64,000 bases of DNA from Rhizobium sp. 007 (lineage in GTDB: Bacteria > Pseudomonadota > Alphaproteobacteria > Rhizobiales > Rhizobiaceae). The notes under the pieces are model-generated. The model made no database searches and was not told where the DNA came from. It saw nothing but the letters and a program-made list of their open reading frames with translations. Below, one piece after another: positions 1 through 64,000 of this stretch. Within the stretch, counting starts at the first letter, position 1. Each line of letters opens with the position of its first letter. The position numbers and the translations under genes are program-made. The stretch lies in contig NZ_CP064188.1 of assembly GCF_015353075.1 (NCBI RefSeq), positions 248,001 through 312,000 on the forward strand, in the 5' to 3' direction.

Positions 1-74
1 TGGGCGCAATGGTGGTTTAGCGAAACAGGTCTGCGGCTGCGCCAGAGGGATTGGCGCCATTGCAGAGCAATTGC

Positions 75-200
75 GGTTAGCGGATGCGCCGCCGCGCATC
101 GCCCGGCGTTTTTACCGGTCAGCTTTCGAAATGTGGCGGCCAAGGCTGTTTGCGAGGCGCAGTCAAGTGAGGCTGCGACCAACGCCATGCCAGTGGGATC
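75..200 (-). pseudogene. AraC-family C-terminal helix-turn-helix remnant
   Basis: Translating the minus strand gives a stretch reading LVAASLDCASQTALAATFRKLTG, close to the last helix-turn-helix of the intact AraC gene just upstream (LVAASLGYASQTAFAAAFRKLTG). The similarity also holds at the DNA level, offset by about 219 bases. No full domain or start is present, and the homology fades beyond about position 200. I infer the 3' remnant of a tandem AraC paralogue. The left edge of the window cuts off any further context. Confidence 0.55.
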
Positions 201-293
201 GCGCGGCATGGTCGTCGTTTGTTCGCGCCGATGACGTCGCAGCGAAAGAACGCGACAGTCCGGAATCTGAGGCGAGGCGAAAGGAGATTGCGG

Positions 294-1229
294 TCAGCCG
301 TGGCGCCGCCGCCAATCGGTCGGTGTTTCACCGGTCAATTTTCGGAATGCAGCTGCAAATGCTGTTTGCGAGGCATAACCGAGCGAGGCTGCGACCAACG
401 CGATCGAATTTTGAGGATCACGTAGCATGTTTATGGCCTGCTCGAGCCGATATTGACGGAGCCAGTTGTGAGGCGAAAGCCCCGTGCTTTCCTTGAAAGC
501 GCGACAGAAATGAAAACGTGATAGCCCGGAATCGGCAGCGAGGGCCGCGAGGGAGACGTCCGCGTCTGCGTCCGACCGCAATCGTTCGATGGCCCGGCGC
601 AGCACGCTCGGCGCGAGGCCGCCGAGCGCCGGCTGATAGCTCGGTGCCTTGCCGGTATGTGCAGCCAGCAGGCGCGTGGCCAGAAGATCGGTCAACTGCT
701 GCCTGAACAGTGTATCCAGTGCCGTATTGCCTTCCAGGACATCGGCTGCGCTCAGGAGCAATCGGGATGTAATGAGGTCCGGATGCGCCGTTCGCTCCAA
801 GAGATCGGTCGGCGTGAAAGTATCGGTTTCGTCGGCAATGCGCGTCAGTGTCGTGTGGGGAAGATAGAGCTGAACGACATCAACCGGTTTTGGAATATCC
901 CATCGGGAGCTTGATCCAGCCGGGATGATGATCACAACCCCGCGACGAAACGTTCCGCTCACGATCGATCTTCCTGACCGCCGTTCCATGCGCTGTATCG
1001 CGCCGTTGTAAGCCATGATGACGTGGTCGGTCATGGGCTCGACGACATCATGTAAGGGGCCGTGATTCCAGTGGGCGATTGCACCGCCGGAGGGGTCCGC
1101 CGCAAGATGAATTGGCGCAGTTCTGAGAACACGTGACATCTCGTTAGCAGGGTTCTGATCGGCGGCAGCCTTCGTTTCGGTCTCAGCCGGCGAGCTCTCG
1201 AGAGGATCGGTGGAACAAGGCAAGCTCAT
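294..1229 (-). CDS. AraC family transcriptional regulator
   Basis: A 311-residue protein, typical for the family. The C-terminal third carries the two AraC helix-turn-helix motifs: the first around SLAALAADSGLSRFHFCRAF, the second around IALVAASLGYASQTAFAAAF, followed by the usual RKLTGETPTDWRR tail. The N-terminal part resembles a cupin-like ligand-binding domain (GVVIIIPAGSSSRWDIPKP), so it should sense a small molecule that cannot be named from sequence. The first ATG is used; an in-frame ATG at 1139 is a possible shorter start. It stands alone: the nearest upstream gene is more than 500 bases away and a decayed paralogue lies downstream. Confidence 0.85.
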   Translation of the reverse strand: MSLPCSTDPLESSPAETETKAAADQNPANEMSRVLRTAPIHLAADPSGGAIAHWNHGPLHDVVEPMTDHVIMAYNGAIQRMERRSGRSIVSGTFRRGVVIIIPAGSSSRWDIPKPVDVVQLYLPHTTLTRIADETDTFTPTDLLERTAHPDLITSRLLLSAADVLEGNTALDTLFRQQLTDLLATRLLAAHTGKAPSYQPALGGLAPSVLRRAIERLRSDADADVSLAALAADSGLSRFHFCRAFKESTGLSPHNWLRQYRLEQAINMLRDPQNSIALVAASLGYASQTAFAAAFRKLTGETPTDWRRRHG

Positions 1230-1765
1230 GGTTGCGCGCTCGTCGATTGGCGCTGCTTGCGTGCGATCCTTGCAACAATTGCCAGCTCGTTGAGCGCCCG
1301 CCTATAGTGGCCAACCCTGTCAGTCTTCTTACGCATGACATCCCCATGTCGTGAGCAATTCCGCTGTGCTTCTGGTCATTCGCGCGTTGCTAGATGTAGC
1401 GAGGATATCAAGAATTTTCGAGGACGAAACCTATTCTCCAGGATAGGTTTCGTTCGCGATTGGACCTGGTTCTCAATCACGCGAGTTCAAGCGTCGCGCG
1501 ATGTATGCGCCGCCAGCCTGAGGGGCCACTTCGACGATAACGCCTATGGTGATATGCGCGACGCCATGGAGAATCGCGAATTTCCACCGGATGGGGAAGA
1601 GGAAGAAGAACCGGAGGAGGAAGGAGAAGATGAGTCTTCAGCTGGCCGCCGTCAGTTCCCACACCGCCACGCGACCATGGTCGTTACAGGTCCGCAGCGA
1701 TACATAATAATAATTCAGCTGCGTGATACGTTTTTGTATATCAGCATACACGTTGCAAGCGCAGG
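1230..1765. other. Intergenic stretch without a convincing gene
   Basis: About 535 bases between the AraC gene and doxX. It contains a perfect inverted repeat (listed separately) and a purine-rich run at about 1595-1640 (gga/gaa repeats) that would encode a poly-Glu stretch on the plus strand or a Phe/Leu-rich hydrophobic stretch on the minus strand. The open plus-strand frame through it also runs across the 3' half of doxX, so I do not accept it as a gene. Confidence 0.5.
1424..1453. repeat. Perfect 11-bp inverted repeat
   Basis: ACGAAACCTAT at 1424-1434 is followed after 8 bases by its exact reverse complement ATAGGTTTCGT at 1443-1453. There is no T-run, so it is not an obvious terminator. 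It lies in the gap between two minus-strand genes and could be an operator or an RNA hairpin. Confidence 0.6.
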
Positions 1766-2263
1766 TCATTTGCGGCGGGGCATGACAAGCGGATCAATCG
1801 CGAGCCTGCCCCCGCCAAACACGATCAATGCCAGCGCCATCGCCGCCCAGGGCAGGTGGAAATTCGCCCAGCCATCTGGAATGGTGAGCTGGATGATCGC
1901 CGTCATCAGCAGCAAGCCGAGGGCGGCGAAGCGTGTCGCCAAGCCAAGGACCAACAAAACCGGCAGGATCAGTTCTCCGATCCCCGCTGCGGTCGCCATC
2001 GCCAGTGGAAACGGATAGGCAATCTCGTTGCCGAAAATATGGAGTTTAAACTCCTGTTCGAAGAGATACCTCGCACCTTGCGAAAGCGTCAGGAATCCGT
2101 CCCATTTTGTCAGTCCCGACTTGAAGAAGGGAATCGCCAGCGCGAAGCGCAGTGCCAGCAGCGGCAGCGATTGAGGAACGGAGGCGAGCAGGCCTTCGGT
2201 ACGTCTGATGAGGGCGGCCAAGGCAGCGCCAGAGCCGTTGGATGAGGCAGCTTCGGTCTTCAT
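1766..2263 (-). CDS. DoxX family membrane protein (bufferin operon)
   Basis: A 165-residue integral membrane protein with four hydrophobic segments. The DoxX features are visible: an N-terminal RFALAIPFFKSGLTKWDGFL segment and a G-E-L-x-L-P-V-L-L-V-L-G-L segment in the middle. DoxX proteins are inner-membrane proteins of poorly defined redox or respiratory function. The start overlaps the stop of the DUF2063 gene by ATGA, so it is translationally coupled as the last gene of the bufferin operon. DoxX genes are known neighbours of DUF692/DUF2063 pairs. Its exact job is unknown. Confidence 0.88.
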   Translation of the reverse strand: MKTEAASSNGSGAALAALIRRTEGLLASVPQSLPLLALRFALAIPFFKSGLTKWDGFLTLSQGARYLFEQEFKLHIFGNEIAYPFPLAMATAAGIGELILPVLLVLGLATRFAALGLLLMTAIIQLTIPDGWANFHLPWAAMALALIVFGGGRLAIDPLVMPRRK

Positions 2264-3042
2264 GCGACATTTCCTTCGTGCTGTTGGAGGGCGCTGAATG
2301 CGCCGAGGCTGGCAAGACCAATCAGCGCCGTTCCGAAATCGAATGCGGGGCCAGCGGTAAATGCAGCCTCTGCCGCCGCGCCAAGAGTGGCGGCGTTGAA
2401 CAAGCAGGCCGCAAAGACCGCGTCCTGCGGCGGAACGACATGGACATTGACGGTCATCTGTGGCCGTACGACCAGGACGGCCTGCGGTCGCCAGTCGACG
2501 AGCGGCGCAACCATGTCCTGCTGATGCGCGCTCCAGATGGAGCCAACTGGATAGTCCGAACGGATCAAGCCCGCTGAAGGGTGCGGGACGAGCCGCAAGT
2601 CCGCAAGCATCTCGGGCGCCGCGGCTGCGAGTACCGCGAGGTCGAGCGGCGCGGAATCCGCCGCGTGATAGGCGCGCATCCAGGCCGCCTCGACCCGGGC
2701 GACATCGGGCAGATAGGCAAGCTCTCTCGCTGGCTGGAAGCTCGCAATGAAATCCGGGAAGTCGCCGCCATATTCGATGATCAGCGGTGAGGCGGGTTTG
2801 TGATCCTGGGCATAGGCCCGCGCCATGGCCATGAAGAATTCCGTGCCAACGAGCCGCTCGGTTACCGGAAAGTGCTGGGCGAGTGCCTTTGTCAGCCCGA
2901 CGAAGACATTGTTGCGGTAGACGGCGAACCGCGCAGCGTCGACCCCGCCGCGCGCGGTGGCGATGCCGTCCGGCACCGGCCGATCGGCATGCAGCAAAGC
3001 GTCGGCAAAGGCGGTCTGGCTGGTGACAAAATCCATGGTCAT
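2260..3042 (-). CDS. bufC: DUF2063 putative DNA-binding-domain protein, bufferin maturation partner BufC
   Basis: A 260-residue protein with the DUF2063 (HvfC/BufC) pattern: an N-terminal helical domain containing [19 protein letters not shown] and [13 protein letters not shown], then [20 protein letters not shown]. In bufferin and methanobactin-like systems such proteins partner the DUF692 iron enzyme and help present the precursor peptide. Despite the family name, DNA binding is not established. The gene overlaps the DUF692 gene upstream and doxX downstream by ATGA junctions. The family call is firm; the role is by analogy with the Caulobacter system. Confidence 0.85.
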
Positions 3043-3926
3043 GCCGCCTTCATCCGACGCTTTTTAGGGCGTAGCGCTTCGGCGGCGAGCATCGCATCCG
3101 CGCGTGCCGCCTCCGCCTGCAGGGTGTCGAAATCCGGAACGTCGTTGTCCCATTCAATCAGCGTCGGCAGCGGTCCGCTGCGCGCAAGCGTGTGTTCGTA
3201 GAGCGCCACCACATCGCTCCTGACCGCCGTACCATGCGCATCGATCAACAGTCTGTCGCCGGCGTCGTCGATGGTCTCGTCGTATCCGGCGAGATGAATC
3301 TCGCCAACACGCTCGACCGGGAAGCGGTCGATATAGCTAGTGGCGTCGAGCCGATGGTTCACCGCCGACACCATCACGTTGTTGACGTCGAGCAGCAGAC
3401 CGCAGCCGGTGCGCTCCGCAATCGTCGCGAGGAAATCGATTTCGTCGATCGTACTGTCCGCGAACAGCACATAGGTCGACGGGTTTTCGAGTAGCAGTTG
3501 TCGCCCGAGTGCCTGCTGCGTTTCGTCGACATGGTCGATGACGCGCGCCAGGGTTTCTTGTGTATAAGGAAGCGGCAGCAAGTCGTTGAGAAAGCCCGTG
3601 TCGTGGGTCGACCAGGCCAGATGTTCGGAGAAACTCTGCGGTCGATAGCGTTCGATCAAGCCGCGCAACCGCTTTAGATGCGTCTTGTCGAGCCCGCGCG
3701 CCGCGCCGATCGACAAGCCAACGCCATGCAGCGAAAGTGGATAGAGTTCCGTGATGGCTTCCAGATAATGATGCGGCGGCCCACCGGCGCCCATGTAGTT
3801 CTCGGCATGCACCTCAAAGAAGCCGACATCCGGCCGATTGGCCAGAATAGTCTCATAGTGCTTGGGCTTGAGGCCGAGACCGGCGCGCGCGGGCAAGACG
3901 GAAGTTGGAATTTTTGAAGCGGACAT
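3039..3926 (-). CDS. bufB: DUF692 multinuclear iron enzyme BufB (bufferin peptide maturase)
   Basis: A 295-residue DUF692 (MbnB/BufB) protein. Conserved landmarks follow each other: [79 protein letters not shown] and [13 protein letters not shown]. The His, Glu, Asp and Asn residues in these motifs are the kind that bind the iron cluster in this TIM-barrel family. Known members oxidatively convert precursor cysteines to heterocycles (oxazolone/thioamide in methanobactin, thiooxazole in bufferins). It follows the precursor gene after a 63-base gap with a hairpin and overlaps bufC. The peptide is the expected substrate. Confidence 0.92.
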
Positions 3927-3957
3927 CGCGGTTCTCCCCGGTTTTGTCAGACAACAC

Positions 3958-3980
3958 GGAGGCCCAGATTCCGGGCCCCC
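3958..3980 (-). terminator. Intergenic hairpin between bufferin precursor and maturase genes
   Basis: GGAGGCCC (3958-3965) and GGGCCCCC (3973-3980) pair with one mismatch around a 7-base loop. No U-tract follows, so it is more likely a leaky terminator or a 3'-end stabiliser of the precursor mRNA than a full stop. Such a hairpin would let the small peptide be made in excess of its enzymes. Confidence 0.5.
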
Positions 3981-3989
3981 GCTTGGCGG

Positions 3990-4277
3990 TCAGCCCTTGA
4001 TCGGCTCCAGCTTGCCCATGTGGCCATCGACATTCATGCTGGTGCAGGTACCGGCCGGCACGGCCTTCCAGGCGTTGCCCTGGTAGTCCATCGTTGAGGT
4101 ACCCGCGCAGGTCGTGCCGGCGCCGGCTGCGCAGTCGTTCTGACCCTTGAGCGCGATGCCATAGCATTTCTCGTTGCCGACCATTTTCTCAGCCGGCAAC
4201 GGTGCGGCGAAGGCAACCGATGCAATAGCGGTGGCGAGCGAGCCGGCGAGGGTAAGGGTGAGCGTGGAACGGTTCAT
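3990..4277 (-). CDS. bufA1: DUF2282 bufferin-type RiPP precursor, BufA1-like
   Basis: A 95-residue secreted small protein. Residues 1-24 form a Sec signal peptide (a hydrophobic stretch ending AFA before APLP). The mature part has the DUF2282 pattern with four cysteines at 38, 49, 57 and 78: [24 protein letters not shown] and VPAGTC. In Caulobacter the DUF2282 peptide bufferin 1 is modified on cysteines by DUF692/DUF2063 proteins and sequesters copper in the periplasm. It is the first gene of a four-gene minus-strand operon and has an ECF-type promoter 50-80 bases upstream. The family is clear; the copper role here is by homology. Confidence 0.92.
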
Positions 4278-4332
4278 GGTTGATCTCCTCTTGGACCTTC
4301 CGCGTGCCGGTCATCGGCCGCGTAATCCTCCC

Positions 4333-4358
4333 TTCGGTCCGGCGAGGCCTTCTGTTAC
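4333..4358 (-). promoter_or_regulatory. ECF-sigma (SigF-type) promoter for the bufferin operon
   Basis: On the minus strand GTAACA (4358-4353) and CGAA (4336-4333) are separated by exactly 16 bases. This matches the GTAACC-N16-CGAA pattern reported for the Caulobacter SigF regulon. The -10 box is about 55 bases upstream of the precursor ATG at 4277. Confidence 0.72.
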
Positions 4359-4424
4359 GCATGGCAACAAACACGAATTCGTGATCGAAGGTGTGGCTTC
4401 GTTGGACATTATTTCGGGCGGCGC

Positions 4425-4450
4425 GTAACAAAGCAGCCTGTGCGCGCGTA
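4425..4450 (+). promoter_or_regulatory. ECF-sigma promoter for the sigma/anti-sigma operon (autoregulation)
   Basis: GTAACA (4425-4430), 16 bases, then CGTA (4447-4450) on the plus strand. It has the same -35 and spacing as the divergent bufferin promoter, differing only in the last -10 bases. It lies directly ahead of the likely sigma start at 4466, so the sigma factor probably activates its own transcription. Confidence 0.65.
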
Positions 4451-4465
4451 TTGGAGAGACAAGGG

Positions 4466-5002
4466 TTGAACGGGGACGCGGAAAATGAACTTGCCATGCT
4501 GCTGCGCGCCGCGATCGCAGGGGATGAAAGGGCCTATGCTGCGTTTCTGGGACGCACCGCCGCCATCGTGCGTGGCTTCGCGCGTCGGAAGATCGTGCTG
4601 GGCGGCGTCGATCCCGAGGACATCGTGCAGGAAACGCTTCTGGCTATTCATATGAAGCGTCATACATGGATCAGCGACGCGCCTGTCTTGCCTTGGGTTT
4701 ATGCGATCGCGCGCTTTAAGCTGATCGACGCTTTTCGAAAGCGTGGCCGCCATGTGGAGATCGAGATCGGCGACATCGCCGAGACGGTCGCTCAGCCGGA
4801 GGCCGAGGCGGTGAGCGACCGTGAGATCGGTCGCGTGCTGGATGGGCTGGCGCCGGGCCAGCGTTCTGTCGTAGCCGCGATTTCGATCGAGGGGCGTTCG
4901 ATCGGCGAGACCGCCGACAAGTTCGGCATGACGGAGACGGCGGTGCGAGTTGCCCTGCACCGAGGTTTGCGATCGATCGCAAAGAAGTTTGGACGGAGCT
5001 GA
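4466..5002 (+). CDS. sigF: ECF RNA polymerase sigma factor (SigF/ECF16-like)
   Basis: A sigma-70 family ECF factor of about 178 residues. Region 2 is visible as DPEDIVQETLLAIHMKR followed by LPWVYAIARFKLIDAFRKRGR. Region 4 is visible as LAPGQRSVVAAISIEG and IGETADKFGMTETAVRVALHRGL. The frame is open upstream to 4391, but a GGAGAG ribosome site at 4453-4458 and the mapped -10 box argue for the TTG at 4466; ATG at 4496 is the alternative. The next gene, the NrsF-type anti-sigma, begins one base after the stop. The pairing with NrsF and the divergent bufferin operon matches the Caulobacter SigF metal-stress system. Confidence 0.88.
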   Translation: MNGDAENELAMLLRAAIAGDERAYAAFLGRTAAIVRGFARRKIVLGGVDPEDIVQETLLAIHMKRHTWISDAPVLPWVYAIARFKLIDAFRKRGRHVEIEIGDIAETVAQPEAEAVSDREIGRVLDGLAPGQRSVVAAISIEGRSIGETADKFGMTETAVRVALHRGLRSIAKKFGRS

Positions 5003-5003
5003 A

Positions 5004-5642
5004 ATGCAGACCAACGACCTCATCAACGCCCTGAAGGCAGATGCGCCAAAGCAGGCGATGCCGCTTGGCTATGCATGGTGGGTGGCGATCGTCGCCGCGA
5101 CGATCATCGCAGCGGGCGTCTTCTTCGTCCTTATCGGTCCGCGCTCCGACTTCGCGGTGGCCGCCCACACGCTGCGGTTCCTGTTCAAATTCATCGTCAC
5201 ACTTGCGCTCGCCGTCGTCGCTTTTGTGCTCCTGCGGGTGTTGTCGCGTCCCGGTTCCGATGTCAGACGCGCCGCTTGTTGGCTCTTTCTTGTGCCGATC
5301 CTTCTCGGCACTGCGGTGGTGGCCGAATTGTTCGTCGTGCCTTCTGATCAGTTGGTTACGGTCTGGTGGGGCAGTAACGTCTATGTCTGCCTGACCTTCA
5401 TCCCGCTGATCGGTCTCGGCCCGCTGGCCGTTTTTCTGGCGGCGCTCCGTCACGGCGCGCCGACGCGCCCCCGCCTTGCCGGCGCCGTCGCTGGCCTGCT
5501 TGCCGGCGGCATCGCCGCAACCTTCTACGCAGCCCATTGCACCGACGATTCACCGCTGTTCGTCGCTACCTGGTATTCTATCGCTATCGCCGGCCTTGCA
5601 GCGCTCGGCACGGTCCTTGGCGGACGCGTTGCGCGCTGGTGA
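5004..5642 (+). CDS. nrsF: NrsF (DUF1109) transmembrane anti-sigma factor
   Basis: A 212-residue inner-membrane protein with about six transmembrane segments and a short cytoplasmic N-terminus (MQTNDLINALKADA). This is the DUF1109/NrsF architecture. Two cysteines sit where the family needs them for metal or redox sensing: one in NVYVCLTFIPLIGLGP and one in YAAHCTDDSPLF. NrsF holds its ECF sigma factor inactive until heavy metals or oxidants act on these cysteines. The ATG at 5004 lies one base after the sigma stop. A longer open frame from 4950 would overlap the sigma gene and is not needed. Confidence 0.88.
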   Translation: MQTNDLINALKADAPKQAMPLGYAWWVAIVAATIIAAGVFFVLIGPRSDFAVAAHTLRFLFKFIVTLALAVVAFVLLRVLSRPGSDVRRAACWLFLVPILLGTAVVAELFVVPSDQLVTVWWGSNVYVCLTFIPLIGLGPLAVFLAALRHGAPTRPRLAGAVAGLLAGGIAATFYAAHCTDDSPLFVATWYSIAIAGLAALGTVLGGRVARW

Positions 5643-6556
5643 AGCTTTCCGATTCGATCACCAGAATAGGAGGTACGAAGGGGACACCGACGCAGGGAAT
5701 GCATCTCTGTCTGATTTCGCTCAGTTATCTAGGCCGACAATCGTATTTTCTGTCGACTTGAGATTGGTTCCGTATCGGGCGACGACGAGAAACCTTCCAA
5801 TATCCGTGCATAGGCTTTCAGCAAGGCCGAGAGTTCCCCATTTGGTGTCCAGCGGTTTGTCGCCGGTCTGAACTTTTGCCGCCCAGCAACTCCAAGAAAG
5901 GTTATGAGGGCGCCGTGACCACCCGCCAACAGGATAGCCCGTCGCCAAGGTACTGCCAAAACCAGCCTATGTCGCGGGCTCGCTAGCCGGGCTGATTGCT
6001 GGTCTGGCGATCATCCGCTTCCTCACTCAAGGGAAAACCGCGTGAATAGCGTTCCCATCAAAGCGGGTCGTGATCCAATCGAGGCAAGACATGGCGAGCG
6101 AACAGATCCGCCTCGAGGCGGGAGATATGGCCGAAGGTCGTCTTCGTCCGCGAACTGATTCCCCACATCGTTTTCACGAGATCGGCTATTCCGGGCCTTA
6201 CGAGAGTTACGCGCTTCAGAGAGCAAACCTCTTTGAGCCCGATTGATCGGACAGCCTGGTACAGGCCCTCTTTCCGCTGAAAACGGAAGCGATCGGTGCT
6301 GCTGGAGTGGAAAGCAAACAACTGGCGCAACGCCCAAGCCGTGGACAAATTCTTTGTCCCAGCGGAAGCAAGCCAATCCCGCTTGTCTGTGATGGCGTCC
6401 TGGCCCGGTTCCGGATCGCCCACGATCAACCCATAAAGGGTCCGCTAGCAAGCTGCGGCCGCTCTCGGCCATCGCGTTCGCGGTGATCGCGCCCGTATCC
6501 GTGCCTTTTGAGGAGCCATCGAGGGAATTGGCCCGCTCCCGAATGGAGCCTCTCAC
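5643..6556. other. Long intergenic stretch with possible gene debris
   Basis: About 900 bases without a recognisable intact gene. A short plus-strand frame ending at 6044 reads AGSLAGLIAGLAIIRFLTQG, which looks like the last membrane helix of a lost protein. A minus-strand frame at 6058-6429 (123 residues, ending FARHVLPRLDHDPL) is open, but I cannot assign it to a family. The stretch separates the metal-response module from the LysR/MFS module and is probably degenerate. Confidence 0.45.
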
Positions 6557-6724
6557 ATGTCGCACGATCTCTCCCTCGCACAGTCCCACGCCTTCCAGCT
6601 TTCCCGCGACCTGATGGTCCCGGTCACCGTCTTCGAGGTCGACGGTGAGTACGGCGTCCTGCCCGCCGACGAGATCGACGCCGACGACGATCTTGAGATC
6701 GTCCATGAATATGACCCGTGGTAG
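6557..6724 (+). CDS. Small acidic hypothetical protein
   Basis: A 55-residue frame beginning MSHDLSLAQSHAFQLSRDL and ending EIVHEYDPW, with a very acidic middle (ADEIDADDDLEIV). Codon use is strongly GC3-biased, like real genes in the window. Small proteins of this look occur on rhizobial plasmids, but no function is known to me. No close partner gene is present. A possible weak ribosome site (ggagcc) lies about 10 bases upstream of the ATG. Confidence 0.5.
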   Translation: MSHDLSLAQSHAFQLSRDLMVPVTVFEVDGEYGVLPADEIDADDDLEIVHEYDPW

Positions 6725-6935
6725 ATCATGATCATCTCGCGCTGAACCCTTTGGTCTGCAGGCATCAGAGAGGTATTTCGGGTGTGCCTAATCACCCCGG
6801 TCGCAGTGCAATTGGATAGCACTGAGGATGGATCGGATAGATCGAAACGGCGAGGCCCTCGCAAGAATTGCTTCACGTGACAGCCGGCACCCACAGGCAG
6901 TGTGCTGGGGACGGGAGCCGTTGATAAATCGAAGT

Positions 6936-7841
6936 CTACGTCTGCCGCAAGCCTTCGACCACGACCTTGAAGGCAGGCGAGTTCTGCTTTCGGCTCGGAT
7001 AATACAGGTAATATCCTGGGAAGGCCGGGGACCAGTCATCGAGGACCTGCACTAAATGGCCGGATGCGATCTCCCTCGCGACGATGTCTTCCGGTACATA
7101 GGCGATCCCATATCCGTTCACCGCGGCGTCGATCATCGCGTAGCTGGTGCTGAAGGTGAGCTGTCCGTCGACACGCACCCGGAGCTCCCTCGTTCCCTTG
7201 GCGAATTCCCAGACATAAAGACCGCCTGATCGCGACTGGCGATGATTGATGCAGTCATGGCCGACGAGGTCCTGTGGCGTCTGCGGCGCTGGCCGGCTGG
7301 CAAGATAGTCCGGAGACGCCACTGCAACGAGACGCCAGTCGGGGCCGATCCGAACGGCGATCATGTCCTTGTCGACGTTCTCGCCAAGTCGAACGCCTGC
7401 GTCGAACCGGTCCTCAACGATGTTACGGAAAGCGTTGTCGGTGTTCAGCTCTAGACTGATGTCCGGATAGTCCTTCAGGACCGCTCGCACTTTCGGCCAG
7501 ACCACGCTCTCCAGCGCATGGTCCGACAGGGTGATCCTGACCGTCCCCGCGGGCTTGTCCCTGATCTCCATCAGTTCGTCGATCTCGGACTCGAGTTCTT
7601 CGATCCGAGGTGCAAGCGAACGGATCAGCCGCTCTCCCGCTTCCGTAGGCGAGACACTGCGGGTGGTGCGGGTCAAGAGCCGCAGGCCCATGCGCGCCTC
7701 TAGCTTCTTGATCGTATGGCTGATCGTCGATTGCGACGTGCCGAGCTTCGCCGCCGCCTTCGTGAAGCTGCGTTCCTCGGCGACGGCCAGAAACCACAGC
7801 ATGTCGTTCAGGTCTTCCCGTTTCATCATCCGCGTCCTCAT
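6936..7841 (-). CDS. LysR family transcriptional regulator
   Basis: A 301-residue LysR protein. The N-terminal winged helix-turn-helix is visible as FLAVAEERSFTKAAAKLGTSQSTISHTIKKLE, followed by GLRLLTRTTRSVSPTEAGERL. The LysR substrate-binding domain runs from about residue 95 to 300. Starts at 7829 or 7826 (MKREDLND) are equally plausible. It is divergent from the MFS transporter with an 80-base gap holding a candidate LysR box, so it probably controls that operon. This resembles the LysR subgroup next to drug-efflux and hydrolase genes; the inducer is unknown. Confidence 0.93.
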   Translation of the reverse strand: MRTRMMKREDLNDMLWFLAVAEERSFTKAAAKLGTSQSTISHTIKKLEARMGLRLLTRTTRSVSPTEAGERLIRSLAPRIEELESEIDELMEIRDKPAGTVRITLSDHALESVVWPKVRAVLKDYPDISLELNTDNAFRNIVEDRFDAGVRLGENVDKDMIAVRIGPDWRLVAVASPDYLASRPAPQTPQDLVGHDCINHRQSRSGGLYVWEFAKGTRELRVRVDGQLTFSTSYAMIDAAVNGYGIAYVPEDIVAREIASGHLVQVLDDWSPAFPGYYLYYPSRKQNSPAFKVVVEGLRQT

Positions 7842-7874
7842 AGATTGATGTCATGAATCGATAAGTTCAAACGA

Positions 7875-7889
7875 ATTGCAATAGCTAAT
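7875..7889. promoter_or_regulatory. Candidate LysR box in the divergent promoter
   Basis: ATTGCAATAGCTAAT is an ATT-N9-AAT dyad containing the T-N11-A core typical of LysR sites. It lies between the divergent lysR and MFS genes, about 30-45 bases from each start. It is short, so chance occurrence is possible. Confidence 0.35.
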
Positions 7890-7920
7890 CATCGAAGTCG
7901 GTTCGGCTTATCTTTGGAGC

Positions 7921-9129
7921 ATGACACAGCAAGCTCTCACCCAGTCCGATATCCTCCCCCGTTCACAAGCCGTTCCGGCCGCATGGGGCGCGGTCATCGC
8001 GATGGCACTCTGCGTGGCGGCGCTGATCGCATCGGAGTTCATGCCTGTCAGCCTCCTGTCGCCGATCGCAACCGACCTCGGCGTGACCGAGGGGCGTACG
8101 GGTCAGGCGATTTCGATCTCCGGGATTTTCGCCGTGCTGACCAGCCTCTTCGTGTCGAACCTCACTCGCGGTATCGATCGACGTCTCGTCCTGACGTCCT
8201 TCTCCCTGATGCTCGTGGTGTCCGGCGCCATCGTCACCTTCGCGCCAAACTATCTTGCGCTGATGGTCGGACGCGCCCTGTTGGGCGTTGCAGTCGGCGG
8301 CTTCTGGTCGATGTCCACAGCCATCGTCATGCGCGTTGTTCCGGACGAATCCGTCCCCAAAGGGCTGGCGATGTTGAACGCCGGGAACGCCATCGCTGCC
8401 ACAATCTCCGCGCCGCTCGGAAGCATGCTCGGCAGCTATATCGGCTGGCGCGGCGCGTTCTTCGCGGTCGTCCCGCTCGCATTACTGTCGCTTGTCTGGC
8501 AGTGGGTCAGTCTGCCCTCCCTACCGCCACTAAAGAGCGAACAGTCGCCACACGTCCTCAAATTGCTCGTCCGCAGACAGGTCGCGCTCGGCATGACGTC
8601 CATCATGCTGCTGTTTGCCGGGCAATTCGCGCTGTTCACCTATCTCCGCCCGTTCCTGGAAACGGTCACGTCGGTCTCGGTTTCGACCCTCTCACTTCTG
8701 CTCCTGCTGATGGGCCTAGCGGGCGTCGCGGGAACCTACCTGATCACCGGCCTGTTGCGGACGCGCCTGTTCAGCATCCTTGGCATTATCCCCGTCGTGA
8801 TGGCGGTGATCGCGCTCGGACTGATCGCGTTTGGCACTTCGACCGCTGCGACCGCGATCCTCCTCGTCGGATGGGGGCTGTTCGGCACGGCGGCTCCCGT
8901 CGGCTGGGGGACATGGCTGAGCAGGACGATGCCTGACGACGCCGAGGCGGGGGGCGGACTTCAGGTGGCGACGATCCAGCTCGCCATTACCTTCGGTGCG
9001 TCGTTCGGCGGTGTCCTGTTCGACGAGGCGGGCTGGCAGACTACCTTCCTATTTGCGGCCGCCGCTCTGGCTGGATCGTCGCTGCTCGCCGCCCTCGCCT
9101 GGCGGTCAACATGGAGGAAACCGCGATGA
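7921..9129 (+). CDS. MFS transporter, DHA1 drug/arabinose-efflux type
   Basis: A 402-residue protein with twelve hydrophobic segments. The MFS landmarks are present: ASEFMPVSLLSPIATDLGVTEG in helix 1, FVSNLTRGIDRRLVL in the loop between helices 2 and 3, and GRALLGVAVGGFWSM in helix 4. This pattern is the AraJ/YdhP (DHA1) group, which exports sugars or drugs by proton antiport. A GGAG ribosome site sits just ahead of the ATG. The stop overlaps the next gene by ATGA, making an operon with a cyclophilin-like protein and perhaps the later hydrolase. The substrate cannot be named. Confidence 0.92.
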   Translation: MTQQALTQSDILPRSQAVPAAWGAVIAMALCVAALIASEFMPVSLLSPIATDLGVTEGRTGQAISISGIFAVLTSLFVSNLTRGIDRRLVLTSFSLMLVVSGAIVTFAPNYLALMVGRALLGVAVGGFWSMSTAIVMRVVPDESVPKGLAMLNAGNAIAATISAPLGSMLGSYIGWRGAFFAVVPLALLSLVWQWVSLPSLPPLKSEQSPHVLKLLVRRQVALGMTSIMLLFAGQFALFTYLRPFLETVTSVSVSTLSLLLLLMGLAGVAGTYLITGLLRTRLFSILGIIPVVMAVIALGLIAFGTSTAATAILLVGWGLFGTAAPVGWGTWLSRTMPDDAEAGGGLQVATIQLAITFGASFGGVLFDEAGWQTTFLFAAAALAGSSLLAALAWRSTWRKPR

Positions 9130-9596
9130 CGTCTATGACAATCCACCGCCGAACGCTCCTCACAGGGATGAGTGCCTCCATGATTTTGCCAGGAATGGGT
9201 CGAGCCCAGCAGGGACGCGATCCCAACAGCCAGAAGCCAACCGATGTCAGGATCAGGCTGACCTTCAACGACCGTGTCCTGACCGCAACGCTCTACGACA
9301 ATCCGTCGGCGCGGGATCTTGCCTCCATGCTCCCACTGAGCCTCGAGATCGAGGATTACGGCAGCAACGAGAAGATCGTACGCCTGCCCCGCAAGCTGAC
9401 CGAGGACGGAAGCGGGCCATTCGGCAACGAGCGGCCGGGCGACCTCTGCTATTTCAAGCCCTGGGGCAATCTGGCGCTCTTCTACGACGACTACAAATGG
9501 GACGGCCTGATCCGGCTCGGCCGTTTCGAAGGCGGATTCGAACCCCTCCGCGTCCGCCGAATACCCCGTGCGCATCGAACGCATCTGAAGACCTGA
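9126..9596 (+). CDS. Cyclophilin-like fold protein with Tat/Sec leader, C-terminal frame disturbed
   Basis: The protein has an N-terminal leader (HRRTLLTGMSASMILPG, Tat-like) and a cyclophilin-like domain: RIRLTFNDRVLTATLYDNPSARDLAS, LPLSLEIEDYG, GDLCYFKPWGNLALFYDDY and GLIRLGRFEGG. Family members usually end in a beta strand like VxIERI. Here that end (ASAEYPVRIERI, stop at 9588) lies in the next frame, while the open frame runs into RVRRIPRAHRTHLKT. A one-base indel in the C-rich run near 9543-9550 would restore it. The start overlaps the MFS stop by ATGA. The function of this family is not established. Confidence 0.75.
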   Translation: MTSMTIHRRTLLTGMSASMILPGMGRAQQGRDPNSQKPTDVRIRLTFNDRVLTATLYDNPSARDLASMLPLSLEIEDYGSNEKIVRLPRKLTEDGSGPFGNERPGDLCYFKPWGNLALFYDDYKWDGLIRLGRFEGGFEPLRVRRIPRAHRTHLKT

Positions 9597-9684
9597 CAAC
9601 CACCGAAGTTTCGACCGCGCGGAGACTGGACGCCCGCGAGGAGCGATCCCCCGTACCCTACGCGTCCATTAACGGAGACCACGG

Positions 9685-10791
9685 ATGACTGAACAGCGTA
9701 AACCCAACATCCCCGCGTTCGATCGGGCCATCGACCGCCGTCAGATGCTGAAGCTGACGGGCGTCGGCGTCGCGGCCCTCGGCGCAGCATCATTCTTCGA
9801 CACCCAATTCGCAAAGGCACTGGACATGTCGGGCGCAAACAACTTCTACACCAGCGACAAGGTGACCCTTCAGAAGGTCAGCTACAAAACCCAGTATCAA
9901 ATGAACGTCGCGGGCAACCTCTACCTCCCGAACGATCTCGACCGCGCCGTCAAGCACCCGGCGATCATCGCAGGCCACCCCATGGGCGCGGTGAAGGAGC
10001 AGAGCGCCAACCTCTACGCCACCAAAATGGCAGAACAGGGCTTCGTCGCCATGTCGATCGACTTGCCGTTCTGGGGTTCAAGCGAAGGCCAGTCCCGCAA
10101 TCTCGTTTCTCCGGACATCTACGCGGAAGCCTTCAGCGCGGGCGTCGATTTCCTGGGTAGCCAGGACTACGTTGATCGCCAGGGGATCGGAGGCATCGGC
10201 GTCTGCGGCAGCGGAAGCTTCATCATCAGCGCCGCCAAGATCGATCCCCGGATCAAGGCGATCGCCACCGTCAGCATGTACGATATGGGCGCGGCCTTCC
10301 GCGATGCTCTCAACAAATCGGAGACCGTCGAGCAGCGCAAGCAGTTCATCGCGGCGGCAGCCGAGCAACGCTGGTTGGAATTCGACGGCGGCGACATCCA
10401 GTATGTCGGCGGCACTGTTCTCGAGCTGACTGCTGACACCGATCCCGTCCAGCGCGAGTTCTACGACTTCTACCGCACGTCGCGCGGCGAGTTTACGCCT
10501 GAGGGCGCGACCGGGCAGACCACGACGAAGCCGACGCTCGCGAGCAGTGTCAAGTTTATGAACTTCTACCCGTTCAACGACATCGAGACGATCTCGCCTC
10601 GGCCAATGCTGTTCGTCTCGGGCGACCAAGCGCATTCGAAGGAGTTCAGCCAGAACGCATATGAAAGAGCATCGGAACCGAAGGAACTCGTCTGGATCGC
10701 CGGCGCGGGCCATGTCGATCTATACGACAGGGTCGATCTGATCCCATTCGAGAAGCTTGGCAGCTTCTTCGATCAGCACCTTACGGCGTGA
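9685..10791 (+). CDS. Exported alpha/beta hydrolase
   Basis: A 368-residue protein with a twin-arginine-type leader (DRRQMLKLTGVGVAALGAAS) and an alpha/beta hydrolase core. Visible elements are the GHPMGAVKEQ oxyanion region, the nucleophile elbow GVCGSGSF (cysteine in place of the usual serine) and the final GAGHVDLYD catalytic histidine. This Cys-type elbow occurs in the YcjY/UilS-like hydrolase group. It follows the cyclophilin-like gene by 88 bases and ends at a strong hairpin, so it is likely the last gene of the LysR-controlled operon. The substrate is unknown. Confidence 0.85.
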   Translation: MTEQRKPNIPAFDRAIDRRQMLKLTGVGVAALGAASFFDTQFAKALDMSGANNFYTSDKVTLQKVSYKTQYQMNVAGNLYLPNDLDRAVKHPAIIAGHPMGAVKEQSANLYATKMAEQGFVAMSIDLPFWGSSEGQSRNLVSPDIYAEAFSAGVDFLGSQDYVDRQGIGGIGVCGSGSFIISAAKIDPRIKAIATVSMYDMGAAFRDALNKSETVEQRKQFIAAAAEQRWLEFDGGDIQYVGGTVLELTADTDPVQREFYDFYRTSRGEFTPEGATGQTTTKPTLASSVKFMNFYPFNDIETISPRPMLFVSGDQAHSKEFSQNAYERASEPKELVWIAGAGHVDLYDRVDLIPFEKLGSFFDQHLTA

Positions 10792-10814
10792 AGCATGGTA
10801 CACCGCTGAAGATA

Positions 10815-10864
10815 AAGACGATCGGTCGTTCCCAACGGCCCGGGAACGACCCTTCTATCGTCTT
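10815..10864 (+). terminator. Long hairpin after the hydrolase gene
   Basis: GGTCGTTCCC (10824-10833) pairs perfectly with GGGAACGACC (10842-10851) around 8 bases. A further outer pair AAGACGAT (10815-10822) / ATCGTCTT (10857-10864) extends the stem across a small bulge. It lies 24 bases after the hydrolase stop and is the likely terminator of that operon. Confidence 0.6.
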
Positions 10865-10867
10865 GAC

Positions 10868-11240
10868 CTATAACGACTGCAGAAATGCCAAGAATTTATC
10901 TGGTGGCCGGTGCCGCGCGCTTGCGGTAGCGACCGGATGAAGTCGGTTGAGCGCCGCCTCCTTCATTGCAAGATCGGCTTACACGTATATGTGCGTTGTG
11001 CGCGGATCCTCATGGCCGAGCCATAGGGCAATCACGGTCAGGACGACACCGGACTGCAAGAGATGCATCGCAGTCGTGTGTCGGAAAGTGTGCGGTGATA
11101 TCGCCTTGTTCTTCAGACCCGGGACTGTCCGAGCTGCAACCTCGACCGCAAGGTTGAGGCGCTGGGTAACGTTCGAACGGGAGATCCTGCCACCTGCGCT
11201 GTTCGGAAAGAGGTAGGCGTTGTTTTGGACCACCGCGACT
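10868..11240 (-). pseudogene. Tyrosine recombinase/integrase C-terminal remnant
   Basis: The minus strand carries the C-terminal catalytic end of a phage-type integrase: LFPNSAGGRISRS, then ISPHTFRHTTAMHLLQSG, LGHEDPRTTHIYV. The Arg, His and Tyr active residues are present, but the N-terminal half is missing. A TAA stop follows directly after HIYV where family members have Glu. The frame continues behind it as ADLAMKEAALNRLHP and ends in FLAFLQSL at 10868, so the tail is original sequence. Truncated and interrupted, it is almost certainly inactive. It marks an old mobile-element insertion. Confidence 0.72.
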
Positions 11241-11286
11241 ACGCCTATTCTCGCGCTGCGGCTCTTCCGGATCTCCAGTCTGGTAA

Positions 11287-11451
11287 TCACACCCGCCGCC
11301 ACCCGATGACGACGATGCAAGGCTCGATATCGACGCCATCATGGACCGAATGCTCTGGCTGGGCGACAAGGTAACGGGGGGACGGTGGCTCGAGGACCGT
11401 GTTCGGCCGCAACTGCACGTCTTGCTCTGGAGCAACAAGCGCGGCGTCTGA
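11287..11451 (+). pseudogene. 3' end fragment resembling queE (7-carboxy-7-deazaguanine synthase)
   Basis: A plus-strand frame reads [22 protein letters not shown], then [20 protein letters not shown] and SNKRGV before the stop. From memory this matches the C-terminal end of alphaproteobacterial QueE proteins (typically ending QLHVLLWGNKRGV). No upstream radical-SAM part (CxxxCxxC) is present in this frame, so it is only a terminal fragment. It abuts the integrase remnant, suggesting it was carried or left by the same event. The family call is moderately sure. Confidence 0.5.
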
Positions 11452-11468
11452 TTGTGCCGGCCCGCATT

Positions 11469-12758
11469 TCAATGGCGAGGTGCGTAATCCAGGCCGCCAT
11501 CGACCTTTGCAGGGCGCCCATCGAGGAAAAGCTCGCCGATGCGTGGTGCCGAACGGCCGATGACCTTGCCGCGCCGGATGACCGCGAGCCGGTTCGGCTT
11601 CAGCCGCAGCGCTTCCAGCGTATCCTGCGCCTGGAGGATGACGAGGTCTGCGTTGCAGCCGATTTCCAGGCCATAGCCTTCAAGGCCCATCGTCTTTGCC
11701 GAGTTGTCCGTCAGTGCATGGAAGATCTTCTTCTTGTCCTCGATGCCGGCCATCTGCGCGACGTGGATCGCCATGTGGCCGACCTCCAGCATGTCGCCCG
11801 ATCCCATCGAGTACCAGGGATCCATGACGCAATCGTGCCCGAAGGAGACATTGAGGCCGGCATCCATCAATTCGCGCACGCGGGTCATGCCGCGGCGCTT
11901 CGGATAGGTGTCGTGCCGGCCTTGCAGCATGATGTTAATCAAGGGGTTGGGGATCACGTTGATCCGCGCCTCCGCCATCAGCGGGATCAGCTTGGAGACG
12001 TAGTAGTTGTCCATCGAGTGCATCGAGGTCAAATGCGAGCCGGCGACGCGTCCCTGCAGGCCGAAGCGGATGGTTTCCGCGGCCAGCGTCTCGATATGGC
12101 GCGAGAGCGGATCGTCGGTTTCGTCGCAATGCATGTCGACCGGCAGGCCGCGATCGGCGGCGATACGGCAGAGCGCTTCGACCGACGCCGTACCTTCGCC
12201 CATCGTCCGTTCGAAGTGGGGAATGCCGCCGACGATATCGACCCCCATATCGAGGGCACGGTTGAGCGCGTCGATCGCGCCCGGCGAGCGGTAATAACCG
12301 TCCTGGGGGAAGGCGACCAGCTGCAGATCGATATAGGGCGCGACCTTTTCGCGAACCTCGATCATCGCCTCCACGGTCACCAGTCTGGGATCGCTAGTAT
12401 CGACATGACTGCGGATGAAGAGCAGCCCCTGCGTCACCGCCAGATCGCAATAGCGCAGCGCACGATCGACCAGTTCCTCCTTCGTCACGATCGGGCGCAA
12501 CTCTCCCCAGAGCGCGATGCCCTCGAGCAGGGTGCCGGATACGTTCATGCGCGGCAGTCCGAGCGACAGGGTGGCGTCCATGTGGAAATGCGGATCGACG
12601 AAAGGAGGACTGACGAGCCGGCCGGTTGCGTCGATTTCTTCCCCCGCTTGCGCCTGGAGATTGCGCTCGACAGCGATGATCCTGCCGCCCTGGATGCCGA
12701 TGTCGATGCTGGTTCGGCCATCGGCGAGATTTGCATTTCTGACGATCAGATCGAACAT
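11469..12758 (-). CDS. codA: Cytosine deaminase-type amidohydrolase (CodA family)
   Basis: A 429-residue amidohydrolase. Metal and catalytic motifs in order are PHFHMDAT (HxH), DMHCDETDDP, GSHLTSMHSM and SFGHDCVMDPWYSMGSGDML. The segments NPLINIMLQGR and DTYPKRRGMTRVREL are nearly diagnostic of E. coli CodA-like deaminases. The expected reaction is hydrolytic deamination of cytosine or a related N-heterocycle. An upstream in-frame TTG at 12788 overlaps the permease stop, but the ATG at 12758 has a GAGG ribosome site. It is the last gene of an operon with a BMP-type ABC importer, so the imported base is its likely substrate. Confidence 0.82.
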   Translation of the reverse strand: MFDLIVRNANLADGRTSIDIGIQGGRIIAVERNLQAQAGEEIDATGRLVSPPFVDPHFHMDATLSLGLPRMNVSGTLLEGIALWGELRPIVTKEELVDRALRYCDLAVTQGLLFIRSHVDTSDPRLVTVEAMIEVREKVAPYIDLQLVAFPQDGYYRSPGAIDALNRALDMGVDIVGGIPHFERTMGEGTASVEALCRIAADRGLPVDMHCDETDDPLSRHIETLAAETIRFGLQGRVAGSHLTSMHSMDNYYVSKLIPLMAEARINVIPNPLINIMLQGRHDTYPKRRGMTRVRELMDAGLNVSFGHDCVMDPWYSMGSGDMLEVGHMAIHVAQMAGIEDKKKIFHALTDNSAKTMGLEGYGLEIGCNADLVILQAQDTLEALRLKPNRLAVIRRGKVIGRSAPRIGELFLDGRPAKVDGGLDYAPRH

Positions 12759-12784
12759 CGGAGCCTCATTGGATGCGAGCGGTT

Positions 12785-13729
12785 TCAACGTTCGCCGCGG
12801 CGATAGGGTTGCATCAGCGCCTGCGGGACGCGGGCACGGCGGGCCATGACCGCAAGCGCGGCGATGGAAAGAATATAGGGGGTCATCAGAAAAAGCTGAT
12901 AGGGCACGAGCCCGCTCAGCGCGGTTTGCAGCCGAAGCTGGAAGGCATCGAAAAAGGCGAAGAGCAGGGCACCGAACAGCGCGCGGCCCGGCCGCCAGGA
13001 GGCGAAGACAACGAGCGCGATGCAGATCCAGCCGCGTCCCTGCACCATGGTGGGGAAGAAGCTGTTGAACGCCGACAATGTCAGGAAGGCGCCGCCCATT
13101 CCCATCAGCGCGCTTCCAGCAACCACTGCGCCGTAGCGTACCTTCATCGGATTGACACCCTGTGCTTCCGCCGCATGCGGATTTTCGCCGGTCATGCGGA
13201 TCGCAAGCCCGACGGGTGTGCGGAAGATGATGTAGGCCATCAGCAGGGCAATGGCGATCGCGAGATAGGTCGGCGCCGTCTGCGTGAAGAAGGCCGGCCC
13301 GATGAAGGGCAGCGTCGAGAGGCCAGGAATGGCGATCGGCTGGAACGGCACGACGGTGGGTGGGGTATTGGCAAGCGGCACGATCAGCCGGAAGACATAA
13401 TAGCTGAAGCTGGAGGCAAATAGCGTGACGCCAAGACCGGAGACATGCTGGGAGAGGCCCAGCGATACCGTCAGGCCCGCATGCAGCAGGCCGAAGACCC
13501 CGCCGACCACCGCAGCGATCAGCAGGCCGGTCCAGAGATCGGCGCCGTGATAGACGGAAAGCCAGCCGATCATCGCGCCGATGGTCATGATGCCTTCGAT
13601 GCCGAGATTGAGCACGCCAGCCCGTTCACAGAGGAGTGCGCCGAGCGTGCCAAAAATCAGCGGCGTGGCGATCCGCAGGATTGCCGCCCAGAGCCCGGCG
13701 GAAGCGATGATGTCGAACAGTTGCATCAT
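12785..13729 (-). CDS. ABC transporter permease, BmpA-type nucleobase/nucleoside importer (subunit 2)
   Basis: A 314-residue membrane protein of the YufQ/NupQ branch (BPD_transp_2). The N-terminus has the signature TLGALLCERAGVLNLGIEGIMTIGAMIGWL, shared by partners of BMP binding proteins and Rbs-like permeases. About eight hydrophobic segments follow. It overlaps the other permease by ATGA and is followed by the CodA-like gene. It forms the transmembrane heterodimer with the next subunit; the substrate is inferred to be a nucleobase-like compound. Confidence 0.9.
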   Translation of the reverse strand: MMQLFDIIASAGLWAAILRIATPLIFGTLGALLCERAGVLNLGIEGIMTIGAMIGWLSVYHGADLWTGLLIAAVVGGVFGLLHAGLTVSLGLSQHVSGLGVTLFASSFSYYVFRLIVPLANTPPTVVPFQPIAIPGLSTLPFIGPAFFTQTAPTYLAIAIALLMAYIIFRTPVGLAIRMTGENPHAAEAQGVNPMKVRYGAVVAGSALMGMGGAFLTLSAFNSFFPTMVQGRGWICIALVVFASWRPGRALFGALLFAFFDAFQLRLQTALSGLVPYQLFLMTPYILSIAALAVMARRARVPQALMQPYRRGER

Positions 13730-14775
13730 CGCCGGATCCTGTATTGGGTGAAGAACAATGCGATCAGCATCGTCAGCAGCGACAGCGCCACCGTGACATC
13801 GGCGATATAGGTCGGGATGCCGAGACCACGGCTCATGCCATCCGCGCCCACGAACATCATAGCCGTGAAAATGGCGGCGAAGGCGACGCCGAGTGGATTG
13901 AGGTTGGCAAGCATCGCGACAACGATGCCGGAATAGCCGAAACCGGGCGACAGGTCGGTCGTCACATAACCCTTGACGCCCATGACCTCGATTGCCCCCG
14001 CGAGGCCCGCAAGCCCACCCGACAGGCAGGCGACCTTCACCAGCGTTGTGCCAAGCTGAACGCCGGCGAAAACAGCGCCGGACGGATTGAGCCCGGTGGC
14101 GCGCGATTGCATGCCGAACACGGTGCGCGACTGGATGAAATGGACGATGATCGCCAGCGCAATCGCGATCGCAAGGCCGATATGCAGGCGGGAGCGGGCA
14201 ACCAGCTTCGGCAGCATGGCGTGATCGCTGACCGATTGCGACTGCGGCCAGCCGAAAGCGAGCGGATCCTTGAGCACCCCGTCGATCAGCATCGAGACGA
14301 AGAGCAGGGCGACGAAGTTCATGAGCAGACTGGTCACGACCTCATCGACCGAAAAGCGCAGGCGCAGCCACAGCGGAATGAGGATCAGGACCATGCCCGC
14401 GACGGCACCGACAAGCAGCAGCAAGGGAATAAGAGCCGGAGCGGGGAGATTGCCAAACAGCTTGGCACTCGCTGCGGCAACCGCGATGGCACCGAGATAG
14501 AACTGACCCTCGGCGCCGATGTTCCACAGCCTTGCCCGGAAGGCGACGGCGGCGGCAAGCCCGGTTAGCATCAGCGGCGTGGCCCGCGTCAATGTCTCGG
14601 TTGCCGAAAGCCGCGAGCCGAAGGCGCCCGTTAGGATGCGCCAATAGGCCTCGAATACCGGTGCACCGGCAATCGCGATCAAAATGCCGGAGAGTGCCAG
14701 CGCTGCGACCACGGCGAGCAGCGGCGTCAGGACGAGGAGATAAAGTGGACGATGCTCGCGACGCTCAAACCGCAT
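13726..14775 (-). CDS. ABC transporter permease, BmpA-type nucleobase/nucleoside importer (subunit 1)
   Basis: A 349-residue membrane protein of the YufP/NupP branch, longer than its partner as usual. It shows TPLMLTGLAAAVAFRARLWNIGAEGQFYLGA near residue 70 and FSVDEVVTSLLMNFVALLFV further on, both typical. Roughly nine transmembrane segments are present. Its start lies inside the end of the ATPase gene (11-base overlap) and its stop overlaps the second permease. This is one polycistronic unit. Confidence 0.9.
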   Translation of the reverse strand: MRFERREHRPLYLLVLTPLLAVVAALALSGILIAIAGAPVFEAYWRILTGAFGSRLSATETLTRATPLMLTGLAAAVAFRARLWNIGAEGQFYLGAIAVAAASAKLFGNLPAPALIPLLLLVGAVAGMVLILIPLWLRLRFSVDEVVTSLLMNFVALLFVSMLIDGVLKDPLAFGWPQSQSVSDHAMLPKLVARSRLHIGLAIAIALAIIVHFIQSRTVFGMQSRATGLNPSGAVFAGVQLGTTLVKVACLSGGLAGLAGAIEVMGVKGYVTTDLSPGFGYSGIVVAMLANLNPLGVAFAAIFTAMMFVGADGMSRGLGIPTYIADVTVALSLLTMLIALFFTQYRIRR

Positions 14776-16297
14776 GATCGGCCCCTGGGGATTGCTGCCA
14801 TTCGCCGGCCATCATCAGTCCGAGTTCGCGTGCGTTCGCGACTTCCGCTTCGACGGGTGGCGAAAGCCTGCCGCCCACGATCGCCTGGATGCGATCGGCA
14901 AGCGCGATCACTTCGTCCAGATCCTCCGAGATCAAAAGCACAGCGGTCCCTTGCCGGCGAGCCTCTAGAAGGCGCGCATGTACGGCTGCCACGGCACCTT
15001 CATCGAGGCCGCGCGCCGGCTGGGCGGCGATCAGGATGCGCGGCCGCCGGTGCAGATTGCGGCCGAGGATAAGCTTTTGCATATTGCCGCCCGAAAGCAG
15101 CCGTGCGCGGCTTAAAGGGCTACCGCCGCGGACATCGAATTGGTCGATGATCTCCCTGGCAAAGGCCATGCCTGCCCTGCGGTTCACAAGTCCACGTTGC
15201 GAAAACGCCGGCGAGGAAATGCGCTCCAGCACGGTATTTTCCCAGATCGCCATTTCGCCGATCAGGCCTTCCTCGTTGCGGTCTTCCGGAATGCGGCCAA
15301 TGCCGGCATTGACGACATCGCCGACGCCGAGATTGCCGATCGGTTCCCCGAAAAGCAGAAGGTCGCCGGATGAGCGCGAGAGCGTGCCGGAGAGAAGATG
15401 CGCCAGCGCCGCCTGGCCATTGCCCGAGACACCGATGATGCCGAGGATTTCGCCTTCGCGCAGATGGAAGCTGACGGACTTCAGCCGCTCGACGCCGTCG
15501 ATCTTCACCGTGACATCGGTGGCCTCCAGCGCAACCATGCCGGGCGTCGATGGCTCGCGTACCGGCCGCGTTACGCGGCGGCCGACCATCAGCTCGGCGA
15601 GTTCGGCCTTGCTGGTTTCGGATGCCCTGCGTTCGGCAACCATCTTGCCGCTGCGCAAGACGACGATACGGTCGGCCGCAGCCATCACCTCATCGAGCTT
15701 GTGGGAGATGAAGATCAGCGACAGGCCCTGGCGGGCCATTTCCTTCAGCGTTGTGAATAGCTTTTCGGCCTCGATATTGGTCAGTACCGCTGTTGGCTCG
15801 TCTAGGATCAGGATGCGGGCGTCGCTATAGAGCGCCTTGAGGATCTCGACGCGCTGCTGCTCGCCGACCGACAGGTCTCCAAGACGCGCGTCCGGATCGA
15901 CCTTGAGGCCAAAGCGGTCAGAAATGGCGAGAAGCTTTTTCCGCGCGGCGGATGTGCCCGAACGCCATGACCAGAGCTTTTCCGTACCGGTCATGACGTT
16001 TTCGAGAACGGTCAGATTGGGCGCCAGCGAGAAATGCTGGTGCACCATGCCGACGCCGGCGCGGATCGCGGCGCGGGGCTTGCCCTGCGGGAGTTCGGCA
16101 CCGTCGATCAGAATCCGGCCGGCATCCGGCATATAATGACCGAAGAGGATGCTCATCAGCGTGGTCTTGCCCGCGCCGTTTTCGCCAAGCAGGGCTACGA
16201 TTTCGCCCTTGGCAAGCGTCAGCGAGATGTCGTCATTGGCCAGATTGGTGCCGAAGCGCTTGCTGACGCCTTCGATTTCGAGAACCGGAATTGTCAT
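14765..16297 (-). CDS. ABC transporter ATP-binding protein, double-NBD (nucleobase importer)
   Basis: A 510-residue ATPase with two nucleotide-binding domains. NBD1 is complete: Walker [15 protein letters not shown]-loop MVHQHFSLAP, signature LSVGEQQRVEI, Walker B ILILDEPTAVL. NBD2 is degenerate: Walker A reads GVSGNGQAAL, signature LSGGNMQKLILGR and Walker B ILIAAQPARGLDEGAV. Such asymmetry is normal in RbsA/YufO-type ATPases. It overlaps the amidase stop by ATGA and the permease start. It powers the importer formed by the two following permeases and the BMP protein. Confidence 0.93.
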   Translation of the reverse strand: MTIPVLEIEGVSKRFGTNLANDDISLTLAKGEIVALLGENGAGKTTLMSILFGHYMPDAGRILIDGAELPQGKPRAAIRAGVGMVHQHFSLAPNLTVLENVMTGTEKLWSWRSGTSAARKKLLAISDRFGLKVDPDARLGDLSVGEQQRVEILKALYSDARILILDEPTAVLTNIEAEKLFTTLKEMARQGLSLIFISHKLDEVMAAADRIVVLRSGKMVAERRASETSKAELAELMVGRRVTRPVREPSTPGMVALEATDVTVKIDGVERLKSVSFHLREGEILGIIGVSGNGQAALAHLLSGTLSRSSGDLLLFGEPIGNLGVGDVVNAGIGRIPEDRNEEGLIGEMAIWENTVLERISSPAFSQRGLVNRRAGMAFAREIIDQFDVRGGSPLSRARLLSGGNMQKLILGRNLHRRPRILIAAQPARGLDEGAVAAVHARLLEARRQGTAVLLISEDLDEVIALADRIQAIVGGRLSPPVEAEVANARELGLMMAGEWQQSPGADHAV

Positions 16298-17706
16298 GCT
16301 GCAAGCCCTGCCACCGGAAAGCGATGCTGCCAGCGTTCCTCGGCCTCCAATCGTGCGGCGAGCGACAGCAAAAGCGGCTCGTGGCCCATCGGAGCCATGA
16401 TCTGGACCGGCAGGGGCAAGCCGTCCGCATCGGTTCCAAAGGGCAGGGTCAAGGCCGGAAATCCTGAAATATTAGCGAGAGAGGCAAGTGGAGCAAAAGC
16501 AGCCATCCGCTGAAGCTGCAGCTCGGTATCGCCATGATCGAACGGAAATGACCCGATCGCAAGGGGCGCCTTCGCAAGCATCGGCATCAACAGGCAATCG
16601 ACCCTGTCGAAGATAATCCAAAGCGCGCGGCTGGTGTGCACGGCGCCATTCAGCGAAGCCCAGAGTGTCGGTCCCGTGAGCGCATGCCCGCGTTCAATGA
16701 ATGCCTGGGTCAAAGGTTCAGCGCGTGAAATATCGAGCTCGAGCGTATCGATGAAGGATGCGAGATTGACTGCGATGATGTCGCCGAGCGCGCGACCGCT
16801 GGCATCGACGCTTTGCTCGAATTCGGCCCAGCCGAGCGGGACGATCTGATGTCCATCCGCCTCCAGCGTGCGCGCAGCATCCTTGATTGCTTCGAGCCGC
16901 TTACCATCCGTCGGATATTTTGAGCCGGTCTCTGCCAGCAGGCCGACCCGCAACCGGCCACCTCTATCCGCCACGGTCTCCGGATCAGGGAACGGCCCCT
17001 TTGCCTTACCATGCAGCGTGTCGAAAATCAGCGCTGTATCCCGCACCGAGCGACAGACGGCAAGTTCGCTGGCGATGCCGCCGAGATGATTGCCGAACGA
17101 TGGGCCGGCGGGCATGGCGCCGCGGCTTGGCTTCAGGCCGACAAGACCGCAGCACGCCGCAGGCACGCGGATGGAACCGCCGGCATCCGTTGCGTGGGCA
17201 ATCGCTACAATGCCGGCTGCGACCGCCGCCGCTGCGCCGCCGGAGGAACCGCCGGGCGTGCGCGCCGGATCGAGCGGGTTGCGGCAGATCGGCCCAGCCG
17301 CCGGTTCGCTCGCCAGCGAAAGGCCGAATTCCGGGCTTGTCGTCACCCCGAACAGGCAGAAACCCGCTTCGCGGAAGCGGCTGGCGAGATCCGAATCCGG
17401 CTCGCTGCCCGCTCTTTCGAAGAGACGGGACCCGGCCGTTACCGGCAAGCCTTCGAAAGGCCCGCCCAGATCCTTCGCCAGCGTCGGCACGCCGGCAAAC
17501 GGCCGGGCAGCAAAGCGGCCCGGCTCCGAGCGCCGTTCTTGATCCACGGCTTCGGCCGACGCCATGCCCACCGTTTCGTCGAGATGAGCAATAGTGCCGA
17601 GGGTTTTATGGTCCCCCGCCGAGGCAAGCGAGGCCTGCATCGCTTCGACAGAGGTCAGGCTGCCATTCCTGATCGCCTGTGCCAGGTCGGTCGCGTCACG
17701 GCGCAT
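16294..17706 (-). CDS. Amidase signature family hydrolase
   Basis: A 470-residue amidase. The Ser-cisSer-Lys triad is visible: Lys in GVPTLAKDLGGPF, the Ser-rich motif TPGGSSGGAAAAVAAG, and the nucleophile in ATDAGGSIRVPAACCGLVGLKPSRG. An upstream open extension to 17940 is Arg-rich nonsense. The true start is the ATG at 17706, 8 bases after the BMP gene. Position inside an ABC importer operon with a CodA-like deaminase suggests it opens an amide bond of the imported compound. The substrate could equally be a side-chain amide or a ring-derived ureide; family membership alone does not decide. Confidence 0.87.
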   Translation of the reverse strand: MRRDATDLAQAIRNGSLTSVEAMQASLASAGDHKTLGTIAHLDETVGMASAEAVDQERRSEPGRFAARPFAGVPTLAKDLGGPFEGLPVTAGSRLFERAGSEPDSDLASRFREAGFCLFGVTTSPEFGLSLASEPAAGPICRNPLDPARTPGGSSGGAAAAVAAGIVAIAHATDAGGSIRVPAACCGLVGLKPSRGAMPAGPSFGNHLGGIASELAVCRSVRDTALIFDTLHGKAKGPFPDPETVADRGGRLRVGLLAETGSKYPTDGKRLEAIKDAARTLEADGHQIVPLGWAEFEQSVDASGRALGDIIAVNLASFIDTLELDISRAEPLTQAFIERGHALTGPTLWASLNGAVHTSRALWIIFDRVDCLLMPMLAKAPLAIGSFPFDHGDTELQLQRMAAFAPLASLANISGFPALTLPFGTDADGLPLPVQIMAPMGHEPLLLSLAARLEAEERWQHRFPVAGLAA

Positions 17707-17714
17707 CGGTCGAA

Positions 17715-18698
17715 TTACTTCGGCTCGTCCATCATCTTCGGTACTTCGAAGGTGCCAGCCTTTATTTCCGCCCGCTTGGCTTCCATCGCAGCTTCGGCGT
17801 CGGCCGGTGCCACCCCCTTGACGAAGACGATATCGCTGCCGCCTTCCTTCATCAGGCCATAAAGGGTGTAGTTCTTGCCGACCGGCTTGCCGGCTGCGAC
17901 ATCGGCGATTGCCGCATTGAGGATCGGGCGGAAGTACCACATGGCATTGGCGAACACGGTGTCCGGATAGCGCGGCGTGTAGTCGATCAGCGAGCCCACC
18001 GATTTGATGCCGCGTTCCTTCGCGGCGTCCGCTGTGCCGATGCGCTCGCCGAACAGAATGTCGGCGCCGGCGTCGATCTGGGCAAGGCCGGCTTCGCGGG
18101 CCTTCGGCGGATCGAAGAAGGTGCCGATGAAAGAAACCAGATGCTTTGCATCGGGATTGACGGCCTTGACGCCTTCCGCGAAGGCATTGATCAGCATGTT
18201 GACTTCGGGGATCGGAATCGCGCCGACCGAACCGACGATATTGGATTTGGTCATCTTGCCGGCCAGCATGCCGGCAAGATAGGCGCCGTCATGGTTCCAG
18301 GTTCCGAAGACGCCGAAATTGCCGCCGGCCTCAGCGCCGCTCGACCCCAGCACAAAAGCCGTGTCCGGATAGTCGGCGGCCACCTGCCGCGCTTCTTTTT
18401 CGACGGCATAGGCCTCGCCGATGATCAACTTGTTGCCCTGTTCGGCATATTCGCGCATGGCGCGCGGATAGTCGGTGCCGGAAACTCCTTCGGAGAAAAC
18501 ATACTCGATGACGCCTTCCTTGGCTGCATCCTGCAAGGCTTTATGCAGACAGGAATTCCAAGCGTTCTCGACCGGCGAGGCATGAATGCCGGCAACCTTC
18601 ATCGGGGCCGCTCTTGCCAGCGGCGCGAACCCGCTGACCCCGAGGGCAATGCCCGATGCGATCACTGCACGGCGTGAAATCAAGATGTCTTTGGTCAT
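17715..18698 (-). CDS. BMP family (BmpA/PnrA-type) substrate-binding lipoprotein-like protein
   Basis: A 327-residue periplasmic binding protein. The leader contains a twin-arginine-like start (ISRRAVIASGIALGVSG) ending near ARAAP. The mature part begins KVAGIHASPVENAWN and shows the BMP pattern: FGVFGTWNHDGAYLAGMLAGKMTKSN, GSVGAIPIPEVNMLINAFAEG, and GIKSVGSLIDYTPRYPDTV near the end. BMP proteins bind purine or pyrimidine nucleosides and related bases. A GGGGAG ribosome site precedes the ATG. It is the first gene of the operon with amidase, ATPase, two permeases and the CodA-like gene. Confidence 0.9.
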   Translation of the reverse strand: MTKDILISRRAVIASGIALGVSGFAPLARAAPMKVAGIHASPVENAWNSCLHKALQDAAKEGVIEYVFSEGVSGTDYPRAMREYAEQGNKLIIGEAYAVEKEARQVAADYPDTAFVLGSSGAEAGGNFGVFGTWNHDGAYLAGMLAGKMTKSNIVGSVGAIPIPEVNMLINAFAEGVKAVNPDAKHLVSFIGTFFDPPKAREAGLAQIDAGADILFGERIGTADAAKERGIKSVGSLIDYTPRYPDTVFANAMWYFRPILNAAIADVAAGKPVGKNYTLYGLMKEGGSDIVFVKGVAPADAEAAMEAKRAEIKAGTFEVPKMMDEPK

Positions 18699-18951
18699 TG
18701 ATTTGCTCCCCTTTTTTTACCATTTGGTTCAAAAAACATAGGGAGCGCCTAAAAAAGTGTCAAGCGCCAAATTGGCTTAAAAATCAGGCTGTTCGACCCC
18801 TTGTCATTGCTACCTTGACGGTCTTTTCGCCATTGGCCAGCGGCTGGATCTCGTGCTGACCGGACCACGGTGACCACGGCGGAGAATGGGCGCAGAACAG
18901 CGCGGCAAATCGTAGCGATCATTTCTTCCGAGCCGTTGCCGACAACGTGGC
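18699..18951. other. Promoter region of first importer operon and short C-terminal debris
   Basis: This stretch holds the leader of the BMP operon. A minus-strand frame ending at about 18787 reads GQHEIQPLANGEKTVKVAMT and stops at GRTA, which looks like the tail of a lost protein I cannot name. No clear operator was found. Confidence 0.35.
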
Positions 18952-19119
18952 GTCATTGAGGCGTTGCAGGAAGCAGGATTGCCAGAATCTGCCGTTGTCC
19001 GCTCGGGCGGTAATCTGGATTATCAGCAAGGTTTTGAAATCGGCGTGCAAGCGGCTGATGACTTTGCTGCGCTTGCGGATAAACCTACCGCGCAAGGCGA
19101 TATGCCGAAATCGAAGTAA
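18952..19119 (+). pseudogene. LacI-family regulator fragment
   Basis: A plus-strand frame reads VIEALQEAGLPESAVVRSGGNLDYQQGFEIGVQAADDFAALADK before a stop. This is the central ligand-binding region of LacI/PurR-type regulators (family pattern RSGGxxxYQxGxExxxxLL). The DNA-binding head and the C-terminal third are missing, so it is a remnant. It lies next to the BMP importer operon and may be what is left of that operon's regulator; this is inference. Confidence 0.45.
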
Positions 19120-19397
19120 CCTCAGACCTGCAAATGGTCGATCTGCGAGATCATAAGGCGATCAGGAATCGAGCATGAGAAAGTAGAGAACTTCATCCTC
19201 CCATGCGGTCGGGGACGGATAATATGTTCGCCCGGCCGTCTACGCCGCCAGATCGATATCCGCTATCCGCGCTTCTAAAGGCATGCTCAGGGCCTCCTAT
19301 GAAAACAGCTGTTCCTCCATGCGGCATGCAGGTCTTGGGTCTAACCTCTTCGACTTTCGGGCTGCGAACGGGCGCGATCAGCCTTTTCCGATCGCGG

Positions 19398-20414
19398 CTA
19401 TGCTGAGCGCATCGCCGCGATCGTGCGTTGCGGCGCGTCGAGGATCGCGGAAAGACGTGCCCCGCGCGCAAATTTCGGCGACGTTTCGCGAGTCGACATT
19501 GCCTGCCGGATGGCTTGCGAAACGTCGATCCCCATTCCCATCGGGAACGCCGGATTGGTGCTGTGCCAAGCGCGCGGCACCACGAGATCGGCCGGAATGT
19601 CGGGACGGGAATTCAGCGCCCCGAACCAATCCCATTCCCCCATGACGTCGATGACATCCCTAAAGGTGGAGGGCACGCCGACTTTCGCGCTGATTGTGAT
19701 GATCCGGGACCGCGCCGAAACCTTCTCCGCAAGGTCGGGCCGCTCCTCGGTGATCGCGTAGAGCGCCTCTGACAGGACCAGGTTGCCCTTGGAATGCCCG
19801 GCCAAAACGCGAGGCAAGAAGCGCTCGTCCTCAAGCAGCGCGACCACGGTTTCCGTATCCTTGCTCGTCCGCGTCCACAAGTTTCCGTTCTCGAGCAGTT
19901 CGGTACGGGAGAACATCTTGGTGAAGGCATCGAGCGGCTCGAACACATGCCGTATGCTGTTGAGCGCACCGAACCAGAAGAAACCGCCGAGCGCTTCCGT
20001 CAGGATGTCAGCGATGCCATAGCCGGAAACCACGGCCGCCACGGGTTGGCCGAGCCCGTCAGCTATATTACGCGCGAATGCGGCCGCGCCAAGCGCGGAA
20101 CTGCCAACACCGGCAACGGCCAGCGCGGCGACCGGCGCCGCCTTCTGCAGATAGTCCTGAGGCGTTAGAAACACGCGCAGCCGGCCCTCGCCGGTCGGCG
20201 GCACGAGAATGATGGCTCCCTCCCGCGCAAGCCAGAAGGCAAGATCTGGCGTCTCTTCGTGCGTGACGGCGTTGACGTCGTAGAAAACGGCATCCAGGAC
20301 AGCATTGCGTCGCTGTATGGCGTCGAGCGTTACAGCGCGGAATGGATTGTCGGTGAATTTAGCCGGCAAGGCTGCCGCGCGTTCGAGCTGCACATTCGTC
20401 AGGACCGACAACAT
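19398..20414 (-). CDS. Putative alpha/beta hydrolase (lipase-like), hypothetical
   Basis: A 338-residue protein. The only strong motif is a GxSxG nucleophile elbow in RVLAGHSKGNLVLSEALYAI, preceded by two glycine/alanine-rich hydrophobic stretches (AAPVAALAVAGVGSSALGAAAFA and QPVAAVVSGYGIADILTEALGGFFWFGAL) that may associate with the membrane. Acid and histidine partners could be D in IDVMGEWDWFG and H in PRAWHSTNP. The start at 20414 (MLSVLTNVQ) has a GGGGG ribosome site; an upstream extension is unsupported. No operon partner is present. The call rests on the elbow only. Confidence 0.65.
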   Translation of the reverse strand: MLSVLTNVQLERAAALPAKFTDNPFRAVTLDAIQRRNAVLDAVFYDVNAVTHEETPDLAFWLAREGAIILVPPTGEGRLRVFLTPQDYLQKAAPVAALAVAGVGSSALGAAAFARNIADGLGQPVAAVVSGYGIADILTEALGGFFWFGALNSIRHVFEPLDAFTKMFSRTELLENGNLWTRTSKDTETVVALLEDERFLPRVLAGHSKGNLVLSEALYAITEERPDLAEKVSARSRIITISAKVGVPSTFRDVIDVMGEWDWFGALNSRPDIPADLVVPRAWHSTNPAFPMGMGIDVSQAIRQAMSTRETSPKFARGARLSAILDAPQRTIAAMRSA

Positions 20415-21023
20415 CTGCACATCCCCCAAAAGGATTGACGCTGCAGTGCAGCATAGTCTTCCCTGAACATTCAATCAACTCTACATAGAAGGAGGTCGTC
20501 AGAAGTCCGCCTGACGCGCTTGCACTTCTCGTCGCCACGTTGAGCGGCGTTAAGCAGGGCATCGCTGAGAGAGGCGCGGTCAGATTTGCCAAGAGGGCAT
20601 CGTAGCGCCGATCTCTATGAGCAATGACGCTCCGCATAGAGGTCAAGATATTGTTGCCAGCACCAGAGCGCGGCAGGGTGATTACCCTATCGCGCCATTA
20701 ATAGGTTCTGGTTTGCTGATCCCGGGAATTCCTGCCGGCATAAGTCTCTACCATAAGGGGAGTGGGGCATCATGCAGCGCCCTACGCCAAGGATCAGGAG
20801 TTGGTGCGACGGCTTCTTCACTACTGCCAGTGAAACTTGCGCCGCTTCATAAGCAACGTTCGCATCATGAATCGCCACACAGAGAGACGCGTCCCGCACG
20901 ACCGTCCTCACCGGATTGATGCAGGCGTGGAGTTAATCCGAGAGAGGGGCCGACGGCTTTGGAAATTAGGAAGCGGGCTGGAATGTCTATCGCAGCAGTG
21001 AAAGCCAGAGCCATCTGAACATT
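20415..21023. other. Intergenic stretch, nothing recognised
   Basis: About 600 bases between two minus-strand genes. Several short open frames exist on both strands, but none shows a family motif, ribosome site or consistent codon bias. No strong hairpin was seen. Confidence 0.5.
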
Positions 21024-21593
21024 TTAGCCCAGCTTCTCAACGGCGACGGCAAGACACATCTTGAACGCGGCAAGGTCCGTATAGAGCGCATCCCGCGCCG
21101 CGTCTCCGATGATGAGGACGCCACCGCGCCGCTCAATTCCGGCGTGCAGCATGAGATTGTCGGCCAGGCCGAAATCCTCGATCGCAATCCCGTTCGGGTC
21201 ACGCAGTCGACCTTCAGCATCATACGCGACCGCCCCGCCATAAAGATCGCTCACTCGTCCGCTGTGATCGCGGGCCACATTCGTGTAGGCGAATACAGGC
21301 TTACCGCTTGCGCACATAAAACCGAGTTCGAAGGCTGTCCCGGTATCGGCGGCAATGCCACGAAAGGGCGTCAGATTGGCGATGATCGCGTCGGCCTGGA
21401 GCATCATCTTCTCGTCCACCGCGTTGATCGCCGCGGCCCGCTCGCGCCTCGAGTTCGTGTGCGGGATTTCCAGGTCGCCGGGCGAGAGGGGGAGAAGTCC
21501 CGCCTCACGGGCAAGTGCTGCCTTCCGGTCGAGGATTTCACGGGCGTTTGGGAGGAAGACCTCCGGACCGGCCAGATAAACTTTTCTTGTCAT
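21024..21593 (-). CDS. Nucleoside 2-deoxyribosyltransferase
   Basis: A 189-residue enzyme. The family pattern is clear: an N-terminal MTRKVYLAGPEVFLPN strand-loop, IIANLTPFRGIAADTGTAFELGF with the conserved Asp and catalytic Glu, and a C-terminal GLADNLMLHAGIE segment. It swaps the base on deoxyribonucleosides or hydrolyses damaged ones and acts in salvage in the cytoplasm. An open extension upstream to 21833 has no ribosome site, whereas AGGTG precedes the ATG at 21593. It stands between the two nucleobase-type importer operons, consistent with use of imported bases. A perfect palindrome lies in its leader. Confidence 0.9.
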   Translation of the reverse strand: MTRKVYLAGPEVFLPNAREILDRKAALAREAGLLPLSPGDLEIPHTNSRRERAAAINAVDEKMMLQADAIIANLTPFRGIAADTGTAFELGFMCASGKPVFAYTNVARDHSGRVSDLYGGAVAYDAEGRLRDPNGIAIEDFGLADNLMLHAGIERRGGVLIIGDAARDALYTDLAAFKMCLAVAVEKLG

Positions 21594-21633
21594 AAAATTG
21601 CACCTAAAAGGGATGGGCTCGGCAACAAAAATA

Positions 21634-21659
21634 CCTTCCTCGCTGTACAGCGAAGAAGG
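21634..21659. repeat. Palindrome ahead of the deoxyribosyltransferase gene
   Basis: TCGCTGTACAGCGA (21640-21653) is a perfect 14-bp palindrome. The arms extend outward to 26 bp with one mismatch (CCTTCC / AGAAGG). It lies about 40-65 bases upstream of the minus-strand ATG at 21593. It may be an operator, or a hairpin for an RNA read toward the gene, where it is followed by TATTTTTG. Confidence 0.55.
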
Positions 21660-21958
21660 ATCACAATCCAGTGGGCAAGAACCGTCCACGCCGCGCGGCG
21701 CGCATGAGTGCGCGTTCAGATCGCGCAACGGCGCCGCAGCCGGCCAACGTCTCATCATCTGGACGCCTGCGATGCCGATAGTTCGGAACTGGAGTGGCAC
21801 CTTGCTTTCGCGATTACCTCCGAGCGAACCCATTTCCTACACCGGACGCGCCGGTCAGAACCAAGAGCGGCATGTATCTTCCTTTTCCGGAGTGCGTCGC
21901 CACAATCGGACTGTGCACGCATCACCTTTGAACCGTACATTGGTCGAAGCCAATCATC

Positions 21959-22165
21959 ATGACGACCGTACGGATTGCTGCGGCCCAAATGCCTGAGTTC
22001 CGAGACCAGATCGAAGCCACGACCGAGTATGCGATTAATGTCGTCGCTCAGGTGGAAGAGAACAACACGCCTTTGACCTGCTTCCCGGAATACTTTTTTC
22101 AAGGCTATCTGACTGTCGACCCGTCAGCTCGCTGGGTCGCCTTGGACATCTGCTCAGAGAGTATG
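21959..22165 (+). pseudogene. Nitrilase/carbon-nitrogen hydrolase N-terminal fragment
   Basis: The frame starts MTTVRIAAAQMPEFRDQIEA and continues with NTPLTCFPEYFFQGYLT, the N-terminal end of a C-N hydrolase with its catalytic Glu (FPEYFFQGY). After about 65 residues similarity is lost, the frame ends at 22225 and runs into the tail of the oppositely oriented atzF. The Lys and Cys active residues are therefore absent. It is a truncated remnant, possibly of another amidase from this nitrogen island. Confidence 0.65.
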
Positions 22166-22208
22166 GCAGGAACAACGCGGAGCAGCATGTTCTTGCTTGG
22201 TCGGCTAC

Positions 22209-24038
22209 TTAACCGGCGTTGCTGATGCCCTGAGGTGGCGAAAGCTTTCTGAGATAGGCTCGCCAGCCGCCATGGTTCGTTATGTCCGAGGCTCCCTTAA
22301 GCGCGAGCGGTTCGGCGAGAAAACCCTTTGCCGAAGTGCCGTCCGAAAGCATGACCGTACCGATGCTCAAGGGAGCAGGGATAGCCGCCACGAACCGCCC
22401 GAAAGCCGCAGGTGAAAGCTTCCAGACTTCCACTTCGATTTCGCTGCCTTCTCCTTCGCCGACGCCGACCATGCCCGGTTTGGGCGGCACGGTTCCGGGA
22501 AGCGCGTATAGCCTGTAGGCGCCAGAGGTGTGTGCGGCGCGAGAGAATTTTCCGCCGAGATCAATCAGCTGATGGTTCAAGGGCATGCCGGAAAGATGTG
22601 CGCCGACGACGACGATATCGATCAGGTCCTCATCCGCGGGCGCCGAAATGGAAGGAGTGAGGGGCTGCGACCAGCCCGTCGCACCGAGCGTCAGGCCGCT
22701 TGCCTGATGGAGATCGCGGGCAAGCGTTGCTGTCAGCCCGTCCCGGCCTGACGCGGCAAGCAGCGTCACGCTCGCCGGCAGGCCATCAGAGCGTGTGCCT
22801 GTCGGCACGGCGATGCCGCACATGTCGAGCAGGTTGACGAAGTTCGTATAGGTGCCGAGGCGCGCGTTCTCCCGGAGCGGCTCCGCCTCCAGATCGCCCA
22901 CAGTATAATGGGTTGGGGCGGTCGGCACGCAGAACAGATCGACGGAAGCGATGAGCGGCGCGACCTCTTTCTTCAAGCCTTGCAGCGCATAAAAGCCGTT
23001 AAAGGCGTCGGCGGCCGACAGCGACTTGGCGGCAGTGTAAATCTGGCGCGTCACCGGATAAAGGCTCTGCTCCATATCGTCGAAAAAGGGCTTGATCGCT
23101 GCGTAGCGTTCGGCCACCCAAGCGCCTTCGTAGAGCAGATTGGCGACCTTATAGAAATTGCCGAACGGCACTTCGACCAGATTGTGGCCGAGTTCTTCGA
23201 GCATGGATAGCGCATCGAAATAGGCAGCCTCCATCACGGTGTCGCCGAAGAACTCGAGATCGGCTCTAGACGGCACTCCTATCGTGACCACCGGCGGGGC
23301 CGAGCCCAATCCGGGTGCGGGAACGGATTTCGAATAGGGATCCCTCTCGTCATATTTTGCGGCGACGGAAAACACCTTCCAGGCATCATCGACCGTGAGC
23401 GCGAAGACCGAAACGCAGTCCAGCGTCCGGCAGGCGGGAATGACGCCGGTCGTGGAAAACGCGCCGACACTTGGTTTTAGGCCGACGATATTGTTGAGCC
23501 CGGCGGGGATACGACCCGAACCGGCCGTATCCGTGCCGAGCGCAAAGCTGACGATGCCTTGGGCGGTCGCCACTGCCGAACCGGAGGATGAACCGCCAGG
23601 CACCAGTTTGGGATCGATAGCGTTCCGCGGGATCGGGTAGGGCGAGCGGACGCCGACGAGGCCGGTCGCGAACTGGTCGAGATTGGTCTTGCCGATCACC
23701 AGAGCGCCGGCCTCTTTCAGCAGGCGGACGACGGTCGCGTCCTTTTCCGGCAGGTAGGCGTAGTCCGGGCAGGCGGCGGTGGTCGGCATGCCGGCAACGT
23801 CGATATTATCCTTCACGGCGAAAGGAATGCCGAAAAGCGGTTTTGCCGGATCGAACGCTCCGAGTTTCGCCGCCTCGGCCAAAACGGTATCCTTTTCGGC
23901 CAGGTGAATGAAGATGCCGGGATCGCTAACTTCGATGATGCGGGCAAAGACCGCTTCGACAACGTCGGCGACACTGCCGCCATCCCCGTAGAACGCGTGC
24001 AGCGAGGTGATATCGAAGGCCGGTGTCGTCGCGTTCAT
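22209..24038 (-). CDS. atzF: Allophanate hydrolase, AtzF type
   Basis: A 609-residue two-domain enzyme. Residues about 1-440 form the amidase domain: Lys in GIPFAVKDNIDVAG, Ser-rich LVPGGSSSGSAVATAQG and GTDTAGSGRIPAGLNNIVGLKPSVG. Residues about 460-609 form the AtzF C-terminal domain (VVVGAHLSGMPLNHQL, PGTVPPKPGMV, GGWRAYL). It converts allophanate to ammonia and CO2, with the C-terminal domain removing the second amide. No biotin carboxylase partner (urea carboxylase) is present, which fits the biuret rather than the urea route. The start at 24038 overlaps the cupin gene by ATGA. Last gene of the biuret operon. Confidence 0.93.
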   Translation of the reverse strand: MNATTPAFDITSLHAFYGDGGSVADVVEAVFARIIEVSDPGIFIHLAEKDTVLAEAAKLGAFDPAKPLFGIPFAVKDNIDVAGMPTTAACPDYAYLPEKDATVVRLLKEAGALVIGKTNLDQFATGLVGVRSPYPIPRNAIDPKLVPGGSSSGSAVATAQGIVSFALGTDTAGSGRIPAGLNNIVGLKPSVGAFSTTGVIPACRTLDCVSVFALTVDDAWKVFSVAAKYDERDPYSKSVPAPGLGSAPPVVTIGVPSRADLEFFGDTVMEAAYFDALSMLEELGHNLVEVPFGNFYKVANLLYEGAWVAERYAAIKPFFDDMEQSLYPVTRQIYTAAKSLSAADAFNGFYALQGLKKEVAPLIASVDLFCVPTAPTHYTVGDLEAEPLRENARLGTYTNFVNLLDMCGIAVPTGTRSDGLPASVTLLAASGRDGLTATLARDLHQASGLTLGATGWSQPLTPSISAPADEDLIDIVVVGAHLSGMPLNHQLIDLGGKFSRAAHTSGAYRLYALPGTVPPKPGMVGVGEGEGSEIEVEVWKLSPAAFGRFVAAIPAPLSIGTVMLSDGTSAKGFLAEPLALKGASDITNHGGWRAYLRKLSPPQGISNAG

Positions 24039-24388
24039 ACCCTTTCCTCTTCCAGTATTCTTACGGGCCGATCCCATTGGATCAGCACGACGCAGCCAGT
24101 CTCGCTCCAGACGGAGTGTTCGGTGTCCGGCGCGTTGACGATATAGCTGCCGCGGCCGTAATCGCCGGTCTCGTCGGATTGTACCCCGTCGAGCACCAGG
24201 ATGGTTTCAAGCCCCTCATGCCGGTGGCGCGGTACAGAGGCGCCTGCCTCGTATTTCAGGAGAGCCACGCCCGGCTGGTCGCCTTGGAAAGGTCTAATCC
24301 AGTGAATGGTGACTTCATCGCGGAAGCGGACGAATTCCAGATCCTTCCACCCACCCGATGTGAGCAGTTCGCGGGTCGTTTCAGGCAT
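24035..24388 (-). CDS. Cupin-domain protein
   Basis: A 117-residue single cupin domain. The metal site motifs are [27 protein letters not shown] (HxHx4E) and [19 protein letters not shown] with the second His. ChrR-like cupins look the same. The ATG at 24388 has a GGAAAG ribosome site and overlaps the upstream gene by 8 bases; a start at 24418 is possible. Its position between two hydrolases of the biuret/allophanate path suggests it binds or modifies an intermediate, or acts as a small sensor. Neither is shown by the sequence. Confidence 0.85.
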
Positions 24389-25049
24389 GGGTGATGCTTT
24401 CCAGAATGTCGTCGACATGGGCAGTCCAACCGACGATCGCGCCCTGCGCGCGGATCATCGCCATTGCCGCGGCCTTGAATTCGGGAAAATAGCTCTCCGT
24501 CGCCTCCTCGGCGAGCAGACATTCATAGCCACGGTCGTTTGCCTCGCGCATGGTCGTCTGGACGCAGACTTCCGTCGTGACGCCAGCAAACACGAGCTGC
24601 TTGATGCCGCCTTCCTTCAGCAGGTCGCCGAGCTCGGTGGCATAGAAGGCGCCCTTGCCGGGCTTTTCAATCACCACTTCCCCGTCGATGGGTGCCACTT
24701 CCGGAAGAATTGCCGTGCCGGGTTCGCCCGAGATCAGAATGCGGCCCATCGGGCCTTCGTCACCGATCTTAAGCGAAGGACTGCCTCGGTCGCGTTTGGC
24801 CGGCGGCAGGTCGGAGAGGTCCGGCCGGTGGCACTCCATCGTATGGATGACCGGCAGGCCGGCAGCGCGGAAGCCCTGGATGAGGCGCTTGACATCAGGC
24901 ACGATCCTGGTGATGCGGCTAACGTCGTTGCCGAGGCTTGCACCGAAGCCGCCGGGCTCGGCGAAATCGCGCTGCATGTCGATGACGATCAGCGCCAGCG
25001 CGCCGGGCTTCACGGCAAAGGGAAAGGGTTCTGCCTTGATTGCGACCAT
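24381..25049 (-). CDS. Isochorismatase-family cysteine hydrolase, BiuH paralogue (possible triuret hydrolase TrtA)
   Basis: A 222-residue isochorismatase-fold amidohydrolase, clearly paralogous to BiuH encoded 1.5 kb away. Shared residues are the catalytic Asp in [12 protein letters not shown], Lys in [14 protein letters not shown] and Cys in [21 protein letters not shown]. It differs from BiuH in the substrate loop ([17 protein letters not shown]). In other biuret/triuret gene clusters a second cysteine hydrolase, TrtA, acts on triuret to feed BiuH. I infer that role here from context only. The start overlaps the ATPase stop as TGATG. Confidence 0.82.
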
Positions 25050-26599
25050 CAGTGATGCCCTGCCATATGCGCGCCGATGACGCCGATATCGGCCGTACGC
25101 GCCGGCGTCTCGTAGACGAGCTTGCCCTCCGAGATCACCATGATGCGGTCCGACATCTCGAGGAGCTCGTCGAGATCCTCCGAAAGAAGAAGGATCGCGG
25201 CTCCGGCATTGCGAGCCTTCATGATGCGGGCGCGGATTTCGGCGACGGCCGAGAAATCAAGGCCGAAACAGGGATTCGAGACGATCAGCAGATCGACATC
25301 GCCAGTCAGTTCGCGGGCCAGCACGGCACGCTGCACGTTGCCGCCCGAAAGCGCTGCGATCGGCGAGGAGGAAGAGGCCGTCTTGACCTTGAAATCTGAG
25401 ATCAGCGCCGACGCACGCTTCTTCATGCTGCTCCTGTTCAGCCAGATCGCGTCCTTGCCGTCCGGCTTCAAGTCGAAGGTGCGGAAGGCAAGGTTCTCGC
25501 TGACGGTCATTTTGGGCGCGCACGCGTTCTGCAACGGCTCTTCGGGGATGAAACGCACCTTGTTCTTGCGGGTCTCCTCGCGGGTGGCGCCGTAAGCCTC
25601 GCCATTGACCATGACCTGGCCGGTATCGGTCGGGCGCTGGCCAGCGAGAATTTCTGTCAGCTCCTTCTGGCCGTTGCCGGAAATGCCTGCAATGCCGACA
25701 ATCTCGCCGGAGCGGACCATAAGCTCGTCAATCTCGATCGTCTTCAGGCCGGACCGGTCCGGGGCTTTCACCTGGCTTACAGTCAGCACGGGTCTTGCCG
25801 CTTCCGCCACCGGCAGACGGCTGTCGAGCTCGGCGAGCTTGACGTCGCCGATCATCATCGCCGCCATCTCGGCGGTGGAGAGCTCGCCTACCTTGCCGGT
25901 GCCGACCAGCTTGCCGCGACGCAGGATCGAGCAAGCGTCGGCGAATTTCGTCACCTCGTGGAATTTGTGGGAAATCATCAGCACCGTGAGCTCGCCGCGT
26001 TCGGTCATGCCGCGCACGATGCCGAGCATCTCATCGGCTTCGGCGGGGGTCAGCACGGAGGTCGGCTCGTCGAGCACGAGGAAGGAGCGGCCGAGATAGA
26101 GTTGCTTGACGATTTCGAGCTTCTGTTTTTCGCCGGCGGCAAGCTCGCTCACCGGCCTGTCGAGCGGAATTTTGAACGGCATGCGCTCCATGAAGGCCGC
26201 CAGATCCTTGCGTTCCCTGGCCCAGTTGATCACCGTGGGTACTTCGGTACGGCTGATGACCAGGTTTTCAGCGCCGGTCAGAGAGGGAACCAGTGTGAAA
26301 TGCTGGTAGACCATGCCAAGCCCATAGGTCGCGGCATCCCTGGGTGAGGCGATTACCACCTCGTGGCCGTCGACCGACAGCGAGCCGGATGTCGCGTGAT
26401 AGAAGCCCATGATGCATTTGACGAGCGTCGACTTGCCGGCGCCGTTTTCGCCGAGAAGCGCGTGAAATGAGCCGGCCGGAACGGCGATCGAGACGTTGTC
26501 GAGCGCGGTGAACGAGCCGAAGCGCATGGTCATGCCGAGCGTATCGATGCCGACCGCTTTGCCGGCCTTGGGGAGGGGCGTGTCGCGAACGGTGCTCAT
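25049..26599 (-). CDS. ABC transporter ATP-binding protein, double-NBD (second BMP-type importer)
   Basis: A 516-residue ATPase. NBD1: Walker [16 protein letters not shown]-loop [10 protein letters not shown], signature [13 protein letters not shown], Walker [17 protein letters not shown]2 has [27 protein letters not shown] and [13 protein letters not shown], so its Walker motifs are degenerate. The reading frame is open to 26731, but the true ATG at 26599 overlaps the BiuH stop by ATGA. It pairs with the two permeases encoded upstream in the same operon; the hydrolase genes between them are unusual but keep all parts on one transcript. Confidence 0.92.
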
Positions 26600-27297
26600 G
26601 GCAGCTGGCTCACAAACGTTTCGGAATTGGAGACGGAGCCGAAGACGCCACCTTGCATCTTCACCATCTTGATGGCGGCGAGGTGGTTTCCGTAGTCGGT
26701 CGCACCGCAGCAGTCCTCCAGAAGCAGGCATTCGTAGCCGCGATCGTTCGCCTCGCGCATCGTCGTCGAGACGCAGACATCGGTGGTGATTCCGGTGAGG
26801 ATAATGTTCTCGATGCGCTTCTGATTGAGGATGAGTTCGAGGTCGGTGGCGCAGAACGAGCCCTTGCCGGGCTTGTCGATGATCGTCTCGCCTTCGATCG
26901 GATAGAGTTCGGGGATGATGTCCCAGCCGGGTTCGCCACGCGTCAGAATGCGGCCGCAGGGGCCGGGATCACCGATGCCGGCGCCGATCCGCTGTGAGCG
27001 CCAACGTTTGTTGGCCGGCAGATCGGCGAGGTCGGGACGATGGCCCTCGCGGGTGTGGATGATGTGGTAGCCCTTGGCCCGCATGGCGGCAAGCACGTGT
27101 TTGATGGGTTCGATCGGCGCCTGCACCAGCGACAGGTCGTAGCCCATGTGGTCGACATAGCCGCCCTTGCCGCAGAAGTCCGTCTGCATGTCGATGATGA
27201 TGAGGGCGGTATTGTCCGGCCTCAGAGCGCCGTTATAGGGCCACGGATACGGATCGGCGTCGATAAAATGCCCTTTGGTTTCGGCCATCGCGTCCAT
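26596..27297 (-). CDS. biuH: Biuret amidohydrolase BiuH
   Basis: A 233-residue isochorismatase-like cysteine hydrolase that converts biuret to allophanate and ammonia. Numbering from MDAMAETKG places Asp36 ([11 protein letters not shown]), Lys142 (TIIDKPGKG) and Cys175 ([21 protein letters not shown]) exactly where the catalytic triad of the structurally studied R. leguminosarum BiuH lies. The surrounding sequence also looks nearly the same from memory. An AGGAGA ribosome site precedes TTG-ATG; ATG 27297 is chosen. It sits 11 bases after the formamidase gene and overlaps the ATPase gene. AtzF downstream completes the route to ammonia and CO2. Confidence 0.95.
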
Positions 27298-27308
27298 CAA
27301 TCTCTCTC

Positions 27309-28325
27309 CTATTCGGCGGCAGGTTTGAAGGGTTCGCCGTACCGGCGCATCGGCTTGTCAAATCCGCAGGACGTGCCGTCCTTGACCTTAATTTCGTCTT
27401 CCCACGGCAGGCGGTATTTCCCGGCGACGAGGTCGTGCATATAGGTGTAGGGCGCATCCTGCGCGCCGCCGGCGACGGCGACATAGCCGCGATGGCCGAA
27501 CTGGTAGATGTTGTTCTCCACGCCCCAGCCGAGCCGGGCCTCCCGCACCAGGTCAGGACGCACCTCGGCGGTGATGATCTCGTTGGGCCGGCTGGAGGTT
27601 CCATGGGCGATGATCGTGCCGTCGAAATTGCAGATCATGCCTTCGCCCATGGAATCGAACGTGCCGTCCGAGCCGCACATGCAGACATTCGCGGTGACCA
27701 TCAGGTTGCAGAAGGCGTTGGCCTGGTTGGTAAAACGCCAGGCTTCGCGGATGGGCGCCGTATAGCCGGCCGTGCGGATCATGATTTCGGCGCCCTTGTA
27801 GGCGCATTCGCGCGCCATCTCCGGGAACATGCCGTCATGGCAGATGATGAGCGCGAGCTTGGCACCTTTCGGGCCATCGATGACGGGAATGCCGAAATTA
27901 CCGGGCTCCCAAGGCTCAACCGGTACCCAGGGATGCATCTTGCGGTAATAGAGCTTCAGCTCGCCCTCGTCGTCGATGACGATGCCGGAATTGTAGGGCA
28001 TGCCACCCGGATTGAGCTCCATGATCGAGAAGCACCCCCAGATTGCGTTGTCCCTGCAGGCCTGCTTGAAAGCCGCGACCTCCGGCCCGTCGAGCGTGCA
28101 CATAATCTCCGGATTGATGTCCATGGAGAGGCCGTGCAGGGCGTATTCGGGAAAGACGACCAGATCCATGCCAGGCTGGTTGCGCCGCGCCTTGGCGACC
28201 AGATCGACGATCACTTGTGTCTGGCGCGCAAGATCGGCCTTGGTGACCGTCACCGGCAACTGAAGTTGCACGAGGCCGATGCCGACGCCGTGTTCGGATT
28301 TGTTGAGACCGCCAAGTCCGTTCAT
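27309..28325 (-). CDS. amiF: Formamidase (AmiF-type) or related aliphatic amidase
   Basis: A 338-residue nitrilase-superfamily amidase. The Glu-Lys-Cys triad is visible: [29 protein letters not shown] and [17 protein letters not shown]. The segment order and C-terminal [18 protein letters not shown] ... [15 protein letters not shown] match Helicobacter AmiF more closely than AmiE. AmiF splits formamide to formate and ammonia. Position between permease and biuH in the operon suggests a further amide-cleaving step for the imported compound. The true substrate may not be formamide. Confidence 0.87.
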
Positions 28326-28337
28326 CGGAACGCTCCG

Positions 28338-29264
28338 TTATTTCGTGAGCGACAGCGCACCCGGCGCACCGGCGAGCGAGCGGGTGGGCGAGGACGTGGC
28401 GATCAGGATGATGAGGGTGAGCACGTAAGGCGCGGCGTAGAAGAGGTAGTAGCCTTGTGTGACGCCGACCGATTGCAGCGCCGGGCCGAGCGCGCCGGCA
28501 CCGCCGAAAAGAAGCGCGGCCAGGAAGCAGCCAATCGGGTTCCAGCGCGCAAAAATGACCAGTGCGACCGCCATCAGGCCCTGGCCCGACGAGATGCCTT
28601 CGTTCCACGAGCCGGGATAGTAGAGCGAGAGATAGGCGCCGCCGATCGCCGCCAGTGAGCCGCCCGCTGCCGTCGCCAGCAAGCGAACCCGGTCCGGGTG
28701 GATGCCCATGGCCCGGGCCGCGTCTGTGCTATCGCCGACGACGCGCAGGATCAGGCCGATGCGGGTGTTCTTGAACCCCCAGAAGAGGAAGAGTGCCAGC
28801 GCTGCGCCGAGGAAGAACAGCACATTGATGTTGAGTGCAGCCTGGATCTGCGGAGAGGTTGCCCAGCCGCCGAGCGGAATCGAGGGCAGTTTCGGCGCCA
28901 CCGGCTGTATGAAGGACTTGCCGAGGAAGAAGGCGAGCCCGAGCCCGAACTGCATCATGGCGATGCCGATGGCGATGTCGTTGACCTTGGGGAACTTGCA
29001 GATCCAGCCATGGATCAGACCGAAGATCGCGCCTGCGACCATGGCGGCGAGTACGCCGAGGGTCGGCGAACCGGTGATCACCGCCACCGCATAGGCCGTC
29101 ATGGCGCCGAAGACGAGGGTCCCTTCGAGTCCCAGGTTGATACGCCCGGAGCGTTCGGTAATCGTCTCGCCGAGGCTGACGAAGATGAACGGGGTCGAGA
29201 CACGGATGGCGCCGGCGAAGATCGCCAGTGGAACGCCCCAGATGCCGATCGCTGTTTCCTCCAT
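28338..29264 (-). CDS. ABC transporter permease, second BMP-type importer (subunit 2)
   Basis: A 308-residue permease of the YufQ branch: STPFIFVSLGETITERSGRINLGLEGTLVFGAM is the diagnostic N-terminal segment, followed by DIAIGIAMMQFGLGLAFFLGKSF and about eight hydrophobic helices. An open start at 29282 exists, but the ATG at 29264 follows a GAAGAGGAG ribosome site and overlaps the upstream stop as TGATG. It forms the importer channel with the 376-residue permease. Confidence 0.9.
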   Translation of the reverse strand: MEETAIGIWGVPLAIFAGAIRVSTPFIFVSLGETITERSGRINLGLEGTLVFGAMTAYAVAVITGSPTLGVLAAMVAGAIFGLIHGWICKFPKVNDIAIGIAMMQFGLGLAFFLGKSFIQPVAPKLPSIPLGGWATSPQIQAALNINVLFFLGAALALFLFWGFKNTRIGLILRVVGDSTDAARAMGIHPDRVRLLATAAGGSLAAIGGAYLSLYYPGSWNEGISSGQGLMAVALVIFARWNPIGCFLAALLFGGAGALGPALQSVGVTQGYYLFYAAPYVLTLIILIATSSPTRSLAGAPGALSLTK

Positions 29265-30394
29265 CACCGGCTCCTCTTCCAAAGATCGGGATTGAAGGCC
29301 TTGAACCGTCCGTAGAAGGTCTCGCAGAAGAGAATGACGATGAAGAGCGTCCCCTGCAGCACCAGAACCGTCGCATCCGGCAGACCCAGGCGCCGCTGGA
29401 TGAGGCCACCCGAAGCATCAATGCCGCCGAGCAGGATGGCGACGGGGATGATCGCCAGGGGGTTGTGGCGGGCGAGGAAGGCGACGAGGATGCCGGTATA
29501 GCCGTAGCCGGCCGCCAGCGAGGCGTTGGCACTTCCCTGTACCGCCGCCACTTCGATCATGCCCGCCAGACCGGCGAAACCGCCGGCAAGCGCGGTAAAT
29601 CCGACGATCAGCTTGCCGACCGCCAAGCCCTGGATCTGCGCGGCGCGCACGTTGCCGCCGGCGATGCGGGCCGCAAATCCGTAGCTGGTCGCCTCGATCA
29701 CGATCCAGGAGACGATGCAGGCGAGGATGCCGACGACCAGACCCCAGTGCACATCCATGCCGGGAATATTGCCGAGCATGTATTCCGCCGGCAGCGGCTT
29801 GGTCGACGGCTTGTTGAGGCTTGCAGGATCGCGCAGCAGCCCTTCGACGAACTGGTTCATCAGGGCGATAGCGATATAGGAGAGCAAGAGCGACGAGATA
29901 GTCTCGTTGACGCCGCGGTAGTGGCGCAGGAAACCGGCAAGGCCGATCCAGATACCGCCAACCACCATGGCAGCGATCGCCATCAGAATGAGGCTGAGGA
30001 AAACAGGCGCGGCGCCGGCGAGCGGCAGAGCCATGGCCGCGGCAGCAACGCCGCCCAGCACGACCGCTCCTTCCCCGCCGATGATGACGAGGCCGAGGCG
30101 GGCGGGCAGGGCGACGCAGAGCGCCGTCAGGAGAAGGGGTGCGGCGCGGCTGAGGCTGTTCTGCACCGAAAACCAGCTGCCGAAGCCGCCGGTATACATC
30201 AGTTGGAAGAGGGTGGCCGGCGACTTGCCGACCACCAGGATGAAGAGGGAGAAGAGCGCAAGACCGATCAGGATGGCCGCAAGGCCGATGACGATCGGCT
30301 CGGCTCGCCGCGCGATCCATTCGAGGACGGGGCGCAGCGAAGCCGGTTTTTCGGAGGCGATGGATATTGCGGGATCATTGGCCTCGATGGTCAT
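29264..30394 (-). CDS. ABC transporter permease, second BMP-type importer (subunit 1)
   Basis: A 376-residue permease of the YufP branch. It shows LSRAAPLLLTALCVALPARLGLVIIGGEGAVVLGG and YRGVNETISSLLLSYIAIALMNQF, the two conserved regions of this group. The N-terminal 40 residues are cytoplasmic and longer than in the first importer. It lies 20 bases after the BMP gene and is coupled to the second permease. Confidence 0.9.
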   Translation of the reverse strand: MTIEANDPAISIASEKPASLRPVLEWIARRAEPIVIGLAAILIGLALFSLFILVVGKSPATLFQLMYTGGFGSWFSVQNSLSRAAPLLLTALCVALPARLGLVIIGGEGAVVLGGVAAAAMALPLAGAAPVFLSLILMAIAAMVVGGIWIGLAGFLRHYRGVNETISSLLLSYIAIALMNQFVEGLLRDPASLNKPSTKPLPAEYMLGNIPGMDVHWGLVVGILACIVSWIVIEATSYGFAARIAGGNVRAAQIQGLAVGKLIVGFTALAGGFAGLAGMIEVAAVQGSANASLAAGYGYTGILVAFLARHNPLAIIPVAILLGGIDASGGLIQRRLGLPDATVLVLQGTLFIVILFCETFYGRFKAFNPDLWKRSR

Positions 30395-30414
30395 GGCGCT
30401 TCTCCCTTCGCGGT

Positions 30415-31542
30415 TTACGCTGTGGACCCGACGACGCCCTCGACCAGGTAATTCATGCTTTCGAGCTCGATCGCGTCTTCGGCGTAGCTCTTGTCGGCAG
30501 CCACGACGGTATCGCCCTTGTTGTCCTTCAACGGTCCCTTGAAGACCGAGAAGCCACCCTTCATCATGTCAGCCTGCGTGGCTTCGAAGGCCTTGCGGCC
30601 TGCCTCGGACACGCCGGGGCCGAGCGCGCTCATCTTCACGAAGCCGTCCTTCAGGCCGCCGCGCACGAAGTTGCCGAGCTTTTCGCCGGCCTGCGCCTTT
30701 TTGACGAAGTCGCTGTAGACATTGCCCCAGGCCCATTCAGCGCCGGTGAGATATTTTTCGGGGGCGAGCGGGCTTTGATTGGCGTGATAACCGCAGATGA
30801 AGGCGCCTCGGCCGGAGCCGGTCTCCACGACGACCTTCGGGCTGTCGACGTGGCAGGTGATGACATCGGCGCCCTGGTCGACCAGCGCGTTGGTGGCTTC
30901 GGCTTCCTTGACGGCGAGCGACCATTCACCGGTGAAGATCACCTGGCAGGTGATGGTCGGATCGACTGTGCGCGCCCCAAGCAGGAAGGCGTTAATATTC
31001 TGCAGAACCTGCGGGATCGGCTTTGCGGCGATGAAGCCGATCTTTTTGCTTTTTGTCGCATGGCCGGCGGCGATGCCGTTCAGATACTGGCCCTGGAAGA
31101 TATAGCCGAAATAGGAGCCGGTGTTGGCCGGGTGTTTGCCTTCCTGCCACAGCCCGCCACAGTGGCGGAACTGGATGTCGGGATATTTAGCCGCCATGGC
31201 CAGCATGTGGGGATCGAAGTAGCCGAAGGAGGTCGGGAAGAGCAGGGTCGCGCCGTCCAGGTTAGTCATGGATTCCATCGTCTTCTGGACGTCGACGGTC
31301 TCCGGAACATTCTCTTCTTCGACCAGCGTCACGCCCGGCACTGCCTTGATGACGGCGGCGCCTTCCGCATGGGCTTGGTTGTAGCCGTAGTCGTCCTTGG
31401 GGCCGACATAGATGAAACCGACGGTAAGAGCGGTTTGGGCTGCGGCGGAGGAGTTCATCAGGCCCGGCATGGTACCGGCGAGCACACCGGCACCGGAAGC
31501 CTGGAGGAAATTGCGGCGGTTCATGGAAAGGAGTTTGGTCAT
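30415..31542 (-). CDS. BMP family substrate-binding protein of the biuret/formamidase operon
   Basis: A 375-residue periplasmic binding protein. The start at 31542 has an AAGGAG ribosome site; it begins with a twin-arginine-type leader (MNRRNFLQASGAGVLAGTMPG) ending near SSAAAQT. The mature protein opens TVGFIYVGPKDDYGYNQAHAEGA and carries the BMP pattern: SYFGYIFQGQYLNGIAAGHATKSKKIGFIAAKPIPQVLQNINAF and ADVITCHVDSPKVV. It is the first gene of an eight-gene operon, so it defines what that operon imports. It is larger than the other BMP protein in the window and not its close copy. Confidence 0.9.
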   Translation of the reverse strand: MTKLLSMNRRNFLQASGAGVLAGTMPGLMNSSAAAQTALTVGFIYVGPKDDYGYNQAHAEGAAVIKAVPGVTLVEEENVPETVDVQKTMESMTNLDGATLLFPTSFGYFDPHMLAMAAKYPDIQFRHCGGLWQEGKHPANTGSYFGYIFQGQYLNGIAAGHATKSKKIGFIAAKPIPQVLQNINAFLLGARTVDPTITCQVIFTGEWSLAVKEAEATNALVDQGADVITCHVDSPKVVVETGSGRGAFICGYHANQSPLAPEKYLTGAEWAWGNVYSDFVKKAQAGEKLGNFVRGGLKDGFVKMSALGPGVSEAGRKAFEATQADMMKGGFSVFKGPLKDNKGDTVVAADKSYAEDAIELESMNYLVEGVVGSTA

Positions 31543-31590
31543 CGCGATGCTCCTTGCGGCGCTGGGCCGGTTGCGAACGAGTACAGAAAA

Positions 31591-31609
31591 GTGCATGCAA
31601 TGTGCATGC
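31591..31609. repeat. Tandem GTGCATGC repeats in the biuret operon promoter region
   Basis: GTGCATGCAATGTGCATGC holds two GTGCATGC copies separated by three bases; each copy contains the palindrome GCATGC. It lies about 50 bases upstream of the BMP start, in the gap shared with the divergent GntR gene, so it is a candidate regulator site. Confidence 0.5.
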
Positions 31610-31657
31610 CAGAAACTAAGTCACTGAATTTTATACGTTCTTATTGATGCAAAGAAC

Positions 31658-31680
31658 TGCACTATGTAAAGTGCATACAG
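31658..31680. promoter_or_regulatory. Candidate GntR operator near the biuret operon promoter
   Basis: TGCACT (31658-31663) and AGTGCA (31670-31675) form a 6-bp dyad with six bases between, continuing into TGCATACAG (31672-31680). The latter 9-mer recurs in opposite orientation next to the regulator gene. Size and dyad form suit a GntR/FCD dimer. Confidence 0.45.
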
Positions 31681-31844
31681 ATTGATCGCATGTTTGCATA
31701 AGAAATAATCACGACGTATTTATTGTTCATTGTGACTCCGCGTTGGCGCCACGTGCCGTGGTACATGCGGGCTTTCTGCCCAGAAAGTGAATATTTAACA
31801 ATATGTTCGCTGCGCAATTTGACTTATGATGTCCCGCACGGCAT

Positions 31845-31853
31845 CTGTATGCA
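31845..31853. promoter_or_regulatory. Second copy of candidate GntR operator motif
   Basis: CTGTATGCA is the exact reverse complement of TGCATACAG at 31672-31680. It lies 25 bases ahead of the GntR start codon, where binding would allow autoregulation. Confidence 0.4.
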
Positions 31854-31877
31854 GAGTGTTCAAGTAAGTAGATTCGC

Positions 31878-32573
31878 ATGGTGAAGCAGGCTATACGCAA
31901 AGAGGTGATCCGCACCGGAACGACTGTCGAGCAGATGGTCCGGGCGATTTCCGACATGATCGTCACAGGTGAAATCCTGCCGGGCGCGAAGTTGGACGAG
32001 GTCTCGCTCGCCCTTCGTTTCGACGTTTCGCGCACGCCGGTGCGAGAGGCTTTGCGCGAGCTGGGTGCCATGGGATTGGTCGTGCGCGAGCCAAACCGCA
32101 GTGCCGTCGTTACCAAGGTCACCGAGACTTATCTACATTCGATGTTCGAGGCGATGGCGGAACTCGAAGCGATCTGCGCCAGGCTTTCGGCCGAGCGTAT
32201 GACGGTCGATGAGCGGCGCGCGCTTGAGTTGATGCATCGAGGATCGATGAGGCTGGTGCATGCCGGCGCACAAGAAGAATATTCGGCTCACAACACCGAA
32301 TTCCACACCCGGCTTTATCGCGGCGCGCATAACGATCATGTCTTCGAAATGGTGACCCAGACGCGGGCCCGGCTCGCACCTTTTCGGCGGGCGCAGTTCC
32401 GTCTGCCCGGACGTCTGGCGAAATCCTATGAGGAGCACGGCCGGATCGTGACCGCGATCATGCGAGCGGATGCCGCGGCTGCGGGGCAGGCCGCATATTC
32501 CCATGTGGAAATTGTTAGCGATGCCAGCGCGGTATTTGCAACAGCCGGAGAACGGAAAGAGCGCGACGCGTAA
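31878..32573 (+). CDS. GntR family (FadR/FCD) transcriptional regulator
   Basis: A 231-residue regulator. The N-terminal winged helix is visible as GAKLDEVSLALRFDVSRTPVREALRELGAMGLV; the FCD ligand domain follows with its metal-binding positions (EYSAHNTEFHTRLY and the late SHVEIV histidine). FCD regulators bind small carboxylates, often through a metal. It is divergent from the biuret operon with a 335-base gap holding repeated TGCATAC/GTGCATGC motifs. It therefore most likely represses that operon until substrate arrives; the effector is unknown. Confidence 0.92.
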   Translation: MVKQAIRKEVIRTGTTVEQMVRAISDMIVTGEILPGAKLDEVSLALRFDVSRTPVREALRELGAMGLVVREPNRSAVVTKVTETYLHSMFEAMAELEAICARLSAERMTVDERRALELMHRGSMRLVHAGAQEEYSAHNTEFHTRLYRGAHNDHVFEMVTQTRARLAPFRRAQFRLPGRLAKSYEEHGRIVTAIMRADAAAAGQAAYSHVEIVSDASAVFATAGERKERDA

Positions 32574-33296
32574 AACCAGGGGTGCCGTCCGGACCCGCTA
32601 CAGAGTCGAAGAGCCATGATGGCAATCGAGTTGCAATAACAGCGGGCAAGAAATCGGCGAAGCGTCTAGCCGGTCTTGCGGCTTTGGCTGAGCCCGCCGT
32701 CGCTAAGCTTGGCTAGCTCTATGCAGCGATGGCTGGCGAGGTCTGTGGCATCGTCGGTTTAGGATTCATCGCGAAGTACGCCGGCGATCCGACAATTGTC
32801 ATGCGAAGGTCTGGCCTGGCACAGATTCGCCTGACCAGGGACCATGACGCAAGCCGAGGCAAGTGGATCGCAACGCCCCGGCACGTTCTCTGTTTTTCTG
32901 AGCAAGCATCGAAACCTGGCGGCTTTGTCCGATGCGGCATCGCAGGTGATCCGTGATTCGCCACGGGATCAGCGTCGACGAGGACTATTCTCAGGCCGAG
33001 CCGAATGATCATATGGAGAGTCATTCGCCGTGTGCTGGGATCGGCTCGAACCTAATTCGTAGAAGCTGCCCCCCACCTTGTCGAACGGTTGATCGGCGCG
33101 GGAGCGGTTGCCGTAAAGGGAGAAGGAGAGAACTGAGACGCCAAGGAGCCGAAGCGCTCAAGGCCGGCGACCTTTTAGCTCTCCGCTATCAGCTCGGGGA
33201 TATCTGGAGAGTGTCGGTTTTCATCTCGTGGGGCTGCCAGATACCGCCATGAAACCCTTTCCTTTGATTCAGCTTACGACGTGGATGAGTTCAAGT
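32574..33296. other. Intergenic stretch, probably degenerate
   Basis: About 720 bases with no convincing gene. A 75-residue plus frame at 32729-32956 and a short frame at 32953-33252 are open but show no family motif and have no ribosome site. The stretch separates the nitrogen island from the polysaccharide half of the window. Confidence 0.45.
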
Positions 33297-33680
33297 TCAA
33301 TCCATATGAAATTGAGGCTCGGGAGCGAGGCCGGTCTTTATTCTCTGGCGCGTGCGCCGGTAGACGGCGTGCCCCGCAAGGATGCCGATCATGGCGCAGG
33401 CTGCCTTGATGACGGCGTCGTGCAGGCGTGCATGACGCGTCGGCGACAGGTATTGCAGGAACTCGATGGCGAGTGCGCCGAAGATCAGCAGCAGTGCGAC
33501 GAGCTTCCACTGTTTCGGATAGCCGAGCGCGAAAACGAAGCCGGTGACGGCATAGGCAAGCGCGCGGTCGGCGTTGACGCTGGTCATCGTATGCGGCCTG
33601 AGGCCGATCGGCGAAATGGTGACGAAAATGATGGCGGCAAGCAGCAGCCAGGCGAGCGGTCGCATAAAACGGGATGTCAT
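33297..33680 (-). CDS. VanZ-like membrane protein
   Basis: A 127-residue protein with four hydrophobic segments and the short VanZ pattern: FVTISPIGLRPHTMTS, AYAVTGFVFALGYPKQW, GALAIEFLQYLSPTRHARLHDAVIKAACAMIGILAG. VanZ-like proteins of this size are common near rhizobial exopolysaccharide genes; their function is unknown. AAGGG precedes the double ATG; I use the second. Confidence 0.75.
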   Translation of the reverse strand: MTSRFMRPLAWLLLAAIIFVTISPIGLRPHTMTSVNADRALAYAVTGFVFALGYPKQWKLVALLLIFGALAIEFLQYLSPTRHARLHDAVIKAACAMIGILAGHAVYRRTRQRIKTGLAPEPQFHMD

Positions 33681-33683
33681 CAT

Positions 33684-34221
33684 CCCTTCACGTTAGCAGC
33701 ATTGCAAAGCGAACGCACGGGGGAGCTGCAGCAATCCGCTGAATACAATTAAGAAAGCTTTCCGTGGGGCGAACTGCATGTTGGTAAACGGACTTTATGG
33801 CCAGCGCAGCTATTTTCCGGACGCCTTTCCACCATGGAACCTGCCAGTCGCGACAAGGGCCGCTGGCGCCATTTGCCCTATTCCGCCCGCTGCTGCGACT
33901 GCGTGTCCAGCCAGTGAATCGCAGCCCTGCGCGAAACTCGGCAAACGGTGTCGCCCAGTTCCGTTGCGTATGGCAGCTGGTCTTGCTCGCCCAGCAACTC
34001 CGATGCCGTGCTGCACGCTTTTCTTTCGATGACGAAACGCGATCTGTTTGAGGTATCGTTGGAGGTGAACGCGCGGCAGTCAACGCTGGCCCATGCCTCG
34101 GCCATGCTCGCTTCCCTACGGTCCGAATAAGGGTCAAGAGACTCGTGCATAAGCGCGATTGGTGTCAAGATCTCCGAATTTTGCTCTCGTCCACGATCAG
34201 AATGGCTAAGCGGTTTGCGTT
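33684..34221. other. Intergenic stretch, nothing recognised
   Basis: About 540 bases. Open frames on both strands overlap one another and share no motif with known families. No strong hairpin or repeat was seen. Confidence 0.45.
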
Positions 34222-35169
34222 ATGCGCAATATGTTGCCTAGACAAGTCGCATTAAGCTACCTTCGTACCAACTGCACGCGGCAGCTCACGGCGGAGAGAG
34301 CCGATGAGGTTCCGTGTCTAAAGCAACAATTTTACGGGATTTTTTTACCGGGACTTGTTGTGCTGTGGGCTAGCTTTGGGCTCTTCCCTAGCGAGTATTT
34401 GACCGCCATGAATTTTGTCAATCGTTACGCCCCCGCCACAATAAAACCTGCCTTGCTGCTTGCTGCGATCGGCGCGTCCTGCTGCCTGGCAGGATCCGTT
34501 GGCCTTTTACTTGTCTTAAACATTCTCCTCCCGGATAAACCATTTTTAGCCGGATTTATCAGCATCATCGTCGTTTCGCTTGTTGTTGCATTGCCGCTGT
34601 TCCTTGCTCTGCAACTCCGAAATGCAGAACTTGCGGCGCTTCGCGCCAACATTGACCAGACGGCCCGGCACGACCCGGTGACGAAAGCGCTCACCGCAAC
34701 CGCCTTTGCGGCTGCGATGCAAAACTACGCCGACCGCCGCCGGAAGATCGCAACCGATGCCGGCGGCATCAGGATCGCCGTCGTCGTCGAGACGCTTGAC
34801 GCGATCAGTCGCCGCTATGGCCCGCAATGGGCCGATACGGTGATGCTGTCACTCGCCGATATCATCAAAAGCTCGGTCAGGAGCGGTGACCTCGTCGCCC
34901 GGCTCGCCTCAAACGAACTCGGCATTTTCCTCCCCGGCGCCAGCCCGGAAAATGCTCAAGACATCGGCGCTCGCATCCAAAGGCGCGTCTCGCAGGCGGC
35001 CTTCGAAACCGAGGAGGCGCCCCTCGACCTCAAGCTGAAGCTCGGCGGCGCCCTCTTCGAGGGATCTGAGGATTTCAACCGGATCAGGCAGCTTGCGGAC
35101 GAGATGGCGTTTGACGGCACGACTGAGAATGGTGAGCCGATCGCGATTGCCAGATTGCCGACGGCGTGA
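34222..35169 (+). CDS. Membrane GGDEF-domain protein with degenerate active site
   Basis: A 315-residue protein with two or three N-terminal membrane segments (FLPGLVVLWASFGLF; KPALLLAAIGASCCLAGSVGLLLVLNILL; GFISIIVVSLVVALPLFLAL) and a GGDEF-like domain from about residue 150. The opening TARHDPVTKALTATAF matches HDxLTGLxNR-type helices, but the active loop reads RLASNELGIFLP, that is SNELG instead of GG(D/E)EF. Diguanylate cyclase activity is therefore unlikely; it may bind nucleotide or act as a signalling partner. A start at 34408 (MNFVNRYAP) is possible and would remove the first membrane segment. Confidence 0.75.
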   Translation: MRNMLPRQVALSYLRTNCTRQLTAERADEVPCLKQQFYGIFLPGLVVLWASFGLFPSEYLTAMNFVNRYAPATIKPALLLAAIGASCCLAGSVGLLLVLNILLPDKPFLAGFISIIVVSLVVALPLFLALQLRNAELAALRANIDQTARHDPVTKALTATAFAAAMQNYADRRRKIATDAGGIRIAVVVETLDAISRRYGPQWADTVMLSLADIIKSSVRSGDLVARLASNELGIFLPGASPENAQDIGARIQRRVSQAAFETEEAPLDLKLKLGGALFEGSEDFNRIRQLADEMAFDGTTENGEPIAIARLPTA

Positions 35170-35413
35170 GGTAGACAGCGGTACAGGCGCGAGAACGCTT
35201 TTGCTAAAACCTGCAAGTATCGCCGAAACACCGAGAGTGCATCTGACTGCGTTTATCGCCCTACCTCGAAATCGCATAGACTTTCTCGCCAACCTTCGGC
35301 TTCCCGCCTACATGGCACGCAAAGAATGACCCACAAGCGCGCCGCCACTTGAGTTTCGCCGCTCTTTCATTAGAAATGAAACGGTTGGAACCGTGCGAGG
35401 AAAAGACTGGTCG

Positions 35414-35728
35414 ATGCAAGCTTTGGGATGTCACGCCGCAATTTTTGCGATCGCCCTCGCCACATTCGCCGCGACTGCAGAAGCAGGGGCGTCGGAACTC
35501 AGGCGTGCACGTCAGGCGGAGATCGAAAAATATGTCAGCCGGAATGCGGATCTGACCGAACTGAGCAACGGTTATTCCTATAAATCCGGAAGTAGGAACG
35601 GCTATAAGTTCTCGGATGGTTCGGTATGTGTCCGTTTCCCGTCAGGTGGAACCGACTGTGTCAAGGTCCTGACCGATGGAAAAAAATTCTACATGGTGAC
35701 CAAGGACGGAGCACGTTCCTCATTTTAA
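35414..35728 (+). CDS. Small secreted protein, hypothetical
   Basis: A 104-residue protein with a clean signal peptide (hydrophobic AAIFAIALATFAATAEA then GASELRRARQ). The mature part is short and polar, with two cysteines in GSVCVRFPSGGTDCVKVL that could form a disulfide. A GAGGAAAAG ribosome site precedes the ATG at 35414; a GTG at 35393 is the alternative. No family recognised. Confidence 0.6.
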   Translation: MQALGCHAAIFAIALATFAATAEAGASELRRARQAEIEKYVSRNADLTELSNGYSYKSGSRNGYKFSDGSVCVRFPSGGTDCVKVLTDGKKFYMVTKDGARSSF

Positions 35729-36078
35729 TCGACTGGCGGCCAGAGACAATTTGCGATCACCACGGGCTGCCGTTTCCAAAAACCATAAGATTTGGACGCT
35801 GAGGACGGCACCTTTGCATGCCGTGCCGAACGACCACGCCGGCCCTTGTTTCGATCACCATCTGATCGGATGAAGCCGCTTTTCCAATCGAGTTCGATTC
35901 TGGCGAGTTCTGCGGTATCCAAATAGCCGTCACCCGCTCTTGAGTCAGGCGGTTGGCGAGGTTCCATCCATTGGCTATCAACACACGCGCCATGACGGTT
36001 CGCCCTTGCCCGGCGGGATGAAAGGGATCGGACGCGAGGCGGATCGAAGATTAGCCGGTGCCAAGCGATAGGCCATGT
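35729..36078. other. Intergenic stretch, uncertain minus-strand frames
   Basis: About 350 bases. Two overlapping minus-strand frames (35757-35993 and 35725-35967) are open but compete with each other and have no motif or ribosome site. I do not accept either. Confidence 0.4.
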
Positions 36079-36363
36079 CTAGCGACAAAAACTAACTCCA
36101 TTTCCATCCACGTAGCACCGCCTTTGTGTGGCTCCAACATTGCCTCGCGTTCTGGAAGGGCGTTCCTGACGCAAATTTGGACGCGTGCCTCCGATGTGGC
36201 CCTGTACCTGCCCATTTTGCGTATCGATATCGAAATTCTGCTCGCCGTAGGTGCCCATCAAGCCGCCGGTACCGTTCGGCCCAACTTCGAGGTTTCGGTA
36301 TTGAGCATTTGATGGCTCTGAGAATAGCAAGAGCAGTGCGGCGGCAAACAAATAATGTCTCAT
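36079..36363 (-). CDS. Small secreted Gly/Asn-rich protein, hypothetical
   Basis: A 94-residue protein with a signal peptide (MRHYLFAAALLLLFSEPSNAQ). The mature part is rich in Gly, Asn, Thr and Gln (GPNGTGGLMGTYGEQNFD, NGQVQGHIGG) and ends RRCYVDGNGVSFCR, a likely disulfide pair. GGAGG lies upstream of the ATG at 36363. An open extension to 36492 is not supported. Found next to the polysaccharide locus; function unknown. Confidence 0.6.
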   Translation of the reverse strand: MRHYLFAAALLLLFSEPSNAQYRNLEVGPNGTGGLMGTYGEQNFDIDTQNGQVQGHIGGTRPNLRQERPSRTRGNVGATQRRCYVDGNGVSFCR

Positions 36364-36569
36364 GGCTACCTGCCTCCAAGGGGCTGCGACCTCTGAGGCA
36401 ATATAAGAAATAGTTGCATTGAATGCACGCTGATTGGACAAAATGATGTGAAGACGACACACCCAAAAAAGAACAGCGTCACAGTTAACCAATTGTTAAA
36501 ATTACGAATGACAGGAAGAACGAATGGCGGTAATGCTTCGCCATAATGAACCCCATAAGTATTTAGGTC

Positions 36570-37298
36570 ATGTGTCATATGTCGAGAACGGAAGAAGTTT
36601 GGGAATTGCGTAATATTTCACCGCTGGCAGATCTTCCAAACGTCAGAGGCATGTATTATTCGGATGCGCTCGGCAGTTCATCGAGCAACAAGCCGTTACA
36701 GATCCGAATAAAGCGTCTAATGGATATATTGGTTTCGGCAGTCGCTTTATTGGTGTTGTTACCAGTTCTCGTCTTGATCGCAGTCATTATCCGCTGCGAG
36801 AGTCCCGGTTCACCGCTTTTCAGTCAGATTCGTTGGGGAAAAGACGAGAAGAAGATCCGGATTTATAAATTTCGTTCGATGCGCGCCGAGAATTGCGACC
36901 CGACTGGCGTCCTGCAGACTGTGAAGAACGATAGCCGCATCACGCGCGTCGGAGCGTTTATTCGCAGAACGAATCTCGATGAGCTGCCGCAGCTTTGGAA
37001 CGTTTTGAAAGGCGACATGTCTCTGGTTGGTCCGCGATGCCATGCGATCGGCATGCAGGCTGGCGGCATGCTCTATGAAGAGCTTGTCCCGGACTATCAC
37101 CAGCGGCACATTATGCGGCCCGGATTGACTGGCCTCGCACAAATGCGCGGCCTTCGCGGTCCTACTGACCGGCCGGCGAGAGCCAGGGCCCGCATCGCGG
37201 CCGATCTTCACTACGTCAACAACTTCTCAGTGGCTTTCGATATTCGCATCATCATCGGAACGATCGTTTCGGAAATGACGCAATCGAAGGGGTTCTGA
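36570..37298 (+). CDS. ExoY-like initiating sugar-phosphate transferase
   Basis: A 242-residue polyprenyl-phosphate sugar transferase (bacterial sugar transferase family). One N-terminal membrane helix ([22 protein letters not shown]) is followed by the catalytic part: [55 protein letters not shown] and [14 protein letters not shown]. The enzyme loads the first sugar phosphate on undecaprenyl phosphate at the inner membrane. Size and motifs match ExoY. It is read toward a convergent small gene and stands at the edge of the polysaccharide cluster. ATG 36579 is an alternative start. Confidence 0.93.
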
Positions 37299-37306
37299 GA
37301 TCTGCA

Positions 37307-38038
37307 TCAAAATGCAGTCGGATCGAACTTCCTCTTCGCAAATAGATCGAGCCGGTCCCTTGACACGAGGGTCATGGCCGAAGAGACGTAGGGCTTGAGA
37401 TCTGCACTTCCGCCGGCAAACACTTCCTTTACTACCGGAATATCGGCATAGCTTAGCACCACGCGCACATCACGGCTCACGGCATCCGACGCTAACGCCA
37501 GGGTGCGAGCATTGGCTCGCCGCCAGACAAAAAACCGGACGCGAAGGGCGTTGATCTCGGTTGGATTGAAGAGTGCCGATTGCGTCAGAAGTTGCGAAAG
37601 CTCTTCGCTGTTTTCGCCTGAAGCCTGACGCACCATTGCCAGACGGCCCCACAGGTAGCCGTTCGTCGGATTGCACGTCAGTCCATGGCGAATATAAGTT
37701 TCTGCGCCACCCATCGCTGCTGCCCAACCGTCGAAATCAGTAAAGGAGTTCTGAATGTCGAGGTTCAGCAGTATAAAGTAGAGGCCTGCCTCGACGAGAT
37801 CCGAGCGACAGATCTTGTCGTCCACGATCTGCTTGGCGAGCGGAATCATCCGCCTCAACATCTCTTTATTATGTGCATCTCCGGCGCTTAGCGTACTGCT
37901 CAGATAAGTGAGATCGGAGAACTTCGCAGTCGAAGACAGTTCTGTGGCAGCTATTCCTGCCATTAGCAGAGAAACGCCAGCGAAAAGAATATTCGCTGGC
38001 GCCAAACGGTTTCCGATGAAACTGAAATCAATCTTCAC
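37307..38038 (-). CDS. Hypothetical polysaccharide-cluster protein with N-terminal membrane anchor
   Basis: A 243-residue protein with one hydrophobic segment (ANILFAGVSLLMAGIAATEL) and a helical C-terminal part that may be TPR-like (AAAMGGAETYIRHGLTCNPTNGYLWGRLAMV). The start overlaps the Wzc-like gene by 11 bases, so it is translated with it. It is probably an accessory of export or chain-length control; no family recognised. Confidence 0.7.
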   Translation of the reverse strand: MKIDFSFIGNRLAPANILFAGVSLLMAGIAATELSSTAKFSDLTYLSSTLSAGDAHNKEMLRRMIPLAKQIVDDKICRSDLVEAGLYFILLNLDIQNSFTDFDGWAAAMGGAETYIRHGLTCNPTNGYLWGRLAMVRQASGENSEELSQLLTQSALFNPTEINALRVRFFVWRRANARTLALASDAVSRDVRVVLSYADIPVVKEVFAGGSADLKPYVSSAMTLVSRDRLDLFAKRKFDPTAF

Positions 38039-40355
38039 GATAATAGCTTATATACCGCGAATGGTAATATTCGCTCGAACCATAAGCGCGATAAAGCTTC
38101 ATCTTGTCATTGTCGACCTTATTCAGAATAACGCCAGCGCATTTAGCACTAATTTCGGCATCTGTGAGCAAGGTCGAGCGAACTACCTTTCGCGACGTCT
38201 TACCCCATTCAATAACATGGATGAAATCATCGACCAGCGGTGCGACAGCGCGAGCGTCAACTACCGGCGCAATCGGCGGCAAATCGAGCACGACATAGTC
38301 GAAGCTTGAACGGGCTGCTTCGAGAAGGCTGTCCATAGCCCGCGACGAAAGAAGTTCGGAAGAATGCGGGATTCGACGCTTAACTACCGCTGGAAGGAAG
38401 GCAAGCTTGGTCTTGTCGTTAAATAGGAGCAGGTCTTTCATTAATCGGCCATCGGTCAGTGCTTCCAGTAGGCCGACATCGGCGTGACGCGCCAAGGCGC
38501 GTGTCGCGCCGGGATTGCGAAGATCGCAATCGATGAGCAATGTGCGGGCGCCTTGCATTGCCAGAAGCTCCGCAAAGTTCATGGAAATCGTGGACTTTCC
38601 TTCGCCGGGAAGAGTCGAGACAATTCCGATAACCTTGGCACCGTTCTCCTTTCCATCGAGATCAATTGCTATCTTTGCGCTGCGCAGGGTTTCAGCGAAA
38701 GCCGACAGCGGGTGTTCCACAACATATTGAGAGATGCTGTTGATGCGCCGCAGTGCCCGTGGATGGGCCTCAGGATTGGTGTTGATCTCCTTAACGTCAG
38801 ACGACTTGATCAGCGGTGCGAGTCCGAGGAATTCTTTCTGAAGCTCGTCTCGAACCTGTTCTCCTGTCCGGAAAAACCGGTCGCGAAACTCTCGAAACGC
38901 TCCGATCCCGGCGCCGGCCGCACCGCCGAATATCGCAAACAATGCGACGACGAGCGGCTTGCGCGGATAGCTTGGCTTATCAGGTGTTTTCGAACGGGTG
39001 ATGACCCGTGCTTCCGTAATCGGGAAGGACTGCTGCTGGATCGCTTCCTGGTAGCGCTGCAGAAAGGTTTGATAGAGGTTCTTATAAGTCTCCGCAGAAC
39101 GCTCGAGCTCGCGCAACTGGACACCGGTCTCACCTGCTGTCGCGCTCTCATTTTTGGCCTGATTAACGTTGGCGACAAGCTCTTTTTCGCGCGATTGCGC
39201 GACGTCATACTCGCTCTTGTAACTCTCTGCGATCCGATTGAGTTCCTCAAACATGAGGCGGCGATATTCAGACATTTCGCTACGAAGCTGCACGGCACGC
39301 ACATGGTTCTGTCCGAGGCGGCTTGAAATTTCCGCTTCCAGCTTCGACGCGGCAAGGTACTTCTGGCGAAGCTGATTGGAAATGGAGCTGTCGAGGACAT
39401 CAATTACGATTGCATCGGACTGACCGTTTTGAACGATCTGCTGAATGCGGTCGTATTTTGCCCGTGCCTTTGCGGTTTCAGCTTGCGCCACGATCAAAGC
39501 GCTGTTCAGTTCCGATAGCTGCTGGTCTGTTATCAGCTGACCATTGATGCCGATATTAAGAAGCCCGTTTTCGGCGCGGAACTTCTGCACGGCAAGATCG
39601 GTTTCGAGAGCTTTCTGCTTGAGCTCATCGATACGTGCCTGCAGCCAGTCGCTCGCGCGTCGAGTCGCGTCGTACTTCGAATTGAGCTTATCAACGATAT
39701 AGGCCTCAGCGATCGCGTTGGCAATTTGCGCCGAAAGTGCAGGTGAGGGGGAGGTGTAACTAACGCTGAGAACATAGGAACGCCCCACGCGAGAGATTTC
39801 CATATTGTCCAGCACCTGTTCAAGTGCAGCGCGGCGCTGCCTTTCCTTCAGGGTGGAGTCAACGTCGTTGCTGACAAACCACTTTGTCACGTTCAGCACA
39901 CTGGACAAAATCCCGCGAACCGTCGAGACGACCGAAGTACTCTCAGCCATGAATAGCGGATTGTCGGCAAGTTTGAGGTTATCGACAACCGCAATGGCGA
40001 TAGTGTCCGACTTCAGCACTTCAACCTGACTGAGCGTCGATGCCTCGTCGTCTGTTGTCAGGCCATCCATCGTGAGCTTGTTGACAAGGCCATTGTTGCC
40101 GCGGTCAATCAGAAGGCTTGCGGTCGCGGTATAGAGCGGAACCGCAGTCACAACATACGCAATGCCGACGATGACGGCCGCAAATACCGCAACCACAACG
40201 ATCGACCATTGGCGCCTGGCAATTGCCAGCAGCTTCTCGAAATCGACCAGATCTTCCGTATTACTTTCGTCATCCCATGACTGGCGAGACGATACGACCT
40301 TATCCGGGGATAACAAATGCAGATCCTCAAAGTCTGGAATAGAATAAGGCCGCAT
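38028..40355 (-). CDS. Wzc/ExoP-type chain-length determinant with BY-kinase domain
   Basis: A 775-residue inner-membrane protein. Residues about 40-80 carry Wzz helix 1 (SIVVVAVFAAVIVGIAYVV). A long coiled-coil periplasmic part follows, with helix 2 near KPLVVALFAIFGGAAGAGIG preceded by the Pro-rich TPDKPSYPRKP. The C-terminal BY-kinase has Walker A STLPGEGKSTIS, Walker A' LLIDCDLRNP and Walker B YVVLDLPP. The tail has seven tyrosines (YRAYGSSEYYHSRYISYY), the usual autophosphorylation cluster. It controls polymer length and export with the Wza-like protein encoded upstream. Confidence 0.93.
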   Translation of the reverse strand: MRPYSIPDFEDLHLLSPDKVVSSRQSWDDESNTEDLVDFEKLLAIARRQWSIVVVAVFAAVIVGIAYVVTAVPLYTATASLLIDRGNNGLVNKLTMDGLTTDDEASTLSQVEVLKSDTIAIAVVDNLKLADNPLFMAESTSVVSTVRGILSSVLNVTKWFVSNDVDSTLKERQRRAALEQVLDNMEISRVGRSYVLSVSYTSPSPALSAQIANAIAEAYIVDKLNSKYDATRRASDWLQARIDELKQKALETDLAVQKFRAENGLLNIGINGQLITDQQLSELNSALIVAQAETAKARAKYDRIQQIVQNGQSDAIVIDVLDSSISNQLRQKYLAASKLEAEISSRLGQNHVRAVQLRSEMSEYRRLMFEELNRIAESYKSEYDVAQSREKELVANVNQAKNESATAGETGVQLRELERSAETYKNLYQTFLQRYQEAIQQQSFPITEARVITRSKTPDKPSYPRKPLVVALFAIFGGAAGAGIGAFREFRDRFFRTGEQVRDELQKEFLGLAPLIKSSDVKEINTNPEAHPRALRRINSISQYVVEHPLSAFAETLRSAKIAIDLDGKENGAKVIGIVSTLPGEGKSTISMNFAELLAMQGARTLLIDCDLRNPGATRALARHADVGLLEALTDGRLMKDLLLFNDKTKLAFLPAVVKRRIPHSSELLSSRAMDSLLEAARSSFDYVVLDLPPIAPVVDARAVAPLVDDFIHVIEWGKTSRKVVRSTLLTDAEISAKCAGVILNKVDNDKMKLYRAYGSSEYYHSRYISYYRED

Positions 40356-40388
40356 TTCACTGCGGCCCCTTTAAATTCCTATGAAATC

Positions 40389-41015
40389 TTATGGGCTTAC
40401 GGATCGAGCTGCAGCCGTAAAGCTTCCACCGCTGCCAACGCTAAAAGTGGTCGTTCCGGAAGCAACCGACGAATCTCCGCCGACGCCACCTGTGCTACCG
40501 CCAACGCTACCGCCGCCGGCAAGACCGGAAGCGCCACCGCCACCGCCGCCACCAGCGCCACCCGCAAGTGCGGCCGTCTGGACTTCATTGGTGGTCTGCA
40601 GGAATGCCGTCGTCAACTCAGGTGAGTTGGCGGCCGCAATCTTTTCCTGGATCAACTGTGCGTAAGCGGGGCTCGAGGCCGCGCACGCCTTGGCAACTCG
40701 AGCTAATCCAGCTCCAATTGCGCTTTTTTGCGGGCTGCTGGCCTGTGGCAGCAGCGCCATAATCGGATCAAGTGTCGACGCACTGGAACCAGCAAGTGAG
40801 CGAACCCGGCTCGTCATCGGAAGTCCTGCGGCTGGAAATTCGCTGAGCAATCCGCCCGGGTTACTGAGGAACGAGCTAATATCGGCGTCAGAAAGTCGCG
40901 CTGGCCCAGTAAAGCATGCGTTCGCAACCTCTTGTGCAAGCGCGTCAACGCTAAAACCAGCAGTCATCAACGCCATCAAAGCAATACCTACACGATACTT
41001 CATTCTTGAGCTCAT
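40389..41015 (-). CDS. Secreted Gly-rich protein between Wza- and Wzc-like genes, hypothetical
   Basis: A 208-residue protein with signal peptide (IALMALMTAGFSVDALAQ). The first half is helical and Ala-rich with two cysteines (ANACFTGPARLSD; VAKACAASSPAYAQLI). The last 60 residues are almost pure Gly/Ser/Thr (GGGGGGGASGLAGGGSVGG). It lies 33 bases from the Wzc gene and 131 from the Wza gene, all on the minus strand. It may be an outer-surface or periplasmic accessory of the exporter; no known family. Start 41015 or 41003. Confidence 0.65.
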   Translation of the reverse strand: MSSRMKYRVGIALMALMTAGFSVDALAQEVANACFTGPARLSDADISSFLSNPGGLLSEFPAAGLPMTSRVRSLAGSSASTLDPIMALLPQASSPQKSAIGAGLARVAKACAASSPAYAQLIQEKIAAANSPELTTAFLQTTNEVQTAALAGGAGGGGGGGASGLAGGGSVGGSTGGVGGDSSVASGTTTFSVGSGGSFTAAARSVSP

Positions 41016-41146
41016 CCTAGAACTTTCTCTGTGGAGCATCATTAATATAAAATTAGTGGTTATATTAACGATGCTTAAGTTACAAGTAGTAAGGTAGAAG
41101 GGGCGTGGGTCGAAACTAGACTTCGCGCACATTTCTTCTAGGCTGG

Positions 41147-42361
41147 TTAATAATGGCCAAGCGATTGAACCGCCGAGCGTGTATCTGTCACATCGACTGC
41201 CGTGCCCGATACCGTCGCAGAGACAGAGCTGACGATGTTCAGGAATTTCAGCAGTTCGACCGAATCGGAGTTTGTGACATACAGAATATCCTTGTCCTGC
41301 ATCGCAAATTTCTGAGCTGCAAAGAACGTCGCCGGGTCGCGCATATTGGCGCGGAAGATCACAGGCACACTGTTCCCTGCGAAGCGAGTCGTGTTGACGC
41401 CGAGTTGCTCCAGCGTGCGCCGATCCACTGTTCTGTATAGAAGAACTTGGCCGGGATCTGCGCGGCTGTCGAGAAGGCCGCCCGCCTTGCCGAGCGCATC
41501 AGCAAGAGATAGATTCGTGTCTTCGAAATCGAACCGGCCGTTCAGGCCCGAGGCGCCAAAAGCGGTATAGGTGCGTCGCTCGCGGTTGACCAGAATTATG
41601 TCTCCGGGCGCGACATAGATATTTTCCGCCGGCGTATTTTGGAGTTTGTCGTAGGAGATTGTCCCGATCATGCCGCGACGTTGCAGCGTCACGGTCGTTT
41701 CCTTGCTCGGCGAGCTAATGCCGCCGGCTTCGGCGATGACATCGAGGACGCGGTCGCCAGACGCCGTGACTTCAATCTTTCCGGCGCTGTTTACGTCACC
41801 GGTCACAGCGACCTCGCTCGAGTGGCTCGTTACCATAGTGATAACGACTTGCGGCTCGATCGCGCGATTTGCCAACTGGTCCTCGATATCCTGCTCGACA
41901 ACTTCCTTTGCGCGGCCGGCTGCTTGAACGCGACCTGCATAGGGAACCGTCAATGTTCCACCGCGGTCGATCGTTTGCGGCGGGAGCGTGATAAAGTTTC
42001 CGGGGCGGCTGCCTGCGACTTCGGTCGGAATAAAGAGACCGCCAGCCTGGGCTTCGAAGATCGACACCTGTACAACATCACCGATGCCAAGCGGAATGTC
42101 GGGAGCTCCACCGCGGCCACCGCCAAAGCTGTCCCGGATAGAGGTCGGTGCGGCCTTATCAAAGTGGCTCAACATGCCTTTGCTGAGATCGATCACGGCG
42201 TAGTCGATACCGACCTTGCGATCTTTTGTCGTAACCTTAACTGCCGCACCGCGATCAACAGCCATATCATCCGGACCAGAACGCGGCAACGACGTGCAGC
42301 CTGACAAAAGCGCAACCGTCAAAAGTGCCGAGCTACGCAGCTTCACTAAGTCTCTACTCAT
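41147..42361 (-). CDS. Wza/ExoF-like polysaccharide export lipoprotein
   Basis: A 404-residue outer-membrane export protein. The lipobox is LLSGC near residue 22. The Poly_export domain follows (LGIGDVVQVSIFEAQAG), then SLBB-type repeats (VAVTGDVNSAGKIEVTASGDRVLDVIAEAGG; SLADALGKAGGLLDSRADPGQVLLYR). It should form the outer-membrane channel fed by the Wzc-like protein. It is the promoter-proximal gene of the minus-strand export operon. Confidence 0.92.
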   Translation of the reverse strand: MSRDLVKLRSSALLTVALLSGCTSLPRSGPDDMAVDRGAAVKVTTKDRKVGIDYAVIDLSKGMLSHFDKAAPTSIRDSFGGGRGGAPDIPLGIGDVVQVSIFEAQAGGLFIPTEVAGSRPGNFITLPPQTIDRGGTLTVPYAGRVQAAGRAKEVVEQDIEDQLANRAIEPQVVITMVTSHSSEVAVTGDVNSAGKIEVTASGDRVLDVIAEAGGISSPSKETTVTLQRRGMIGTISYDKLQNTPAENIYVAPGDIILVNRERRTYTAFGASGLNGRFDFEDTNLSLADALGKAGGLLDSRADPGQVLLYRTVDRRTLEQLGVNTTRFAGNSVPVIFRANMRDPATFFAAQKFAMQDKDILYVTNSDSVELLKFLNIVSSVSATVSGTAVDVTDTRSAVQSLGHY

Positions 42362-42699
42362 TCCGAAAACCCAACCCGTTGTCCCCTAATGACCTGAATA
42401 CGATGTAACCTTTAAAAAGCGAGCAATTTCTTATTAGGCATAATCCTTTTTGTCTACTGTTGCACTGCAGCAACAATTTAGTGCTGCTCCATTTGAATTA
42501 AGCATAATGGATTTACATTTGAAGACGTGTGGGCCGATTTACTAATATAAAAGGCCCTGGCGATTCGGGCGCGGCGTTAGGATGGAAAACAGAACTTCGT
42601 ACTATTCGAGCTTGCCACGAAGCTGCCGTCTTTCGAATGCGCTAGACTGCGTGTAGAGAAAACGTCGATTGCAATGTAGGCAGCGGGCCGATCTCGAAT
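42362..42699. other. Divergent promoter region between export and polymerase genes
   Basis: An AT-rich 338-base gap between divergent genes. It contains a small hairpin, TGTTGC-ACTGCA-GCAACA at 42458-42475. No certain promoter boxes were assigned. Confidence 0.4.
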
Positions 42700-44172
42700 A
42701 TGCAAAATCCTTCAAAAAAGCATTCGGAAAAACAACAAGTCCCAAAAATGGTCAGTCGGGCGTTTTTCGGCCTGATACTCGCGACGCTCGTGTTCGCGAT
42801 TGTTCCTTTTGGCGCGGTTTGGCCTGTGCCGTTGACATTGGCAACATTGTTCGCGTGCTTTACCGCATGCGCGGGCACACTTGTCTATGCTGCACCGGTG
42901 CGGGGACGCTGGTTGTTCAACACTATTCTTTCGGCGTTGGCAGCCATGATCGCCTGGGTATTTTTGCAAGCCTCGACGGTTTTACCAGCCGTGTTTTCCA
43001 ATCCTGTGTGGCACGACCTCGGAATGCTCGCCATTGGTTATGGCGGAAGCGTCTCCATCGAACCGGCTGATGCGATTTACACACTGATGTATCTGGGGCT
43101 GCCAGTCCTTACGTTTCTTTCCGCATTGACGATCCTGAGAAGTGACGACGAGAGCCGCCGGTTGATCACCTTTATTACAATGGGCGGCGCGGCGATTGCG
43201 ATTTACGGCTTGCTTCAATTCCTATTGTTTCCACAAACAAATCTCTTTTTGACGAAGACCGCCTATATCGACAGCCTGACGGCCACCTTTATCAATCGAA
43301 ACTCGGCAGGAACATTCCTCGGGCTCGTCTGTTTAGTGTTACTTCGCTACGGATGGTCAATACAGCGAGAGATGCGTTTTGCCGAAGTCATTCTTTATTC
43401 GAAGGGCAATCGTCCGTCGAAAAAAAAGGCGTTGCGCCGGCTTCTTGCAGTGATCATGCTGCTTGGCTTGACGGCTATCGCCCTGTTTTTAACGAAATCG
43501 CGCGGCGCAATTGCTAGTAGCTTTATTGCTGTTGCGTTTCTATCGTTCATGCTTATGGCGGAGAAACCGGCAACGAGGCTGACAAGCTTCTCACAGATCC
43601 AGAAATCACGGCAGTGGCCGATTTTCATGCGTCTGGTACTTACGATCGCGGTGATGGCATTCGCCGTCGTTGTGTTTGGCGGGCGTGTCCTTATGCGAGC
43701 CGAAGTCAAAGGTGACGACGATGGACGTTTCTGTGTATTGCCGGGCATCCTTGAACTCGTCAAAACCCAGCCGATCCTAGGATATGGTTTTGGGGCGTTT
43801 CGATATGCTTTTCCCCCATACCGCGATCCCAATTGCGGTCTAAGCTTGGTATGGGATCGCGCCCATAATTCTTACCTGGAAGGGTGGGGTGGGCTTGGGG
43901 CGATATTCTTTATCGTCTTGGTCGTCGTCCTAGCTGCATTGATCATCGCCCATCTTATTGGGCTGAAGACAAGACGGCGTATGCGCTCCTATGCATCGCT
44001 TGGGCTGGCAAGTCTGCTGCTCGTCGTTCTGCACGCTTTTGTGGACTTTTCGCTGCAAATACCGGGCGTTGCGACCTACTTGGCGGCACTTCTTGGCGCG
44101 ACGTCGTCGATCTCACTAAGACGTCAGACAAATGCTGGCGAGGAAACTACGGCCTCGCCAGCATTGCCCTAG
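42700..44172 (+). CDS. O-antigen ligase/polymerase-like membrane protein (Wzy/WaaL, ExoQ-like)
   Basis: A 490-residue protein with ten or more hydrophobic segments. The Wzy_C-type signature is present: FINRNSAGTFLGLVCLVLL, LTKSRGAIASSF and, in the last third, LGYGFGAFRYAFPPYR with WDRAHNSYLEGWGGLGAIFFIV (conserved His). It joins repeat units or attaches polymer at the periplasmic face. The end overlaps the oppositely oriented BTLCP gene by 4 bases. A second, unrelated-looking polymerase lies at 51248, so one of the two may be a ligase. Confidence 0.85.
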   Translation: MQNPSKKHSEKQQVPKMVSRAFFGLILATLVFAIVPFGAVWPVPLTLATLFACFTACAGTLVYAAPVRGRWLFNTILSALAAMIAWVFLQASTVLPAVFSNPVWHDLGMLAIGYGGSVSIEPADAIYTLMYLGLPVLTFLSALTILRSDDESRRLITFITMGGAAIAIYGLLQFLLFPQTNLFLTKTAYIDSLTATFINRNSAGTFLGLVCLVLLRYGWSIQREMRFAEVILYSKGNRPSKKKALRRLLAVIMLLGLTAIALFLTKSRGAIASSFIAVAFLSFMLMAEKPATRLTSFSQIQKSRQWPIFMRLVLTIAVMAFAVVVFGGRVLMRAEVKGDDDGRFCVLPGILELVKTQPILGYGFGAFRYAFPPYRDPNCGLSLVWDRAHNSYLEGWGGLGAIFFIVLVVVLAALIIAHLIGLKTRRRMRSYASLGLASLLLVVLHAFVDFSLQIPGVATYLAALLGATSSISLRRQTNAGEETTASPALP

Positions 44173-44768
44173 ATGTCATACCACATGCGCGGATTGTCGC
44201 CGGATTGGATCTTGACCCATTGCAGGTCCGTTTTGCGCCAGTTTTTGATGCGGTTCGTGCGGTTATCCAGCACCAGATCACCGCGCGTTGTCTTGACGAC
44301 TAGGACCGCATGGCCCTCGCCGGAAGGGGTTCTTGTGACTGCAATGCGCAGGGCGCGAGCTGGAATGCCCGACGCGATCAGCTGGTCGCGTTTGCTCAAT
44401 GCAAAATCCTCGCAGTCGCCCTGCTTGACATTGACCTTCCAGTCGTCGGCGTAGTCGTCAGCTGAGGTGTCATTGATCCCAATGATCGTCCGATTGATCG
44501 AGTCGTTGATCTCCCTGATCTTGCGCTGCATCGCTGCGGTCCAGGAAACCGTGGTCGATCCATCACTGGCGCGGCATTCGTCGGGGTTTTCCATGCAGAA
44601 CTTAACATGGGCAAACGGTGCAAGTGTTGGTTGGCCGTTCTTGATGAATGCAAAGGACGGCGCACTTGAGACGCCCCTTGCCAGACTGCTCAGATTTGCT
44701 GCATAAGCCGATCCGGCCGCGAGTGCCAGGTTGATTGTAATAACGGTCGTCAAGATCGCGTTTTTCAT
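44169..44768 (-). CDS. Bacterial transglutaminase-like cysteine peptidase (BTLCP)
   Basis: A 199-residue secreted protein with signal peptide (ILTTVITINLALAAGSAYAAN). The Cys-His-Asp triad is visible: QGDCEDFALSKRDQL, GEGHAVLVVKT and LVLDNRTN. This is the BTLCP (LapG-like, DUF920) family common in rhizobia, often near exopolysaccharide genes. LapG-like members process surface adhesins; this short form's substrate is unknown. Confidence 0.88.
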   Translation of the reverse strand: MKNAILTTVITINLALAAGSAYAANLSSLARGVSSAPSFAFIKNGQPTLAPFAHVKFCMENPDECRASDGSTTVSWTAAMQRKIREINDSINRTIIGINDTSADDYADDWKVNVKQGDCEDFALSKRDQLIASGIPARALRIAVTRTPSGEGHAVLVVKTTRGDLVLDNRTNRIKNWRKTDLQWVKIQSGDNPRMWYDI

Positions 44769-44994
44769 TGTTCTCTCCGTCTCACACCCCGCCGGAGTGT
44801 TTTGTTTTGAGCAGAGACCGCTTGATCGCCTGTCCGCGATCCTCGTGTTCTCCGCGATTGGAGGTCACGATAGACAAGGCGAGTCACTTTGCGCTTAAAC
44901 GGATAGAATCAATTTTATCGAATTGCGTTTTTCTATCGGGAATAGTGTGCCGGTTCGAAGCGAGAGGGCGGAATTACCGCCGTGGAAGCGTCAG

Positions 44995-45783
44995 TTGAAA
45001 TCTCTGTTTAAGAAAATACTCGGGACCGACAGATATCAGGAGACGGCACGCACGCGGCTAGCATTCGATGACAAGAGCTTCGCAGCGATTTATGCGCTCG
45101 GCGATATCCATGGCTCCATGGCCCAACTTAAGTTTGCCTATGATGCTATTTATAAGGATGGCGAGACCATTGCCGGCCGAAAGCTGATCGTTCTTCTCGG
45201 AGATTATGTCCGACCGTGGACCTGAGTCTTCCGCAGTCCTTGATTTTCTGCGTGCATCACCGCCTGAGGGGTTCGAACAGGTCCTTCTACGTGGCAATCA
45301 TGACGCCGAGTTTCTAAAATTCATCCAAAGCCCGAAAGCCAACGTGGGCTGGCTGAATTTTGGCGGCATTGAAACTCTACGGTCCTATGGCATTCATTTC
45401 GATCAAATTATGAAGAACGGTCGCGCTTTGGTAGCCCTGGAGCAGGCCGTTCAAGACGCTATACCGGCGTCCCATACCGCATTGCTCGCCTCGCTACCTG
45501 TTATGCTGCAAGTTGGTGGAGTTATCTCGTTCATGCTGGCTTGCGTCCAGGCATCCCGCTCGCCGATCAGGCAGACGAGGACCTCATGTGGATCCGGGAG
45601 CCATTTCTGCAAGAAGGGGCAAAACTCCCTTACTTGGTGGTGCATGGGCATACGGTCAGCGTGCAGCCGTCCTTTAGACCAAACCGTGTCGGCAATGACA
45701 CCGGCGCCTTCGCAACCGGACGCTTGACCGTTCTTCGGCTGAAGGACGGCAAGGCCCACGTTCTGCAGCATATTGATACTTAG
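44995..45783 (+). pseudogene. Metallophosphoesterase (Ser/Thr protein phosphatase-like), two frameshifts
   Basis: Three successive frames together make one calcineurin-like phosphatase: FAAIYALGDIHGSMAQL and LIVLLGDYV; then DRGPESSAVLDFL and VLLRGNHDAEFL; then VHAGLRPGIPLADQ and LPYLVVHGHTVS. The first break is an extra C near 45208 (gtccgac where gtcgac would keep GDYVDRGP). The second is near 45512 (atctcgttcat, one base short). The conserved metal motifs GDxH, GDxxDRG, GNH and GH are otherwise perfect. Start TTG 44995 or GTG 44947. Recent inactivation or assembly error. Confidence 0.75.
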
Positions 45784-46058
45784 AGCCTTCTAAATCTGAT
45801 GAGACGGATAATATCGTCTTCAGCCAACAGGCTTCACGACCCGCGCAACAGGAGCGGAAGATGCCCGCGAAATTCAGTAACAGGATACATCTGACCCAAT
45901 CACAATTTGCGCTGTGAATCCGGCAGGCCCTGCTGAATTTCGTTCTTGAGTGCCGCGAAGAATTAAGTAGAGTGGCAGAAAGCTGCAGACATAGAACCTA
46001 GGTATTTAGGTTTTACATGGTGCAGTTTTGTACCTGACCGTTTGAAGCAAGCAATATT

Positions 46059-46940
46059 TTGGGGATATGCCGATTGATCCAACAAAAATTCGGCGATAAG
46101 CCACTTTCCGTGATGCTGTTTACGACAAGTGACGGACAATCACCTCGAATGGACGATCTCGACCGTTTATTCGGGTCCGTCGCAAGTTTTGTTAATTCGA
46201 CTTCAGGCATTAATCTGCGGCATTTCCTTCTTATGCAGCGCACCAGCGCAGAACAGATGAAGGCGCTGGTCATGCGTTTTCCTGAGTTCGTTACGATTCA
46301 TGCGATTGACAACCGGGTGTCGCTTTCAAAGGCCCGTAACATGCTTCTCTCGGCGAAGACCTGCAGGGAGGGGCTGGCAGCAGCCCATGTTGTCGCTTTT
46401 CCTGACGACGATTGCTGGTATCCCGCCGGAACGCTGGGTCGTGTCGTCTCGGCCTTTTCGCAAAACGCCGATGTCGATTTTTGGTTTTGCCGATATGGTT
46501 CCGAGCCGTTGTCACCCGGCGCTCATTCGGAAACGGAGCCATCGTTGCAGACGGTAATCGGTCGGGCCTCTTCGAACACTATTTTTTTCCGCGGGACTTT
46601 GGTTAACAAAGTAGGCGGTTTTGACGAAACCCTCGGAGTAGGCGCGAAAATCAATGGTGGAGAAGATACTGACTATGCTTTGAGGAGCTACTATTTGGCG
46701 AGAAAGGTCCTTTTTCTAAATGTCCGTGCCATTGGTCATCGTGATATCGATCCGAAACTTAAGACGCGCTATTTTGCTGGTTCCATGGTGGCTATATGGC
46801 GGCATGCCTGGAACAGCCCGGCTGGATTGTGGGCGGCGGCCCGCAAGGCATTGGTGGGCGTCGCCCTTGCTTTGCTCGGGCGTATGTCTGCAATGGATTT
46901 ACTTAAGGCTTTTCGGCTTTCAGTGGGAAGCAGAACATGA
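46059..46940 (+). CDS. Glycosyltransferase family 2-like protein
   Basis: A protein of up to 293 residues with a GT-A fold: SVMLFTTSDGQSPRMDDL, IDNRVSLSKARNMLL, VVAFPDDDCWYPAGTL (DDD metal motif) and INGGEDTDYALRSYYL (ED base motif). It transfers a sugar in the cytoplasm to the lipid-linked repeat unit. There is no strong start: TTG 46059, TTG 46074 (with GGGGAT) and ATG 46113 are all possible. The stop overlaps the acetyltransferase start by ATGA. Confidence 0.85.
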   Translation: MGICRLIQQKFGDKPLSVMLFTTSDGQSPRMDDLDRLFGSVASFVNSTSGINLRHFLLMQRTSAEQMKALVMRFPEFVTIHAIDNRVSLSKARNMLLSAKTCREGLAAAHVVAFPDDDCWYPAGTLGRVVSAFSQNADVDFWFCRYGSEPLSPGAHSETEPSLQTVIGRASSNTIFFRGTLVNKVGGFDETLGVGAKINGGEDTDYALRSYYLARKVLFLNVRAIGHRDIDPKLKTRYFAGSMVAIWRHAWNSPAGLWAAARKALVGVALALLGRMSAMDLLKAFRLSVGSRT

Positions 46941-47410
46941 AGTCGCTTAATCAGCTAATTAAGCTGCAGCGTATGCTGGTGAAGATTCGCCGTATTTATC
47001 TCGTGAAATTCTGGGGCATGGACATCGATCCAACGGTGGTCATGTCCATGAGTGCGAAGTTGGATTTGACCTATCCTAAGGGTATCCATATCGGCGCGCA
47101 AACTTACCTGTCCTTCGGCGCCGCGGTTCTCAGCCATGACATGTCCCGCGCGCTCAAGACTGACACGCGAATTGGCAGGTGCTGCTTCATCGGCGCCCGC
47201 AGCATTATCATGCCAGGAGTAGCCGTCGGGAATCATTGCATAGTAGCAGCAGGCGCGATTGTCACCAAAGATGTGCCCGACAACTGTGTTGTCGCCGGTA
47301 ACCCCGCTACTATCATCCGGGAAAACATAAACACGTTGCCCTATGGCCGTCTTGAGTCCGCTGTGCTTAAGGTTCGCGCCGCCGCTGCGGCCGGGACTTC
47401 CACTAGGTAG
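46937..47410 (+). CDS. Hexapeptide-repeat acyltransferase
   Basis: A 157-residue left-handed beta-helix acetyltransferase (WcaF/LacA type). The hexapeptide repeats run from about residue 45 on: IHIGAQTYLSFGAAVLSHD, TRIGRCCFIGARSIIMPGVAVGNHCIVAAGAIVTKDVPDNCVVAGNPA. It would acetylate a sugar of the repeat unit. Translationally coupled to the glycosyltransferase upstream and 12 bases from the next one. Confidence 0.9.
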   Translation: MKSLNQLIKLQRMLVKIRRIYLVKFWGMDIDPTVVMSMSAKLDLTYPKGIHIGAQTYLSFGAAVLSHDMSRALKTDTRIGRCCFIGARSIIMPGVAVGNHCIVAAGAIVTKDVPDNCVVAGNPATIIRENINTLPYGRLESAVLKVRAAAAAGTSTR

Positions 47411-47422
47411 GATATCGCAAAT

Positions 47423-48307
47423 ATGCATATTTCAGTGGTGATTCCGGTTAAAAACCGTTCGACCGTGATCCATCGGGCAGTAGAAAGCGCACTAACACAG
47501 ACTCTCCCGCCGATTGAGGTAATTGTCGTTGATGACGGTTCGACTGACGAAACACCGCAAGTCGTCGAAAGGATAGCCGAAAGTAACCCACGTGTACGGC
47601 TTATCCGAGAAAAGAACAGCCGAGGCGCGCCGCGGGCGCGCAATGCCGGCGCGCTGGAAACGCGAGGGGAGGCGATCGCGTTTCTGGATTCCGATGATTG
47701 CTGGAAACCAACAAAGCTGCAGCGACAGGCTGCGCTTCTCAACGCGTATCCTGAAACGCCGGCCGTCTATACCGGATTCGAGTTCTACTATCCTTCCGTA
47801 CCGATGCGTTCGAGCAAGACGCCAGTTTTAGTCGAGCGCAAGGATCTTTACGGGCGCAATGTGCTGGGTGGCACCTCCTCGGCAGTTGTGCGCCGATCCG
47901 CCTTCGACGAGACGGGTGGCTTCGCACCAGACATGCCCGCCTGCCAGGACTGGGAGTTCTGGCTGCGCCTGGCTAAGCTGGGGCCGCTTCGCAGCGATCC
48001 GGCGCCACTGGTTGAATATCACTTCGACGGAAACACGCGCATCTCCAAAAATCGCGCGAATGTGGAAGCTGGCCACCAACGCATTTTTCAGATCGTCAAC
48101 GACTCCATCAGCGATCCGTTAGAGTTGCGAAAGGTGAAGGCTCTTCAGGCCATTAGACTAGCGGAGGTCTATGCCAAGCAGTGTTACGACCCAATTGCGA
48201 GTCTGGGCAATGCTTCGAAGGCCGTTTTTCTCGACCTGCGGCCACGGATTGTCTACATGGCCCTGAAAGCAACGGCGAACGTCGTGGCTTTTGCCTTCTC
48301 AAAATGA
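47423..48307 (+). CDS. Glycosyltransferase family 2
   Basis: A 294-residue GT2 enzyme: ISVVIPVKNRSTVIHRAVESALTQT, IEVIVVDDGSTDETPQVV, GAPRARNAGALETRGEAIAFLDSDDCW and DMPACQDWEFWLRLAKLG. All A-family metal and base motifs are intact. It adds one sugar of the repeat unit at the cytoplasmic membrane face. It lies in a run with the acetyltransferase upstream and flippase downstream. Confidence 0.93.
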   Translation: MHISVVIPVKNRSTVIHRAVESALTQTLPPIEVIVVDDGSTDETPQVVERIAESNPRVRLIREKNSRGAPRARNAGALETRGEAIAFLDSDDCWKPTKLQRQAALLNAYPETPAVYTGFEFYYPSVPMRSSKTPVLVERKDLYGRNVLGGTSSAVVRRSAFDETGGFAPDMPACQDWEFWLRLAKLGPLRSDPAPLVEYHFDGNTRISKNRANVEAGHQRIFQIVNDSISDPLELRKVKALQAIRLAEVYAKQCYDPIASLGNASKAVFLDLRPRIVYMALKATANVVAFAFSK

Positions 48308-48443
48308 AGGAATACCTAATGGCCGACTCATTACAAGAGCATGCTTCGCCTATCATATACTGAACCGAGTCTAGTCGGCTCCTAAACCCCTTTTTTTGGC
48401 AGTCTCAAGCCGAAAATCAAACGCTCTCTGAAAGTGATAAACG

Positions 48444-49901
48444 ATGAACCGTGCATCAGTGGTCTGGTCCGCCGTACGCAATTGGGGCCAGCGACTTGGC
48501 GCGGTACTGACCTTTTTCGTCCTCGTCCGACTGCTGACGCAGCAAGAAATCGCCATTTTCGCGGCGGCTGCAGCGGTTATGGCTCTGCTTGATCTTTTCA
48601 CGGATAACGGTCTCGGCGATTCTGTCGTTCAGGCCAAAGCGGTGCCGCCAGCGGTTTCCACCGCTCTTCTCGTCATCAATCTCGGCATCGCGCTTCTTCT
48701 TTATCTCGGGGTTCAAATGTTCGCCGAACAGATATCCGTATTCCTCGGAATAGAAGGCGCGGAAAACGTGTTGCGCGTGGCCGCGATCGTGCTTCCGCTC
48801 AATAGCATCAGCTTCGTGCCGCAGGCGCTGATGCGGAAGGAGTTCCAGTTCAAGCGGCTCGCTATGCGCTCGCTTGCCGCGACTGTGCTCAGCGCCGTCG
48901 TTGGCATTGTCATGGCCGCGGGAGGCCTCGGCGTCTGGAGCATGGTCGCTCAGTTCCTCGTGTTCGGCGCCGTGAACGCCGTGATGGCTTGGCATCCCCC
49001 TATCCTAAAGCCGGCTCGGCCAGCATTCGCTGCCAGCGCACCTTTTATCAAGTTTGGTTCGCGCGTATTCGCAACCCGTATCCTTTATTACTCCTCTACC
49101 AGGGTCATGGAAATCCTTCTGCCGGTGCTCTTTGGGCCGACTGCCCTCGCGATCTATTTCATGAGCGTCCGGCTGCCCGCCGTTCTCAGCCAATTGCTCG
49201 TGACGGTGGTCACCGATCTCGGTCTGCCGAGCTTTTCAAAACTCGCGGACGATCCGGACGCACTCATTGATGCCTTCTATAACAATCTAATCTTTGCCGC
49301 GGGCGTGAGCGTACCCGCATTTTTCCTGCTTGGCGCACTTGCGCCCGAAATCACTTGGGTCGCATTCGGCGAGAACGGGCGCGGTTCAGAACATTTGCTG
49401 CTGCCGCTTGCGATCGTCAGCGCATTTCAATCGGTTGGGGCTTATAATCAGATCGTCCTTAATTCCCGAGGAATGTCGGGCATCAGCTTGTGGCTCTCGC
49501 TCGCCAATGCGGCGTTGGCGATGGTGGTATTCTACGTTGCGCGGAATACCGATCTCTACACTTTCATCTATGCCTATGCTCTATCGCAGTGCATCCTGAT
49601 CCCGCTTTACTTCTTCGTCGGCGGTCACTTTTCTGGCATATCATTTCGTCGATTGGTCCGAATCATCTCCCCTTACTTTGCGTCCAGCAGCCTTTCCCTC
49701 GCGGTGGTCTGGCTGGTGCGGGCTTATTTCGAGGGCTGGAGCTCGCCCATCCCGGGCAACGCAGTAATGCATGACATCGTTGCTGGAGTCTCGCTAGGAG
49801 TTGTTTTCGGTGTAGTTTATATCGCGAGCCTTCTCACGCTGGACCGCAATGCGGCTATGACGATCTGCCGACAATTGATGCGGCGCGAAAAAGCCGCGTA
49901 A
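48444..49901 (+). CDS. Wzx-type polysaccharide flippase
   Basis: A 485-residue protein with about 12-14 hydrophobic segments and the Polysacc_synt pattern: NWGQRLGAVLTFFVLVRLLTQQEIAIFAAA, LFTDNGLGDSVVQ, MRKEFQFKRLAMRSLAATVLSAVVGI. It moves the lipid-linked repeat unit across the inner membrane. The WzxE/ExoT-like group fits. GC-rich codon use resembles the neighbouring glycosyltransferases. Confidence 0.9.
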   Translation: MNRASVVWSAVRNWGQRLGAVLTFFVLVRLLTQQEIAIFAAAAAVMALLDLFTDNGLGDSVVQAKAVPPAVSTALLVINLGIALLLYLGVQMFAEQISVFLGIEGAENVLRVAAIVLPLNSISFVPQALMRKEFQFKRLAMRSLAATVLSAVVGIVMAAGGLGVWSMVAQFLVFGAVNAVMAWHPPILKPARPAFAASAPFIKFGSRVFATRILYYSSTRVMEILLPVLFGPTALAIYFMSVRLPAVLSQLLVTVVTDLGLPSFSKLADDPDALIDAFYNNLIFAAGVSVPAFFLLGALAPEITWVAFGENGRGSEHLLLPLAIVSAFQSVGAYNQIVLNSRGMSGISLWLSLANAALAMVVFYVARNTDLYTFIYAYALSQCILIPLYFFVGGHFSGISFRRLVRIISPYFASSSLSLAVVWLVRAYFEGWSSPIPGNAVMHDIVAGVSLGVVFGVVYIASLLTLDRNAAMTICRQLMRREKAA

Positions 49902-49950
49902 CTGATAGCTTCGAGTTGGCTGCATAACGGCACCCACGATCACGTCGCCA

Positions 49951-50127
49951 ATGACTACCTCGATCACCGCCCTGCTGCAAACGCCACCGCTGCTTCGCGA
50001 CCTCTCACTCGATGGCGCCGCTGGCGCGATGAACTTGCTGTCTTGGGGCAGGGTTCTTCGCGACAACGCAAACCCCGCAATGCCGCTACGTTCGGCAAAA
50101 AGCCACTACAGTTTCACGGTTGTCTAG
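49951..50127 (+). CDS. Small open frame, hypothetical
   Basis: A 58-residue frame beginning MTTSITALLQTPPLLRDL, Leu/Ala-rich with no signal peptide or known motif. Codon use is plausible, but there is no clear ribosome site. It lies between the flippase and the convergent beta-helix gene. It may be a real small protein or chance. Confidence 0.25.
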   Translation: MTTSITALLQTPPLLRDLSLDGAAGAMNLLSWGRVLRDNANPAMPLRSAKSHYSFTVV

Positions 50128-50148
50128 AGGGTTGTTCCAGGTATGTCC

Positions 50149-51189
50149 TCAGGGAGATTTGTAACCGATGCCTGGTCTGCCGATACCGCCAATCATCTCT
50201 GCAGAGTAGGAGACGAAGTCTCCGCCTTGCGGGACGCCTCGATTTACCCTACCGGGAGAACTGCCAGATTTGTCAAAAATTAACATGCCTGTATGGTATG
50301 TCGCAAACTGTCCCGAGCTATCGGCGATTGGACGACTGTCGATGTTCGCCTTCCTATCAATTCCGCCTTTCGCAAGGCACTCCAGGATACTCTCTTCTGC
50401 AAAAGGCGACACCCAAAAATCGTCCAAGAATTTCGGGTAGACGCGGTTTCCGTTTTTTGCACTCGTAGTGTCGATCGGCGAGAAGAGGGAGATGTTCTCG
50501 TGGTTGCTATTGGGGATAAATCGCGACGTCTTTCTGAGATTGCATCTTCGAATTCTGCATTCCTTCGGTGTTGGCCCATCTGTTGCCGAAAAAGTGCCTT
50601 GCTCATGATCTGTCGTGAGGCTGAGATTGGTTGTCTGCGGTGACAAGAATAAGCCCTGGTATCCGCAGGTCGCTGTGAACCCATCAATCACTACGAACTC
50701 CGGCGGGGCGTTCAGCGATCCTGCAAGTTGAAAGGCGTCACCGTGCACGCCACTGCGGTGACCTTGGATGTTTTCACATCTGCAGTTGCGGATGGTTGCT
50801 CGCGTGCCGCCATATGGCCGTGCGAGTTTCCTCGAATTCGCCGCCGGCCGAAGGGATATCGCATCTCTCTCCAAGCCAGGGGGAAACTTAACGTAAACGC
50901 CTTCCACAAGGCCACTAACACTAAAGCGATCAAGCATCACTGCGTTTCGATAGGCCCCACCGAGCAAGATTACATTGCGCCCTCCGTTTATACGCGTGAA
51001 GGCGAGCCGTGCTCCTTTAGTCGCTCCTGAAACAATGATATCGACGTCTGCAGCGTACAGGGGGGTGTTGACCTCGTCCTCAAGGCCGAAGTCATCAAGG
51101 TTCAATACAATACGGCTACCTGAGCCGAAGGCCTGGAGCGAAGAGGCGCCAACGACTGCTAGTGCAACAAATTCACGCCTTGAGAGCAT
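50149..51189 (-). CDS. Secreted right-handed beta-helix protein, possible polysaccharide lyase-like
   Basis: A 346-residue protein with a twin-arginine-like leader (MLSRREFVALAVVGASSLQAFG). The body has alternating short strands and Asn/Gly turns typical of parallel beta-helices: GGRNVILLGGAYRNAVMLD, GTRATIRNCRCENIQGHRSGVHGDAFQLAG, GFTATCGYQGLFLSPQT. Such folds occur in pectate lyases and polysaccharide-modifying enzymes. The HGDAFQ motif is shared by many Pel-like hypotheticals. It is divergent from the Wzy gene by 58 bases. It may act on the polymer made here; catalytic residues cannot be named. Confidence 0.7.
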   Translation of the reverse strand: MLSRREFVALAVVGASSLQAFGSGSRIVLNLDDFGLEDEVNTPLYAADVDIIVSGATKGARLAFTRINGGRNVILLGGAYRNAVMLDRFSVSGLVEGVYVKFPPGLERDAISLRPAANSRKLARPYGGTRATIRNCRCENIQGHRSGVHGDAFQLAGSLNAPPEFVVIDGFTATCGYQGLFLSPQTTNLSLTTDHEQGTFSATDGPTPKECRIRRCNLRKTSRFIPNSNHENISLFSPIDTTSAKNGNRVYPKFLDDFWVSPFAEESILECLAKGGIDRKANIDSRPIADSSGQFATYHTGMLIFDKSGSSPGRVNRGVPQGGDFVSYSAEMIGGIGRPGIGYKSP

Positions 51190-51247
51190 CTTGCAACAAT
51201 TCCTTGTACGAAATAATGTCCAGCATCTGCAGACGCGTATGCTTAGA

Positions 51248-52480
51248 ATGAGCAAACCTTTGACATATCTACCTAATCAGAATCGGGTTGGCCGCCGCAA
51301 TAGCGGCGCAGTTTTTTCGCCGAGGTTTTATGAGACTTGCTTTCGCGTGACCTTCGCGATCTCTATTCTTGTAATAGGGATAAACCTGAACAATTTCGGT
51401 TTTAAAGCTAATCCAATCGAAAAGGCCATTTTGGCAATTGCGTGCCTTTTTCTTCTGAGATGCCATCCTCCGAAGCGAAGCTCCATCGCCTTATTTTTTT
51501 CGATCATGATCATCACCCTGTTGAGCGCAGTGATGACGGATTATGTTGGCTTTAGCTGGGGAACCTATGCGAGTGGTTTGATCAGTTTGGCTGTTCCGAT
51601 GATGTTTCTCATGTGTTCACCTCCGCCGCGGACGAAGAGATTTATACTGCAGTGGATCCTAGCTCTTCCGTTCTTGTACCTTGGCTTCGGCGTGCTACTG
51701 CAGCTTGCTGGAATAAGGGAAATCATGAGAGCAGATTTCCTCGGGGTCACCAGACTTTCTGGCTCGACACAGGCAGCTTATTTATCTGCTGCCAGCGCTG
51801 CCGGTGTTTTGGCGGCCATCGTCCTCGGTAGCAAAACCGGCAATCTGAGATACTATCTTTGGGCCGCGATATGTGCGGGAGTGTGCGCCTTGGCAGGAGG
51901 CCGGATGGCGTTTGCAATCATGCTCCTCAATGCCCTTCCACTGTTTTATTTCGGGTCCCGAGGGAACGCCACGTTTAAATTCATCGCGACTTACGTGGGA
52001 GCGTTTCTAGCGATTGTTGGCCTATTCTTTGTATCGAATACGATCATCGCGCGCTTTTCGAGCGGCAGCGAGAGCGGGCGAGATCTTATCCGGGAGTTCT
52101 TGGAAGATATAGCGGCGAGCTACTCGCAATGGGGTGTCGGTTTGGGGCACCAATACATAATCTTTCCAGAGGACCTAACGTTGAAAGTTGCCACCGTGGC
52201 TGCGCATGATGAGTATCTTCGTTTTGCTGTAGAACTAGGTTCGGTCCTCAGTGTTGTGTTTTTCTGTTTGCTTGCTCTCCTCCTGTTTATCAGGGCTAAT
52301 CAATCGGTAGTCACCAACAGATGGGGTTATTGGATAGCGGGTCTCTCGCTTTTTATATATTCGATGACCGACAATGCCTTCAGCGCCGCGCCTATCTTTT
52401 TCCTCGTGTTGGTGGGGATCTATGGTTGCTCTGAGCCAGTTGCATATGCTCCTTCGCGGAGGATGAAACGCGGGCAATAA
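51248..52480 (+). CDS. O-antigen polymerase (Wzy-like)
   Basis: A 410-residue protein with about eleven hydrophobic segments. Visible Wzy features are the Arg-containing periplasmic loop near RADFLGVTRLSGSTQAAYL, GGRMAFAIMLLNALPLFYFGS, and a late loop with VGLGHQYII and VAAHDEYLRFAVELG (the conserved His-x-E/D pattern). A frame extension to 50975 lies opposite the beta-helix gene and is not credible; the ATG at 51248 is used. The codon use is more AT-rich than in the flippase gene, a common mark of Wzy genes and of lateral transfer. Confidence 0.82.
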   Translation: MSKPLTYLPNQNRVGRRNSGAVFSPRFYETCFRVTFAISILVIGINLNNFGFKANPIEKAILAIACLFLLRCHPPKRSSIALFFSIMIITLLSAVMTDYVGFSWGTYASGLISLAVPMMFLMCSPPPRTKRFILQWILALPFLYLGFGVLLQLAGIREIMRADFLGVTRLSGSTQAAYLSAASAAGVLAAIVLGSKTGNLRYYLWAAICAGVCALAGGRMAFAIMLLNALPLFYFGSRGNATFKFIATYVGAFLAIVGLFFVSNTIIARFSSGSESGRDLIREFLEDIAASYSQWGVGLGHQYIIFPEDLTLKVATVAAHDEYLRFAVELGSVLSVVFFCLLALLLFIRANQSVVTNRWGYWIAGLSLFIYSMTDNAFSAAPIFFLVLVGIYGCSEPVAYAPSRRMKRGQ

Positions 52481-52536
52481 TTGGTGACGTGTGACCTCGA
52501 TATGCCCTAGGGCGATAAAAGGGCTATGAGATTATT

Positions 52537-54000
52537 ATGAAGCGACCTTATGTTTTCGGCATTGTACTGCTTTTGCTTATTGCATCTGCTTCAGCTGGAG
52601 CCATGGTGCGTGGGAAATACGCGGTCTCCGGTTGGGAGACGACCCCGGAGCATTCAGAATTCTTCGAAAAAGGCGATAAAAGCTTTGCTCAAAAATTTCT
52701 ATCTTCCGATAGTGACACTCCTGAGCGACATTTTAGAGTGCTTTTTGATTATTTCCTCGCTGGATTTTTGCAGTTCAGAAACGAGACTGGAGAGTTAGTA
52801 GATCGCCCCGGCGTACGAGGGAAACGAGGGTCGCAAATTGAGGGGCTTGAAGGCTATGCGCGCACGATCCCATTGTTAGGCGCGTGGATCGCATCTGGTC
52901 GCCCCGTGGTAGTTGAGGATCCTCGTAAAATCGGCACGTCGGTGAACTTGGTCGATCTGATCAAGGATGGGTTGCTTGCCGGTACCAATCCATCGGCGCC
53001 CACCTATTGGGGAGACCCACATGATTTGGATCAGCGAATTGTTGAAGCTGCTGACATCTCGGTTGCGCTGTGGATGACGAGGAATTTAATATGGGTAAAT
53101 CTCGATCAAGCGGAGCGTGACCAAATTGAAAAGTGGTTGCTGCTAAACGCTCAGAGGAAGGTCAATCCGAATAATTGGCTTTTATTCAAGACAACTATTT
53201 ACCAGACGTTGGCCACTTTATCTAATCGCGAGATTGATGTGTCGGATGGAAGAGCGGCCTACGAACAGTTTAAAAAGGACTATCTCGAATCCGGGTGGTT
53301 CTTTGATCATCCCAATGGTGTCGACTTCTATAACACATGGGGAATTCCCTACAGCTTGTACTGGATTGACAGAATTTCGCCGGAGTTCGACCACGATTTC
53401 ATCGTGAGGGCGTTGTATGATTCTGCACAGCTGACCTCTCACCTGATATCGCCGGAGGGGCTCCCCATAATGGGTCGTAGTCCTTGCTATCGAATGGCGA
53501 TACCCACGCCCCTTTTGTTAACCGGAGATATGGAGCCGGGTGTCGCGATGCGCGCGCTCAACGTAGTCTGGACAGAATTTGCTCAGAAAGGTGCCTTGTT
53601 TCAAGGCGGCGTTACGCAGGGTTTTTATCGCACGGACGAACGGTTCCTGGACGAATATTCCGGCACGTCAAGTTGCTTGTGGTCTTTGCGCTCGTTGATT
53701 GCCGCCTACATGCGTCCGGCTGGAAACCCTCTATGGAATACTCCGTATGGTTTGCTTCCGGTCGAGAGTTCGGATTTCCAATTGAGATACGCTAAGCTCG
53801 GATGGGTGATCGAAGGCAAACAGCAGTCCGGTGAGATTGTTGTGAGAATTCCCGCCAATGAGGGAAAGAAGCCAGCCCTTGAAGAAATTGGTTGGTGGAG
53901 GAAAGCAATATCTTGGATCGTTGGACGGCCATGGCGGCCCTATAACCACGGCATCAAGTATGAGATGCCGCAGTACTCAAACCTACAGCCGGCAATGTAG
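52537..54000 (+). CDS. DUF2264 family protein (alpha/alpha-barrel, possible glycan-active)
   Basis: A 487-residue protein with an N-terminal signal or anchor (YVFGIVLLLLIASASAG). The DUF2264 pattern is clear: GKRGSQIEGLEGYARTIPLLGAWI, YWGDPHDLDQRIVEAADISVALWMTR, NNWLLFKTTIYQTLATL, and RMAIPTPLLLTGDMEP with GGVTQGFYRTDERFLDEYSG. The family adopts an (alpha/alpha)6-type fold found near polysaccharide lyases. It likely trims or cuts polymer in the periplasm. AT-rich codon use matches the Wzy gene just upstream, so they may have arrived together. Confidence 0.82.
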   Translation: MKRPYVFGIVLLLLIASASAGAMVRGKYAVSGWETTPEHSEFFEKGDKSFAQKFLSSDSDTPERHFRVLFDYFLAGFLQFRNETGELVDRPGVRGKRGSQIEGLEGYARTIPLLGAWIASGRPVVVEDPRKIGTSVNLVDLIKDGLLAGTNPSAPTYWGDPHDLDQRIVEAADISVALWMTRNLIWVNLDQAERDQIEKWLLLNAQRKVNPNNWLLFKTTIYQTLATLSNREIDVSDGRAAYEQFKKDYLESGWFFDHPNGVDFYNTWGIPYSLYWIDRISPEFDHDFIVRALYDSAQLTSHLISPEGLPIMGRSPCYRMAIPTPLLLTGDMEPGVAMRALNVVWTEFAQKGALFQGGVTQGFYRTDERFLDEYSGTSSCLWSLRSLIAAYMRPAGNPLWNTPYGLLPVESSDFQLRYAKLGWVIEGKQQSGEIVVRIPANEGKKPALEEIGWWRKAISWIVGRPWRPYNHGIKYEMPQYSNLQPAM

Positions 54001-54681
54001 CCTTGGTGCTAAGGCTGTTGCGCCGCTGGACCGCCGAGATCAAATATCGGCCGACTACAATTACGATCAAATGTATTGGAGAATATTGGGGAACGATAGA
54101 AATGAGGCTGGATTTTCTTGATCTCGATCAATGCTACGAATACTCCCGATGCTTGCCAATTAAAGTATAAATAAATCAAAGATTGCACAACAGCTAAAAT
54201 CCCTGATTCAAGCATCCAATCTTCTCCGCTGGGCTTAACTTGGAGGCAGCCTAAAGCCAAATTTCTAGCATGCGAGGAACGCCCTTGAAGTTGATATTGC
54301 ATTGCAACACGTTGACAATTCGCCTTTTATAAGGGATGAAGTGACGACGGGTGTTCTTATAGCTATACGAATAGACTCAGCCATTGTTCAAGTTGAACTT
54401 ACTTCGAGCCAAGAATGATCGTTATCGATAGAAGTTTCTTCTGCCAAATTTAATCATGTTGGACCGTATGCTGCAAGTTGAACAGTGTCATGAGGTTTCC
54501 GCCGTCCTGCGTATTGAGGATGTGGTAATTGCCAGCCGCCCATCATCTACTGGGATATCGCAGCATATTTCTCCGCATAGGGCTTCAGTCGATAGGCTAC
54601 CGCGAGGATTACCATGCCGACCGACGTCGCCATGGATAGGGCAGTGACGCGCCCTTGCAAGAAACCAACAGGCACACAGTT
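54001..54681. other. AT-rich intergenic stretch with a possible transporter tail
   Basis: About 680 bases. On the minus strand, 54547-54666 reads GFLQGRVTALSMATSVGMVI then LAVAYRLKPYAEKYAAISQ and stops, which looks like the last helix of a membrane protein such as a flippase. No start or body is present. The rest shows no gene or clear repeat. Confidence 0.35.
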
Positions 54682-55131
54682 ATGAAAAATCCTATCCTAG
54701 CAGTCGCATCGAGTGGCGGCCATTGGCAGCAATTGCTATTATTGTCGGAAGCGTTCGATGATCTGTCTCCAGTCTTCGTCACGACGAAAGATGAACTTCT
54801 GAGGCAGTCCGGAAAGACAAATGGTTTTGTAGTCGAAGACTGCAATCGCAACCAGCCATTGCGGGTAGTAAGATGCTTGCTGCAATGCGCACGGATCGTC
54901 CTTTCGCTGCGACCAAAAGTAATCCTCTCCACCGGAGCTGCACCTGGCCTGATCTGCATCGCATTCGGGAGAATGATCGGCGCCAAGACGATTTGGATCG
55001 ATAGCTTCGCTAATGTAGAGCAATTGTCGATGTCGGGCAAATTGGCCCGCTTTCTATGTAACCGCTGGGTTACGCAATGGGAACATTTGAGCAGTGGGTC
55101 AGGCCCTAGCTTCCATGGAGCCTTGCTGTGA
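54682..55131 (+). CDS. PssD/Alg14-like subunit of a split glycosyltransferase
   Basis: A 149-residue Alg14-family protein: ILAVASSGGHWQQLLLLSEAF near the start, SLRPKVILSTGAAPGLICIAFGRMIGAKTIWIDSFANVEQLSMSGKL in the middle. In rhizobia PssD and PssE together transfer glucuronic acid to lipid-linked glucose, PssD anchoring the complex. The stop overlaps the next gene as GTGA. The ATG at 54682 begins the first beta strand. Confidence 0.88.
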   Translation: MKNPILAVASSGGHWQQLLLLSEAFDDLSPVFVTTKDELLRQSGKTNGFVVEDCNRNQPLRVVRCLLQCARIVLSLRPKVILSTGAAPGLICIAFGRMIGAKTIWIDSFANVEQLSMSGKLARFLCNRWVTQWEHLSSGSGPSFHGALL

Positions 55132-55610
55132 TTATCGTCACCGTTGGCACACAGCTTGCTTTCGATCGGCTGATCAAAATGGTCGATGAACTCGCTCCTT
55201 CGCTAAAGCAGGAGGTCTTCGCGCAGATAGGTGCAGGCAGCTATACACCCAAATATCATGCTTGGAGTGCTAATGTCGAAGCTTCTGAGTTTGACGAGAG
55301 ACTGAAGCATTGTTCGATCATCGTGTCCCATGCCGGGATCGGAACGGTGCTCAAAGCATATAGATATATGAAGCCAATAGTCCTCGTTCCGCGACTTTCA
55401 TCTCTTGGCGAGCATCGTAACGATCATCAGCTAGCCACGGTCTCACAGCTAAAGAACAGGCCTGGCATCTATGTTGCCGGATCAAAAGAAGAATTAAAGG
55501 ATCTCCTACACGGAGATTTGCGGCCAGCTGTAGCTGCTAGTGATATGGAAGCAAGTAAGGAAAGATTGCTGGGCTACGTACGGCAGACAATGGTCGAAAT
55601 GCTGACGTAA
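55128..55610 (+). CDS. PssE/Alg13-like catalytic subunit of a split glycosyltransferase
   Basis: A 160-residue protein matching the C-terminal half of MurG/Alg13-type enzymes: MIIVTVGTQLAFDRLIKMVDEL, CSIIVSHAGIGTVLKAYRYMKPIVLVPRLSSLGEHRNDHQLA. The HAGxGT and PR...GEHxxxHQ motifs bind the UDP-sugar. It starts with GTG inside the PssD-like stop. The pair presumably uses UDP-glucuronic acid, which fits the UDP-glucose dehydrogenase gene at 56702-58008. Confidence 0.9.
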   Translation: MIIVTVGTQLAFDRLIKMVDELAPSLKQEVFAQIGAGSYTPKYHAWSANVEASEFDERLKHCSIIVSHAGIGTVLKAYRYMKPIVLVPRLSSLGEHRNDHQLATVSQLKNRPGIYVAGSKEELKDLLHGDLRPAVAASDMEASKERLLGYVRQTMVEMLT

Positions 55611-55712
55611 TAGGACTAGTAAGGTCATGCCTATAGTCCTTCGCAAGCATCGTGGCGACGCGGCAGCATCGTTATTCTCGTAGACCTACTCGAGGGCACC
55701 TGGCCTTCCGTT

Positions 55713-56405
55713 TCAGCACAACCCCCGGACAAGGTAGCGAACCAGCATCGTTGCCATGATCTCGCCGGCCTTTTCTGGCTTCGGGTGCAGGCCGTCTGGA
55801 ATTGCTTCGATGCGCTCTAGTTCTGGCAGTGCAAACCATGCAGGTCGGAAGTCAACAAACCCCATGCCACGGCTTTCCGCAGCCTGGCGATGCGCCGCGA
55901 TATAGGAATCAAGAAAGGGCCTCATCCAGCCTCGCAAACCTGAGACGGGATTCATCGCCATTACAACAATTCGAGCTTGGGGGGCGCCAGCATGCAGCCC
56001 GTCGAGGATCATGGCGATATTTGTTCGGCTAGTAGATAAGCGAATGAAACGATCGAGTGCCGCGTCGTTAGCATAGAGTTCGACCAAAACGATGTCTGGT
56101 TGCTCCGCAGTGACCCAGGCGACTTGGCTGAGTGCCCACTCGGACGTAGCACCAGCGAGCGCCACGATCTTGATCGAAACCGGCTGCTTCAAACAGGCAC
56201 CAAGTTCCTTCTCAAGCACCTGTGGCCATCCGCCGCGCGAAGTGAGAGAGGTTCCAAAAGCAACGATCTTCAATGGAGATCCGTACTGAGATGCCGATGC
56301 TGTATTTGCAGCAAAGAACAGGAGCAATAGGGTCGACACTATAAGCATCCATGCCGCTACGCCAGTTTTTTGCTTATACTCAACCTTTAGATGTAAAATA
56401 CGCAC
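55713..56405 (-). CDS. SGNH/GDSL-type hydrolase, exported
   Basis: A 230-residue protein with a signal/anchor (AWMLIVSTLLLLFFAANTASAS). SGNH blocks: IVAFGTSLTSRGGWPQVLE (Ser, although GTS replaces GDS), LVELYANDAALDRF (Asn in block III) and IPDGLHPKPEKAGEIMA (Asp-x-x-His). Such proteins deacetylate or esterify glycans in the periplasm. Near the acetyltransferase of this locus, a role in acetyl editing is a reasonable guess. Confidence 0.85.
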   Translation of the reverse strand: MRILHLKVEYKQKTGVAAWMLIVSTLLLLFFAANTASASQYGSPLKIVAFGTSLTSRGGWPQVLEKELGACLKQPVSIKIVALAGATSEWALSQVAWVTAEQPDIVLVELYANDAALDRFIRLSTSRTNIAMILDGLHAGAPQARIVVMAMNPVSGLRGWMRPFLDSYIAAHRQAAESRGMGFVDFRPAWFALPELERIEAIPDGLHPKPEKAGEIMATMLVRYLVRGLC

Positions 56406-56408
56406 CCG

Positions 56409-56654
56409 TTACCCATCCGGTTTGACTTGGAATGCTACCCAAACCGGCACCTCGATCGCAACAAAAGCGTTCTGGCGTCGTAATTGTGGTATGCGCTTAA
56501 TACTCAAAGCGACTTCACATGCCACTGACCCAACCAGGTAAGGATGCGTCTCGACATCCACCCTATCGTGCAAAATGCCGATTGTACTCGGTGTACGGAT
56601 AGTCAACGGAGACGTGTCTGCTAGGGACTCATGTCGCCCGCCTCCGTGCGACAT
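56409..56654 (-). CDS. Hypothetical short frame before the SGNH gene
   Basis: An 81-residue frame ending VAIEVPVWVAFQVKPDG three bases before the SGNH start. Middle part THPYLVGSVACEVALSIKRI is mildly hydrophobic. No family motif or ribosome site; acceptance is weak. It could be the tail of a lost gene. Confidence 0.25.
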   Translation of the reverse strand: MSHGGGRHESLADTSPLTIRTPSTIGILHDRVDVETHPYLVGSVACEVALSIKRIPQLRRQNAFVAIEVPVWVAFQVKPDG

Positions 56655-56701
56655 CGCTGAGGATGACTTTGACAAGGCTCAAATGCAAACTTGATTCCGG
56701 A

Positions 56702-58008
56702 TCAATGCTTCTTGCCGACGGCAAAGTGGCTGAAGCCGTGGCGCGTGATTTCGGCGACGGGATAGATATTGCGCAGGTCCACGACGACAGATTTCTTCAT
56801 CGTGGTCTTCAGGCGCTTGAAGTCGAGCGCGCGGAATTCATCCCATTCGGTAACGAGCACGATGGCATCGGCGCTCTCGGCAATCTCGTAAGGGTCATTG
56901 CCGTAGGTCACCGGCCCGAGCATTTCCTTGGCCGCTTGCATGCCTTCCGGGTCATAGACGTGAACCGTGGCGCCGCCGTCGAGCAAGGCCTGGATGATGG
57001 TGATCGACGGCGCATCGCGCATGTCGTCGGTGTTCGGCTTGAAGGTCAGGCCGAGGACGGCGATCTTCTTGCCGCGCACGCTGCCGTCGCAGGCGGCGAT
57101 CACCTTACGACCCATGGCGCGCTTGCGGTTGTCGTTGATTGCAACCGTCGTTTCGATGAGGCGCATCGGGCTGTCATAGTCCTGCGCGGTCTTGACGAGC
57201 GCCAGCGTGTCCTTCGGAAAGCACGAGCCGCCATAGCCGGGGCCGGCATGCAGGAACTTGTCGCCGATGCGCTTGTCCATGCCGATGCCCTTGGCAACCT
57301 TTTGCACATCCGCACCGATCTGTTCGCAAAGGTCGGCGATCTCGTTGATGAAGGTAATCTTCATGGCGAGGAAGGCGTTGGCGGCGTACTTGATCAGCTC
57401 CGACGTGCGGCGCTCGCAGAAATAAGCGGTGCCTCGTTGAGGTAGAGCGGCCGGTAGACTTCGCGCATGACTTCCGTGGCGCGCGCGTCTTCGGTGCCGA
57501 TGACGATGCGGTCGGGGCGCTTGAAGTCGGTGATGGCAGCACCTTCGCGCAGGAATTCCGGGTTCGAGACGACGGCGATGTCCTTGCCGGGGAACTCTTC
57601 GCGGAAGATGCGCTCGATCTCGTCGCCGGTGCCGACGGGAACGGTGGACTTCGTGACGACGACGGTGAAGCCGCTGACGGCTGCGGCAATCTCGCGCGCG
57701 GCGGCATAGACGTAGCTCAGGTCGGCATGGCCGTCGCCGCGGCGCGACGGCGTGCCGACCGCGATGAAGACGACATCGGCGTCTGCAACCGGTGCAGCCA
57801 GATCCTTGGAGAAATCCAGGCGGCCGGCGCTGCGGTTGTGCTCGATGATGGCATCGAGGCCCGGCTCGAAGATCGGCACTTCGCCGCGTTCAAGGGCGTC
57901 GATCTTCGCTTCGGATTTATCGACGCAGGTGATGTGGTGGCCGAAATCCGCAAGGCAGGCGCCGGAGACGAGACCGACATAGCCCGAACCAATCATAACA
58001 ATGCGCAT
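56702..58008 (-). pseudogene. ugd: UDP-glucose 6-dehydrogenase, single frameshift
   Basis: Two frames make one UGD: MRIVMIGSGYVGLVSGACLADFGH, FIAVGTPSRRGDGHADLSYV, STVPVGTGDEIER, NPEFLREGAAITDF and then KITFINEIADLCEQIGADV, GPGYGGSCFPKDTLALVK (catalytic Cys), AVLGLTFKPNTDDMRDAPS. The break is near 57420: the plus strand reads gcagaaataagc where one more a would give IFCERRTSELIKYAANAFLAMK. All catalytic residues are intact, so a sequencing indel in the A-run is at least as likely as real loss. The enzyme makes UDP-glucuronate for the PssDE-like transferase. GAGGGT precedes the ATG. Confidence 0.85.
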
Positions 58009-58652
58009 GGTACCCTCAAATATTGATTTGTGATTGCTGTGTATTGGGAGTTAGTGCCACAAGCAAGTAGCTTTGTTACATTTCGTGGCACGGGGTTAAT
58101 TGCACGCGATCATCGGGAATCTCAGAATTGAATCGTGGGCATTCGCCGCTTTGCCAGCCGTATCGCCCGCGTCGATGTTGGGCGTCTTCATGATGGGTGC
58201 GACCGTGGTTTTGTCATCGGGTTGCTCAAGTATATCGGGGAAGGGGGTTGCTGCTATCCATTAACCAACTCTGTTGAATAATTTGATACTATTCTTTGCA
58301 ATCTTCAGGCTGCAGAAACCCGAGGATTTGGTATGTCAATCCGATTTAAAAGCCTTATTTGCGCGTTCGGCGTATCAATCTCAATGTGGGTTTGCATTAT
58401 CGGAGGGGGGAATTTCGTCTACCGGTCATTGATCAATCAGACGGATCAAACCTCGACAGCCAGCATAAGATAGAGCGCATAGCATTGCGGATTGGCGCCC
58501 TTGGGCGGGTTTATTCAATTTGATCCTGAGAACGCGTAATTAAAGTTGCATTTGCTGCGCTGCGGGATAGTATAGTGCAGTGCAATTTCGCCGCGGGTGC
58601 TGGCCTTGGCCATTTACCCTTCGTTTCCGTAGTCAACCCGAGGGTCGGAGCG
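58009..58652. other. Intergenic stretch with one short frame
   Basis: About 640 bases. The only noticeable frame is 58333-58473 (46 residues, MSIRFKSLICAFGVSISMW with one membrane helix). It resembles the start of a membrane sensor and may be a remnant. Nothing else was recognised. Confidence 0.4.
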
Positions 58653-58997
58653 ATGACTGAGCTGGACACCTACCCAAGCCTGCAGATTTTCAAGTCTCCG
58701 TTGCAATCCCGCGTGATCCGCGCTTGCTACTATCAACCATCTTCAGGGACCATGGCTATCGAGATGCGCGCCGGTGGCTTTCGCATCTGGAAAGATGTTC
58801 CCCAAAGTTACGTCGATGCGCTTGTGCATCACCGAGCGCCCGGCCTGTTTTACGAGAAGGTGATGCGTCACTTGCTTGGTTCGCCGCTTTCCCCACTCGG
58901 TTTTTCAGCTATCTTATTCAAGGCATCCATATACCGAATACCCGAAAGCTTGTCCGCGTCGGTTTCTCGAGTGCGACGCTTGTCATTTCAGCAGTGA
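58653..58997 (+). CDS. KTSC-domain protein, extended form
   Basis: A 114-residue protein. The first 70 residues follow the KTSC domain pattern: LQSRVIRACYYQPSSGTMAIEMRAGGFRIWKDVPQSYVDALVHHRAPGLFYEKVM. The rest (GFSAILFKASIYRIPESLSASVSRVRR) is extra and may be unrelated read-through. CGGAG precedes the ATG at 58653. KTSC domains occur alone or fused to lysyl-tRNA synthetase; their function is unknown. A second KTSC gene follows 190 bases downstream. Confidence 0.7.
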   Translation: MTELDTYPSLQIFKSPLQSRVIRACYYQPSSGTMAIEMRAGGFRIWKDVPQSYVDALVHHRAPGLFYEKVMRHLLGSPLSPLGFSAILFKASIYRIPESLSASVSRVRRLSFQQ

Positions 58998-59188
58998 CAT
59001 TTTAATCGAACCCATCCTAACTTAGGTCTACTCGCCGGACCCCGCTGCATCGGCCGTGGCGTACCGGCGGTGACCTGTATTGTCTCGCCTGGTATTACGC
59101 TTGGCCGCAGTACTGCCGCCGAATACTCAAGGTCGGTGTGGGCCAACGATGCGCTTGCATTTTTTGAACCGTAAAATACCATACTCGC

Positions 59189-59389
59189 ATGCAACGTGAT
59201 CTTAATTCGAAGTTGATTGAGAGCTTCGTCTACGACGAGGAGGATCAGTTACTTCGCCTTCATCTCACAAGCGGCCAGATACGTGTCTATCGGGATGTGC
59301 CCAAAGATATCGTGGAAGGTCTTGCCAGAAGTCTTTCCCCAGGCTCATTCTATATCGAGAACATTCGGCACAAATTTTCCGCTGAGTAA
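59189..59389 (+). CDS. KTSC-domain protein
   Basis: A 66-residue single KTSC domain: LIESFVYDEEDQLLRLHLTSGQIRVYRDVPKDIVEGLARSLSPGSFYIENIRHKF. It aligns with the preceding gene (VYRDVPKDIVEGL / IWKDVPQSYVDAL, SPGSFYIENI / APGLFYEKVM) but is diverged. Complete length for the domain. Function unknown. Confidence 0.75.
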   Translation: MQRDLNSKLIESFVYDEEDQLLRLHLTSGQIRVYRDVPKDIVEGLARSLSPGSFYIENIRHKFSAE

Positions 59390-59484
59390 AGGTGGAGCTC
59401 TTGGAGAGTAGGGTAGCGAAACTTCTGTTTCGCGTTCATGCAGCAGTACAACCAGTCGACGCGAACTCTGAAGGAAGAAGCGTT

Positions 59485-59739
59485 ATGTCGCTTACATTTC
59501 AAAAATCGATGACGGCAGTCGTTGCGGGCTCCTGGTTGTTTGCGGCACAAACGTACGCGGCGGATATGGTGACGCGCAACGAGGAACGTGCGGCCCATGT
59601 CCAGGTAGATCGTCCGTACCGGATGGTCAGGACCACCTATGCTGGCCAGCCAGTTCGGGAATGCGACGATCTCCTCATCGAATACCGACAGACAGGTCTC
59701 ACCGAGGTTGTAACGATCTGTCACCCGCCTGTATTCTAA
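59485..59739 (+). CDS. Small secreted protein, hypothetical
   Basis: An 84-residue protein with signal peptide (FQKSMTAVVAGSWLFAAQTYAAD). The mature part has two cysteines (VRECDDLL and VVTICHPPVF) that may pair. A GGAAGAAG ribosome site precedes the ATG at 59485. No family recognised; similar small periplasmic proteins are common in rhizobia. Confidence 0.6.
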   Translation: MSLTFQKSMTAVVAGSWLFAAQTYAADMVTRNEERAAHVQVDRPYRMVRTTYAGQPVRECDDLLIEYRQTGLTEVVTICHPPVF

Positions 59740-59903
59740 AGACGTCGATAAGGGATGGAAATATAACGCTCTACGCCCGGCGGGGTCGCTGCGGCGGACT
59801 TAGACTCGAGTTGTTTCTTGATATTGAGGCAGGCATAATCCTATCTGTGGAGCCACTCTGTCCAGCCTTCCCGCGCCGTGGGAAGGCATCGGCGATGCTC
59901 ACG

Positions 59904-60035
59904 TCACCTTGTTCCAGCGGTGAACCCATAATCGGTTCCATCGCTCAAGATCCAGACAGCGCCGGCGATGAGGCCACCCCACATCACCAGCGCGAGAACA
60001 ATTGCCATCAGCAAATATTTTAAGCGAGTCGTCAT
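59904..60035 (-). CDS. Small membrane protein, hypothetical
   Basis: A 43-residue frame: MTTRLKYLLMAIVLALVMWG then GLIAGAVWILSDG, a single membrane helix followed by a polar tail. Its ATG overlaps the stop of the upstream frame by ATGA, which supports both being genes. Function unknown. Confidence 0.45.
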   Translation of the reverse strand: MTTRLKYLLMAIVLALVMWGGLIAGAVWILSDGTDYGFTAGTR

Positions 60036-60265
60036 AGGGAAACGCTAGACGCCGTTCCAACATGCGCACACTCATTGATAACCCAATTGGATAATATACA
60101 GTAAATATCTTCCCTCGAGTGTGCTAAATTGAACTTCTGGGAGGCTTGACCGGCGTCGTGGTCTTCTATCTCCTTTGCAATCAAGGCGTTACGGCTGACG
60201 GTTACAGGTTTCCGCGCCTCGGCGGCCAGCTCGGACACCGTTTCGTCATCAACCCAGTCAGGCAT
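60032..60265 (-). CDS. Small hypothetical protein
   Basis: A 77-residue frame beginning MPDWVDDETVSELAAEARKP, acidic at the start and helical, with GC3-biased codons. It is coupled by ATGA to the small membrane protein gene. No known domain. The codon pattern is better than in neighbouring chance frames. Confidence 0.4.
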   Translation of the reverse strand: MPDWVDDETVSELAAEARKPVTVSRNALIAKEIEDHDAGQASQKFNLAHSREDIYCILSNWVINECAHVGTASSVSL

Positions 60266-60657
60266 CCAGCAATACGCAAGCGCCTACCGCATGCTTGTCG
60301 GGCGCGAAGTTGATCGTGGTCTAGATCTCCCCACTCAATGAGGCAGCGTTTTGAGATTGATTGCAATTCAAGCTTTCGCACAATCTGAAACGTCAAATGC
60401 ATCAGAGCTCGCACGGATTTGCTTTGTGTCAGAATCCGCAACAAGGCGTCGTCATCGGTGGACGTCGCGCGTTCGCTACGCAACAACCAGGACTTCGGCA
60501 TCCTGCATCTCGTTCTCTCCGGCACGCCATGCTCTTTCATACGACAGGCGAATTGGACATTTACCTCAGGTTCTAGCCGTAACCGCAAAATGAACTTGCA
60601 ACCCCCGCTGGCTTTCTTTTCTAGGCAAGCACCAAGAGAAGGACCAGAGGAGGCAAC

Positions 60658-60780
60658 GTGGCGGAAATGATACCTCAGAGCGTCGTCGAGAAGCTAGAGC
60701 GCGAATGGCGAATGATTGACGCGACCGGCCGGCACCACCGAAGCCGCAACCCGAAATCTCAATTGAAATTCCGCGCTTGA
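60658..60780 (+). CDS. Small conserved-looking rhizobial hypothetical protein
   Basis: A 40-residue frame starting with GTG: VAEMIPQSVVEKLEREWRMI then a basic tail. A very good ribosome site (GAGGAGG, 60647-60653) lies 4-5 bases ahead, stronger than for most genes here. The helical PxSVxEKLExxW pattern occurs in small rhizobial hypotheticals. Function unknown. Confidence 0.5.
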   Translation: MAEMIPQSVVEKLEREWRMIDATGRHHRSRNPKSQLKFRA

Positions 60781-60895
60781 AAGTCGGACGTGTCGATTGG
60801 TAGCCGGGCGTGGCTTCCAAAGTCAGTATCCTTTTTTTGGGGGCAACTGGCAAAAAATCAAGAGCTTCGAAAACCAGTGAGCACGTAAATCTAAG

Positions 60896-61060
60896 TCAAA
60901 CGGCTTTGCGCGTGTGGCTCGTAAAATAGCGACGATACAGAATGCGTGGATACGAGCGATGAACGCCATATTTCTTCGCTAGGAAGTCTATCTTTGCTCC
61001 TGCCATATATTCAGCGATGAGCAGCAGGCGTTTTTCGCGTGTCAATCTGGAAGTTGCCAT
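60896..61060 (-). CDS. Small helix-turn-helix protein, resolvase-tail-like
   Basis: A 54-residue frame: MATSRLTREKRLLLIAEYMA, GAKIDFLAKKYGVHRSYPRI, LYRRYF. This is a single Hin/resolvase-type helix-turn-helix (xxYxxGxxxxxLAxxYGVHRxx). Without a catalytic domain it is either a tiny DNA-binding protein or the remnant of a mobile-element gene. No ribosome site is obvious. Confidence 0.4.
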   Translation of the reverse strand: MATSRLTREKRLLLIAEYMAGAKIDFLAKKYGVHRSYPRILYRRYFTSHTRKAV

Positions 61061-61284
61061 TGATGTTACTAGCGAATCTTTGGGAAAGGCTTCGATCGCT
61101 CTATGCTCGTTTTCTCATTTGGAGTCAAAGGCCTGGCGCAACGGCCGGCTTTCCATGTTAGGGCAGTCACCTTCCATTTTAGGGATGATCCTGGCACGCG
61201 GACTCCGGTCAGAACACCGGCGGTGGGTGCCAGCTTGAACTGGGCTTCCGAAAGTTGACACCGCTCATATGGCGAGATCTGCTC

Positions 61285-61854
61285 TCATGAGAGACGTTCT
61301 TTGCAGATCGTCTCCACAAGCTGCTGCAGATCCTTCACGCGCGCGACGAGCCATTGCAGTTCATCATCGCTGATCGTGTATTTCGACGAATATCGCGCCT
61401 CGACATAAGCCCGTGACAACAGCTCGAAGCAGCGGCGGGCAAAGCGGGTGTCGCGCGGCCAGGCCGCGACCAGCCGCGCATCGGTGCTTTCGGCTTGCGA
61501 GCGCAGCACCTTGATGCGGTGAGACTTCGGGCCGTAGAGGGTCGATACCAGGAGCACACATTGGTAAAAGTGTTCCGTTGCCTGGTGCATCATGAAGGAC
61601 GCGTGGTTGTCGTCTTGTTGAGCAAGGTAAAACTTTGCGCCCTTTAGAAATTTTGCGCCGCTTGCGAACCACTGATCGAAATACCGCTGCGCCTCGGCCT
61701 TTGCCTCCTCCGGTGTCAGAGCCTTCGGCTGGGCGAGGGGATGGCCGGGCTCCTCGTAGAGCACGATCTCGTCTTTGGCGATGTCGGTAAAGAACGGCCG
61801 GCCGCGCGAAAGCTGGTCGTTGACGTCTGCCAGGCAGTGCACGATCGGGATCAC
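61285..61854 (-). CDS. HEPN-domain protein, truncated MNT-HEPN fusion
   Basis: A 189-residue product. Residues about 1-45 (VHCLADVNDQLSRGRPFFTDIAKDEIVLYE) are the end of a nucleotidyltransferase (MNT) domain. The HEPN domain follows: YFDQWFASGAKFLKGAKFYLAQQDDNHASFMMHQATEHFYQCVLLVSTLYG. Full-length relatives are about 300 residues, so the catalytic MNT part (GSxxxxxDxD) is missing and the GTG start is fortuitous. Whether the HEPN domain still functions is unclear. It is divergent from vapBC with an 80-base gap. Confidence 0.65.
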   Translation of the reverse strand: MIPIVHCLADVNDQLSRGRPFFTDIAKDEIVLYEEPGHPLAQPKALTPEEAKAEAQRYFDQWFASGAKFLKGAKFYLAQQDDNHASFMMHQATEHFYQCVLLVSTLYGPKSHRIKVLRSQAESTDARLVAAWPRDTRFARRCFELLSRAYVEARYSSKYTISDDELQWLVARVKDLQQLVETICKERLS

Positions 61855-61934
61855 CGGCGATCCGGTGGCTGATTATTCTATCCGCGGCAATGTTTATTTT
61901 GACTATATATGGTCATTTTAGATAGGAGGCCGTA

Positions 61935-62186
61935 ATGTCAACAATTAGCGTAGCGGAAGCAAAATCCGGGTTCGCCGGGCTGGTGGATGAGGCCGCAAAC
62001 GGCGAATTCGTGACGATCACGCGGCACGGAAAGCCCGCCGCCGTGCTTGTGTCGGTCGAAGCGGCCGAGCTTGCAAAGCGGGCTTTGAAGAAGCCACGGC
62101 CGAATTTTGGCGACTTCTTGATGACGTATCCCGGCCCTGCCGCTCTCGAAAGAAACCCCTCAAAAATGAGGGAAATTGATGAGTAA
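61935..62186 (+). CDS. Phd/YefM-type antitoxin (VapB)
   Basis: An 83-residue antitoxin: STISVAEAKSGFAGLVDEAANGEFVTITRHGKPAAVLVS is the complete Phd DNA-binding fold. The C-terminal tail (PRPNFGDFLMTYPGP) would wrap the toxin. AGGAGG precedes the ATG. It overlaps the vapC start by 8 bases. With the toxin broken, it could persist as a free DNA-binding protein. Confidence 0.88.
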   Translation: MSTISVAEAKSGFAGLVDEAANGEFVTITRHGKPAAVLVSVEAAELAKRALKKPRPNFGDFLMTYPGPAALERNPSKMREIDE

Positions 62187-62637
62187 TGGCCTGCTGCTTG
62201 ATACGAACATCATATCGATATTCTCACCTGATCAAAAGGAAAAGCCATCTGATGCGGTCAAAGCATGGTTCCATGAGCAAGGTGAGGCTGACATGCTCTA
62301 TCTGCCAGCCATGACCCTTGCCGAGATCGAGAAGGGCATGCGCAGCCTTCACCGTCGCGGTGGGGTCGGGCGAAGCGCTTGAATGCTTGGCTTGATTTCG
62401 TCGTGGATTCCTTTGGGGATCGCATCTTGAACGTTGATCCCATCGTTGCCCGGATCGCCGGGGCGCTGGAAGACGCTGCCACGGCTAAGGGCCGTCATCC
62501 CGGCCTTGGTGATCTCATCATTGCCGCAACGGCTAACCGCCAACCTGAAACACTTCATACCCATTGGGGTCCCTGTCGATCTCCCGGCCGCGTTCCGGCC
62601 GGAAAACGAGACTGCGCCAAAGACCCCTCGCTTTTGA
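62179..62637 (+). pseudogene. VapC-type PIN-domain toxin, broken
   Basis: Pieces of one PIN toxin lie in three frames: GLLLDTNIISIFSPDQKEKP and YLPAMTLAEIEKGMRSLHRR; then LNAWLDFVVDSFGDRILNVD and GRHPGLGDLIIAATA; then NLKHFIPIGVPVDLP. The Asp/Glu residues of the PIN site (LDTN, AEIEKG, GDLIIAATA) are all present. The first shift is near 62360, the second near 62535 and comes with loss of about seven codons (no LTRN strand). This small deletion is not a simple sequencing error, so the toxin is really inactive. Confidence 0.75.
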
Positions 62638-62642
62638 GGGGT
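62623..62642 (+). terminator. Hairpin after the vapC remnant
   Basis: ACCCCTC (62623-62629) pairs with GAGGGGT (62636-62642) around GCTTTT. It overlaps the last codons of the vapC remnant. There is no T-run behind it. Confidence 0.35.
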
Positions 62643-62906
62643 TAGGCAAGCTGCCCCTGTCAGATGGCCGATTCCGAAGATCGTGAAACCGACGATGTAG
62701 AGTCCTGCGCGGGCTTCGTGCGATGGGCGCAAGGGGCTGGAACGACATCAATCAAGCGCGCTCGCCGTCGCTGAATGGCTTGAGGCGCACAAAACAGTAG
62801 GGCCGGTTTTATGTCCCCGCGCTCCCAAGCTTTCACGGTCACGCTCTTTGGAAACGTGATTTCAAGGGCGCGATCGACATCGTATCATTCGTTCACCCAA
62901 TACGAT

Positions 62907-63134
62907 GACACAGATGCCAAGCACAAATCACATGCCTTCCTCGACAGTCTTATGCTGTTTGGAATGGGATACTCGTGGGGCGGGTTCCGCAGTCTTGCGA
63001 TGGAGATCGAACTTGAGAATCGTCGAGTATTAAAGACTTTGTATAAAGGGGCGCTGCTACGCCTGCAGATTGGTCTTGAAGATGTCGATGATCTGATCTG
63101 CGATCTCGATCAGGCCTTGCGGCGTGCGTCGTAG
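62907..63134 (+). pseudogene. Cystathionine beta-lyase (metC) C-terminal fragment
   Basis: The frame reads KHKSHAFLDSLMLFGMGYSWGGFRSLAM and then ALLRLQIGLEDVDDLICDLDQAL to the stop. This is the end of Cys/Met-metabolism PLP enzymes of the MetC type (FGLGYSWGGYESL ... VRLHIGLEDVDDLIADLE). The PLP lysine and everything before it are missing, and the sequence between the two blocks is scrambled. It is a remnant; the open frame from 62811 has an unrelated front end. Confidence 0.65.
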
Positions 63135-63302
63135 CGGAATTCGCTCTCTTCGTGAGCAACATCAAGTCGTTAGACTCTCGTTATCAATACTCAATCAGGC
63201 AGCGTCTCTGTCTCCAGGGCGAAAGGGCGGTTCAATCGGACGTCAGCTGGCGCGGCCGCCTGTTCGAATCCTGTCGAGGCGGGCATCTAGTATAATGGAC
63301 TT

Positions 63303-64000
63303 TTAAGCCGCCACCTTGTTTCGCAGCCTGCCTTCGTCGAGCAATATCCGGACCGTCTGCGCTGCGTTGGAACGCATCTCGACAGCCGCATGATCGGAAT
63401 AGAAGGCGTTATGCGGCGTGATCACGAGCCGCCCGGCAAGCCAGCCTTCACGTTTGCGCCAAGCCGTCAGCAAAGAATGGTCACCGGGCGGCTCCTGCGC
63501 CAGAGTGTCGATTGCGGCCGCAGCCAGATGGCCGCTTCGCAACGAGGCTTCTAGCGCATCGAGGTCGTCGAGTAGCTCGCCGCGTGCTGTGTTTACGACA
63601 AGCGCTCCCGGTTTAAGTCGGGCAAGACCGTCGGCGCCCATAATGCCGCGCGTCTCTTCGGTCGCCGGACAATGAAGCGTGACCACATCCGACTGGGCGA
63701 GAAGCTTGTCCAGCCGGTCGGAGCGCTCGTAACCGACGGCCTTTTCATGGCCGGGCGGTTGGCCGGGATCGTAACCAAGGATACGGAAACCGAATGGCTT
63801 CAGCCGGTTGACGACCGCCGTGCCCGATCCGCCCGACGCCGACGACACCCACCGTGGTCCGGTTCGAGCGAGAAAGCGGCTTCAAGCTATGGACCTGCCA
63901 TCCAGACGTGTATCCGCGGGCCCGGGCGTCGTGCTCCCAGAGCCGCCGGGTCAGCGACAGGATCATCGCGACCGCATGATCAGCAACTTCCTCCGTGCCA
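63303..64000 (-). pseudogene. D-isomer 2-hydroxyacid dehydrogenase (C-terminal-binding-protein type), frameshifted and cut by the window end
   Basis: The last three quarters of an NAD-dependent 2-hydroxyacid dehydrogenase: EEVADHAVAMILSLTRRLWEHD, TVGVVGVGRIG (Rossmann), then in the next frame TAVVNRLKPFGFRILGYDPG, LHCPATEETRGIMG, NTARGELLDDLDALEASL (Arg), EPPGDHSLL (Glu) and ITPHNAFYS (His). The break is an extra base in the G-run of cggatcgggcacggcg near 63817-63830. The N-terminus lies beyond base 64000. Catalytic residues are intact, so an assembly indel is possible. Confidence 0.8.

Follow-up and report, generated by a model that had tools for sequence, protein, structure and literature searches.

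In the 64,000-nucleotide stretch of Rhizobium sp. 007 DNA analysed here (the window; contig NZ_CP064188.1), six genes lie in two divergent transcription units at the place where the original prediction put them, all with open frames and all matched by Pfam models above cut-off. The minus strand carries bufA-bufB-bufC-doxX (4277-1766), and the plus strand carries the genes for an ECF16-type sigma factor and its NrsF partner (4466-5642), so the divergent arrangement that had been described is indeed present. The family-model matches, the order of the genes, the promoter boxes and the comparison with relatives all point to a Caulobacter-like Buf1 operon with an ECF sigma/NrsF switch. At the level of sequence the locus is thus confirmed as an intact Buf1 (BufA1-type) bufferin operon.

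The first gene of the minus-strand unit, bufA (3990-4277), encodes a 95-residue BufA1/DUF2282 bufferin precursor (PF10048, E=5.4e-25) with cysteines at positions 38, 49, 57 and 78, exactly as predicted. Its translation opens with a hydrophobic segment that we judged by eye to be a putative Sec signal. A search of NCBIfam with BufA gave no match; a protein with 91% identity to it (P0002) is named BufA1 family periplasmic bufferin-type metallophore. The four cysteines are kept in 93 of 93 relatives, and their 10-7-20 spacing is the commonest one (78 of the 93 precursors). The sequence around the third cysteine, TTCAGTS, had been taken as this peptide's own context and as a hint that it may carry a different modification. 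It is instead the commonest motif, found in 59 of the 93 precursors, ahead of HDCAGKS (10), TTCAGTA (9), TSCAGTS (4) and ten rarer forms that total 11 sequences. TTCAGTS being so usual in relatives, it is no sign of a new modification, and the idea of a different chemistry based on an unusual third-cysteine context is rejected. The peptide had also been called secreted, but the place reported for the family is the periplasm (PMC12452194).

The maturase gene bufB (3039-3926, minus strand, 295 residues; PF05114, E=1.6e-105) follows 63 nucleotides behind bufA on the same strand, and its product scores 385.4 bits against the MNIO_BufB model NF050167, for which the cut-off is 310. BufB keeps the residues that map to the iron-site-3 ligands (N183, D229 and H231) as well as D260, which maps to the proposed catalytic base, and these mapped catalytic and iron-site residues are conserved at 97% or more among the best 80 of at least 585 BufB matches. 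The DUF2063 partner protein is encoded by bufC (2260-3042, minus strand, 260 residues; PF09836, E=1.9e-27, covering residues 8-99), with a match to the HvfC-family model NF050145 of NCBIfam that falls under the cut-off. Similarly, the DoxX-family membrane protein encoded by doxX (1766-2263, minus strand, 165 residues; PF07681, E=8.2e-16) reaches 51 bits against the HvfX-family model NF050144, under the cut-off of 80. The ATGA coupling proposed for the whole unit holds at two of its junctions, where bufB and bufC, and likewise bufC and doxX, overlap by ATGA, but not between bufA and bufB, where the 63 nucleotides contain a stem-loop.

This GC-rich stem-loop (3956-3982, minus strand) has 9 Watson-Crick pairs. 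A stem of at least 8 pairs stands behind bufA in 59 of 79 related loci, compared to 2.0 expected from shuffled sequences in a statistic that ignores relatedness. Behind bufB and bufC such stems were found in 0 of 79 and 2 of 78 loci; these controls fall in coding sequence owing to the gene overlaps, and the shuffle control is therefore the fairer one. In a minimum-free-energy test of the 90 nucleotides behind bufA, the median z was -1.6 over 80 sequences, 28 of which lay below -2, and the window's own z was -1.0; this energy test is weak by itself, and we relied on the stem-length test. A search of positions 1200-6800 against Rfam returned no known RNA family up to E=0.5. A MAFFT alignment of 17 of 23 such stretches contained loop-length shifts. 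The stem is statistically supported, and it would probably let the precursor mRNA exceed the enzyme mRNA. The stem-loop might hold up or protect the transcript, and more precursor than MNIO enzyme would then be made. In a limited literature search we did not find a stem-loop described as a stoichiometry device in bufferin operons.

On the plus strand, the sigma factor (4466-5002, 178 residues) scores 237 bits against NF009165, for which the cut-off is 198, and also matches PF08281 and PF04542 above cut-off; its group name, ECF16, is taken from the Sinorhizobium meliloti orthologue (PMC6180224). The start of this gene is most likely the TTG at 4466, which has GGAGAG upstream. We prefer it to the start of a longer open reading frame at 4391 because a promoter-like box (4425-4450) falls inside that longer frame and because the sigma family model aligns only from its residue 29. 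The membrane anti-sigma gene nrsF (5004-5642, plus strand, 212 residues; PF06532, E=6.1e-55) begins 1 nucleotide after the sigma stop, and its product scores 98 bits against the narrower NCBIfam model NF042994, under the cut-off of 300. NrsF had been described as a two-cysteine protein; it has three cysteines in total. An alignment of 37 NrsF proteins shows Cys129 and Cys179 in 36 of them, whereas Cys92 is not conserved.

Boxes of the sigma-F type lie upstream of both transcription units. The buf unit has GTAACA-N16-CGAA (4333-4358, minus strand), 81 nucleotides upstream of bufA, and the sigma-nrsF unit has GTAACA-N16-CGTA at 4425-4450 on the plus strand. Compared with the published Caulobacter sigma-F motif, GTAACC-N16-CGAA (PMC3511200), both have A as the sixth base and the box of the sigma unit ends one base off, in CGTA. 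When the pattern is relaxed to GTAACN-N15-17-CGWA, 27 of the 36 loci that carry sigma and NrsF genes show a box ahead of bufA, compared to 0.29 expected from the background rate, as do 15 of 43 loci outside this group, compared to 0.28 expected; the other 9 of the 36 have no box by this pattern. Across the genome of Rhizobium sp. 007 the promoter pattern by itself, in a form whose letters M and W were picked after the window's own sites had been seen, is not enriched (68 matches vs 194 for the reversed control). It is informative only through its position, and for lack of enrichment we dropped it as a genome-wide regulon finder and did not use it to name further targets. A 12-bp palindrome, CACGAATTCGTG, which has no strand, lies upstream of the bufA box at 4372-4383. 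It occurs at two places in the genome, is exact in 4 of the 11 orthologous loci read and has one base changed in a fifth.

Close orthologues of the locus are found on plasmids. Ten plasmid records match, and three of them hold 100% of the 3877-bp stretch at 95.6-98.0% identity, namely the R. gallicum plasmids NZ_CP017105.1 and NZ_CP092346.1 and NZ_CP121642.1 of Rhizobium sp. CC1099. Among the best 80 of at least 585 BufB matches, a sample that leans to Hyphomicrobiales and from which the own genome's broken locus (L003 and L084) was excluded, 35 loci have all six genes inside the fetched stretch. The rhizobial version had been thought special, but DUF2282 matches occur in 105 of the 148 genomes covered for the genus, and the S. 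meliloti operon has already been described together with its sigma regulon (PMC6180224). Operons of R. lentis, R. aethiopicum and R. bangladeshense (L004, L005, L006 and L010) share the bufA-bufB-bufC-doxX order, 82-88% BufB identity and, as in the window, a box upstream of bufA; they differ in having no sigma or nrsF gene within the fetched 7.9 kb. The promoter box is kept in 8 of 8 orthologous operons that have no neighbouring sigma gene. Operons of this kind might depend on a sigma/NrsF pair encoded at another site in the genome. We regard it as an even bet that bufferin operons generally use the stem-loop to set stoichiometry and that, in addition, the sigma-F-type promoter has in Rhizobium become uncoupled from a local sigma gene and is served in trans.

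Two described systems resemble the locus closely. In S. meliloti, an ECF16 sigma and anti-sigma pair (rpoE7-ecfR7) is reported to be divergent from its targets, SMb20530-SMb20527, which as here comprise a conserved membrane protein, a DUF692 protein, a DUF2063 protein and a fourth conserved gene; TGTAACA promoter motifs are described upstream of both units, a likeness that we draw from the description (PMC6180224). The same report terms the target genes conserved hypothetical proteins, finds that overexpression of RpoE7 raises the orthologue set, and describes the Caulobacter set as orthologous to that of S. meliloti (PMC6180224). The Caulobacter vibrioides system, sigF-nrsF with CC3254-CC3257 (bufferin 1), is of the same switch and operon type (PMC3511200, PMC12452194). 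Its NrsF is reported to have two conserved cysteines (131 and 181), comparable to Cys129 and Cys179 here, and its precursor is described, like BufA, as a four-cysteine DUF2282 protein.

By analogy to these systems, we propose that metal stress, most likely copper, would alter the NrsF cysteine pair and free the sigma factor, as for the Caulobacter orthologue. The sigma factor could then read the observed GTAAC-N16-CG(A/T)A boxes in both directions and raise bufABC-doxX and its own expression. From family reports, BufB and BufC would oxidise the central Cys49 and Cys57 of BufA to 5-thiooxazoles, the outer Cys38 and Cys78 would pair in a disulphide, and the peptide, once exported by the Sec route, would buffer copper in the periplasm. 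Protection against copper in soil or nodules, which the original prediction raised, would be a candidate role. Based on the sequence and these analogies, we put the probability of this full account, a Buf1 operon under an ECF16/NrsF metal switch that makes a 5-thiooxazole periplasmic copper-buffering peptide, at roughly 90%.

The same operon and chemistry could have another stress as their main duty, such as other soft metals (gold, cadmium or chromate) or oxidants like hypochlorous acid, and copper would then come second. In Caulobacter, sigma-F is reported to respond to both chromium and cadmium (PMC3511200), bufferin clusters are said to include the 'gig' (gold-induced genes) operons (PMC12452194), and hypochlorous acid is the subject of a Brucella ECF sigma/anti-sigma paper in which ECF16 is mentioned (PMC8315932). 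However, copper buffering is the reported function of Buf1 (PMC12452194), and the S. meliloti rpoE7 and SMb20530 reporter fusions are reported to show no response to H2O2, cadmium or chromate (PMC6180224), a result that also weighs against the metal switch proposed above; we consider a main duty other than copper unlikely, though a real contender.

Far less probable is a peptide modification that differs from 5-thiooxazole. BufB has N261 beside the mapped catalytic base, where enzymes of the Lys-Cys type have Phe, but this position is reported to be non-conserved in DUF2282-type enzymes (PMC13097082), BufB scores 75 bits above the equivalog cut-off, and the TTCAGTS context is the usual one. 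We give equally little credence to the idea that the copy is decaying or silent and has stayed intact by chance alone. Another contig of the genome does carry a further sigma/NrsF pair, which adjoins a decayed bufferin operon shortened by a 2.25-kb deletion, and the contig of the window itself has a duplicate of a bufC fragment and doxX at a different place. Against decay of the window's own copy, its six frames are open, both promoter boxes are retained, and orthologues in three other genomes keep the six genes at 81-96% DNA identity.

The Buf1 copper-buffering account is therefore preferred. The locus is typical of a known gene set, and nothing indicates new chemistry. The chief value of the analysis is a correction, in that a supposed oddity of sequence turns out to be the norm; the conserved stem-loop, and the boxes that persist where no sigma gene lies nearby, are minor additions. 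The locus may also offer a model for the study of bufferins in rhizobia.

The region from 1766 to 5642 holds six open genes, each with a Pfam match above cut-off. The precursor gene bufA (3990–4277; DUF2282), the maturase gene bufB (3039–3926; MbnB_TglH_ChrH), the partner gene bufC (2260–3042; DUF2063) and doxX (1766–2263; DoxX) lie on the minus strand, and a gene for an ECF sigma factor (4466–5002, with TTG as the preferred start codon; sigma-70 regions 2 and 4) and nrsF (5004–5642; NrsF) lie on the plus strand. ATGA overlaps mark the bufB/bufC and bufC/doxX junctions, and 63 nt separate bufA from bufB. In NCBIfam the maturase is MNIO_BufB (385.4 bits, cut-off 310); matches of the BufC-, DoxX- and NrsF-like proteins fell below cut-off, and the precursor matched no NCBIfam model. 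Buf1 clusters with sigma and NrsF genes have been reported (PMC12452194, consulted in part), the same gene arrangement has been described in Sinorhizobium meliloti (PMC6180224, in part), and the window operon is a further example of this already known kind of system. We also observed that doxX and the last 150 residues of bufC are duplicated on the same contig, C2 (window 1748–2709 against C2:2069166–2070127, 97.3% identity over 962 bp; junctions and ORFs judged by eye).

C2 comprises 2,277,229 bases of a 7.6 Mb genome in five contigs, and the window covers its positions 248001–312000. The whole 3877-bp stretch that holds the six genes recurs at 95.6–98.0% identity in three of ten matching plasmid records (R. 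gallicum twice, Rhizobium sp. CC1099 once). A profile search found a single PF05114 match in this genome. Across the genus, 105 of 148 genomes have a DUF2282 match and 147 an NrsF match; DUF2282 genes are reported in 4072 fully assembled genomes (PMC12452194, in part).

BufB matched the Histophilus MNIO structure 3BWW (E = 2.7e-43). Through this alignment, and assuming near-equal numbering, we mapped N175, D242 and H244, reported as essential in HvfB (PMC13419390, in part), to BufB N183, D229 and H231, and FonB-Asp249, the proposed base (PMC13097082, in part), to D260; each of the four is at least 97% conserved among 80 relatives. According to a figure legend, modification of Buf1 precursors falls on the central cysteines, and the outer two are joined by a disulphide (PMC12452194, in part); thiooxazole formation entails a 4 Da loss (PMC13097082, in part).

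The BufA cysteines lie at positions 38, 49, 57 and 78. The original prediction took the TTCAGTS context of the third cysteine as peculiar to this peptide and hence as a sign of a different modification. We compared it with 93 BufA-like ORFs from 79 of the 80 loci with the best of at least 585 BufB matches; the other locus, L082, begins just before bufB and yielded no BufA-like ORF. All four cysteines are conserved in 93 of 93, with a spacing of 10-7-20 in 78 and 10-6-20 in 15, and TTCAGTS itself occurs in 59 (CAGTS in 67). Because motif and spacing are prevalent among relatives, the ground for a different modification was wrong. Among 120 listed of at least 8000 homologues, a Rhizobium protein 91% identical to BufA (P0002) is named BufA1 family periplasmic bufferin-type metallophore. 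Two BufA-like ORFs occur in 14 of the 79 loci (for example L024, L029, L034, L037, L042 and L044); the second in L044 has HDCAGKS at the third cysteine and one residue fewer between cysteines 2 and 3.

Directly 3' of bufA lies a stem-loop (3956–3982, minus strand). A hairpin of at least 8 Watson-Crick pairs can form within 60 nt behind bufA in 59 of the 79 loci, where dinucleotide shuffles predict 2.0; for at least 10 pairs the figures are 35 and 0.5. Judged by eye, stem sequences vary between groups with pairing retained, and most stems have no U run behind them. Taken by itself, the folding energy behind bufA is no more than mildly lowered (median z of −1.6 across the loci, −1.0 for the window). 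A search of an open-licence library turned up no description of a hairpin at a bufferin precursor gene, which does not establish that none has been published, and the word "hairpin" does not occur in PMC12452194.

Two promoter-like boxes lie in the intergenic region: GTAACA-N16-CGAA, which precedes bufA by 81 nt, and GTAACA-N16-CGTA, ahead of the sigma gene. Both resemble the Caulobacter motif GTAACC-N16-CGAA (PMC3511200, in part) and S. meliloti RpoE7 promoters (PMC6180224, in part). Of 36 related loci that have sigma and NrsF, 27 carry a match to the relaxed pattern GTAACN-N15-17-CGWA upstream of bufA, as do 15 of the 43 remaining loci; the background rate of this DNA predicts 0.29 and 0.28, respectively. 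The bare pattern showed no enrichment across the genome. NrsF Cys129 and Cys179 are conserved in 36 of 37 cases, and altering the equivalent pair in Caulobacter raises sigma-F-dependent genes (PMC3511200, in part). S. meliloti reporters were not induced by H2O2, CdCl2 or K2CrO4 (PMC6180224, in part). Upstream of the bufA box lies a 12-bp palindrome, CACGAATTCGTG (4372–4383), present at two places in the genome.

The full 3.9-kb unit aligned in three other genomes of the 148 (96, 87 and 81% identity), and a further 13 have a long alignment that ends at query base 2621–2623, just past the bufA promoter. We read 11 of these 16 loci. Sigma and NrsF are present in three, and neither was found within 5.6 kb in the other eight. 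All 11 loci share the bufA box with the window; the divergent box is confined to the window and the three loci that have a sigma gene. An exact copy of the palindrome occurs in four of the 11, two of which have no local sigma gene. The sole NrsF match of 12 of the 13 genomes with shorter alignments is on a different contig or at a distance of 0.9 Mb; the thirteenth, G009, has three, only some of them among the matches listed. A box also precedes the sigma gene in each of the 30 best-scoring NrsF loci of the genus, which have no bufA or bufB within 3.6 kb. We infer that operons without a local sigma gene are controlled in trans.

A second sigma/NrsF pair lies near 4,191,000 of C1, presumably the chromosome (4,296,727 bases; L084 6955–8596), with intact frames, a divergent box pair and a sigma factor 42.5% identical to that of the window. 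The sole bufferin remnant adjoining it is a broken bufA. Compared with the relative G024, 2247 bp are gone, from the end part of bufA via bufB and bufC into a doxX gene (PF07681, E = 2.1e-17), and the residual bufA has two one-base gaps; another genome, G052, aligns collinearly with this shortened version. The window operon is thus the only complete bufferin operon found in this genome, and two sigma/NrsF pairs remain.
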